A DNA stretch of 34,142 nt from Planctomycetota bacterium (lineage in GTDB: Bacteria > Planctomycetota > UBA8742 > UBA2392). Below, piece by piece: positions 1 to 34,142 of this stretch (its first letter is position 1; the number at the start of each line of letters is the position of its first letter). The DNA is taken from contig JAGQRE010000029.1 of assembly GCA_020425695.1 (NCBI GenBank), positions 1 through 34,142 on the forward strand, in the 5' to 3' direction. Both the position numbers and the translations under genes were made by a program. The notes beneath the pieces are model-generated. The model saw nothing but the letters and a program-made list of their open reading frames with translations. It did not search any database and was not told the origin of the DNA.

Positions 1-922
1 GGAAGACTTGTTCAAGCGTCAGGCGCTCCGGCGCGAGTTCAGTCAGTTTAAGCCCCTTGCCCTGCACGAGCTCAAAGATGCTTTCGCAGGCCGCTCGGCT
101 GCCTTTCACGCCCCCGCCTACTTTCAGCGCGAAGCGTGAATAGCCGGTCGGCCCTTGTTCCATCTCTACGGTCGTGACGTTGGCGACGTTTCTTAATGGC
201 TCAGCCAGGCTCGCGTCGCCACCCTTGACTAGCAAACGCACGTTCTGGACGTCAGCCGCCCGTGCTGACAACTCATCGACAGTGCCGTCCGCAACTTTCT
301 TGCCACCGTTGATGATGACCAGGCGGTCCGCCACGGCCGTGGCTTCCTGCAGAATGTGCGTCGAGAAGATGATGCAACGCCCCTCGCGCAGGCGATTGAT
401 CAGCTTGCGTATTTCGACTATCTGCATCGGGTCAAGCCCTGATGTAGGCTCATCCAGTATCAGTACATCGGGATCGTGAATCAGCGCCTGCGCCAGACCC
501 GTACGCTGCTTGTAGCCTTTGGAAAGCTCGACGATGCGGGCCTTAAGCTTGTTCCGAAGACCACAATCACTGACAACAGTCTCAAGCCGGTCCTTGAGGT
601 TCGACCCGCGCAACCCGCGGGCGCGACCGGCGAATTTCAGGTAATCCTCAACCGTCATGTCGGTGTAAAGCGGCGGTGTCTCCGGCAGATAGCCGATACG
701 CTTGCGGACTTCATGCGGGAAGACGTGCACGTCATGCCCGCCGACTGTCGCGGTGCCTTCACTGGCGCTGATGTATGTCGTCAGCACCTTCATGGTGGTG
801 GATTTGCCGGCCCCGTTAGGGCCTAGAAAACCGAGCACTTCACCCTTGTCGACGTGGAATGAGACCTCGTCGAGGGCTTTGAAGCTGCCGTAGTACTTTG
901 TAATGCCCTTAACTTCGATCAT
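1..922 (-). CDS. ABC transporter ATP-binding protein, GldA-like (3' end outside window)
   Basis: This is the ATPase subunit of an ABC-2 type exporter; it hydrolyses ATP on the cytoplasmic face of a permease that is not in this window. Reading leftward from ATG at 922, 307 codons are visible and the frame is still open at the edge. Walker A (GPNGAGKST) lies at residues 34-42, the signature LSKGYKQR near 134, Walker B LILDEPTSGLD near 155 and the switch histidine in STHILQEA near 195. The stretch after about residue 220 is the variable C-terminal region of this family. The TGLAQALIHDPDVLILDEPTSGLDP style resembles GldA/CcmA-type ATPases, often followed by an ABC-2 permease and a GldG-like protein, which would lie to the left. 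The substrate cannot be told from sequence. No strong Shine-Dalgarno is seen before the ATG. Confidence 0.93.
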   Translation of the reverse strand, partial: MIEVKGITKYYGSFKALDEVSFHVDKGEVLGFLGPNGAGKSTTMKVLTTYISASEGTATVGGHDVHVFPHEVRKRIGYLPETPPLYTDMTVEDYLKFAGRARGLRGSNLKDRLETVVSDCGLRNKLKARIVELSKGYKQRTGLAQALIHDPDVLILDEPTSGLDPMQIVEIRKLINRLREGRCIIFSTHILQEATAVADRLVIINGGKKVADGTVDELSARAADVQNVRLLVKGGDASLAEPLRNVANVTTVEMEQGPTGYSRFALKVGGGVKGSRAACESIFELVQGKGLKLTELAPERLTLEQVF

Positions 923-996
923 TGGTGCGCGAATCTTATGTCCCTAAAGGGCAACTTCAACCGGGGCCGCTGTTCAGTCTTCTTTTATTAACTACG

Positions 997-1025
997 AAAG
1001 CGGATACACAAGGTAGTACCGCTTT
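997..1025. other. Hairpin in the leader of the sigma factor gene
   Basis: AAAGCGG (997-1003) pairs with CCGCTTT (1019-1025) around a 15-nt loop and is followed by a T-rich run. It looks like a weak terminator or attenuator. It lies upstream of the sigma factor start and downstream of no plus-strand gene in the window, so a leader role is possible. This is only a structural observation. Confidence 0.3.
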
Positions 1026-1082
1026 TGTTGGCTTTTCGTGCGGGAACTACCCGCGCCGATTGTCTCTTTATCAAGGAAGGGC

Positions 1083-1598
1083 ATGGCGCCCATAGTGCAG
1101 ACAGCACAGACCGTGGACTTCACGGCGTTTGCCCGTCGCGTCGAAACGCGTCTGGTAAGCTATCTATGCTACCTGTTGGGCCATACCGGCGAGGGCGAAG
1201 AACTGTTTCAGGAAACGCTGCTGCGCGCCCACCGCGAATGGAAACAAGTAAAAGCGATGGAAAACCCGGAAGCATGGGTCTTTCGCGTGGCGCGCAACCT
1301 GGCCATGAATCAGCTAAAGCGCCGCAGCGTTGAACGTCGAGCTCTCAAGCTGCGACCAGAACCGGATGATGTTGCGCCTCAAACGCCTGCAGAGGGTGAG
1401 GAAACAAGAGCGGCTGTGCAGTCAGCGCTCGAAACATTGCCGCTTGACCAACGTGAAGCCGTCTGCCTGAAAGTCTGGGGCGAATGCAGCTGGGTCCAGA
1501 TCGGGCAGACTCTTGGCGTTTCTGAGGACACCGCCGCAAGGCTTTTCGCACGTGGATTACAGGCGATCGCACCGCGCCTGAAGGAACTGTCGCCATGA
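1083..1598 (+). CDS. RNA polymerase sigma factor, ECF/sigma-70 family
   Basis: This alternative sigma factor of 171 residues directs RNA polymerase to a specific promoter set. Region 2 spans roughly residues 10-80: helix-rich, with the GEGEELFQETLLRAHREW segment that binds core polymerase and the W-x-FRVARNLAMNQLKRR segment for -10 recognition. Region 4 spans about 105-170 and ends in the helix-turn-helix SWVQIGQTLGVSEDTAARLFARGL. No region 1.1 or 3 is present, as expected for ECF factors. ATG 1083 is chosen because AAGGAAGG lies just upstream; an in-frame GTG at 1038 has no ribosome site. The stop overlaps the start of the next gene by 4 nt (ATGA). This translational coupling is typical of a sigma/anti-sigma pair. 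The stimulus is unknown. Confidence 0.9.
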   Translation: MAPIVQTAQTVDFTAFARRVETRLVSYLCYLLGHTGEGEELFQETLLRAHREWKQVKAMENPEAWVFRVARNLAMNQLKRRSVERRALKLRPEPDDVAPQTPAEGEETRAAVQSALETLPLDQREAVCLKVWGECSWVQIGQTLGVSEDTAARLFARGLQAIAPRLKELSP

Positions 1599-2413
1599 AC
1601 GACGAGAATCTCATCCACAATGCAAGCAAAGCCGCCGGTGAGCCTCTCGGCGACGTTACGGACAGCAGTGAGTTGTCTGAATTGACCAACGCCGTGGCCG
1701 TGCTCAAGAGTTCGACGCTGGAGCACGACCCTCGACGCATCAGAGAACTGGAAGAACAGACGGCAGATCAGGCCCGTATTGTCCACCTTGGACACTTCGC
1801 CGCAGCGGCCGTGGTCTTCTTCTGTATCGGTCTGGTGGTCCTGTTCAAAGTCGGTTTCACTCCGCCCGAGAACCCCTTGCCCATTGCGGGAGAGAACAAG
1901 CCGACGCCCGAAACCACGGTGCCTGCAAACAAACAGGACCCACCGCAGCAGGTGTACGAGCGCCCTGCATGGATCACACAACAGGCCACCATCGTTGCGA
2001 ACACCAAGATCAAAGAAGTCGTGCCCTCGCCGGGTGGCATCGGCATGGGCGGAGGCGCAGGTGGGGGAAGTACGGGAAGCGCCGGTGCTGCAGGCTCAAG
2101 GTACGCCTTCACCGTTTTCAAGCCGGCGCAAGCTCCGCCCGGAATGAAGCTGAAAACGAAAACCATGTTACGCGGCAAGGCCACCGATACGGGCTTTGAC
2201 CTATTCCGACAGGAGTTTGAAGGCAACGGGCGCGTGCTGTTAGTGCTGCAAGCTGCTGAGAGTCCTGAATCTACAGCAGCCCTGAGTTCTGTCGGGCTTC
2301 CGGGAAATGCCTTCAGCTTCGTGCGAGATGGCACCGTCGTGTTGTTGGTGTCAAACAGTCTCGCGACGTTTGAATTGGAAACGCTCGCCGACACCATGGT
2401 TGAGCTGCGCTGA
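1595..2413 (+). CDS. Single-pass membrane protein, probable anti-sigma factor
   Basis: No family is recognised over the full 272 residues. The protein has an acidic N-terminal cytosolic part of about 65 residues, one membrane span around 68-88 (alanine-, valine- and phenylalanine-rich), then a proline-rich stretch and a glycine-rich linker near 148-170. A C-terminal domain of about 100 residues follows, rich in beta-strand-like sequence and predicted to lie outside the membrane. Its start overlaps the sigma factor stop by 4 nt, so the two are almost certainly co-translated. By analogy with known ECF operons, the N-terminal part may bind and silence the sigma factor while the outer domain senses a signal. 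No zinc-binding HxxxCxxC anti-sigma motif is visible, so this role is inferred from context only. Confidence 0.7.
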   Translation: MNDENLIHNASKAAGEPLGDVTDSSELSELTNAVAVLKSSTLEHDPRRIRELEEQTADQARIVHLGHFAAAAVVFFCIGLVVLFKVGFTPPENPLPIAGENKPTPETTVPANKQDPPQQVYERPAWITQQATIVANTKIKEVVPSPGGIGMGGGAGGGSTGSAGAAGSRYAFTVFKPAQAPPGMKLKTKTMLRGKATDTGFDLFRQEFEGNGRVLLVLQAAESPESTAALSSVGLPGNAFSFVRDGTVVLLVSNSLATFELETLADTMVELR

Positions 2414-2489
2414 TTGTCGCTGTCTTCTTTTTCTGAAACGGATCGATCAAGCTGTGCGTTACAGACAGGGACCTCAAGCGAACTGGGTC

Positions 2490-2517
2490 TTGACACAGTT
2501 CCGGCGGACGGTATTTC
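2490..2517 (+). promoter_or_regulatory. Sigma-70-like promoter of tRNA-Lys
   Basis: A perfect -35 box TTGACA (2490-2495) is followed after 16 nt by TATTTC (2512-2517). The tRNA begins 33 nt after the -10 box, which fits a short 5' leader. It is the only plausible promoter in the 137-nt gap after the membrane protein gene. Confidence 0.6.
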
Positions 2518-2550
2518 TAGGCCCCTCGCAACGCGAGTGATTGACAACAA

Positions 2551-2626
<76 letters not shown>

Positions 2627-2631
2627 ATGCC

Positions 2632-2665
2632 AAAGCAGCCCAAGACGTTTGTCTTGGGCTGCTTT
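2632..2665. terminator. Rho-independent terminator after tRNA-Lys, bidirectional
   Basis: A perfect 15-bp stem (2632-2646 with 2651-2665) closes a GTTT loop. The stem ends in AAA and TTT, so it can work for the tRNA on the plus strand and for the radical SAM gene, which ends at 2687 on the minus strand. Confidence 0.85.
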
Positions 2666-2686
2666 GTGTTGAAGCTGATTGCCTGA

Positions 2687-4258
2687 CTACTTGCTGGACT
2701 CGGCCATTTTGGCCTCTAGCTCTTCGTCGCTCACCTGGGTCAGGTCGGCGGCGTTGGTCTTCATGTCCTGGTGCTCTACGGCGCGTGACAGCACTTCGGC
2801 GCGTGTCGCACCGCTCTGCTTGCCCTTGAACGGTTTGCTCAGCAGCGTGTAGATGTCCTTGGCCGGCATGTACTTCAGGAAGCGACGCAGCAGCGTGAAT
2901 GTCTGGAAAGGATGCAGAAACAGCTTGCGGAAGAACAGGCTGCGTAGGCCTTTCGCGCGTACTCTGTTGATGTCCGGCCCCTTCATGCAGGTCGGATCGA
3001 TCTCGCTGCACTTGAAGTACTTGTACCAGTCTTCCTGATCGTTCACCAAACCACGCGCCATGTACTCGTGCCACAGTGGCGTACCGCGGTAGACGCAGAG
3101 GCGGTTGAAGCCGAAGGTGTCCAGCGGCAGACGCGCTGCGAACTTGAACGTCTTCTTCATGTCCTCTTCGGTCTCGTCCGGGTTGCCGACGACAAAGAAC
3201 CCGTGCACGATTTCGATACCGGCCTTCTTGGCGTTCTTGACCGCGACTTCAATCTGCTCAAGCGTTTGCTGCTTCTTAAGTCGGTCCAGAATCTTCTGGC
3301 TGCCGCTTTCGATTCCGAACATTACGATGCGGCAGTTCGCCTTGGCCATCAGCGGGAACAGCTTCTGTACGACGCTGTCAACGCGACCCTCCACGCCCCA
3401 TTTGACCGTAATGCCTTCGCGGATGATGCCTTCGCAGATGGCCTCAATGCGTTTGGGTTGCAACAGGAAGTGATCATCCACAAAGTAGACGCTGCCGACG
3501 CCCTGCTTCTGCAGCACCTTAAACTCTTCGACGACGCTCTCGGCACTGCGATAGCGCCACTTGCCTTCATTGAAGATCGGGATGTCGCAGAATACGCAAG
3601 GCCACGGGCAGCCGCGGCTGGTCTGCATCGTGGTGAACTTGTCTTTCGACAGAATCACCGGAACGTCCAGCGGCATACTCTCGACGAAGTCTAGCTTCAG
3701 GCTCTCACGGTCCGGGAACGGCCACTGGTCAAGCTCACGCTCAAGCTTGCGGTCCGGGTTGTGAACAATCTTGCCGTCCTTCTGCCAGGTTAAGCCAAGC
3801 ACGCTGGACGGGTCTTCAAAGTTGTCCAGCAGGTCCAGGATCAGTTGCTCACCGTCGCCGCGGCACACGAAGTCGACGTACGGGCACTGTTCTTTCACCT
3901 GCAAAGCGTTCAGGGTTGCAAACACTCCGCCGAAGGCCAGCTTGGCGTCCGGTACTTCGCTTCGGATCAAGCGCGCCATCAGCTTCGCGTAGGGATAGCT
4001 GGTGGTGCTCAGGAAGCTGAGCCCAATCAGATCCGGCTTCTGCTCCTTGATTGCCTCAATGATCTTGTCATTGGGAGTCTCAGGATTCGCTTGGTCGAAC
4101 ATGATGCACTCGTGCCCGTTTTTCTTCAGCACGGATGACAGCGACATAATGCCGATTGGCGGAAAGCCCATAACCTGGATGTTGCCGGTGGGACCGCGTT
4201 CGCCTTGCTGCAGGGCGTAAAACTGCGGGTCACGGATATGAATCAGGAGTACTCGCAC
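2687..4258 (-). CDS. B12-binding domain radical SAM protein
   Basis: This enzyme of 523 residues joins an N-terminal cobalamin-binding Rossmann domain (about 1-150, with the PPIGIMSLSSVLKKNGHE start typical of the class) to a radical SAM TIM barrel. The cluster-binding motif CPWPCVFC gives C217, C221 and C224 as ligands of the [4Fe-4S] centre that cleaves S-adenosylmethionine. Later conserved pieces include FVDDHFLL and a GIESGSQ-like stretch near 317. The family contains methyltransferases and ring-forming enzymes (BchE, HpnP, HpnR); the substrate here cannot be named. GTG 4258 is chosen because GAGAAGG lies 7 nt upstream; TTG 4264 sits almost on the ribosome site. The gene is transcribed alone and ends at the shared terminator near 2632-2665. 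Confidence 0.93.
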   Translation of the reverse strand: MRVLLIHIRDPQFYALQQGERGPTGNIQVMGFPPIGIMSLSSVLKKNGHECIMFDQANPETPNDKIIEAIKEQKPDLIGLSFLSTTSYPYAKLMARLIRSEVPDAKLAFGGVFATLNALQVKEQCPYVDFVCRGDGEQLILDLLDNFEDPSSVLGLTWQKDGKIVHNPDRKLERELDQWPFPDRESLKLDFVESMPLDVPVILSKDKFTTMQTSRGCPWPCVFCDIPIFNEGKWRYRSAESVVEEFKVLQKQGVGSVYFVDDHFLLQPKRIEAICEGIIREGITVKWGVEGRVDSVVQKLFPLMAKANCRIVMFGIESGSQKILDRLKKQQTLEQIEVAVKNAKKAGIEIVHGFFVVGNPDETEEDMKKTFKFAARLPLDTFGFNRLCVYRGTPLWHEYMARGLVNDQEDWYKYFKCSEIDPTCMKGPDINRVRAKGLRSLFFRKLFLHPFQTFTLLRRFLKYMPAKDIYTLLSKPFKGKQSGATRAEVLSRAVEHQDMKTNAADLTQVSDEELEAKMAESSK

Positions 4259-4447
4259 GTACAAACCTTCTCAGGGCTGGAAAGAAAGACCCTCGGATCG
4301 CCCGGGAATCAACAAGGACGTACGGATACTGTCAGTTTCTGACGCATCCTGCCACGGAATACCGCGTCGATCACCAAATTGATTGACAGCTTATGTTATG
4401 TGGAGTGGCGACTTTATTCATCCAGTTCAAGCTGGCGACTGCGCAGT

Positions 4448-4720
4448 TCACTTGACCCCAAATCGTCTTCTCGAACGCGTACTGGCCTTCTGACGTTCGA
4501 CATCGCGGTTCTTGGGTTCCGCGTTGGTTGTGAGGCTGACAAGCAATTCCCTGGCTACGGCGCTAACCTGCTCGACGGCGCGCTCGAACGGTTCCAGATT
4601 CGCTGCGCTGGGACGTGTGAAACCACTCAGCTTTCGCACGAACTGCAGTGCTGCATCGTGGACTTCTTCGTCCGTCGCGGGTGGGTCAAAATTGAACAAG
4701 GTTCTGATGTTGCGACACAT
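4448..4720 (-). CDS. DUF2277 family protein
   Basis: This is a small cytosolic protein of 90 residues. It begins with MCRNIRTLFNFDPPATDEE and contains ALQFVRKLSGF and PSAAN, the hallmark order of the widely conserved DUF2277 family, and its length matches. The conserved Cys2 and the arginine-rich tail are present. The function is unknown. GGAGG lies 6 nt before the ATG, which fixes the start. It stands alone between the radical SAM gene and a divergent exported-protein gene. Confidence 0.9.
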   Translation of the reverse strand: MCRNIRTLFNFDPPATDEEVHDAALQFVRKLSGFTRPSAANLEPFERAVEQVSAVARELLVSLTTNAEPKNRDVERQKASTRSRRRFGVK

Positions 4721-4839
4721 GCGTAGCCTCCGGCACGTATACTAGCAGCCGAGCGACAGTTTTTTGGCGGGAGAATGCCCGCTCAACTTGCGTTACAGTA
4801 TTGCGGGTTTTGTGTACTGCCTATTGGCCGGAGATTTCG

Positions 4840-5259
4840 ATGCGATCCTCTTTCACAATCTTTCTACTGGGGCTGGTTCTTGGTTCGACCATGGGAATCG
4901 GCGGGATCTGGACGCAAGTCGTCAAACCGGCCTATGAGCAGATCAACAACCTTCAACAAGAACACGGTGTCATGAAAGGCGCTCTGGCCGAAGCCGGAGA
5001 GACCCTGCGCGAGGTCGCGGAAGAATTACGTAGTGAGTCCCCGGACAGTGACGAAGGTTCTGCACCTACGCCCATACCAACCGGCAGCATCTTTCCACGC
5101 AACGGCGGCAGTGGCGTTGTCCCGAGCGGCGTGTCACCAACGACGCGAGAAAGTACCCAACCATCCGATAGTAGCACGCGATCAAAGCCGCGCGCTCTAG
5201 CCAGCAGGCTTGAGAGCCTCGCGAGCAAGTTGGACGAGGTACAAAAGGCCGAAAAGTAG
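4840..5259 (+). CDS. Membrane-anchored hypothetical protein with coiled coil
   Basis: No family is recognised for this 139-residue protein. An N-terminal hydrophobic segment (about residues 4-24, with a GLVLGSTMGIGG core) should anchor it in the inner membrane or serve as a signal. Residues 30-65 and 115-139 are charged heptad-like helices. The middle is a low-complexity serine-, threonine- and proline-rich linker. ATG 4840 is chosen because GGAG lies about 7 nt upstream and the hydrophobic segment then sits at the N-terminus; an earlier in-frame TTG at 4801 would only add a non-conserved-looking extension. A gene with EF-hands follows 53 nt later and may be co-transcribed. Confidence 0.65.
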   Translation: MRSSFTIFLLGLVLGSTMGIGGIWTQVVKPAYEQINNLQQEHGVMKGALAEAGETLREVAEELRSESPDSDEGSAPTPIPTGSIFPRNGGSGVVPSGVSPTTRESTQPSDSSTRSKPRALASRLESLASKLDEVQKAEK

Positions 5260-5312
5260 CGCTACTTATTGCGGGCACTCGTGTTTCATTCACATCCCCA
5301 ATGAGGTGAGAG

Positions 5313-6638
5313 ATGCGAGTTTTGACCGCCCTGATCATCGCCAGCCTATCCCTGGCAAGCGTGCTGGCTCAAGACGCCAAGCCTGCGGAACCAGCCGATG
5401 AGGCGCCCGAAGTCGAGTTGACCGAAGATGCCCAGCTTATCCTCGAGAAGCTGGATAAAAACGACGACGGCAAAATTAGCGAGAGTGAATTGCCGCAGCG
5501 TGGGCGCAAGCTCTACATGCGTTTCGACACTGACGGCGACGGCGTACTATCAGGTGATGAGCTGAACAAGGCCGCAAACGCTGCCGCCGATCTCAAAAGC
5601 AAAGCCGTTAAGCGCACCAAAGACAAAGTCGCAAGCGGCATGAAAGAAAATTACGAGCCCGATGAAGCCAGTGGTCTCTACCTGGATGCCGCACGTGACT
5701 ACAACCGTCTTACTAACGGCGAAGCTCTCTACGTCATGAAAGACGGCAAGTTCATCTATGAGGGCTACGACAACGGCTATGACAAAGCCGAGGAACATCA
5801 ACTCGCGAGCGGCACGAAGTCGTACAACGGCATCATCGCCGCCTGCGCAGTTGAAGATGAGTTGATCGAGTGGGATGAACTGGTCTGCAACACAGTCACC
5901 GAGTGGAAGGACGACCCGCGCCTGAGCAAGATCACCGTGCGCATGTTACTGAGCCTTTGCGCGGGGCTCCCGCCGGAACAGGACGCCCTGCAAGGCTTCC
6001 AGACCCAGAACAAGTACGAGTACGCAATCGGGCTCAAGTGCAAGTACGAGCCGGGCAAGAAATTTGAGTATGGACCCGCGCAGTACTTCGCGTGGGGCGA
6101 GTTCATGCGGCGTAAACTGGCGAACAGCGAGAGCTTCAAGGACATGAACCTGACAGACTACTTCATGCACCGCATCGGTGACGCGATCGGCATCAAGCAA
6201 ACCTGGCGAACCGACCGCGCGGGCAACCCCGCAACGCCGCACGGCGTATTCGTCACGGCCGGTGAGTGGGCGAAGTTTGGTGAGTTCGTTCGAATGGGCG
6301 GGAAAGTCGGCGACAAACAGCTGCTTAAGACAGAACTGATGGACGAATGCTTCAAGCCAAGCCCGTGCAATGCCGGGTACGGATTGACCTGGTGGCTCGC
6401 CGGCAGCGACAGCAGTGACGGCGACACCGGTGGGGGCGCAAAGGACGCACAAGGGCGCAGCGCCGGCGAAACACCAAAGTGGATGCCCAGCGACCTCGTG
6501 TTCGCAGCGGGGAAAGGCACGCAGCGCCTGTTCATTTCACGAAAGCTCGGGCTGACCATCGTTCGTTTCGCTGACGACAAAGACACTTTCGACAACAACG
6601 AATTCTTGAGTTGGCTGCTTCGCGGCAAAGCGAACTAG
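5313..6638 (+). CDS. Exported EF-hand serine hydrolase, beta-lactamase-like (class C fold)
   Basis: The 441-residue protein starts with a signal peptide (cleavage near the ASVLAQ/D junction, about residue 20). Two EF-hand calcium loops follow: D48-E59 (DKNDDGKISESE) and D72-E83 (DTDGDGVLSGDE), both with canonical ligands. From about residue 120 it resembles the serine beta-lactamase/penicillin-binding (AmpC-like) family: S166-G-T-K169 is the SxxK nucleophile motif, Y253-G-P fills the Y-x-N position, and a GKGTQ segment near 405 is at the place of the K(T/S)G box. Such proteins usually act as esterases or peptidases rather than antibiotic-degrading enzymes. The EF-hands suggest calcium-dependent stability in the periplasm. 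GAGGTGAG stands just upstream of the ATG. Confidence 0.88.
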   Translation: MRVLTALIIASLSLASVLAQDAKPAEPADEAPEVELTEDAQLILEKLDKNDDGKISESELPQRGRKLYMRFDTDGDGVLSGDELNKAANAAADLKSKAVKRTKDKVASGMKENYEPDEASGLYLDAARDYNRLTNGEALYVMKDGKFIYEGYDNGYDKAEEHQLASGTKSYNGIIAACAVEDELIEWDELVCNTVTEWKDDPRLSKITVRMLLSLCAGLPPEQDALQGFQTQNKYEYAIGLKCKYEPGKKFEYGPAQYFAWGEFMRRKLANSESFKDMNLTDYFMHRIGDAIGIKQTWRTDRAGNPATPHGVFVTAGEWAKFGEFVRMGGKVGDKQLLKTELMDECFKPSPCNAGYGLTWWLAGSDSSDGDTGGGAKDAQGRSAGETPKWMPSDLVFAAGKGTQRLFISRKLGLTIVRFADDKDTFDNNEFLSWLLRGKAN

Positions 6639-6747
6639 GTTCTTCGAACCATTGCCCACTGCTAACCCGTGCGAATCCAACTCGCTTCTGGCGGCATCCA
6701 GTTGAGGACATACACTGTCCGAAATGTCACCACTACTGGAGGTCGCT

Positions 6748-8031
6748 ATGATACTTGCCCGCTTTGGTTCGGCAGTACTGCTGTTGTTGGCGCTTTCTCT
6801 TCACGCTGGAGTGGTAGCCCAGCCAGCCGATACCTCCTCCTCTACAAAGTTGAAACAGGCAATCGCGAAGGAACTTGTCTCCGCAGCCGACGCGGCCTCC
6901 GACAACGGTCAGAACGCAACAGCCGCTGAGTTTCTCAACGAAGCGTTGGTGCTCGTCCCAGAAGACCGGAAGGCAGCCAAAGCACTTGAAAAGCTGGACA
7001 ATGAGCAAAATAGCGAGGACGCCGACGCCGTCGCCAAGTACGAAAAGAAGGTCAACAAGGCGCTGAAGAAGGCGGCCAACGGCTACTGCCAATTGTTCAG
7101 CGAGCTAATCACCGACAAGGACCGCACAACGGTCAACGCTTGGCTTGCACGGGCGTTTGAACTGCATGCTGAAACCGCCAACGACTGGGTTGAGAGTGAG
7201 TATCGAACCCTATACGGCAAGAAGGACTTCGGCGAAGTTTACCGTCTGCTCAATCTCGCACAGTTGCACCCAACCGGCGACGAGAAGAAAGACGTGGCTC
7301 GCGAGTCAGTACTGACTGAGTGTGTCGCCGACCTGAGTGTTCGTAGCCCGCTTCTGATGCAGTGTCGCGACCACGACATGAACTACTACATCTCACTGCC
7401 GGCCGGCTGGACCAAGGACAAAGAGTGGCCGATCTACGTGACGCAAGAAGGTGCTGGCAGCAACTTCCAGGGCATGAACCGCGCCGCGGCCAAAGGCAAC
7501 AAAGAGTTCATCATCATCACCTGCTGCACGTTCAGCAACACGAACTCGCTGGATGGCCAGGCGAAGAAGTACCCCTACACGCAGGAGTTTCTCGACGAGT
7601 GGTCGGGCAACCGTCTCGCTTTTGATGAGCCGGGCTTGTTGGCGGTGATGAAGGAAGTTCGCGAGCTATACAACGGCACTGAAAAGATCTGCATTACGGG
7701 CTACAGCGGCGGCGGGATTCTGACGTGGCACATGGTGTTCAAGCACCCGGACAAGGTCATCGCAGCCGTGCCGGCCTGCGGCAACTTTGCGGGTGCACAA
7801 GAAATCAGCGACGACGCCGAGGCCAAGAAGAAGATCATTGTGCATGCGTACCAAGGCGAGAAAGACCAGCACAAAGAAACCATGCTGGACGCCCAGTGGG
7901 AATCCGCGTTGAAACTTGCGAAAGACAATGGTTACGAGAACGTCAGCCGTGACATCATTCCGGGCGGCCACATCGCCTGCCACCAGCAGGCCCGGGAAGT
8001 GTTTCTCAAAGCCTGCGGAATCGAAGAATAG
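6748..8031 (+). CDS. Exported alpha/beta-hydrolase (esterase / PHB depolymerase-like)
   Basis: This 427-residue secreted hydrolase has a signal peptide (about 1-25, ending in GVVAQ). A helical, lysine- and alanine-rich region with a TPR-like pattern (about 25-190) comes next, then an alpha/beta-hydrolase domain. The nucleophile elbow G-Y-S-G-G-G places Ser at residue 320. Asp373 in GEKDQH and His408 in GGHIACH complete a plausible triad. The oxyanion region EGAGSNFQG precedes it. The arrangement resembles the LpqC/PHB-depolymerase and feruloyl-esterase group; the substrate is not known. ATG 6748 is chosen over 6724 because GGAGGT lies 4 nt upstream and the signal peptide then starts properly. 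It precedes the selenoprotein gene by 119 nt on the same strand. Confidence 0.88.
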   Translation: MILARFGSAVLLLLALSLHAGVVAQPADTSSSTKLKQAIAKELVSAADAASDNGQNATAAEFLNEALVLVPEDRKAAKALEKLDNEQNSEDADAVAKYEKKVNKALKKAANGYCQLFSELITDKDRTTVNAWLARAFELHAETANDWVESEYRTLYGKKDFGEVYRLLNLAQLHPTGDEKKDVARESVLTECVADLSVRSPLLMQCRDHDMNYYISLPAGWTKDKEWPIYVTQEGAGSNFQGMNRAAAKGNKEFIIITCCTFSNTNSLDGQAKKYPYTQEFLDEWSGNRLAFDEPGLLAVMKEVRELYNGTEKICITGYSGGGILTWHMVFKHPDKVIAAVPACGNFAGAQEISDDAEAKKKIIVHAYQGEKDQHKETMLDAQWESALKLAKDNGYENVSRDIIPGGHIACHQQAREVFLKACGIEE

Positions 8032-8109
8032 CCAGAAATGTGTGCCAACGACCAAACGCTTCGGGTTGGTTGGAATCGGCGCGGGCGGTGCGCTGTTGTG
8101 TACACTGTA

Positions 8110-8125
8110 CCGGACGTGTGTCCGG
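8110..8125 (+). promoter_or_regulatory. Inverted repeat upstream of the selenoprotein gene
   Basis: CCGGAC (8110-8115) and GTCCGG (8120-8125) form a perfect 6-bp hairpin with a GTGT loop, 25 nt before the ATG at 8151. There is no T-run, so it is a poor terminator. It could be an operator or leader structure. This is a structural observation only. Confidence 0.35.
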
Positions 8126-8150
8126 CGATGATCAGTTTAGGAGTGCACGC

Positions 8151-8858
8151 ATGCGCAAGCTATTACTAGCAGCGGGTATCCTGATGTTGGGAGTTGGTGC
8201 CGTCAGCACCAATCTTCACGCACAGGACACCCCGGCCAAGAAGGCCGACAAGGAAAACGCGAAGGACGCCGAGGTCACCAAGACTTCAGTCTACAAGGCA
8301 ACGATTGCAGGCATGAGTTGAGGTGTTTCGTGAGTCAAGACGGTCACTAAGACCGTTTCCAGCCTGGAAGGCGTGGACAAAGTTGAAGTCGATTTCGAGA
8401 ACAAGCTAGCAACGATCACCATGAAGGAGGGCGCGACGCTCTCTGAAGAGACACTGAAGAAGGCCTTTGAAGACTCCCGGTTCAGTGTCGAGAAGTTCGA
8501 ATCCAACGATAGCGATGGCGACAAGACAGACGGCGATGATTCGAACGCCGTCGTGCAAGCCGTTCACAAGGCCACGATCACCGGCATGACGTGAGGTGTT
8601 ACGTGAGTGAAGGCGGTCAGCAAGACCGTTTCCAGCCTGGAAGGCGTGGACAAAGTTGAAATCGATTACGAAACCAAGACAGCGACGATCACAATGAAGG
8701 ACGGCAAAACCCTGACAAAGGACGACCTCGAAAAGGCGTTCGATGGCACCAAGTTCGGGGTTGAGTCATTCGAGACCGTCAAGACCGACTCGAAAGAAGA
8801 CTCCAAGAAGGAAGAGCCACCGAAGAAGGACGACAGCGAAGAAGGCAAGAAGAAGTAG
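8151..8858 (+). CDS. Tandem HMA-domain selenoprotein with four in-frame UGA (Sec) codons
   Basis: The reading frame from ATG 8151 to TAG 8856-8858 covers 235 codons. TGA occurs at 8319, 8331, 8592 and 8604 (codons 57, 61, 148, 152) and no other stop. AGGAG stands 7 nt before the ATG. Residues 1-24 form a signal peptide ending in LHA/Q. Two heavy-metal-associated (ferredoxin-like) domains follow, about 47-123 and 138-215, each with YKATIAGMS- or HKATITGMT-like entry, SSLEGVDKVE and ATITMK strands. In both, GM(S/T)-U-G-V-(S/T)-U replaces the usual cysteine pair, giving U-x3-U. The C-terminus is a lysine- and glutamate-rich tail. HMA domains bind soft metals such as copper or mercury; here Sec pairs may bind metal or act in redox. 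The four UGAs fall exactly at ligand positions, which argues against a decayed gene. Read conventionally, the product would be a 56-residue secreted fragment. Sec insertion is inferred. Confidence 0.85.
8338..8370 (+). promoter_or_regulatory. Candidate bSECIS hairpins for UGA 1 and UGA 2
   Basis: Two overlapping RNA hairpins can form. Hairpin A pairs 8338-8345 with 8351-8358 (8 bp, one G-U) around loop ACTAA, 24 nt after UGA 1. Hairpin B pairs 8356-8361 with 8365-8370 (6 bp) around loop GCC, 28 nt after UGA 2. Bacterial SECIS elements lie inside the coding region with the apical loop about 16-37 nt after UGA and usually have a G early in the loop. Hairpin B meets both points; hairpin A lacks the loop G. 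Confidence 0.5.
8611..8643 (+). promoter_or_regulatory. Candidate bSECIS hairpins for UGA 3 and UGA 4
   Basis: These match the first pair. Hairpin A' pairs 8611-8618 with 8624-8631 (8 bp, two G-U) around loop AGCAA, 24 nt after UGA 3; its second loop base is G. Hairpin B' pairs 8629-8634 with 8638-8643 around loop GCC, 28 nt after UGA 4. The Thr-to-Ala codon change between domains (ACG to GCG) swaps an A-U pair for a G-U pair, so the stem survives. Confidence 0.55.
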
Positions 8859-8881
8859 CGCTTGCGTGCGCTGATTCAAAG

Positions 8882-8908
8882 CCGGGTGGGGCATTTTGCC
8901 CCACCCGG
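8882..8908 (+). terminator. Rho-independent terminator after the selenoprotein gene
   Basis: A perfect 11-bp GC-rich stem (8882-8892 with 8898-8908) closes an ATTTT loop and is followed by TTCCTTGTTT. It lies 24 nt after the TAG at 8858. This supports transcription of the whole 8151-8858 unit as one gene rather than a decayed stretch. Confidence 0.85.
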
Positions 8909-9150
8909 TTCCTTGTTTCGGTCTTGCCAGGTTGGCGTGGCTGGTGTGCAGTTGGCAGCGATGATGCAGGTGTGGTTGCGCTCACTCGCTCGCACCGTGA
9001 TTCCGTTTTCGCATTTGCCGGCTTCGCGATTGGGTGGGTCAGAATATGCGCTTCGTCCCATCGGGTACAACATCACAACGTCTTGTCGGGGCTTTGGTTA
9101 TCGACTAACCTTCCTTTGCGCTGACTTTCCGACACTGTGGAGTATCCGAT

Positions 9151-10320
9151 TTGTCCGTGGTTCTGATTGCCGACGATGACGCCAAACTCCGTGCTGAGCT
9201 GAAGAAGGCACTGGAGAAGGCGGGGCATCGTGTTGTCGAGGCCGCGACGGCCCGCGATACGATTTATGAAGCTCAGGATCATGATCCTGACCTTATGCTC
9301 GTCGACATCAGCCTGCCGGGCATGCCGGCACTTCAGTTGCTTGAAGAGATTCGCTCTGAATCAAGCCTCGCACGCGTGCCCATCATGATGATGGCCGAGG
9401 ATGCCGACAGCGAATTGCTGACTCGCACGTTTCGCTGGGACATCGTCGACTTCGTACACAAGCCGCTCGATTACGATCTGCTGGCGGCCAAGGTGGGTGC
9501 ACACACGCGCCTGAATCAGGCCTACAAGTTCAGCCGTAAGCTCAGCAAAGAGATGTACATGAGCCGCATTGATCGGCTCGAAATCGAAATGAAGGCCAAC
9601 GAAGAAGATATCACCGAGGCCGAGCGTCATTTCACCTGGATGCAGCCCAAACCACCGACAGTCGACGGCTACGACATCGACCTGCTGTACCGCCCGTACG
9701 GTCGCCTTGGCGGCGACTTCTATGACTTCGTCTGGCTGGATCGTGATCGTCTCGCCATCGTCGTCGGCGACATTTCCGGACACGGCATCCAAGGCGCGAT
9801 CCTGCAGGCCATGGCGCGAAAGTTGATTAGTCTGGCACTCCGTCAGGAAAACGGTGACCTGCACAAGGCGATCGCCTTCGCCAATCGAGAACTTACGAAC
9901 GATCTGCCGCCGGGCAGCTTCGCGGCCTGTATGATCGGCGTGTTGAACACCGCTACTCACGCGTGGAAGCACGTTCGGTGCGGTGTGCCTTACCCGCTGC
10001 TTATCAAGAATCGCGAGTCTGAATTGCTGGTAACGCCTGGTGGCCCGCTCGGCTTGTCCAAGAAGGCCGATTGGCACATGATGGTCGGCGAGTACGCAAC
10101 GGTTCTTGATGGCCAGCAGACAATGATGCTGATGTCGGACGGTATTATTGAGTGCTATCAGGACGACGAAAACAAAGTCCAGTTTGACGTCGAAGGTGTT
10201 ACCAAGGCTGTCAAAGAAACACGCCCCGGCGACCAGTTCATAGCTACAATCGTTGATGCCGCAGATCTTGAAGCCCGGGCCGACGATGACGCAACCATCA
10301 TCACCATCACCAGACGATAA
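9151..10320 (+). CDS. Response regulator with PP2C/SpoIIE-type serine phosphatase output (RsbU-like)
   Basis: This 389-residue cytosolic signalling protein has a receiver domain (1-120) with acidic D8-D10, phospho-acceptor D52 in LMLVDISLPG and K104 in VHKPLD. A coiled-coil linker follows (about 125-165), then a PPM/SpoIIE phosphatase domain. The metal-binding motifs GGDFYDF (D189) and GDISGHG (D207), then MSDGIIE and the final DDDATIITI, are all present, so it should be active. RsbU-type enzymes dephosphorylate anti-sigma-factor antagonists and so control a sigma factor. The substrate here is unknown; no RsbV/RsbW gene is in the window. TTG 9151 is chosen because GGAG lies 8 nt upstream. A paralogue follows 16 nt later, in one operon. 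Confidence 0.92.
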   Translation: MSVVLIADDDAKLRAELKKALEKAGHRVVEAATARDTIYEAQDHDPDLMLVDISLPGMPALQLLEEIRSESSLARVPIMMMAEDADSELLTRTFRWDIVDFVHKPLDYDLLAAKVGAHTRLNQAYKFSRKLSKEMYMSRIDRLEIEMKANEEDITEAERHFTWMQPKPPTVDGYDIDLLYRPYGRLGGDFYDFVWLDRDRLAIVVGDISGHGIQGAILQAMARKLISLALRQENGDLHKAIAFANRELTNDLPPGSFAACMIGVLNTATHAWKHVRCGVPYPLLIKNRESELLVTPGGPLGLSKKADWHMMVGEYATVLDGQQTMMLMSDGIIECYQDDENKVQFDVEGVTKAVKETRPGDQFIATIVDAADLEARADDDATIITITRR

Positions 10321-10336
10321 ACACCCGGACAGCAAG

Positions 10337-11584
10337 ATGGCGTACATTCTCTTGATAGAAGGCAACGAAGACAGGCGCGGCGAGATCGTCAAAGCGCTTG
10401 AGCTCGACGGGCATACGGTCGAGGCTGTGGGCAATAGTGAAGACGCCCGCAATTCCGTAACCCAAAAGATCCCGGCACTACTGATCAGTGACCAGAAACT
10501 AGGCGATGAGTACGTCGACTTCCTGAATGAAATCACACGCAACCGACGCCTGTCGCGCGTACCCGTCATCCTGATGGTCAGCACGGACGACATGACCAGC
10601 GCATTGACGGCCTACGAGTGCGACATTTTCGCAATCCTGAAGAAGCCGATCGACATCGACTATCTACGGGTGCAGGTTGAGACCGTGCTGCGGCAGACTC
10701 AGCGCCAGAAGCAGTCACGCAAGCGCGAACGCAACGAGTTGCGCAGCCAGATCATGCGCCTGGAGCGCGAGGTCCGCGCGACAACTGAAGACCTCACTGA
10801 CGCAGCACAGAATTTCGTCACGATGCTGGCCAGCCCGCCAAGCCCGCAGGGTATTCGCATTGACGTGCACTACCAGCCGTCTGGCGGTTTCATCGGCGGC
10901 GACTTCTATGACTTCTTCTGGCTGAACCCGCGCGAGTTGTGCGTGGTGGTGGGGGACGTTTCAGGCCACGGCATCCAGGCCGCCGTCATCCAATCCATGG
11001 CCCGCAAAGTCATCAGCATCGGCATGCGTATCAAAGAGGGTAACTTGCGCGAGGGTCTGCGCTTTGCAAACGACGAATTGGCCGAGGACATCCCGCAGGG
11101 GAAGTTCGTCGCGGCCATGGTCGGCGTTCTCGATGTCGTCAGCGGCAACTGGGAGCACGCACGCTGCGGCATCCCGCACCCGGTGCTGCAACATGCGAAT
11201 GGCGAGCACGAAGATGTACTAACGGCCGGCGTGGCGCTCGGGCTGCGGCGCAGTGAGGCGTGGTCAGACGCCATTCAGGTATATCGCACCAACATCGAGC
11301 CCGAAGGGCGCATCGTGATGTTTACTGACGGCATTATTGAGTGCCAGCAGGATGACGGCGAAGAGTTCGACTACGCCGGCGTCCACAAAGTACTCAAGCG
11401 CGCCGCCGTTGATGACAACGTGCCGGAACTGATTTATCAGGCCGCACACGCCGGGCACCGGGCCGTCGACGACGTGCTGATTATCAGCATCACGCGCGAA
11501 CAGGTTGAGCTTGAAGACAGCGGCACGCTGATGAGCTTCTTCGGTGAAGACACCGACAGCGAAAGCCCTTTCCACATCGGATAG
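10337..11584 (+). CDS. Response regulator with PP2C/SpoIIE-type serine phosphatase output, second paralogue
   Basis: The 415-residue protein has the same order as its neighbour: receiver domain (1-120), basic coiled-coil linker (about 125-170, KQSRKRERNELR), then PPM/SpoIIE phosphatase with GGDFYDF, GDVSGHG, FTDGIIECQQDD and a late AVDDVLIISI. Its receiver is partly degenerate: D52 (ISDQ) and a KKP lysine (K103) remain, but the N-terminal acidic cluster reads EGNEDRR instead of a DD pair. A C-terminal extension of about 30 residues is unique to this copy. ATG 10337 is preferred because the receiver begins there, as in the first copy; an in-frame ATG at 10286 would overlap the first gene. The pair looks like a tandem duplication that has diverged. 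Confidence 0.9.
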   Translation: MAYILLIEGNEDRRGEIVKALELDGHTVEAVGNSEDARNSVTQKIPALLISDQKLGDEYVDFLNEITRNRRLSRVPVILMVSTDDMTSALTAYECDIFAILKKPIDIDYLRVQVETVLRQTQRQKQSRKRERNELRSQIMRLEREVRATTEDLTDAAQNFVTMLASPPSPQGIRIDVHYQPSGGFIGGDFYDFFWLNPRELCVVVGDVSGHGIQAAVIQSMARKVISIGMRIKEGNLREGLRFANDELAEDIPQGKFVAAMVGVLDVVSGNWEHARCGIPHPVLQHANGEHEDVLTAGVALGLRRSEAWSDAIQVYRTNIEPEGRIVMFTDGIIECQQDDGEEFDYAGVHKVLKRAAVDDNVPELIYQAAHAGHRAVDDVLIISITREQVELEDSGTLMSFFGEDTDSESPFHIG

Positions 11585-11609
11585 ACGCTTGTTCGGGTCC
11601 GCACCGGAT

Positions 11610-12032
11610 TCAGAACGCCGTCTTCAACTGCGTGACGCCCGGGAAGTCTTTGCCGTTGGGCTTTTCCGTTGAACCACCGGGCACGTTTTTCGTCGCGAAG
11701 TCGAGCCCACGTGACTTCTCTGGTATGGGTTTCGTCTTAATCCCACCCGATCCGATTCGAACCGCGCAAGTTCGAGGCTCGTCGCTGTCGACCTTCATGA
11801 CGAAACTGAGTCGCCCCTCTACGCCGACCGTAAACGCCGCAAACTCAATAATCTTGCGCACCTTGCGCTCGATCTCGTCAATCTCGTCCTTTTGCGCCCG
11901 ACACATCCAGCAATCGTGGTTGTCGCCCGTAGGAACCCAACCCGCAGACTCAAGTGTCTCGCCAATATCGAAACGGACTTCTTCGGGATAGCCCTGACTC
12001 AAGGCCATGATGACTCTGGCTCGTGTAGACAT
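11610..12032 (-). CDS. Hypothetical protein with CxxC motif
   Basis: No family is recognised. The 140-residue protein has no signal peptide or membrane span. It begins MSTRARVIMALSQGYPEE and holds one CWMC motif near residue 41, preceded by a histidine (NHDCWMC), which could bind metal or form a disulfide. A charged helix follows (DEIDEIERKVRKII). The last third is polar and proline- and lysine-rich, and probably disordered. ATG 12032 is chosen because GAGGAGG lies 5 nt upstream; a longer frame to 12119 has no such site. It converges with the second phosphatase gene, with only 25 nt between the two stops. Confidence 0.7.
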   Translation of the reverse strand: MSTRARVIMALSQGYPEEVRFDIGETLESAGWVPTGDNHDCWMCRAQKDEIDEIERKVRKIIEFAAFTVGVEGRLSFVMKVDSDEPRTCAVRIGSGGIKTKPIPEKSRGLDFATKNVPGGSTEKPNGKDFPGVTQLKTAF

Positions 12033-12133
12033 GACGCCCTCCTCTCTGAGTATGCACAACTCGCCCGTGTGCATTAAGTGCAATATACCCCATCGATTTG
12101 AGCTCAGCAAATTCAACAAGGCATTTTCTCAGA

Positions 12134-13141
12134 TTAGATTGAGCCGCCTTGCCCAAGGACTTCATACCCGGCCTGCCGCAAGCGCTCGATGGCTGACTCC
12201 GGCGTAATCAAGTCGCCCAGCGTCAGGCTCCCGGATTTTATGATCCCACCAATCAATGTTTCGGCGGCCCAGACCGACGGCCAGGCCGGGACATCCAGCC
12301 CGTTGTCCCGAGCCCGCACTTCAATGGTCTGCAGAAGTTCGCCATCTGCATCCAGTGCGTCGACTGCAAGAATCCCGATGCGGGTGCCGAATCCTTTCAC
12401 CAATGGCGCAAGAGCGCTCCCTGCCACCGCTGCAACTCTCAGAAGGGTACGCGGTGTCGCGGCAAGCAAAGGGGCGCCCAGAGACAAACAGCGTGTGTAA
12501 CCGCTGCGGTCCAGTCCGAAACCAAATTTCAACGGCACCGCACGACCGCCCAAATCGACGTGCTCGACACCTCCGGGGTACACGCCGTATCGCCTACTCC
12601 GCAAGCCTTCATGTGGGTGTCGCCATGTGTGATCGAACCAGCGCCCACATGAGCCCAAACGCCCCACAGGGTCCAGCATTGAGAACAGCAGCGTGCCGGA
12701 ACTGGGGTTGTTGGTCCCGATGCTCAGTTGTGCCCGAACCGACGCCACTTCGTCGCGACCGTGCCAGAGCCGAGCCAACACCTGAATCAGCCCGGGTACA
12801 GAGCTGCACCCCGAGACAACAGCCGTCTGTGTCGTGTCGACTTGTGCATTGGCAATAAACGCATTCGACTCCGCCAGATCTACGTAGTGAATACCGTTAT
12901 CGACGCATGCCCGGATCAATGGTCGTGGGTCATAAGTGAACGGCCCGACCGCGTTCACGAGCAGTTCGACGTCCCGCAGTTCCCCGTACGACCCCTCCGG
13001 TGAATAGACGTCCAGCACGCGGTCGTTTGAATCACTTCGTCCACCACTCAGTACTTCGGCGTCAGGCAAGCTCTGCTTCATCAAGCGCATTACGCGCCTT
13101 CCCATGAAGCCACGTCCGCCCACCACCAGAACACGCTTCAC
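12134..13141 (-). CDS. Saccharopine dehydrogenase-like NAD(P)-binding protein
   Basis: This 335-residue cytosolic protein belongs to the saccharopine dehydrogenase NADP-binding superfamily. The dinucleotide-binding GGRGFMGRRV loop is at residues 8-17, an LLVNAVGPF segment is near 60-68 and HYVDLAES near 85-92, the usual order in this family. The C-terminal half is less conserved. Members include true saccharopine reductases and trans-acting enoyl-reductase-like proteins; with 335 residues it is shorter than the classic enzyme and the substrate is not clear. It starts at GTG 13141, which overlaps the TGA of the upstream membrane protein by 4 nt (GTGA) with AAGGA 6 nt upstream, so the two are co-translated. 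Confidence 0.82.
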   Translation of the reverse strand: MKRVLVVGGRGFMGRRVMRLMKQSLPDAEVLSGGRSDSNDRVLDVYSPEGSYGELRDVELLVNAVGPFTYDPRPLIRACVDNGIHYVDLAESNAFIANAQVDTTQTAVVSGCSSVPGLIQVLARLWHGRDEVASVRAQLSIGTNNPSSGTLLFSMLDPVGRLGSCGRWFDHTWRHPHEGLRSRRYGVYPGGVEHVDLGGRAVPLKFGFGLDRSGYTRCLSLGAPLLAATPRTLLRVAAVAGSALAPLVKGFGTRIGILAVDALDADGELLQTIEVRARDNGLDVPAWPSVWAAETLIGGIIKSGSLTLGDLITPESAIERLRQAGYEVLGQGGSI

Positions 13142-14007
13142 TTCGCATCCTTGTTGTGAAGCCTTGGGTGGGCTGCCATGTACGCCTGATAGTGTTCATC
13201 GACGCGATCGCGAGTCGTGGCCACGGGACGAGCGAGAGTAAGTTTTTCCAGCGTACCCTTGATGGCGCTGCCCCAAGGGCTTTCAGGCACGAGTGGGTAT
13301 GTCAACGCAGCATTTTTGGCCAACACCCACGCGGGCAGGCTCATGTCATGCTCCGCGATAATCTGGTCGTACGGGTTGCTCTCGGGCTGGCTGATGGGCG
13401 GCGTCGCAAGCTCCGAGTTCGGACCATCATTGAACAGCACAAAGTCGTCGGCCGTGCTGAAGCTGACCATCGCCGCGACCGGCAGCGCAACAACGGCCAA
13501 CGCCCAAAGTAGCTTGCGTGGCGGTTTGTGAAACAACCGCCGCACCCAAAGCAGGCGCCCTTTGTCCGGCGACGCGTTCTGCGGCGAAGCAACGGCCGCT
13601 GCACCGATGAACCCCACCCCGGCATGCTGAATAAACATGAAGAACAAGAACGCTGGGTAGACAACGTTCGTGCCGGCAGTGTTCCAGACCGTGAATTCGA
13701 CCAGACTTGCCTTCCAGCCGGCCAGCACCATGAACGGGAAGTAGCTGACACGCCAGGCAACCAGCGACCCAACCAACCCGATCAGGTTGCGCAACGGGTT
13801 GCTGTCGTTGCGCATCGCAACGCGCCAGCCGAGCAAGCTGCCGCTAAGCCCCGAAACCAGCAGCGACCAGAACAAATCCGGCTGCGTAATCGTCACCTGC
13901 GCGTCAAGTTTGAATCCCCACGCAACACACGTCAGCGCAATCAATGCGCCGAGCCCAAACAGCAATTTCACATGTCCGGATGATTGGGGAGAAGCAGTTG
14001 TTTCCAC
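13138..14007 (-). CDS. Multi-pass membrane protein of unknown function
   Basis: No family is recognised for this 289-residue protein. Four or five hydrophobic stretches are visible, at about 14-32, 46-62, 72-95, 110-140 (aromatic-rich FLFFMFIQHAGVGFIGAA) and 165-185. A soluble C-terminal part of about 100 residues follows. The start is GTG 14007, with AAGGA 6 nt upstream. Its stop overlaps the start of the saccharopine-dehydrogenase-like gene, and this tight linkage suggests a shared pathway, perhaps of a lipid or membrane-bound substrate; that is inference. It faces a divergent membrane-protein gene across a 117-nt gap that must hold both promoters. Confidence 0.7.
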   Translation of the reverse strand: METTASPQSSGHVKLLFGLGALIALTCVAWGFKLDAQVTITQPDLFWSLLVSGLSGSLLGWRVAMRNDSNPLRNLIGLVGSLVAWRVSYFPFMVLAGWKASLVEFTVWNTAGTNVVYPAFLFFMFIQHAGVGFIGAAAVASPQNASPDKGRLLWVRRLFHKPPRKLLWALAVVALPVAAMVSFSTADDFVLFNDGPNSELATPPISQPESNPYDQIIAEHDMSLPAWVLAKNAALTYPLVPESPWGSAIKGTLEKLTLARPVATTRDRVDEHYQAYMAAHPRLHNKDAK

Positions 14008-14124
14008 GTCGGTCCTTTCAAACCCCCGCCAGAAAATAGCTTCGCGTGTGCCGGTACGAAAGCGATTCTAAAGGGTTTGCCATGTTGTAATCGCCGCTAC
14101 CGCAAACCGGGCGACACTCAGTTC

Positions 14125-14742
14125 ATGGCTGAGCCGATCTACTACCAACACGCCCGGATGTGGTTGGCCAACCACATACATGAGCAACGGAAAGAACAGT
14201 TGCTGCTCGTGGCGGCATACTTGCTCTGTGCTGCGGTGCTGACTTGCCTTGGGCTTTACGTGTTAGGCTGGTATGCAGGCCTCGGTGGTCTGTTGATCCT
14301 GCTCGTCGGGTATCTCGCTTGCGGCGGCTTCCGATCCGAAGAACCGGTCATCAACGCACAGACGATCCGACCGCGTCTGAACGGCGTGCCGCGTTCGCAG
14401 ATGCGGCTCGCTTGGTGGGGACCTGAGCAAACGCGCCGGGAACTGTCGTTCGTCATAGGAATGCTCACCGCGCCCATCCATTTACCGATTGAAGCATGGC
14501 GAACGTGGAAGATCCGGAAGCAACTCGCGCACATTGACGAAGACGATACAGCCATCGTGCTGGCCGCCATCGCCGAACAGAATGGTGCCGTCCTTGTCGA
14601 CGATCTGGAACAGATGTTCGGTGCTGAAAAGACCGCTGAAGTGCTCGGCGCGTTGCAAATTCTGTCGCCGGCAATCTGGTTACATGCACCCGCACGAGTG
14701 AGCCTCACGGACGAAGCCCGAGCGGCGATTCGTAACGCTTAA
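14125..14742 (+). CDS. Membrane protein of unknown function
   Basis: No family is recognised. The 205-residue protein has two adjacent membrane spans (about residues 25-45 and 48-68, LLVAAYLLCAAVLTCLGLYV then a glycine- and leucine-rich helix). A cytosolic domain of about 130 residues follows and ends in a helix-rich, winged-helix-like region (AAIAEQNGAVLVDDLEQMFG, VLGALQILSP). ATG 14125 is chosen as the first start that does not overlap the divergent gene; its ribosome site is weak. A strong terminator follows directly after the stop. Confidence 0.62.
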   Translation: MAEPIYYQHARMWLANHIHEQRKEQLLLVAAYLLCAAVLTCLGLYVLGWYAGLGGLLILLVGYLACGGFRSEEPVINAQTIRPRLNGVPRSQMRLAWWGPEQTRRELSFVIGMLTAPIHLPIEAWRTWKIRKQLAHIDEDDTAIVLAAIAEQNGAVLVDDLEQMFGAEKTAEVLGALQILSPAIWLHAPARVSLTDEARAAIRNA

Positions 14743-14746
14743 ATAA

Positions 14747-14772
14747 AAGCCCCCGACTGGCATCGGGGGCTT
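14747..14772. terminator. Bidirectional rho-independent terminator
   Basis: A 10-bp perfect stem (14747-14756 with 14763-14772) closes a 6-nt loop. AAAA lies on its left and TT on its right. It stands between the convergent membrane-protein gene and the desaturase gene and can serve both. Confidence 0.85.
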
Positions 14773-14792
14773 ATGTTCTGGCAGGTCACCTA

Positions 14793-15833
14793 CTAGTACA
14801 CCATGACCTCTTTTAGTTCCGGCGCGGCTTCATCGAGGCGCTTGCCTAGCTTCGCCCAGTGGCATGTCGGCACGGCCGGGAACAGGTGATGCTCTATGTG
14901 GTGGAACATCTGGTAACTGATCGCGTTCTTCAACCAGCCGCGCTGTGTACGAGCGATGTGATGCGCCTCATCGCAACCGTGGTGTACTGTCCAGACGGCG
15001 AAGAACCCGGTGCCGCTTTGCCCGGCCCACATCGTCAGCAGGAAAAGACCCAGCCACCACTGCCCCAGCGCAAACGTCAGGTACGCCACAACGCCATACC
15101 AGATTACGTTGCCCAGCAATTCAGCACGGACCCACTTCAGTTGGTTCGGGCGACCGATCTTGAACGCAAACCAATGCAGCTTCAGCGGGAAGTACGGGCC
15201 GACGGCCATGGCCTGCCACCACTTCAGCTTGGCCGTGAACCCTTCAACGTCTTCCTCGCCAAGGTTGTGCCGGTGGTGATGCAAATGATTGATCTGTACC
15301 GCGTGCATGCTGCCGGTCATCACGATCGACAGGAAGAACATCAGCAAGTCGCAGCCGCGCCGCGAGATACCCACGGCGTAGTGGTAGGCGTTGTGTGTCT
15401 GGCGCAGCCCGGTCAGGAACAGATAGAAGGCACTGATTTGCGCCGGAATCATCCACCACCACGAACCAGTGGACTGGATCAACCAAAAGCAAACCAGACT
15501 GGCGGCAATCCAGGGCAGGCTGAGCGTGACTTCTTTGAAGGCCTGGAACTTGGTTACTTTGACGAGATCGCGCCACTCTACGGCCTTAACGCGCGGATCT
15601 TTGGTGACGTGATAGTTCTCGTCACCCGGCAGGGCAGACAGCGGCACAACAATTTCCATGCCGGAGACTTCGTCAGCAGTCGGCGTTTCGCCGGACGAGT
15701 GGACCGTCAGGTCCTCCGGTCGTCCAGCAGATAAGGGGTCAGACCCCTTTTCGCCTGCGAAAAGGGGGCTGACCCCCTCAGCATTCGTCGATTCAACAGG
15801 CTTCTCAGCCGTGGCTTCCGCGGTTGGCGACAC
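14793..15833 (-). CDS. Fatty acid desaturase, membrane di-iron type
   Basis: This integral membrane oxygenase of 346 residues inserts double bonds into acyl chains, or hydroxylates a related lipid, using a di-iron centre. All three histidine boxes are present: HNAYH (147-151), HLHHH (183-187) and HIEHH (312-316), with further histidines in VHHGCDEAHH. Hydrophobic pairs at about 104-142 and 238-270 flank them. The N-terminal 65 residues are not conserved-looking and carry a stretch (about 20-37, GVSPLF...KGSDPL) encoded by a 42-nt palindrome, a probable in-frame insertion. GTG 15833 is chosen because AGGGG lies 6-7 nt upstream. The substrate (phospholipid, sphingolipid or carotenoid) is not decidable. 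Confidence 0.88.
   Translation of the reverse strand: MSPTAEATAEKPVESTNAEGVSPLFAGEKGSDPLSAGRPEDLTVHSSGETPTADEVSGMEIVVPLSALPGDENYHVTKDPRVKAVEWRDLVKVTKFQAFKEVTLSLPWIAASLVCFWLIQSTGSWWWMIPAQISAFYLFLTGLRQTHNAYHYAVGISRRGCDLLMFFLSIVMTGSMHAVQINHLHHHRHNLGEEDVEGFTAKLKWWQAMAVGPYFPLKLHWFAFKIGRPNQLKWVRAELLGNVIWYGVVAYLTFALGQWWLGLFLLTMWAGQSGTGFFAVWTVHHGCDEAHHIARTQRGWLKNAISYQMFHHIEHHLFPAVPTCHWAKLGKRLDEAAPELKEVMVY
15735..15776. repeat. REP-like imperfect palindrome inside the desaturase gene
   Basis: Two 20-nt arms (15735-15754 and 15757-15776) are inverted copies with a single mismatch and a 2-nt centre. The core is GGGGTCAG followed by CCCCTTTTCGC. Its length of 42 nt keeps the reading frame. It looks like a mobile palindromic element rather than coding sequence under selection. 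Confidence 0.75.
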
Positions 15834-15923
15834 AACATTCCCCTGACAATAACGTACACCCCTGCACAACCGCAGAATAGCCAACCAGTGAGTGCCAGCC
15901 AAGACCGCAGGAGAGCTTAACGA

Positions 15924-15960
15924 ACACGGGGACAAGCGACCTTAGCGCTCGTCCCCGCGT
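15924..15960 (-). terminator. Terminator after the S41-like protease gene
   Basis: Arms 15924-15938 and 15946-15960 pair over 15 bp around a 7-nt loop. On the minus-strand transcript the two imperfect positions become G-U pairs, whereas on the plus strand they would be A-C mismatches. This suggests it serves the minus-strand gene that ends at 15976. Confidence 0.7.
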
Positions 15961-15975
15961 CGAAAAAACGTCTTG

Positions 15976-17343
15976 CTAGAACCCTTCTTCTTCCTCGGGT
16001 CCGGCGTCTTCGCTTTCCTTCTTGGGTGGCGGCAGGTCTTTCACCTTCTCGTACAGCACCTTGATGCCGGCTTCTTTGATCGTGTCCTGCCCGGCCGCGT
16101 ACTGGATCAGGTCTTTGACCGGGTGTGTCGGCTCGACTGGGTTGCCCTCAAGCTCGGTCTTGCCGTAGGCGAGGTCGCGGACGTTCTGGGCGGGGTACAG
16201 CAGGTAGCTGCCATCCGGCAGAGGCGCGAACGTGCTACCGAGCACAGCGCCCGGGGTGCTTTCGCCAACCAGCGGGCCGATGTCGAGGTATTTCCAGTTG
16301 TGGGCGTAGACTTCCTTGGCGCTGCGCGAGCCCGCGTCCTGCAAAGCCACGACCGGACGGTCCCACTTCGGCATATTGTAATCGACCTTCTGCGGCGGCA
16401 TGCCCCGGAACATGCTCATGGGCGGTGGATCACCAAACGGTGCAAAGCACGCGTTCATCACGTTGGGGCTTCCCCCGCGCCCGCGCAGGTCGATGATCAG
16501 CCCGTCACACATCTCCCATTCCTTCTTCAGCGCGCGTTTCAGGGCGCTGGTCATGCCGTCGTGCAGGAAATGCCAGAAGCGGATGTAGCCGAGCTTGCGA
16601 CCCTCATACTCAATGATCGTCACGCTGTTCTTTGTGGCCTGAATCATGTTGATGCTGCTCGGCTTGATCTCAAGCTCGATCAGGTCTTTGTCCTGCGCGT
16701 GGCGCTGCACGCTGATATTCAGCGTTCCATCAGCCGGATTGCGAATGAAGAAGTGAGGGTGCTGGTTGGGAAGCCCCGGGTCGCCGCCGGCATCAAGCAG
16801 CAGGTCATGCCCTGAAACCGGCTTACCTTCCAGCTCAATCACCCGGTCGCCGCGCTTTAGCCCGGCTTTGTCGGCCGCGCCGCCGGTCAGAATGTCCGTG
16901 ACGAAGAACTCACCCTTATCCAGTTCCGTGATATCGAAGCCGACCTGCGAGGTCTTGCTGTTATCCATCTCGGGCGCGAAATGGTCCGTGTAGGCCTCGC
17001 CTTCCATTACAGTGAGGTGGCTGACGTGAAACTCGCCCAGCAGCTCGCGCAGCACTTCATGCAGCGGCACGCCCGGCTCAGCCATCGCAACACGCTTCAG
17101 ATAGCGTGCACGCATTTGCTTCAGGTCATGCCCGCCGAATTTCTTGTCATAGAAGCCGCGACGGATGACATCGAGCATACCGTCGAGCACTTCAATGTTC
17201 TTCTTCTGGGCATCCGTCAGCTTGGATTCGTCGAAACCGGCACCAGCTTGATCTTCCGCCACAGTGTCTTGCGCCAAAGTCGGCGAGTGGACTGACAGCC
17301 CAAAGAAGCACAGCACAAGCAGAAACAGCAATCGATACTTCAT
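15976..17343 (-). CDS. Exported S41-family C-terminal processing-like peptidase with PDZ domain
   Basis: This 455-residue exported protein has a signal peptide (about 1-25, ending in TLAQ). The N-terminal helical region (about 35-115) resembles that of tail-specific proteases. A PDZ domain follows (about 125-215, with the GGAADKAGLKRGDRVIELEG core), then the S41 peptidase domain (GYIRFWHF, CDGLIIDLRGRGGSP). The nucleophile region SRSAKEVYAHNWK is present, with Ser then Lys at the expected spacing, though it differs from the usual S-A-S-E form. The C-terminal stretch is acidic and low in complexity. Such proteases trim periplasmic proteins from the C-terminus. ATG 17343 is preferred over 17355 because GGGAG lies 5 nt upstream. 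Confidence 0.85.
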   Translation of the reverse strand: MKYRLLFLLVLCFFGLSVHSPTLAQDTVAEDQAGAGFDESKLTDAQKKNIEVLDGMLDVIRRGFYDKKFGGHDLKQMRARYLKRVAMAEPGVPLHEVLRELLGEFHVSHLTVMEGEAYTDHFAPEMDNSKTSQVGFDITELDKGEFFVTDILTGGAADKAGLKRGDRVIELEGKPVSGHDLLLDAGGDPGLPNQHPHFFIRNPADGTLNISVQRHAQDKDLIELEIKPSSINMIQATKNSVTIIEYEGRKLGYIRFWHFLHDGMTSALKRALKKEWEMCDGLIIDLRGRGGSPNVMNACFAPFGDPPPMSMFRGMPPQKVDYNMPKWDRPVVALQDAGSRSAKEVYAHNWKYLDIGPLVGESTPGAVLGSTFAPLPDGSYLLYPAQNVRDLAYGKTELEGNPVEPTHPVKDLIQYAAGQDTIKEAGIKVLYEKVKDLPPPKKESEDAGPEEEEGF

Positions 17344-17453
17344 GTAAGCTCCCATCAAGCCCCCCTCGCGGAGGCGTCGAAATGTCCTAACGTTGACTAT
17401 GCAGCGTATGCCTATCAAATACGGGCGAAACCCAATCGAAGGATAGTCCCAAC

Positions 17454-20264
17454 ATGAACTTTTCTCTCACGGAAGAAGCCCGCTTTTTCAGCGGGATGGG
17501 TGCTGACTACCTGCAGACCCAACACGGCGACGCCAAGAACAACTGGAAGCCCTTCATGAAGAAGGGTACGCCGCCCAAGTGGTGCCGCGACCGCATGGTG
17601 GACGTGCGCCACATCAAGCTCGAAATCGCGCCTGACTTCGATGCGAAGTCGATTCGCGGCAAAGCGACATTGACGGTCGCGCCCATCTACGACCACACCG
17701 ACTTTCTGGTGCTTGACGCCTGCGAAATGGAAATCGAAAGCGTCCTGGTTGACGGCGCAACGGCCGACTTTGACCACGACGGCGAAAACCTGACCGTTCG
17801 CTTCGGCGCAACACTGCCGCCAGACGAGCCGCTGGAAATCGCCGTGACCTACCACGCTACACCGCGCCGAGGCGCTTACTTTGTCGGGCCGGATCAGGGC
17901 TATCCGAACAAGCACCTCGAATTCTGGACCCAAGGCCAGGATGAAGACAGCCGCTACTGGTTCCCGTGCTTCGACTACCCCAATGAAAAGGCCACCAGCG
18001 AAGTCATCGCCCGCGTGCCCAAGGGCATGACCAGCCTCAGCAACGGTGCGCTGATCAGCAGCGACGACAAGGGCGACTACGAACTGCATCACTGGAGGCA
18101 CGACGTACCGCACGTCGCGTATCTGGTGATGCTGGTGATTGGCAACTACGTCAAAGTCAGCAAGGAATGGGACGGCATCCCCGTTGATTACTATGTGCCG
18201 CCCGGGCGCGAGGCCGACGGCGAACGCAGCTTCGGACCAACGCCCGAAATGGTGAAGTTCTTCAGCGAGAAGACAGGCGTGCGTTACCCGTACGCTAAGT
18301 ACGCGCAGATCACCGCCGAAGACTTCATCTTCGGCGGTATGGAAAACACCACGGCCACGCTACAGACGTCGTTGACACTGTTCGACGAACGCGCGGCGCT
18401 GGATACCAGCAGCGACCCCTTGAACAGCCACGAGCTCGCGCACCAGTGGTTCGGTGACTACGTCACGTGTCGCGACTGGTCACACGCATGGTTGAACGAA
18501 AGTTTCGCGACCTACTTCGAAGCCATGTGGCAAGAGCACGCCAACGGCGTCGATGAGTTCGAATACTATCTCGATGCCGACTGGAAGGCCTATCTGGCCG
18601 AAGACAAAGGCGCCTATCGCCGCGCGATCCAGACCAATGTTTACGTTGAGCCACTCGATCTGTTCGACCGCCACCTGTACCAGAAGGGCGCGGTGATTCT
18701 GCACCACCTGCGCAAGCAGCTCGGCGATCGCCTGTGGTGGAAAGTCATCAACCTTTACCTGACCAAGCACGGCGGCGGTAGCGTCATCACACAGGACTTC
18801 GCCAGCGCCGTTGAGGAAGTCACCGGCAAGAACTACGACTGGTTCTTCAGCCAGTGGATCTACGGTGGGGGGCACCCCGACTTTAAGCTCAAGGCTCGCT
18901 GGGATGAAGCCACAGGCAGCCTCGACTACAGCGTGCTGCAGAAGCAGAAACAGGACGAACTGACTGCCATCTTCCGTACGCCGGTTACGGTACGCTTCGT
19001 TTATCAGGGCGGTGAAGAGGTGCGCACCTTCGAGATCGACAAGCCGGCGCACCGCTACCACATCAAGCTGCCTGCAAAGCCGAAATGGATCAGCTTCGAC
19101 CCGGGCAACAGCGTGCCCAAGACGCTCGACCTTGAGTACAGCGAAGAACTCTTGATCAACCAGCTTCATCTCGACGACACTGTCATGGGACGCATCTACG
19201 CAGCGCGCGCTCTAGGGGCGAAGCCGACAAAGAAGTCGACGACGGCGCTCGCGAAGGCGTTGGGGCATGACAAGTTCTGGGGCGTGCAGGCCGAGTGCGC
19301 CTACGCTCTCGGACGTGTTCACACTTCGCAGGCACTGGAAGCATTGATCTCGGCAACGTCAACGAAGCACCCCAAGGCACGCCGCGCCGTGGCAAAAGCA
19401 CTGGGCGAATTCAAAGAAGGAAGCGCCGCCGCCGAATTGGCCAAGTTGCTTGAGAAAGATGAGAGCTACTACGTAGCCGGCGAAGCAGCCTTGGCACTGG
19501 GCAAGACCCGCAACGCCATCGCTTTTGAGTTGCTTGAAAAAGCTCTCGGACGCGAGAGCCACAATGACGCGATCCGGAACCACGTGTTTGCGGCGTTCTG
19601 CGAGTTACGCGACATGAGGGCGCTGGAGCTTATTCGCGAATGGACAGCCTACGGGCGCTCGCAGCAGGCAAGATTCGCGGCAATCGCTAACCTCGGAAGG
19701 CTTGCCCATGAAAGCACTGAGGACAAAGACAAGACTGTCGCGCGTGAGACGATTGAGCCTTGCCTTGAAGGCGACTTCCGCACGTGCCTGTCGGCTCTAA
19801 GTGGTTTGCAGTCATTGAAAGACGCCAAGGCCATACCCGCAATCGCGAAGCTGGCGCGCACCACCCACGACAGTCGGCTCAAGAAACGTGCCAAGGGCGT
19901 GATTGAATCGATTCGCTCCGCCCAGGGCTCGAACAAAGAAGTGAAGGAACTGCGCGACGACTACGACAAGCTCAAAGAGAACTACGAGAAACTGAAAGAG
20001 CGACTCGACAAGATCGAAGAGCTGGAGAAGGAAGGCAAGAAGCCGACGAAGCGGGACACCCAAGCACTGAAGAAAACCGAGAAACTCACGGCCCGTGTCT
20101 CCAAGCCCCGCAAGCCGAGCAGCAAGAAAGCGAAGGCGGCAAAGAAATCCGCGTCAGCTGGCAAGCCCGCTCGGAAGAAAGCAACGACGAAGCCGACCAA
20201 GAAGGCAGCGGCCAAAAAGGCTTCGAAGAAGCCACCAGCAAAAAAGAAGTCGCGCAAGAAGTAG
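17454..20264 (+). CDS. M1-family aminopeptidase with HEAT repeats and lysine-rich C-terminal tail
   Basis: This zinc aminopeptidase of 936 residues removes N-terminal residues from peptides. The exopeptidase motif GGMEN is at 294-298. The zinc site is H326-E327-x-x-H330 with E349 after 18 further residues, exactly the M1 pattern. Residues 570-820 form HEAT/PBS-like helical repeats (YAARALG, CAYALGR, AVAKALGEF, AALALGK). A coiled-coil (about 825-870) follows, and the last 60 or so residues are almost only lysine, alanine, serine and proline, like bacterial histone-H1-like tails. There is no signal peptide, so it acts in the cytoplasm. AAGGA lies 10 nt before the ATG. The tail is unusual for this family and could bind nucleic acid or ribosomes; that is inference. 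Confidence 0.95.
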   Translation: MNFSLTEEARFFSGMGADYLQTQHGDAKNNWKPFMKKGTPPKWCRDRMVDVRHIKLEIAPDFDAKSIRGKATLTVAPIYDHTDFLVLDACEMEIESVLVDGATADFDHDGENLTVRFGATLPPDEPLEIAVTYHATPRRGAYFVGPDQGYPNKHLEFWTQGQDEDSRYWFPCFDYPNEKATSEVIARVPKGMTSLSNGALISSDDKGDYELHHWRHDVPHVAYLVMLVIGNYVKVSKEWDGIPVDYYVPPGREADGERSFGPTPEMVKFFSEKTGVRYPYAKYAQITAEDFIFGGMENTTATLQTSLTLFDERAALDTSSDPLNSHELAHQWFGDYVTCRDWSHAWLNESFATYFEAMWQEHANGVDEFEYYLDADWKAYLAEDKGAYRRAIQTNVYVEPLDLFDRHLYQKGAVILHHLRKQLGDRLWWKVINLYLTKHGGGSVITQDFASAVEEVTGKNYDWFFSQWIYGGGHPDFKLKARWDEATGSLDYSVLQKQKQDELTAIFRTPVTVRFVYQGGEEVRTFEIDKPAHRYHIKLPAKPKWISFDPGNSVPKTLDLEYSEELLINQLHLDDTVMGRIYAARALGAKPTKKSTTALAKALGHDKFWGVQAECAYALGRVHTSQALEALISATSTKHPKARRAVAKALGEFKEGSAAAELAKLLEKDESYYVAGEAALALGKTRNAIAFELLEKALGRESHNDAIRNHVFAAFCELRDMRALELIREWTAYGRSQQARFAAIANLGRLAHESTEDKDKTVARETIEPCLEGDFRTCLSALSGLQSLKDAKAIPAIAKLARTTHDSRLKKRAKGVIESIRSAQGSNKEVKELRDDYDKLKENYEKLKERLDKIEELEKEGKKPTKRDTQALKKTEKLTARVSKPRKPSSKKAKAAKKSASAGKPARKKATTKPTKKAAAKKASKKPPAKKKSRKK

Positions 20265-20271
20265 TATTCAA

Positions 20272-20301
20272 TAAACCCCGGACCGAAAGGTCCGGGGTTT
20301 A
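20272..20301. terminator. Bidirectional terminator overlapping the uppP stop codon
   Basis: A perfect 13-bp stem (20272-20284 with 20289-20301) closes a GAAA tetraloop, with AT-rich flanks. It lies 8 nt after the aminopeptidase stop, and its right arm contains the TAA of uppP (20299-20301). One element can therefore end both convergent transcripts. Confidence 0.85.
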
Positions 20302-21114
20302 GTTTGGCGGAAAGACCATGAAGTAACCCAGCGCCGCCACGCCCGCAATCGCGGTGTACACGCCGAACCACTTCAGCTTCTCCTTTTCGACGACCAGCTT
20401 GATGCCCGCCAGCCCGATCAGGCTGAACACCAGGCTCGCGACAAAACCGGCCGCAGCGGGCGCTGGTTCAATGTGGCTGATCTCTTTGGCCTCAATCAAC
20501 CCGGCACCGCCTATGGCTATCAACCCCATCAGGAAGCTGAGCTTCACGGCGTCACTTTTAACCCAATGCAGCATCAACGCCATGCAGATTGTGCTACCGC
20601 TGCGCGAGACACCGGGTAGCAACGCGACCATCTGCGCCACACCGACAATCCCGACCAGCCAGAACTGCTTGCCCCGGGCGTTCTCGAACGTAACGAACAG
20701 TTCGCGTTTGCGCTCAGCCAGCCAAAGCACAGCGGCAGTGAACATCAGCCCAAAACAAGCTACCCACGGTGATTGCAGAACATTCGTTTCGATCCAGCTT
20801 TCCTGAGCGCCCGGCAGAAGCTTCTTGATGGTCAACCCGACAATCGCTGCAGGCAGGCTTGCAAGAAACAGTAACCCGAACGAGCGGACGTCGAAACGCG
20901 GCCAGACCAGCTTCAGGATGTCCTTGCGGAACACGATCAGGATCGCCAGCCAGCTACCGAGATGGAGCAAAACGCTCTGCGCTGTGCTGCCTTCACCGCC
21001 AAGCTCGCGCCCAAGTATCTCGCCCAGAATCACGAGATGCCCCGACGACGAAACCGGCAGAAACTCCGTGAGTCCCTGCACCGCGCCTAGAATGATCGCC
21101 TTCAGAATTTCCAT
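20299..21114 (-). CDS. uppP: Undecaprenyl-diphosphatase UppP (BacA)
   Basis: This integral membrane enzyme dephosphorylates undecaprenyl diphosphate to undecaprenyl phosphate, the lipid carrier that is recycled in peptidoglycan and surface-polysaccharide synthesis. Its 271 residues match the family. The two active-site signatures are intact: QGLTEFLPVSSSGHL at 13-27 (with Glu17 and His26) and LPGVSRSGST at 166-175. About eight hydrophobic spans are seen. The start ATG 21114 gives the canonical MEILKAIILG N-terminus; an upstream in-frame start at 21159 has no support. It is transcribed alone, convergent with the aminopeptidase gene, and its stop lies within the terminator hairpin. Overexpression of this family gives bacitracin tolerance, but its role here is housekeeping. 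Confidence 0.95.
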   Translation of the reverse strand: MEILKAIILGAVQGLTEFLPVSSSGHLVILGEILGRELGGEGSTAQSVLLHLGSWLAILIVFRKDILKLVWPRFDVRSFGLLFLASLPAAIVGLTIKKLLPGAQESWIETNVLQSPWVACFGLMFTAAVLWLAERKRELFVTFENARGKQFWLVGIVGVAQMVALLPGVSRSGSTICMALMLHWVKSDAVKLSFLMGLIAIGGAGLIEAKEISHIEPAPAAAGFVASLVFSLIGLAGIKLVVEKEKLKWFGVYTAIAGVAALGYFMVFPPN

Positions 21115-21182
21115 GCCATCGATCCGGAATACACACCCAGTCATCGGCAATACCAGCACGAAAAGTGAAGCACGACCGGCAC

Positions 21183-21211
21183 TTGACGCGTTTCTACTGA
21201 GGCGGTATCTA
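21183..21211 (+). promoter_or_regulatory. Sigma-70-like promoter of tRNA-Asp
   Basis: TTGACG (21183-21188) and TATCTA (21206-21211) are separated by exactly 17 nt, and the tRNA starts 29 nt after the -10 box. Together with the tRNA-Lys promoter it suggests that housekeeping promoters in this organism follow the common consensus. Confidence 0.65.
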
Positions 21212-21240
21212 TTCGCCCCTCACTGAAAGGTGGGACCCAA

Positions 21241-21317
21241 GGGGGTGTAGCTCAATTGGTTAGAGCGTCGGCCTGTCACGCCGAAGGTTGCGGGTTCGAG
21301 TCCCGTCACCCTCGCCA
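21241..21317 (+). tRNA. tRNA-Asp (anticodon GTC)
   Basis: The 77-nt cloverleaf is complete. The acceptor arm pairs GGGGGTG with CACCCTC (one G-U). The D arm is GCTC/GAGC, and the anticodon stem TCGGC/GCCGA has loop CTGTCAC with GTC at 21275-21277. The T arm is GCGGG/CCCGT with loop TTCGAGT. Discriminator G is the expected aspartate identity base, and CCA is encoded. Confidence 0.97.
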
Positions 21318-21326
21318 GCATTCAAG

Positions 21327-21354
21327 AAAGCGCCCGGCCTAGGCCGGGCGCTTT
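21327..21354 (+). terminator. Rho-independent terminator after tRNA-Asp
   Basis: A perfect 13-bp GC-rich inverted repeat (21327-21339 with 21342-21354) has a TA centre and is followed by TGTGTTTC. It lies 9 nt after the tRNA CCA. Confidence 0.85.
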
Positions 21355-21792
21355 TGTGTTTCTGGAAACGTCAGGTGTCTTTAGGAATGCCTTACAGCCG
21401 GCAATCAACCGGTTGAAAGAACCCGAGTACGCGATCTACTCAGACTGGCTGCGTGCTGCCTTGATCAGGGCTGACACGACGGCGACTATCAGTGTGCGGG
21501 CTACGTTCGTCATTTCCATGTCTCCGAAAGGAGTGTCAGGAAGTGTGTACCCCGTGGGCGTTAAGAACATGTCCATGCTGACGAAAAGCCTTGATGAAGA
21601 TTGCAATCGCTCTGCGGCCCCAGCGTGCCGACATTCCGCTTGTCTTTACCCAAGCTTCATCAATTCTTGATTCAAGTTACCGACGGCACGAACGGGCAGG
21701 TTTGTAGATTCGGCTACAGTCGCCGTGTTCGTTTTTAAGCGTCGCACGGTAACCGACGAGCCATACTCCTATTCATGATCAAGAGGATGCCC
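21355..21792. other. 438-nt stretch with no supported gene
   Basis: No open frame here has a good start, codon pattern or recognisable product. A plus-strand frame (21356-21670) shows no domain and begins inside the terminator region. A 27-codon minus-strand frame (21436-21519) encodes a hydrophobic peptide with a possible GGAG, but it is too short to support. The last part must hold the promoter of the substrate-binding/VWA gene. Confidence 0.6.
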
Positions 21793-23496
21793 ATGCCACG
21801 TCTCTTCTCGCGGCTGTTCCCGATTGTGCTGCTTGGCGCACTGGCGATCTCGGCTTGCAGCAAGGACTCAGAAGTACCCGCACCGAATCCGTCCACATCG
21901 AGTTCCACCGACGCGGCACCTCCGGGATCACTCGAAATCGTGTTTCCGTTTGGTTCTGAGAAGGAAGACTGGCTTGAGGCCGTTACTAAGGACTTCAACG
22001 CTGCGGGTCACGAGAGCAGCAGCGGCAAGCCGATTTACATCAAGCTCATGCCCATGGGCAGCGGCGAATGCATGGAGGAAGTTCGCACAGGGCGCGTACA
22101 GGCCCACCTCGTAAGCCCTGCCAGCGGCGCGTTCATCGAACTCGCCAACGCGACCCATCGGACCGAGACAGGTAAAAACCTGGTCGAAAGGTCCGAGAAC
22201 CTGGTGCTATCACCAGTCGTGATCGCCATGTGGAAACCGATGGCACAGGCCATGGGCTGGCCCGACAAGCAGATCGGCTGGGGTGACATTCTCGATATCG
22301 CGCAAAGCGGGGAAGGCTGGAAAAAGTACAACATGCCACAGTGGGGCAAGTTCCGGTTCGGGCACACACACCCAGAGTACAGCAACAGCGGGCTGATCAG
22401 CTTGCTCGCTGAAGTCTACGCGGCAACCGGCAAGACCCGTGGGCTGACGCGCGAGGACGTCGCCAAGTCCGAGACGGCCAAGTACCTCGAAGAGATCGAA
22501 CAGGCCGTCGTGCATTACGGCAGCAGCACGGGCTTCTTCGGCAAAACCATGTTCAACAATGGGCCCAGCTATCTAAGCGCCGCCGTCATGTACGAGAACA
22601 TGGTGATCGAAGCCGAGCGAGGCGACTACAACCTTTCCATGGACGTCGTCGCACTGTACCCCAAGGAAGGCACGTTCTGGAGCGACCACCCTTGCGGGCT
22701 CGTCAACGCGGCCTGGAATGATGACGAACACAAAGAGGCAGCACAGAGTTTCATCGACTACCTGCTTGAGAAACCTCAGCAGGAACGCGCCATGCAGTTC
22801 GGCTTTCGTCCGTCTGATGTGAAGGTTCCTCTGGCCGCACCAATCGACGAAGCCCACGGCGTAAACCCCAAAGAGCCGAAAACGACGCTGGAGGTTCCCG
22901 GCGCCGATGTCATGAATGACATTCTGAAGCTGTGGTCAAAGAAGAAGAAGCACAGCAACGTGATTGTCGTGCTCGACACCTCCGGCAGCATGCAGCAAGA
23001 CCAGCGCATGCAGAACGCGAAACTCGGCGCGCAGGAAATGATCAAGCTGCTGCACGACGAAGACAGCTTTTCATTGCTGTCATTCAGCGACGAGATGTCT
23101 TGGCTCGGCAAGGGTTCACCGGTAGGGGCCAAACGCGCTGAGGTCGAACGAAACATCGCAAGCCTCTTCCCTGAAGGCAGAACGCGCCTCTACGACTCGA
23201 TTCTGGAAGCCCACAAGTACGCGCGCAGTGCCGCAAACGACAAGCTGATCACGGCGATCGTGGTGCTTACCGATGGTGAAGACACACGCAGCCAGGCGAG
23301 TCTGACAACGTTACTGGCCCGGATTTCGGCCGGCGAAAACGGCGATACCGTCCCGGTGTTTACCATCGGCTACAGCACCGGCGACGCGCAGAACCGTGAG
23401 CTAAGTGATATCGCCGAGCGCACACGCGCGAAGTTCTACAAAGGTACGCCGGAAAACATTCGTGAGGTGTTCAAGAGCATCTCCACGTTCTTCTAA
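21793..23496 (+). CDS. Lipoprotein: extracellular substrate-binding domain fused to VWA domain
   Basis: The 567-residue protein is a predicted lipoprotein: residues 1-21 are a signal peptide and Cys22 follows an AISA-type lipobox. Residues 45-370 form a type-2 periplasmic binding fold (IVFPFGSEKEDWLEAVTKDF, VSPASGAF, FGHTHPEYSNSGL, MYENMV, FGFRPSDVKVP). This is the solute-binding family 11 type related to molybdate/sulfate binders. Residues 388-567 form a VWA domain with an intact metal-ion site: D395-T-S397-G-S399 and TDGED at about 493-497. VWA domains bind protein partners through a divalent metal. ATG 21793 is chosen because AAGAGG lies 6 nt upstream. A paralogue without VWA follows 10 nt later. 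The ligand is unknown. Confidence 0.9.
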   Translation: MPRLFSRLFPIVLLGALAISACSKDSEVPAPNPSTSSSTDAAPPGSLEIVFPFGSEKEDWLEAVTKDFNAAGHESSSGKPIYIKLMPMGSGECMEEVRTGRVQAHLVSPASGAFIELANATHRTETGKNLVERSENLVLSPVVIAMWKPMAQAMGWPDKQIGWGDILDIAQSGEGWKKYNMPQWGKFRFGHTHPEYSNSGLISLLAEVYAATGKTRGLTREDVAKSETAKYLEEIEQAVVHYGSSTGFFGKTMFNNGPSYLSAAVMYENMVIEAERGDYNLSMDVVALYPKEGTFWSDHPCGLVNAAWNDDEHKEAAQSFIDYLLEKPQQERAMQFGFRPSDVKVPLAAPIDEAHGVNPKEPKTTLEVPGADVMNDILKLWSKKKKHSNVIVVLDTSGSMQQDQRMQNAKLGAQEMIKLLHDEDSFSLLSFSDEMSWLGKGSPVGAKRAEVERNIASLFPEGRTRLYDSILEAHKYARSAANDKLITAIVVLTDGEDTRSQASLTTLLARISAGENGDTVPVFTIGYSTGDAQNRELSDIAERTRAKFYKGTPENIREVFKSISTFF

Positions 23497-23506
23497 GGGA
23501 CGCACG

Positions 23507-24751
23507 ATGAAGGACTACGAAGCACATCAAGAACAGCACGCCCGCAAGAACATCATCTTGATCTCTGTCGTCGGGCTGTTTTGCGCCATCGTTGCCGGCA
23601 TTGGTGTAACCGCCCTGTTCGTAGGTGCGGATATGTTCGGGATTGGTGGCGAACAACCTGCCGAGAACAGCTCGGCATCAGGGTCCACTGACGGCTCAAA
23701 TGACGCCGGCGAATCGATCGAACAGATTGAAATCGGCATCGCTTACGGCACTGAGAAGAAACGCTGGCTGAAAGAAGCAGTTGAAGAGTGGAAAAAGACC
23801 CCGGGCGCTCAACAGGTCAAGATCAACCTGATCCCGATGGGTTCAATTGAAGGCGCTCACGCTGTGCTCGCGGAAGACAAACGCATTCACGTTTGGAGCC
23901 CTGCCAGCTCGGTTTACAAAGACAGCTTTGCCGTCGACTGGCGCCTGAAATACAGCGGTGACCCCTTCTACGACGAAGACATCCTCGCGATTTCGCCCAT
24001 GGTCTTTGTGATGTGGGAGGAGCGATACCAGAGCTTCCTCACCAAGTACGGTGAAGTCAGCTTCGACACAATCGCCCAAGCTCTCAATGAACCCGGTGGC
24101 TGGGATGCGATCGACGAAAAGCCGGACTGGGGGTTGTTCAAGTTCGGCCACACGCACCCCAACAAGTCGAACAGCGGCCTGGTCAGCTTGATCCTGATGG
24201 CCTACGACTACCACAAGAAGAGCAAAGACCTTGAATTGAAGGACATCCTCGACCCGGGTTTTCAGTCGTGGTTTGAAGGGCTTGAAAAGGGCGTGGATTT
24301 CAGCGTAGCCAGTACCGGCACCCTCATGGAGCGCATGATCCAAATGGGCCCGTCAAAGTTCGATGCCGTGATGGTGTACGAAAATGTCGCCATGGAAAAC
24401 GTGGCGACAGCGGCCGGGCGCTGGGGCGAGATTCGGATAGTTTACCCGACACGCAACGTGCTGAATGACAACCCGTACTACATTTTGAACGCGCCATGGT
24501 CAGACGATGCACACAAGAAGGGCGCAAAGGTGTTCATGGATTTCCTGATGAGTGAACGCATCCAGCGCCTGGCACTGAACCACGGATTCCGCCCCGGCAA
24601 CGTCCGTGTGCCGATCAAGTTTGCAGGGAGTATGTTCAACGACCTCGCCAGCTACGGCGTTACGGTTGACCTGACGACTGTGTGTGAACCCCCGAAAGGC
24701 GCTGTGTTGACGAACATCCAGAGCAACTGGCAAAGACGCCACGGACGCTAA
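23507..24751 (+). CDS. Membrane-anchored extracellular substrate-binding protein (paralogue without VWA)
   Basis: The 414-residue protein has one uncleaved-looking membrane span near residues 15-38 (IILISVVGLFCAIVAGIGV), a serine-, glycine- and aspartate-rich linker (about 45-65), and a binding domain clearly homologous to that of its upstream neighbour. Shared motifs are GTEKKRWLKEAVEEW, VWSPASSVY, KFGHTHPNKSNSGL, VMVYENVAMEN and GFRPGNVRVP. No VWA domain is present. AGGGA lies 7 nt before ATG 23507, and only 10 nt separate the two genes, so they form an operon and may work as a pair, one lipid-anchored and one helix-anchored. No ABC permease or ATPase is nearby. The last 92 nt overlap the 3' end of the opposing phosphoesterase gene. 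Confidence 0.88.
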   Translation: MKDYEAHQEQHARKNIILISVVGLFCAIVAGIGVTALFVGADMFGIGGEQPAENSSASGSTDGSNDAGESIEQIEIGIAYGTEKKRWLKEAVEEWKKTPGAQQVKINLIPMGSIEGAHAVLAEDKRIHVWSPASSVYKDSFAVDWRLKYSGDPFYDEDILAISPMVFVMWEERYQSFLTKYGEVSFDTIAQALNEPGGWDAIDEKPDWGLFKFGHTHPNKSNSGLVSLILMAYDYHKKSKDLELKDILDPGFQSWFEGLEKGVDFSVASTGTLMERMIQMGPSKFDAVMVYENVAMENVATAAGRWGEIRIVYPTRNVLNDNPYYILNAPWSDDAHKKGAKVFMDFLMSERIQRLALNHGFRPGNVRVPIKFAGSMFNDLASYGVTVDLTTVCEPPKGAVLTNIQSNWQRRHGR

Positions 24752-27254
24752 GGACGAGACAGGCAGTCAGCAGCAGCATCAGCAGAGCAAGCCCGCCATG
24801 CTCGCCCGTTGAGCAACTTTCGTCGTCTGAATCTTTGGCCGGTGGGGGATTGGTTGTGAGCATGTAGGTCCGCGTGTTGGACTGCGCCGTTGAATCCACA
24901 ACCTCGACTGTAAACACGGACTGCCCGGGCGTGGTCGGTGTTCCAGTGAACTTCCCATTGCTTCCGAAGTTGAGACCCGTCGGGAGAGCACCCGACAACA
25001 CGGACCAACTGTACGGCGGCATCCCACCCGAAGCGCTTAACTCCGCGGCGTAAGGCACTCCCGCGACCGCACCCGGCAGTGACGGAGTGTCGACCGTTGG
25101 CGAAAGCGGCGGCGAGCCGACGGTAATCGTCGTTGTCGCCACGGCCTGCGATCCTTCATCGTCCGTGACCGTCAACGTCACGTGATAGTACCCGGTCTGG
25201 ACGAAAGTATGCGTTGGCGCGCTCTGGTCTGTGTGGTTCAGGTTCGCGCTGGCCGGGTCGTCGAAGTCCCAACTCAGCCAGATGTTTCCGCCGTCTGGGT
25301 CGTTGCTTCCAATCGAGTTAAAACTGACGGTGCCGCCGGGGCTGATGGTTGTCGTGCTGGTGGTCATGCTCGCGACAGGCAGATTTCCCGCGCCGTGCAC
25401 ATAAACAAGTCCATGTGCCACACCCTGCGCGCCGGCGTTGTCCGTGACCGTCAGCGAGCACAAGAATACACCGGGCAACGAGAACGTGTGGCTGCTGGAT
25501 ATCCCGTTTGCCGCCGAGCTGCCGTCGCCGAAGCTCCACTCGTATGAGCTGATCGTTCCATCCGGATCGTAGGCCGCCGCTGCATTGAAATTCACACTGC
25601 CGCCGCTGTTCAGGACGGCGATGTCCGTCGTGAATTCTGCCACCGGGGCAAGATTCGTGGCGGTCCCGATGACATCGCCTCTCGCGTACACAACCGCGCT
25701 GCCACTCAAGATCGTATTCGGCGCACCCGCGCGGTCCCGCACGTTACTGATTGCCACACTATACGCCGTGGAGGGTGCGTGCGCCGTTGTACTCAAGACT
25801 ACGCTTCTGCCGTCACTACGCAGAGTCGCGCCCGTAACCGTGACGCCGCCGGAGATCGCGTAATTGCCGAGGTTCTCTGCGCCGCCACCCCCGGCTCCAG
25901 CTTCAACGGGCTCATTGAAAACAAGCTTGAGCTCGAACTCTGTCGCGCTAACGACACGTACGAAGGGGCTAACGGTGTCAGCCGCCTTTGACAGCGAGAA
26001 CAAGTCGATACGTTGCCCGTTGCTTTCTATGAAGTAGCCGCGGCATACATCGGCACTGACGTCGATAACGCTGCTGCCCGTTACATTGCCCTTGCTGAAC
26101 GCAGCCAACGGATGGTTCAACGCGCCACTGCCGGACTTTCCCCCGCACCCCGTCACGATGTAGATGCAGCCATCCGGTGTGGCGATCTTCGTGTAGTCGG
26201 CCGCGTTGCCCTGCAAAACCGCATCGTTCTTCAGCAGGTACGTCCTCTCGTAGACATGGCTGTGGCCGGTCAGGACCATGTCGACACCACGCGCTTCCAT
26301 TACGGGATTCAGGTTTGTGCGCATCCAGATCAGTTGCGCCTCGGTGTCGCTGTCATGCGTGCCCTTCGTGTATGGCGGATGGTGGAAGTACACGAACTTC
26401 CAGCGCGCTCCCTGGGTGTTGGCCGCATCCAGATCGTCAGCCAGCCACTGCAACATCGCCGATTGAGCCGCAGCGCCCAAACCGTATGTCACCTGACTGT
26501 CCAGGCAGACAAAGTGCGAGTTGCCGTAGTCGAACGAGTAATACAGCTCCGTGTTGCTTGGGTTGCCCGACGCGCCGGTATTCGTCGGGCAGTAGAACGC
26601 GTCCAGATAGGGCTGGCCTGACGCCGTCCCCGCATCATGGTTACCCATGGCAGGCCAGATCACCATGTTGCGAATCAGGTTGCGGTAGGGGCCAAAATAG
26701 TGCGGGTTATAGTTAGCAGGCTCGCCGGCCGGATAGACAAGATCGCCGATACCAAGCGCGAACTCGGGGCGAGGCACCAAAGTGTCCATTTGCGTTGCCA
26801 CGGCGGACTGCGACGCGTCGCCCGTACCCGAATCGCCCCATGCGAGAAAGCTGAATGGGCGCGTGCCGCCGACGGGTGGGTAGGTACGAAACCAGTAGTC
26901 ATCACCGCTGAAGACAAGATTGCCATCCACGTCGATTTCGTAGAAGTACTTCGTGTCCGGTTGCAAGTTAGTGAGCACGGCCACATGAACATTCCCGGCG
27001 CCAAGCGACACCTCAGAGTCAAGCGATTCCGGATGTTTGCCATAGCGCAGTGCGCAGCCAAAAGCCTGATCGGTGTTCCAGACAATCGTGATGCCCGTTT
27101 GGGATGCTGACTGAAGATACGGCCCACGGTTAACGTTGGCGGCCGTGGCAGAATGCAGGATCGAATCAGCCAACGGCAGTGCGGCAACCAAAGCTACGCA
27201 CAGTAGAAGGAACGACGCACGCTTCAGATAGAATACTTTGGTCGGGTATCTCAC
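24660..27254 (-). CDS. Secreted calcineurin-like metallophosphoesterase with PKD/Ig domains
   Basis: This 864-residue exported enzyme has a signal peptide (about 1-35) followed by a purple-acid-phosphatase-type N-terminal fibronectin-like domain (about 40-125, RGPYLQSASQTGITIVWNT). The metallophosphoesterase domain (about 130-370) has GDSGTGD, GDLVYPAG, GNHD, YFHHPPYTKG and GHSHVYER, that is all metal-ligand blocks. A bacterial Ig-like SbsA-type domain (about 420-515), two PKD domains (about 525-625 and 630-720, each with DPDG and W-(S/D)F) and a putative Ig domain (about 725-810) follow. A hydrophobic segment near 822-842 resembles a C-terminal sorting anchor, but 25 more residues follow. 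GTG 27254 is a tentative start; no clear ribosome site is seen. Confidence 0.85.
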   Translation of the reverse strand: MRYPTKVFYLKRASFLLLCVALVAALPLADSILHSATAANVNRGPYLQSASQTGITIVWNTDQAFGCALRYGKHPESLDSEVSLGAGNVHVAVLTNLQPDTKYFYEIDVDGNLVFSGDDYWFRTYPPVGGTRPFSFLAWGDSGTGDASQSAVATQMDTLVPRPEFALGIGDLVYPAGEPANYNPHYFGPYRNLIRNMVIWPAMGNHDAGTASGQPYLDAFYCPTNTGASGNPSNTELYYSFDYGNSHFVCLDSQVTYGLGAAAQSAMLQWLADDLDAANTQGARWKFVYFHHPPYTKGTHDSDTEAQLIWMRTNLNPVMEARGVDMVLTGHSHVYERTYLLKNDAVLQGNAADYTKIATPDGCIYIVTGCGGKSGSGALNHPLAAFSKGNVTGSSVIDVSADVCRGYFIESNGQRIDLFSLSKAADTVSPFVRVVSATEFELKLVFNEPVEAGAGGGGAENLGNYAISGGVTVTGATLRSDGRSVVLSTTAHAPSTAYSVAISNVRDRAGAPNTILSGSAVVYARGDVIGTATNLAPVAEFTTDIAVLNSGGSVNFNAAAAYDPDGTISSYEWSFGDGSSAANGISSSHTFSLPGVFLCSLTVTDNAGAQGVAHGLVYVHGAGNLPVASMTTSTTTISPGGTVSFNSIGSNDPDGGNIWLSWDFDDPASANLNHTDQSAPTHTFVQTGYYHVTLTVTDDEGSQAVATTTITVGSPPLSPTVDTPSLPGAVAGVPYAAELSASGGMPPYSWSVLSGALPTGLNFGSNGKFTGTPTTPGQSVFTVEVVDSTAQSNTRTYMLTTNPPPAKDSDDESCSTGEHGGLALLMLLLTACLVLSVRGVFASCSGCSSTQRLSGVHTQSSGQP

Positions 27255-27273
27255 GCTTTGCGACCAGCAGGGT

Positions 27274-28281
27274 TCAAGGAAGGTCAATCATATCGCGCGG
27301 CACACCACACTGCGTTAGCATGTCTTTGAGTTCATGGGCGAGGTAAGCACCTGCCCTGTCGATCTCTTCGTCGATTGTCACGTCCAGCCACTGCACTTTT
27401 GGGAACGTTTTGAAGAACGTCATACTCTTGCGCGCAAACGTCTTCACGTCTCGGATCGTTTCTTCGACGCACTCTTCGAACGTCAACTCGCCTGCGATGT
27501 ACTGCTGCAGGCGTCGATAACCGTGCGCCTTGCCGCTGGTGGTCGAGAACCCCTTGCCTGCGAGGATTGTCTGCACTTCATGCAGCCAGCCTTGCTCGAA
27601 CATCGCCTCTGCACGAGCTTTGACGCGACGATAAAGAATGTCTCGCGGCCAGCGAATGCCGGTAAACACCCAGCGATAGTCGCCGCGAGGCTCACCCCAG
27701 AGGTCAACTTCACTGGGGAGCTTTTCGCCGAACTCTATGATCTCAAGGGCGCGCACCAGCCTGCGCTGGTCAGTCGGCCCGATTCGCTGGGCACTTGCCG
27801 GGTCCTTCCGTTTCAACTCTTCGTAGACATCCGCCAGCGGGCGTTGCTCCATCTCGTCGCGAAACTCGGGGCGAGGTTCCGGCCCGCGATCAATGCCGTA
27901 GACAAGCGCTTTCAAATAGTATGGCGCGGTGGCATCCAGCACCGGAACGCGCTTGCGCGAGACGATTTCAGCGATCACCGGCTCGGCATAATCAAGAAAC
28001 TCCGAAACGCTGAATTCCTCGTCTGCACCGACAAGATCAATGCCGTGGTGGGGGATGCGCGCAAGTTCCGTGGCTGTGGGTTTGGCCGTGCCGACATCCA
28101 TGCCGCGATACACCTTCAGCGCGTCGACACTGAGGATCTCACCGCCGACGCGCTCGGCTACGTGCATCGCCAGGCGTGACTTCCCGCTAGCGGTCGGTCC
28201 AAGCACAACCAGAACCGGGAACTTGGCTACCACACTCGGGCCGAGATGGTCGTGGTCGATTAGTTTGAGTAGATCATCCAC
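27274..28281 (-). CDS. miaA: tRNA dimethylallyltransferase MiaA
   Basis: This cytosolic enzyme transfers a dimethylallyl group to N6 of adenosine 37 in tRNAs that read codons starting with U. The 335-residue protein has the P-loop GPTASGKS at 28-35, the substrate segment SVDALKVYRGMDVGTAKP near 51-68 (the family usually has DS/DAxQVY) and the RRLVRALEIIEFG helix typical of the family near 178. The C-terminal tRNA-binding region contains ARKSMTFFKTF, where the usual family form is R-x-R-x-W-F. The start is GTG 28281, with an AGG 5 nt upstream. It begins 6 nt after the stop of the YbjQ-family gene and ends 20 nt before the phosphoesterase start, so the three minus-strand genes form one likely operon. 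Confidence 0.93.
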   Translation of the reverse strand: MDDLLKLIDHDHLGPSVVAKFPVLVVLGPTASGKSRLAMHVAERVGGEILSVDALKVYRGMDVGTAKPTATELARIPHHGIDLVGADEEFSVSEFLDYAEPVIAEIVSRKRVPVLDATAPYYLKALVYGIDRGPEPRPEFRDEMEQRPLADVYEELKRKDPASAQRIGPTDQRRLVRALEIIEFGEKLPSEVDLWGEPRGDYRWVFTGIRWPRDILYRRVKARAEAMFEQGWLHEVQTILAGKGFSTTSGKAHGYRRLQQYIAGELTFEECVEETIRDVKTFARKSMTFFKTFPKVQWLDVTIDEEIDRAGAYLAHELKDMLTQCGVPRDMIDLP

Positions 28282-28286
28282 AGGGC

Positions 28287-28619
28287 CTAAAGGTCTCGCT
28301 TGTCTTCAGCCTGCACGGCAGTGCCACTGACGGTAATCAGCACAAGCCCGTCGCTGGCCAGGTTGGCGTAATCGAAACTCACGCCGATGATCGCGTTCGC
28401 GCCGAGCTCCTGTGCCTGGCCTTCAAGGCTCATCATGGCCGAGTGCCGTGTTTCCAGAATCATTCGCTCGAACTCGGGGTGGCGCCCGCCGCCTTCGCGC
28501 CGGATGAAATTCGCGAAGTCACGAAGCTCAATGGGGGCGATAGCAGCCTGCCCGGCGACCAGCCCCAGATACTTGGAGATGACGTAGCCTTCCAACTGCG
28601 ATGTCGTTGTCATCAACAT
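28287..28619 (-). CDS. YbjQ/UPF0145 family protein
   Basis: This small cytosolic protein of 110 residues matches the YbjQ (UPF0145, DUF74) family: TTTSQLEGYVISKYLGLVAG at the start, a central helical region (RHPEFERMILETRHSAMMSLEGQAQELGANAIIGV) and a final strand set (DYANL...VLITVSGTAV). The family folds as a pentamer-like beta structure and has been called heavy-metal-binding by some annotations, but its function is not established. ATG 28619 is chosen because AGGT lies 6 nt upstream; ATG 28640 lacks such a site. It is the first gene of the likely miaA operon. Confidence 0.9.
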   Translation of the reverse strand: MLMTTTSQLEGYVISKYLGLVAGQAAIAPIELRDFANFIRREGGGRHPEFERMILETRHSAMMSLEGQAQELGANAIIGVSFDYANLASDGLVLITVSGTAVQAEDKRDL

Positions 28620-28683
28620 GGCTTGACCTGTCAAACCCATGGAATCAAGCTATCACGCCCGTACACCCCGGTCAAAGGCCGCC

Positions 28684-29634
28684 ATGCGAACCATCACCGC
28701 TTTCGCCCTGCTTGCCCTTCTCGCGTGTACCGCCGTCTGCCAGGAAAAGACGGAGACGCCACGTGAGTCGTTCGAGGCGTTCATCGCCGCCGTGCTCGAT
28801 CAGGAGATGGACGCCGACGCTCGCAACCTGGTGTTTGAGCGCTACTTCGACTTCGACTCGTGGCTGAAGGGTAAGTCAGCGGAAGCAGGCAACGTATACA
28901 CCGAGGAAGAGGTCGACGAGTTCCGGTCGCAGTGGTTCACGTTGTTCGAGAGCAGCCAGTTCAGCGACACGTACAGGCAACGCAACGTTCGCGTACTCGA
29001 AGCACCCTCGGCAGATCGAGCCAAGGGTATGGCTGAGCTCGTGATTGCCATGGATGCCCAGGATGGCAGCACGGAAAAATTTCGTGTCCTGATGACACTC
29101 AGCGCGGACGGCACGCACTGGCGCTGGTACTCCATCCCGCGCATTGAAGACAGTGCCGAACCTCTGACGCCGAGCGAGAGAATCAAGCGCATAGAAGACG
29201 CCTTGAAGTTGGTTGCCGACCAGCGCGCAGAACTGGATGCCCAAGAGCGGGCACTGAAGAAAGAGCTTCGGCAATTACGTTCGGAGATGGCCGAAACGAA
29301 CGCGGGTGCGACGCCATTCGCCACACCAAAATCCGTCGTTGAATCCGCATGGACGGCTGTTGAAAAAGGCGACGTCGATGCGTTGCTCGATTGCCACACG
29401 ACCCGACGTGTCAGTGAAAGCAAGCTCGATGACGTAAAGGCGAAACTGACGAAAACGCGCGAGCGACTGATGTCGTGGTCGGTGCTGGACTCCACCATTG
29501 ATTCAGCCAACCCCGGGCTTGCAACGGTTCGTGTCGAGCTGAAGCTGCAACGCACCGGCGACATTGACGAACGAACGGTGAGCATTCGAGTCGTACGCGA
29601 CGACAAGGACTGGAAGATCGACGAGGCGCCATGA
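28684..29634 (+). CDS. Exported hypothetical protein with coiled coil
   Basis: No family is recognised with confidence. The 316-residue protein has a signal sequence (about 1-18). LLAC at residues 12-15 would fit a lipobox with Cys15, so it may be a lipoprotein. Residues 25-165 form an alpha/beta domain (ESFEAFIAAVLDQEM, YFDFDSWLKG, RVLMTLSADGTHWRWYSIPRIE) with some resemblance to MlaC or NTF2-like folds. A coiled coil (about 170-215) follows, then a second alpha/beta domain (about 225-316, KSVVESAWTAVEKGDVDALLDC, like DUF4878/NTF2). AAAGG lies 5 nt before ATG 28684. The stop overlaps the start of the Nudix gene by 4 nt (ATGA). Confidence 0.75.
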   Translation: MRTITAFALLALLACTAVCQEKTETPRESFEAFIAAVLDQEMDADARNLVFERYFDFDSWLKGKSAEAGNVYTEEEVDEFRSQWFTLFESSQFSDTYRQRNVRVLEAPSADRAKGMAELVIAMDAQDGSTEKFRVLMTLSADGTHWRWYSIPRIEDSAEPLTPSERIKRIEDALKLVADQRAELDAQERALKKELRQLRSEMAETNAGATPFATPKSVVESAWTAVEKGDVDALLDCHTTRRVSESKLDDVKAKLTKTRERLMSWSVLDSTIDSANPGLATVRVELKLQRTGDIDERTVSIRVVRDDKDWKIDEAP

Positions 29635-30068
29635 GCGAGACACGCACGGCCGCGGGCTTCGTGCTGGCGCACATTGAAAATCGCAAAGCGCGTTATCTGT
29701 TGCTGTGCAGCACCAGTCATGGGAACTGGCTGCCGCCCAAGGGTCATGCCGACGAAGGCGACGCCGACGAGCTGGCCACGGCCCTACGAGAACTTGAGGA
29801 AGAGACGGGTATCCGTGACGTAGCACTGGTCGAGGACTTCAGGCAGGTAATCGAGTACGACGTAGATACTCCCCGCGGTAAGTACCACAAACAAGTTGTC
29901 TACCTGCTAGGCACGACGCCTGCCACCAAAGTCGTTCGCAGCTCCGAACACAACGATCACGGCTGGTTTGACCTGGACAAGGCAGTCGAGACACTGGGGT
30001 TCGAGCAGATCAAGAACGTTCTCCGCGCCGCAGATGAGCGGTTGAGACAGGTCGGACTAGTCGACTAA
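29631..30068 (+). CDS. Nudix hydrolase, Ap4A-pyrophosphatase-like
   Basis: This 145-residue cytosolic enzyme hydrolyses a nucleoside diphosphate linked to another group. The GNWLPPKGHADEGD stretch, followed by ALRELEEETGI, resembles bis(5'-nucleosyl)-tetraphosphatases of the NUDT2 type (PPKGH then RE-x2-EE). The Nudix box is one residue longer than the classic G-x5-E-x7-R-E-x2-E-E spacing, and the first glutamate position holds Asp. The catalytic REL-EEE core is intact, so activity is likely but not certain. Its ATG overlaps the upstream stop by 4 nt, so it is co-translated with the exported protein, an unusual pairing of exported and cytosolic proteins. Confidence 0.88.
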   Translation: MSETRTAAGFVLAHIENRKARYLLLCSTSHGNWLPPKGHADEGDADELATALRELEEETGIRDVALVEDFRQVIEYDVDTPRGKYHKQVVYLLGTTPATKVVRSSEHNDHGWFDLDKAVETLGFEQIKNVLRAADERLRQVGLVD

Positions 30069-30073
30069 ACGAA

Positions 30074-30100
30074 ACGGGACAAGCGCTCAGCCTGTCCCGT
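30074..30100. terminator. Terminator between convergent genes
   Basis: ACGGGACA (30074-30081) pairs perfectly with TGTCCCGT (30093-30100) around an 11-nt loop. It lies 5 nt after the Nudix stop and 23 nt before the 3' end of the minus-strand TPR-like gene. No strong T-run is present, so its strength is uncertain. Confidence 0.6.
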
Positions 30101-30123
30101 CTGAATTGCTCTGGCTAAGAAAC

Positions 30124-32103
30124 CTACTCGCCTTCTTTTGCTGGCTCTTTCTCGGCATCCTTCTTCTCAGCGGCCTCGGCGGCGATCTGATTTTTCAGGT
30201 GCTCGGCCAAGTCTCCGAGCCATTGCGCGGACTTTTCAGGTGAGAAGAGTTGCGTCCGCGACGGACGTTTCATCGCAGGCTTCAGTGCTTCAAGATACGC
30301 GTCATCAACCCAGACGTTCACTACACCGCGGATCAGCGTCCGTACGTTGGAGATGTCGTCGTTCGCGGTTGCGCTCTCAACCAGCTTGGCGGCGACCCGA
30401 ACTGCGCGTTCTTGTGACGGGCGATGTCCTGTTAGCTTGATGCTCTCGCACAACTTCTCCTGCAGGCGGGCCTGAGACTCCGAGTTCATCTCGGTCTCCT
30501 TCTCAAGGCGATCCGCCAGAGCCTTGCCCGTCTTCTGAATGGCGTCGCCACCGATCTGCAAAGCGGTGTCCGCCGCAAGCAGCGCTGCAAACTCAACAAC
30601 AAGGCGAGAACGGCTATCGAGCTGGCTCAGGAAGAACTCGAGAGACTCAGGCTCCTTAAAGTGCTCGCCAATCATGCGGTTGCGTTCGTAAATGAACCCC
30701 AGTGATTTGGCCAGCCCCTCAACGTCATCTCGATCAACCTGGGATTGATAGCGCTCAATCAGTCCCTTTTCGGTCGGGTTCAACTCGAGGTTGATGATGT
30801 CGCGCAGGTTCTCCAGCGTGTTTCGCTGGGCCGTCGTGAGATCCGTCTCGTCGAGATACTTCTTCAACCACGTAAGTGCCTGCTCGGACTTTCCTACGCC
30901 GCGCCACAAGTACTGCGCGTACTGCTGCGCTGACGTCCCGCGAAGGTTGAGCGGCAGGTAGTCGCGCTCAACGTTCGCGCAAATCAGGTTGTTCTCGGTC
31001 GCTGCATCGACGTATTTGTCGAACTTCTCTTTGTTGCCGGGCTCTTGAAGTTCCGGATCGGCGGTGCGGACGTCAGCCGCCTTGCTTGACCAGCAGACAG
31101 CCAGCGCGCGATGGGCCTTCATGGCCGAGGCCGGGTTCTGCTTCACGTCGATGTTCTTGATTGCTGTATTGAGGTGATCGATCGCCTCATCGATCTTGCC
31201 GGTCTGGATGCATACCTCGCCGGCGAACTGTTCCATCGAGACACGCTGCTCGGGTACCAGCTTGCCGGAGTCCGTGAGGAATTTGACGAGATCAAAGAAC
31301 TGCTGTTCCTTGTGGCAGCCAATGTAGAGCTTGAGAACATCTTCCATGTCCTCAATTTCCTTCGGCAGCTTGCTCAACTCCACCCACGGCTCAACCAGCT
31401 TGCGAACTTCAGTCGTGCGAGGCGGCGTCGCCATCATGTAGATCTGGCCTTTAAGCAGCATCGCTCGCAGGAAATCTGGTCGAATCTCCAGCGCTTTGTC
31501 CAGCGCCTGCAACGTCTCACGCGGGCTGCTTTCGAGCCCACGCCGCATGCCGTCGGCAAATCGTGCGTACTCAAACTGGGCCAGCACAAACCACGGATAG
31601 GCGTAGTTCGGCGTCTTGTCTGTCACTTCGCGCAACAGCTTCTGCGCCTCGATGACGTTCGGCTGTCCCGGCGGATAGTACAGCAACGCAATCGCGTACA
31701 GCACCTTGAAGGTCGGTTGGTTGCCCTGCTTGCCGCGTGAGTACTGGTCAAACAGCTTTGAAATCGTTGAGCCCATATCCAGCGTCTGCATGTAGGCCAG
31801 CAGAAGCTGCGTCATGTTGACGGTGTAGTTGTGGCGCTTGTCTTTGTCGGTGTAGTTCTTGAGGTTGAACAGGTCGTGCTCACCACCCGGGTCCAGCCCG
31901 GGGTACAGCTTCTTCAGGTACGCATTGAAGTCTGCCGGGATGCCGAGATCCTCGACTTCGTCTTCTTTTGCTTCATCTTTCTTAGCGTCTTTGCCGTCGT
32001 CCGCGCCAGCCGTGTTGGCCGGCTTCGTGTCGTCTTGCGCTACGACAGGCGTGGCAAACGTCGCCAAAGCAAGCAAAGCCAAAGCAAAGCAGAATCGTTT
32101 CAT
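30124..32103 (-). CDS. Exported TPR-like helical repeat protein
   Basis: The 659-residue protein has a signal peptide (about 1-22, FATPVVAQ), an acidic, lysine-rich linker to about residue 55, and then a long helical region with tetratricopeptide-like repeats. Examples are FKVLYAIALLYYPPGQPNVIEAQKLL, YAYPWFVLAQFEYARFADGM, LQALDKALEIRPDFLRAMLLKGQIYM and CIQTGKIDEAIDHLNTAI. No catalytic motif is visible, so a scaffold or protein-binding role in the periplasm is likely. The last 25 residues are a charged lysine-, alanine- and glutamate-rich tail. ATG 32103 is chosen because GGAAA lies 6-7 nt upstream; longer frames to 32145 add nothing. It sits downstream of mqnE across a 69-nt gap. Confidence 0.8.
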   Translation of the reverse strand: MKRFCFALALLALATFATPVVAQDDTKPANTAGADDGKDAKKDEAKEDEVEDLGIPADFNAYLKKLYPGLDPGGEHDLFNLKNYTDKDKRHNYTVNMTQLLLAYMQTLDMGSTISKLFDQYSRGKQGNQPTFKVLYAIALLYYPPGQPNVIEAQKLLREVTDKTPNYAYPWFVLAQFEYARFADGMRRGLESSPRETLQALDKALEIRPDFLRAMLLKGQIYMMATPPRTTEVRKLVEPWVELSKLPKEIEDMEDVLKLYIGCHKEQQFFDLVKFLTDSGKLVPEQRVSMEQFAGEVCIQTGKIDEAIDHLNTAIKNIDVKQNPASAMKAHRALAVCWSSKAADVRTADPELQEPGNKEKFDKYVDAATENNLICANVERDYLPLNLRGTSAQQYAQYLWRGVGKSEQALTWLKKYLDETDLTTAQRNTLENLRDIINLELNPTEKGLIERYQSQVDRDDVEGLAKSLGFIYERNRMIGEHFKEPESLEFFLSQLDSRSRLVVEFAALLAADTALQIGGDAIQKTGKALADRLEKETEMNSESQARLQEKLCESIKLTGHRPSQERAVRVAAKLVESATANDDISNVRTLIRGVVNVWVDDAYLEALKPAMKRPSRTQLFSPEKSAQWLGDLAEHLKNQIAAEAAEKKDAEKEPAKEGE

Positions 32104-32172
32104 GTTCATTTCCGTCGCCCACTTCATCCAACTGGCTGATTTCAAAACGTTCGTTGCCCTCTTTATCGTCGC

Positions 32173-33276
32173 TCAGGCCACTACTTCTTCAAGCAAGTTG
32201 TAACGGGAATCACGTCTGCAGGGCTTTCGTCCGGCATCGCTGACAAGTTTGCGTACATCCTCTTCGCCCAGTTTCTGAGGTGTACCGGAGCCTGCGTCAT
32301 GGAAAATGCGCTCGTGCTCGTAAACGATGCCGTCCAGATCATCCACGCCATAACCAAGCGCTACCTGGCTGAGCTTCAAACCGGCGCTGATCCAGTAGCA
32401 CTTCAGGTGCGGCACGTTGTCGAGCATCAGGCGGCTGATTGCATAGACCTTCAGGTCGGTCATGCCGCTCGCACGCCGTACGCCGCGCAGAGCGTTGTTC
32501 TCGGGGTGATAGGCCAGCGGGATAAAGACCTGAAACCCACCCGTCTTGTCCTGAAAATCGCGAATGCGCATGAGGTGATCGATTCGGTCTTCGTCCGACT
32601 CGATGTGCCCGTAAAGCATCGTGACCTGCGTCTTCAGCCCCATTTCGTGGGCGACGCCGTGAATCTCGAAGTAGCGGTCCGCACCGATCTTGTTCGGGCA
32701 GATCTGCTTACGAATTTCCTCGGCAAAGATTTCGGCCCCGCCACCCGTCAATGAATCCAGACCGGCCTCGTTCATCTCGGCCATGACGGTACGTACGTCC
32801 TTGCGGCTGATGCGGCTGAACCAGTCGATTTCCACGCTGGTAAAGCCCTTCAACGACGTTTCAGGCAGGACGCTTTTCAGCCCCCGCAGCATCTCAAGGT
32901 AATAATCGTACTTCAGCGCCGGGTGCAGCCCACCGACGATATGCAGCTCCTGCACGCCCTGGCCCTGAAACTTCTTCGCCCACTCAACCATGTCCGCCAC
33001 GGGCTTGGTGAAACTGCCGGGCTCGCCGGGTTTGCGGTAGAAGCTGCAGAACTTGCAGGTGTCCCAGCAGACATTGCTGTAGTGAAGATAACGGTTGACT
33101 ATGTACGTGGTCGTGTCGCCATGCAGGCGCTCGCGCACAAAGTTCGCGGCATAGCCCAGCGCGGCGATATCCGGCGTTTTGAAAAGGCGCAGCCCGTCTT
33201 CAGGCGACAGGCGCTCTTCCGCCTCGACTTTTTGGATGATGTCTGCAACGTCACTGTTAGCGAACAGCGAATTCAT
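32173..33276 (-). CDS. mqnE: Aminodeoxyfutalosine synthase MqnE (radical SAM)
   Basis: MqnE joins 3-[(1-carboxyvinyl)oxy]benzoate to the adenosyl radical derived from SAM, giving aminodeoxyfutalosine in the futalosine route to menaquinone. The 367-residue length fits. The cluster motif C70-x3-C74-x2-C77 lies in SNVCWDTCKFCSFYR, followed by HIVGGLHPALKYDYYLEMLRGLK and the family-specific LTGGGAEIF; these separate it from CofH and MqnC. ATG 33276 is the best start although its AGGAG is 12 nt upstream, a long spacing; the open frame reaches 33423 without a better start. No other mqn gene is in this window. The cell therefore probably makes menaquinone without the classic men pathway. Confidence 0.92.
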   Translation of the reverse strand: MNSLFANSDVADIIQKVEAEERLSPEDGLRLFKTPDIAALGYAANFVRERLHGDTTTYIVNRYLHYSNVCWDTCKFCSFYRKPGEPGSFTKPVADMVEWAKKFQGQGVQELHIVGGLHPALKYDYYLEMLRGLKSVLPETSLKGFTSVEIDWFSRISRKDVRTVMAEMNEAGLDSLTGGGAEIFAEEIRKQICPNKIGADRYFEIHGVAHEMGLKTQVTMLYGHIESDEDRIDHLMRIRDFQDKTGGFQVFIPLAYHPENNALRGVRRASGMTDLKVYAISRLMLDNVPHLKCYWISAGLKLSQVALGYGVDDLDGIVYEHERIFHDAGSGTPQKLGEEDVRKLVSDAGRKPCRRDSRYNLLEEVVA

Positions 33277-33340
33277 AGGCGATGTACTCTCCTGCGTTGA
33301 GTCTAGCAGGGCAAATGCCCGTTCCAAGCCCCGCGCACGG

Positions 33341-33369
33341 TTGTTGAAGGGTTGTGGGGCAGGTAGACT
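33341..33369 (+). promoter_or_regulatory. Candidate promoter of the lipoprotein gene
   Basis: TTGTTG (33341-33346) and TAGACT (33364-33369) are 17 nt apart, 40 nt before the GTG start at 33409. The region lies between divergent mqnE and the lipoprotein gene, where a promoter must exist. Confidence 0.45.
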
Positions 33370-33408
33370 CCGGGCGTCCCCGCAGTATCCCCGAAGAGGG
33401 CAGTGCTT

Positions 33409-34026
33409 GTGAAACGCTTTCAAATTCCCGCAGTCGCGCTGTTGCTGGCCTTGCTGGCCGGATGCGCAGAGTACAAAGAGTACACCTACAAGGAGTACTC
33501 GATCAGCCGTGAGCAGGCTTACGAATCTGCTGTGGCCATTCTCTCTGAAGAAGGCTACCAGATCACCGAAGTAGAAGAGAACTACGTCAACGACCTGCCG
33601 GAGATCTATCTCGAAACCGACTGGAACCAGCGACAGGTCGGCAGCCCGTACCCGGGCAACGACATGCGGCGCCGGGCCTACATCAAGATCACGACGCTGT
33701 ACTCAGAGCGCAAACCCTACGAGTACCAGCCGCTTTCAGAAGAAGACGGCGAACGCATCAACGAGATGAACGAAGAACTCGAAAAGAAAGCTGACCTTGA
33801 GCAGACGCGTGTTGGCATTGCAGTACGCCTTGAGCGCCGCAGCGACATCAAACGCCCGCTCGAAGCTGACTGGTACTACGACGGGCCGGACAACTATGAG
33901 TCGGCGGCCTTGATGGGACGCTTTGAAGCCGCCTACGGCGCGCAGAAACACGGCGGTTCGACCGAACCCAGTTCAAAGAGCCGTGCCATGAAGGAAGAAG
34001 AACTACGAAGGAATCAGGGCAAGTGA
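33409..34026 (+). CDS. Lipoprotein of unknown function
   Basis: No family is recognised for this 205-residue protein. Residues 1-18 form a lipoprotein signal (LLALLAG then Cys), so it is probably anchored to a membrane outside the cytoplasm. The mature part is rich in tyrosine and glutamate just after the cysteine (EYKEYTYKEYS). An alpha/beta stretch comes next (REQAYESAVAILSEEGYQI, a pattern seen in lipoproteins with a beta-sheet outer domain), then charged helices. GTG 33409 is chosen over GTG 33403 because GAGGG lies 8 nt upstream. Its stop overlaps the next start by 1 nt (TGATG), so the DUF1844 gene is co-translated. Confidence 0.75.
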   Translation: MKRFQIPAVALLLALLAGCAEYKEYTYKEYSISREQAYESAVAILSEEGYQITEVEENYVNDLPEIYLETDWNQRQVGSPYPGNDMRRRAYIKITTLYSERKPYEYQPLSEEDGERINEMNEELEKKADLEQTRVGIAVRLERRSDIKRPLEADWYYDGPDNYESAALMGRFEAAYGAQKHGGSTEPSSKSRAMKEEELRRNQGK

Positions 34027-34142
34027 TGAGCGACGACAAGCCGAAAATCATCGTGGACTCCGACTGGAAAGACCAGGCGGAACGGGAAAAGAAGCAACTT
34101 GCGGAAGAGGCAAGCGCCGAAGAACAGCGCGGCGAAATGCCG
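34026..34142 (+). CDS. DUF1844-type protein (3' end outside window)
   Basis: Only the first 39 residues are visible. They begin MSDDKPKIIVDSDWKDQAE and continue in a charged helix, the characteristic N-terminus of the DUF1844 family, often met in Planctomycetota and some other phyla. In full-length members a helical domain follows. The function is unknown. The 1-nt overlap with the lipoprotein stop indicates an operon. The frame is still open at the window edge. Confidence 0.75.
   Translation, partial: MSDDKPKIIVDSDWKDQAEREKKQLAEEASAEEQRGEMP

Follow-up and report, generated by a model that had tools for sequence, protein, structure and literature searches.

How is a reading frame translated that is broken by four UGA codons, each standing where a metal ligand of a heavy-metal-associated (HMA) domain belongs, and what would selenocysteine (Sec) be doing there if these codons are read as such? 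This question is raised by a gene of a Planctomycetota bacterium (assembly GCA_020425695.1, contig JAGQRE010000029.1, positions 1 to 34,142; the whole of this 34,142-nucleotide stretch is hereafter called the window). Selenocysteine has mostly been studied as a redox catalyst. In the window gene, UGA codons take the place of both ligand codons of a classic metal site, and this occurs twice in one predicted exported protein, so that one may ask whether Sec is used in biology for metal affinity rather than catalysis. The gene also poses a decoding problem, with two UGA codons 12 nt apart, twice in one reading frame.

Results

A tandem HMA gene with UGA at every ligand position

The gene occupies positions 8151 to 8858 of the plus strand, on which all features of the window gene described below are located, and consists of a 235-residue frame that runs from ATG to TAG and is interrupted solely by four TGA codons, at 8319-8321, 8331-8333, 8592-8594 and 8604-8606 (residues 57, 61, 148 and 152), in exact agreement with the original prediction. 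The Pfam HMA profile, PF00403, matches two stretches of the protein, with 79.2 bits for the whole protein against a cut-off of 24.8 (U given as C). The TGA codons fall on the first and second ligand places of domain 1 (8289-8498; GMS-U-GVS-U) and, again, of domain 2 (8562-8774; GMT-U-GVT-U), and the frame contains no Cys codon at all, as had been claimed. The metal site usual in HMA domains is C-x2-C, which a match to the profile does not need; in the window protein, it is replaced by UGA at both ligand places, with x3 spacing (U-x3-U), that is, the protein combines an HMA fold with a changed site. The chance of four TGA codons landing on exactly these four codons among 235 is 1 in C(235,4), or 8e-9.

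A ribosome-binding site, AGGAG, is located at 8139-8143, 7 nt upstream of the ATG, and a hairpin of 14 pairs resembling a rho-independent terminator follows at 8880-8910, the longest of 4 terminator-like sites in the region, where 1.4 are expected. Of the flanking signals in the original prediction, these two stood up, and the signal peptide (residues 1-25, MRKLLLAAGILMLGVGAVSTNLHAQ; 8151-8225) was judged by eye and is considered here as predicted. A sigma-70-like promoter was looked for at the window gene and none was found. A perfect inverted repeat, CCGGAC-GTGT-GTCCGG, lies at 8110-8125, 25 nt upstream of the start codon, and is possibly an operator. The gene is outside any metal or mer operon; its neighbours are beta-lactamase-like, alpha/beta hydrolase and response-regulator/SpoIIE genes, among them a beta-lactamase-family protein with EF-hand motifs (5313-6638) and two consecutive response-regulator/SpoIIE phosphatase genes (9151-11584), whose ORFs overlap where the first one ends.

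Genetic code and selenocysteine machinery

The code of this genome is normal, because TGA terminates 3 of the 15 long ORFs of the window and is never internal to them, with 0 TGA vs 127 TGG in 7510 codons. Thus, a code change is ruled out, and TGA is a true stop in the neighbourhood, as originally stated. All four components of the Sec machinery, selA, selB, selC and selD, for which a search had been suggested, are in the genome (4.14 Mb, 88.7% complete). The tRNA-Sec is encoded at C272:25305-25393 (72.3 bits; reported by ARAGORN as SeC, anticodon tca) and SelA at C272:26128-27483, a SelB wing domain is found in a 680-codon frame on C285 (56.3 bits), and SelD is encoded on C99. The selD gene has its own UGA at the canonical site (GAG-U-GCK) and is an internal positive control.

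Among the 17 genomes of the order, tRNA-Sec was detected in 16, selA in all 17 and selD in 16; in G016 (91% complete), tRNA-Sec and selD were not found, although one U-x3-U domain is present. Outside the class, 36 genomes of the phylum have an HMA match, and tRNA-Sec was found in 12 of the 13 in which the match holds TGA vs 10 of the 23 in which HMA matches hold none (Fisher p 0.004, relatedness ignored). The one exception among the 13, in which tRNA-Sec was not found, is G082 (84% complete). The motif was read in 11 of these 13 genomes, with G121 and G322 left out; in G022, U occupies the first ligand place and the second ligand is absent. G081 and G192 carry C-x3-C, yet tRNA-Sec is present.

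UGA codons are confined to the ligand loop across the lineage

With the window protein as the query, matches were obtained at 31 places in 14 of the 16 genomes of the family, its own included: one place, the window, with four TGA, 10 with two, 3 with one and 17 with none. A profile of 11 Sec-HMA domains, all 11 with TGA in both ligand columns (A2), served to search 17 genomes from the order, 20 from the class and a sample of 392 from the phylum, at most 15 candidates being scored in each genome of the last group. A TGA-HMA domain was found in 16 of the 17 genomes of the order, none being seen in G012, and two-TGA matches were confined to this order among the genomes so searched. Within the order, the sites are U-x3-U, U-x2-U or U-x2-C; the loci fetched from other families of the phylum have U-x3-C, and three genomes (G111, G169 and G082) encode tandem HMA pairs with one Sec per domain (U-x3-C). 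Paired-TGA domains recur, then, among relatives, as the original prediction anticipated, but the full four-UGA tandem is confined, among the genomes searched, to that of the window, and was not seen in the other 16 genomes of the order. Domain 1 of the window protein is closer to domain 2 (68%) than to the other nine A2 domains (40-54%), which suggests, at the level of sequence comparison, that the tandem arose by duplication within this lineage.

For a census of the domain, all fetched loci were conceptually translated, TGA being read as U, and searched with an HMM that had been built from the two domains of the window protein and refined by iteration on the first loci. Identical domains were counted once, except that one G011 domain is entered twice because its end points differ. 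The census comprises 81 HMA domain sequences from the own and related genomes: 24 C-x2-C, 18 U-x2-U, 13 U-x3-C, 9 U-x3-U, 6 U-x2-C, 2 C-x3-C and 9 others (6 without ligands, 2 fragments and 1 with a single U). TGA is present in 47 of the 81 domains, and all 74 TGA codons lie within the first 12 residues, that is, in the ligand loop (2674 codons), in a scan that reads U as Cys and so is biased towards U at the ligand places, although a U elsewhere in the domain would still have been seen. Scattered further TGA codons, of the kind that decay would leave, are not seen inside the domains. A decaying pseudogene or a sequencing artefact, which would account for four nonsense codons under the standard code and for a four-UGA tandem in a single genome, is rejected as having a negligible probability: not one of the 74 TGA codons is off the ligand loop, the 47 TGA-bearing domains come from many separate genomes, and the frame is otherwise open and has a ribosome site and a terminator. 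Together with the chance estimate given above, this bears out the original argument against random decay.

The alignment of homologues places Cys or UGA in the column of codon 57, the first ligand of domain 1, and likewise assigns codon 61 to the second ligand of domain 1 and codons 148 and 152 to the two ligands of domain 2. Five C-x3-C homologues (L107, L108 and the database proteins P0003, P0005 and P0012) have Cys aligned with both TGA columns, in keeping with the original expectation. Other residues are found at the ligand places in 6 of the 81 HMA-like domains; these are diverged neighbours, not orthologues of the window gene. Three HMA-like frames of this kind, in which the ligand places hold no Cys and no UGA, lie near Sec-HMA genes (L053 8264-8629, L052 7867-8103 and L055 8134-8412). 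Sec at all four places is likely because nearly all relatives examined have UGA or Cys codons there. Of the 83 database matches, scored only among the 7998 candidates sharing most words, 65 have C-x2-C, 15 neither spacing and 3, those named above, C-x3-C. A protein search with the window protein, U written as Cys, returned no homologue, and neither did two contig-pattern scans, one of which used Cys-codon patterns, so that TGA forms could not match.

Sec is not the only amino acid by which a UGA might be translated. Bacterial tRNA-Cys variants that read UGA have been described, and the Cys homologues carry Cys at these very places, as would be expected if a suppressor tRNA with anticodon UCA inserted Cys or another amino acid. 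We consider this highly improbable, given that the only UCA-anticodon tRNA in the own-genome loci scanned is tRNA-Sec, that selA, selB and selD are encoded in the genome, and that UGA stands beside ordinary Cys codons within single motifs, in the 6 U-x2-C and 13 U-x3-C domains of the census. Decoding of the UGA codons as selenocysteine is, by comparison, very likely.

The lineage also exposes an annotation blind spot. The database protein P0010, annotated as 'heavy-metal-associated domain-containing protein [Planctomycetes bacterium]', is the mere tail, past the UGA, of the Sec protein L113 (genome G366, same phylum), and looks as if a gene caller had restarted after the UGA of this U-x3-C protein. 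P0010, P0013, P0015 and P0017 are database proteins of 57-58 residues that start just before the second ligand Cys, and the latter three resemble P0010, as judged from the protein sequences alone.

Candidate SECIS hairpins downstream of the UGA codons

The published bSECIS model, in the part of PMC13188914 covered here, has a stem of 4-16 bp, a loop of 3-9 nt with a G in one of its first two places, a loop located 16-37 nt after the UGA and an energy of at most -7.5 kcal/mol. In each domain of the window gene, a SECIS-like hairpin of 8 bp, with the loop starting 24 nt after the first UGA, is followed by a second hairpin. The hairpin of domain 2 (8611-8631; loop AGCAA) agrees with the full published model, at -9.2 kcal/mol, a value matched by 0.5% of the synonymous shuffles; that of domain 1 (8338-8358) fits in stem and spacing, its loop, ACTAA, being without the required G. 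The hairpins for the second UGA codons (8331 and 8604) have only -2.9 kcal/mol, and 46-48% of the synonymous shuffles are equal. Over the whole set, single uninterrupted stems agreeing with the full model follow 10 of the 28 first and 3 of the 13 second UGA codons.

Hairpin 1, at the place defined by the first UGA, was examined in A3, an ungapped alignment of 21 U-x3-[U/C] sites, in which its loop starts 24 nt after the first UGA. Pairing is seen in 76% of cells vs 65% in shuffles and 31-46% when the frame of pairing is slid, and covariation is 0.315 vs 0.177 in shuffles, a value reached by 0 of 500 (for 21 sites, with shuffles that ignore relatedness). Two of the five covariation measures are unremarkable: 6 of the 8 pairs changed on both sides somewhere, which 27 of 500 shuffles reach as well, and pair types, which 142 of 500 reach. 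RNAalifold predicts the inner 4 pairs. At least 4 bp are formed at this place in 16 of the 21 x3 Sec sites, 2 of 6 x2 sites and 1 of 12 Cys controls. When the best hairpin was sought without a fixed position and compared with synonymous-codon shuffles, the combined p was 1.3e-5 for 28 Sec sites and 0.13 for the 12 Cys controls, among which the lowest values belong to the two C-x3-C genes L107 (p 0.06) and L108 (p 0.01). The L107 hairpin sits at the SECIS-like place and both genomes keep tRNA-Sec; perhaps, L107 and L108 are former Sec genes. By total folding energy, the Sec sites were not clearly better than the Cys controls (p 0.09); the energy of the whole region is a poor test for SECIS, and therefore fixed-position hairpins were used.

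The second hairpin (8359-8376, CCAGCC-TGGAA-GGC(G)TGG, in domain 1; 8632-8649, of weak energy, in domain 2) has its loop 31 nt after the second UGA and is a possible SECIS for that codon. Its counterpart, GCCTGGA[A/T]GGC, is found at the same distance in 10 of the 13 sites with two UGAs, and at least 4 of its 6 pairs form in 10 of 13 two-UGA sites, all of them from one order, 3 of 14 one-UGA sites, a count that left out the Sec-thioredoxin site, and 2 of 12 Cys controls. Taken one by one, the sites are no better than their synonymous shuffles (lowest p 0.06), and no covariation was found for hairpin 2, which covariation cannot support because this hairpin hardly varies. Given no covariation, weak energy and shuffles not beaten, hairpin 2 is not upheld as a proven SECIS. 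A staggered twin arrangement, with one hairpin per UGA, remains a suggestion.

Selection past the UGA codons and the predicted fold

Past the second UGA, the two window domains differ with a dN/dS of 0.33 and the G009/G010 pair with one of 0.27; for the other seven comparisons, over 36 codons each, the values are 0.65, 0.58, 0.84, 0.71, 0.21, 0.55 and 0.70. Together with the otherwise open frame, these values speak for translation past all UGA codons, although not strongly on their own. AlphaFold2, given a 13-row alignment, predicts two beta-alpha-beta-beta-alpha-beta units, mostly with pLDDT >90, and the whole-chain pTM of 0.43 means that the model does not fix the mutual placing of the domains. 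Both domains have the ferredoxin-like fold with the metal loop before helix 1 in the predicted model, the first UGA of each lying in the loop preceding this helix and the second in its first turn. The best Foldseek matches (2ew9, 7si6, 7si3, 2rml, 1p6t, 2rop and 1osd) are to ATP7B, CopA and MerP, in agreement with the sequence search. The flanks of the HMA domains are rich in Lys, Asp and Glu.

These results bear on whether the UGA codons might mostly stop translation, yielding a short secreted peptide, or act as a switch that permits the full length only at plentiful selenium. Such a reading finds a footing in the conventional ORF list, which splits the locus into ORFs ending at 8321 and starting at 8607, and in the inefficiency of recoding: according to the part of PMC4513850 covered, E. 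coli recodes a UGA at 30-40%, so that four in series might give little full-length protein. Nevertheless, it appears to us quite improbable, if a shade less so than a suppressor tRNA, considering that dN/dS past the second UGA is low in the two closest comparisons (if up to 0.84 elsewhere) and that residues past the UGA are needed by the HMA fold in the predicted model.

Paralogues adjoin MerR-type regulators or are fused to a thioredoxin-like domain

Although the window gene has no metal-related neighbours, its paralogues do. A MerR-family gene, a possible outer-membrane protein, a Sec-HMA gene and a Cys-HMA gene occur in this order in the own genome (C44; locus L018, about 5649-7979), in G011 (L053, about 8973-12105) and in G013 (L054, about 6700-9604), in what appear to be operons, the Cys-HMA gene following the Sec-HMA gene directly or after another Sec-HMA gene. 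MerR and HMA genes are arranged in the same order in G014 and G015. The Sec-HMA motifs of the MerR-containing clusters are GMDUGQU, GMDUGGU or GIDUGGU, and the operon Sec-HMA protein has a U-x2-U site and, by eye, a lipoprotein-like signal. The barrel matches are below the Pfam cut-offs (14.5/21 and 21.5/28.7 bits), and the barrel of L054 was judged by eye. The MerR-type regulators have a Cys near residue 80 and further Cys residues later, a pattern that we take to resemble that of divalent-metal sensors. L054 also contains, at about 9650-10445, two more small frames that carry TGA codons in pairs (EYGQUGEDUPGF and PDFLUAGUGPRN), one of which precedes an HMA-like domain without ligands.

In another contig of the own genome (C298; locus L015, minus strand, about 6880-8378) and in G009 (L051, 8907-9949), the cluster consists of a U-x2-C HMA protein (GFLUMQC) and a U-x2-U HMA domain fused to a thioredoxin-like domain that has U-x2-C, and a MerR-family gene is present in L015 only. 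In G009, both HMA genes of the cluster adjoin a gene of the window-protein type. By eye, two frames just upstream of this cluster (L051 7702-8852) resemble the transposase pair of an insertion sequence. In C298, the frame of the MerR-family gene runs up to a TGA (L015, about 8045, minus strand), with an in-frame Cys 8 codons later; this TGA is presumably at the place of the first metal Cys of a CueR-type regulator, and no homologue was found by which to decide between a stop and Sec.

The fusion is a reason to ask whether Sec is decoded but serves redox chemistry, with the U-x3-U pairs cycling as diselenides on an HMA scaffold, for instance in the reduction of disulfides or peroxides in the periplasm. 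In addition, the part of PMC13188914 covered regards uncharacterised selenoproteins as mostly likely redox in function. Against this stand the location of the ligands, which occupy the metal-binding loop of an HMA fold that is predicted to be intact and has the GM(S/T) motif, the MerR-type regulators adjoining the paralogues, and the lack of a thioredoxin domain in the window protein itself. Soft-metal binding is favoured over redox because of the HMA-like fold and the paralogue context, and we therefore regard a redox protein as unlikely, albeit the most serious of the competing explanations.

Discussion

A probable selenium-based metal site

Taken as Sec, the four UGA codons likely form all-selenolate soft-metal sites. 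The combined proposition, that all four are read as Sec in a predicted exported protein of which each domain clasps one soft metal ion, is in our view probable. The metal and the predicted export are parts of this reading that we infer from family resemblance. In mechanistic terms, SelA, SelD, SelB and tRNA-Sec would decode the four UGA codons as Sec, with SelB presumably recruited by the hairpin past the first UGA of each pair, and the second hairpin, further downstream, may serve the second UGA. The signal peptide, which precedes the two HMA folds, would direct the protein past the inner membrane, and the charged flanks would be in keeping with a trap or shuttle that is soluble in the periplasm. 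In each domain, a single soft metal ion, such as Hg(II), Cu(I) or Ag(I), would be held between two selenolates. Compared with thiolates, selenolates remain deprotonated down to a lower pH and have a higher affinity for soft metals, and from this general chemistry, Sec may have been chosen for soft-metal affinity. The thioredoxin-like domain with its own UGA in the paralogue fusion could keep the Sec pairs reduced.

A fuller picture can be drawn only tentatively, and we give it slightly less than an even chance: an exported protein with two all-selenolate sites and staggered SECIS, one per UGA, would be part of a selenium-based metal-handling system of this lineage that comprises U-x3-U, U-x2-U and U-x2-C HMA proteins, MerR-type regulators, outer-membrane proteins and the Sec-thioredoxin. 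Regardless, the substitution recurs across the lineage with every step visible, from C-x3-C through U-x3-C to U-x3-U, so that the question of Sec for affinity becomes testable.

Comparison with known systems

The HMA domains of CopZ, ATP7B and CopA have the predicted fold in common with the window protein; these domains use C-x2-C and act mostly in the cytosol. In two printed alignments, the known HMA chains are one residue shorter in the loop than the window protein. MerP is a periplasmic single HMA domain. Against the MerP family (TIGR02052), the window protein, a tandem with four UGA codons, scores 60.8, with a cut-off of 92.55. A Sec-containing mercuric transport protein MerP is named in the selenoprotein table of the GOS survey, in the part of PMC2398784 covered. 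The family NF041115 (UxxU_metal_bind, metal-binding (seleno)protein; 74 model positions) likewise has an HMA-like domain and, as described in the covered part of PMC13188914, a UxxU motif with 2 Sec; the window protein, with 57.5 bits, is below its cut-off of 95 and, unlike NF041115, has U-x3-U rather than U-x2-U, two domains, four UGA codons and a predicted signal peptide. By these scores, the window protein belongs to neither NF041115 nor MerP. NF045683, a MerT/CopZ fusion-like heavy metal transport selenoprotein, matches HMA domains at about positions 145-226, and the window protein, with 48.9 vs a cut-off of 375, matches only this later part. No NCBIfam cut-off was passed by the window protein or by the nine other Sec-HMA proteins tested; one relative with tandem domains, L100, does exceed the threshold of TIGR00003, a model of copper ion binding proteins (65.5/62). 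Vertebrate selenoprotein P is an exported protein rich in Sec, but it has a different decoding signal and no HMA domain.

As to novelty, the covered part of the 2026 review PMC13188914 counts 119 selenoprotein families or subfamilies, of which the majority have a single Sec and a few have 2-3, and its table, to the same extent, has no four-Sec protein and no tandem HMA entry. Nor does a four-Sec tandem HMA protein appear in the portions covered of PMC13188914, PMC2398784, PMC5029168, PMC9312934, PMC12013277 and PMC1088965, and the text of PMC4807772, on planctomycete genomes, has, in the part covered, no heavy metal, copper or mercur. The original claim of novelty accordingly stands for the four-Sec tandem among the entries compared and is narrower than was implied: the two-Sec UxxU family (NF041115) and Sec MerP are known already, and Sec-HMA proteins are numerous in the lineage to which the window protein belongs. 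Within these sources, so far as covered, its four Sec in two tandem U-x3-U domains exceed the maximum of 2-3 Sec given in PMC13188914.
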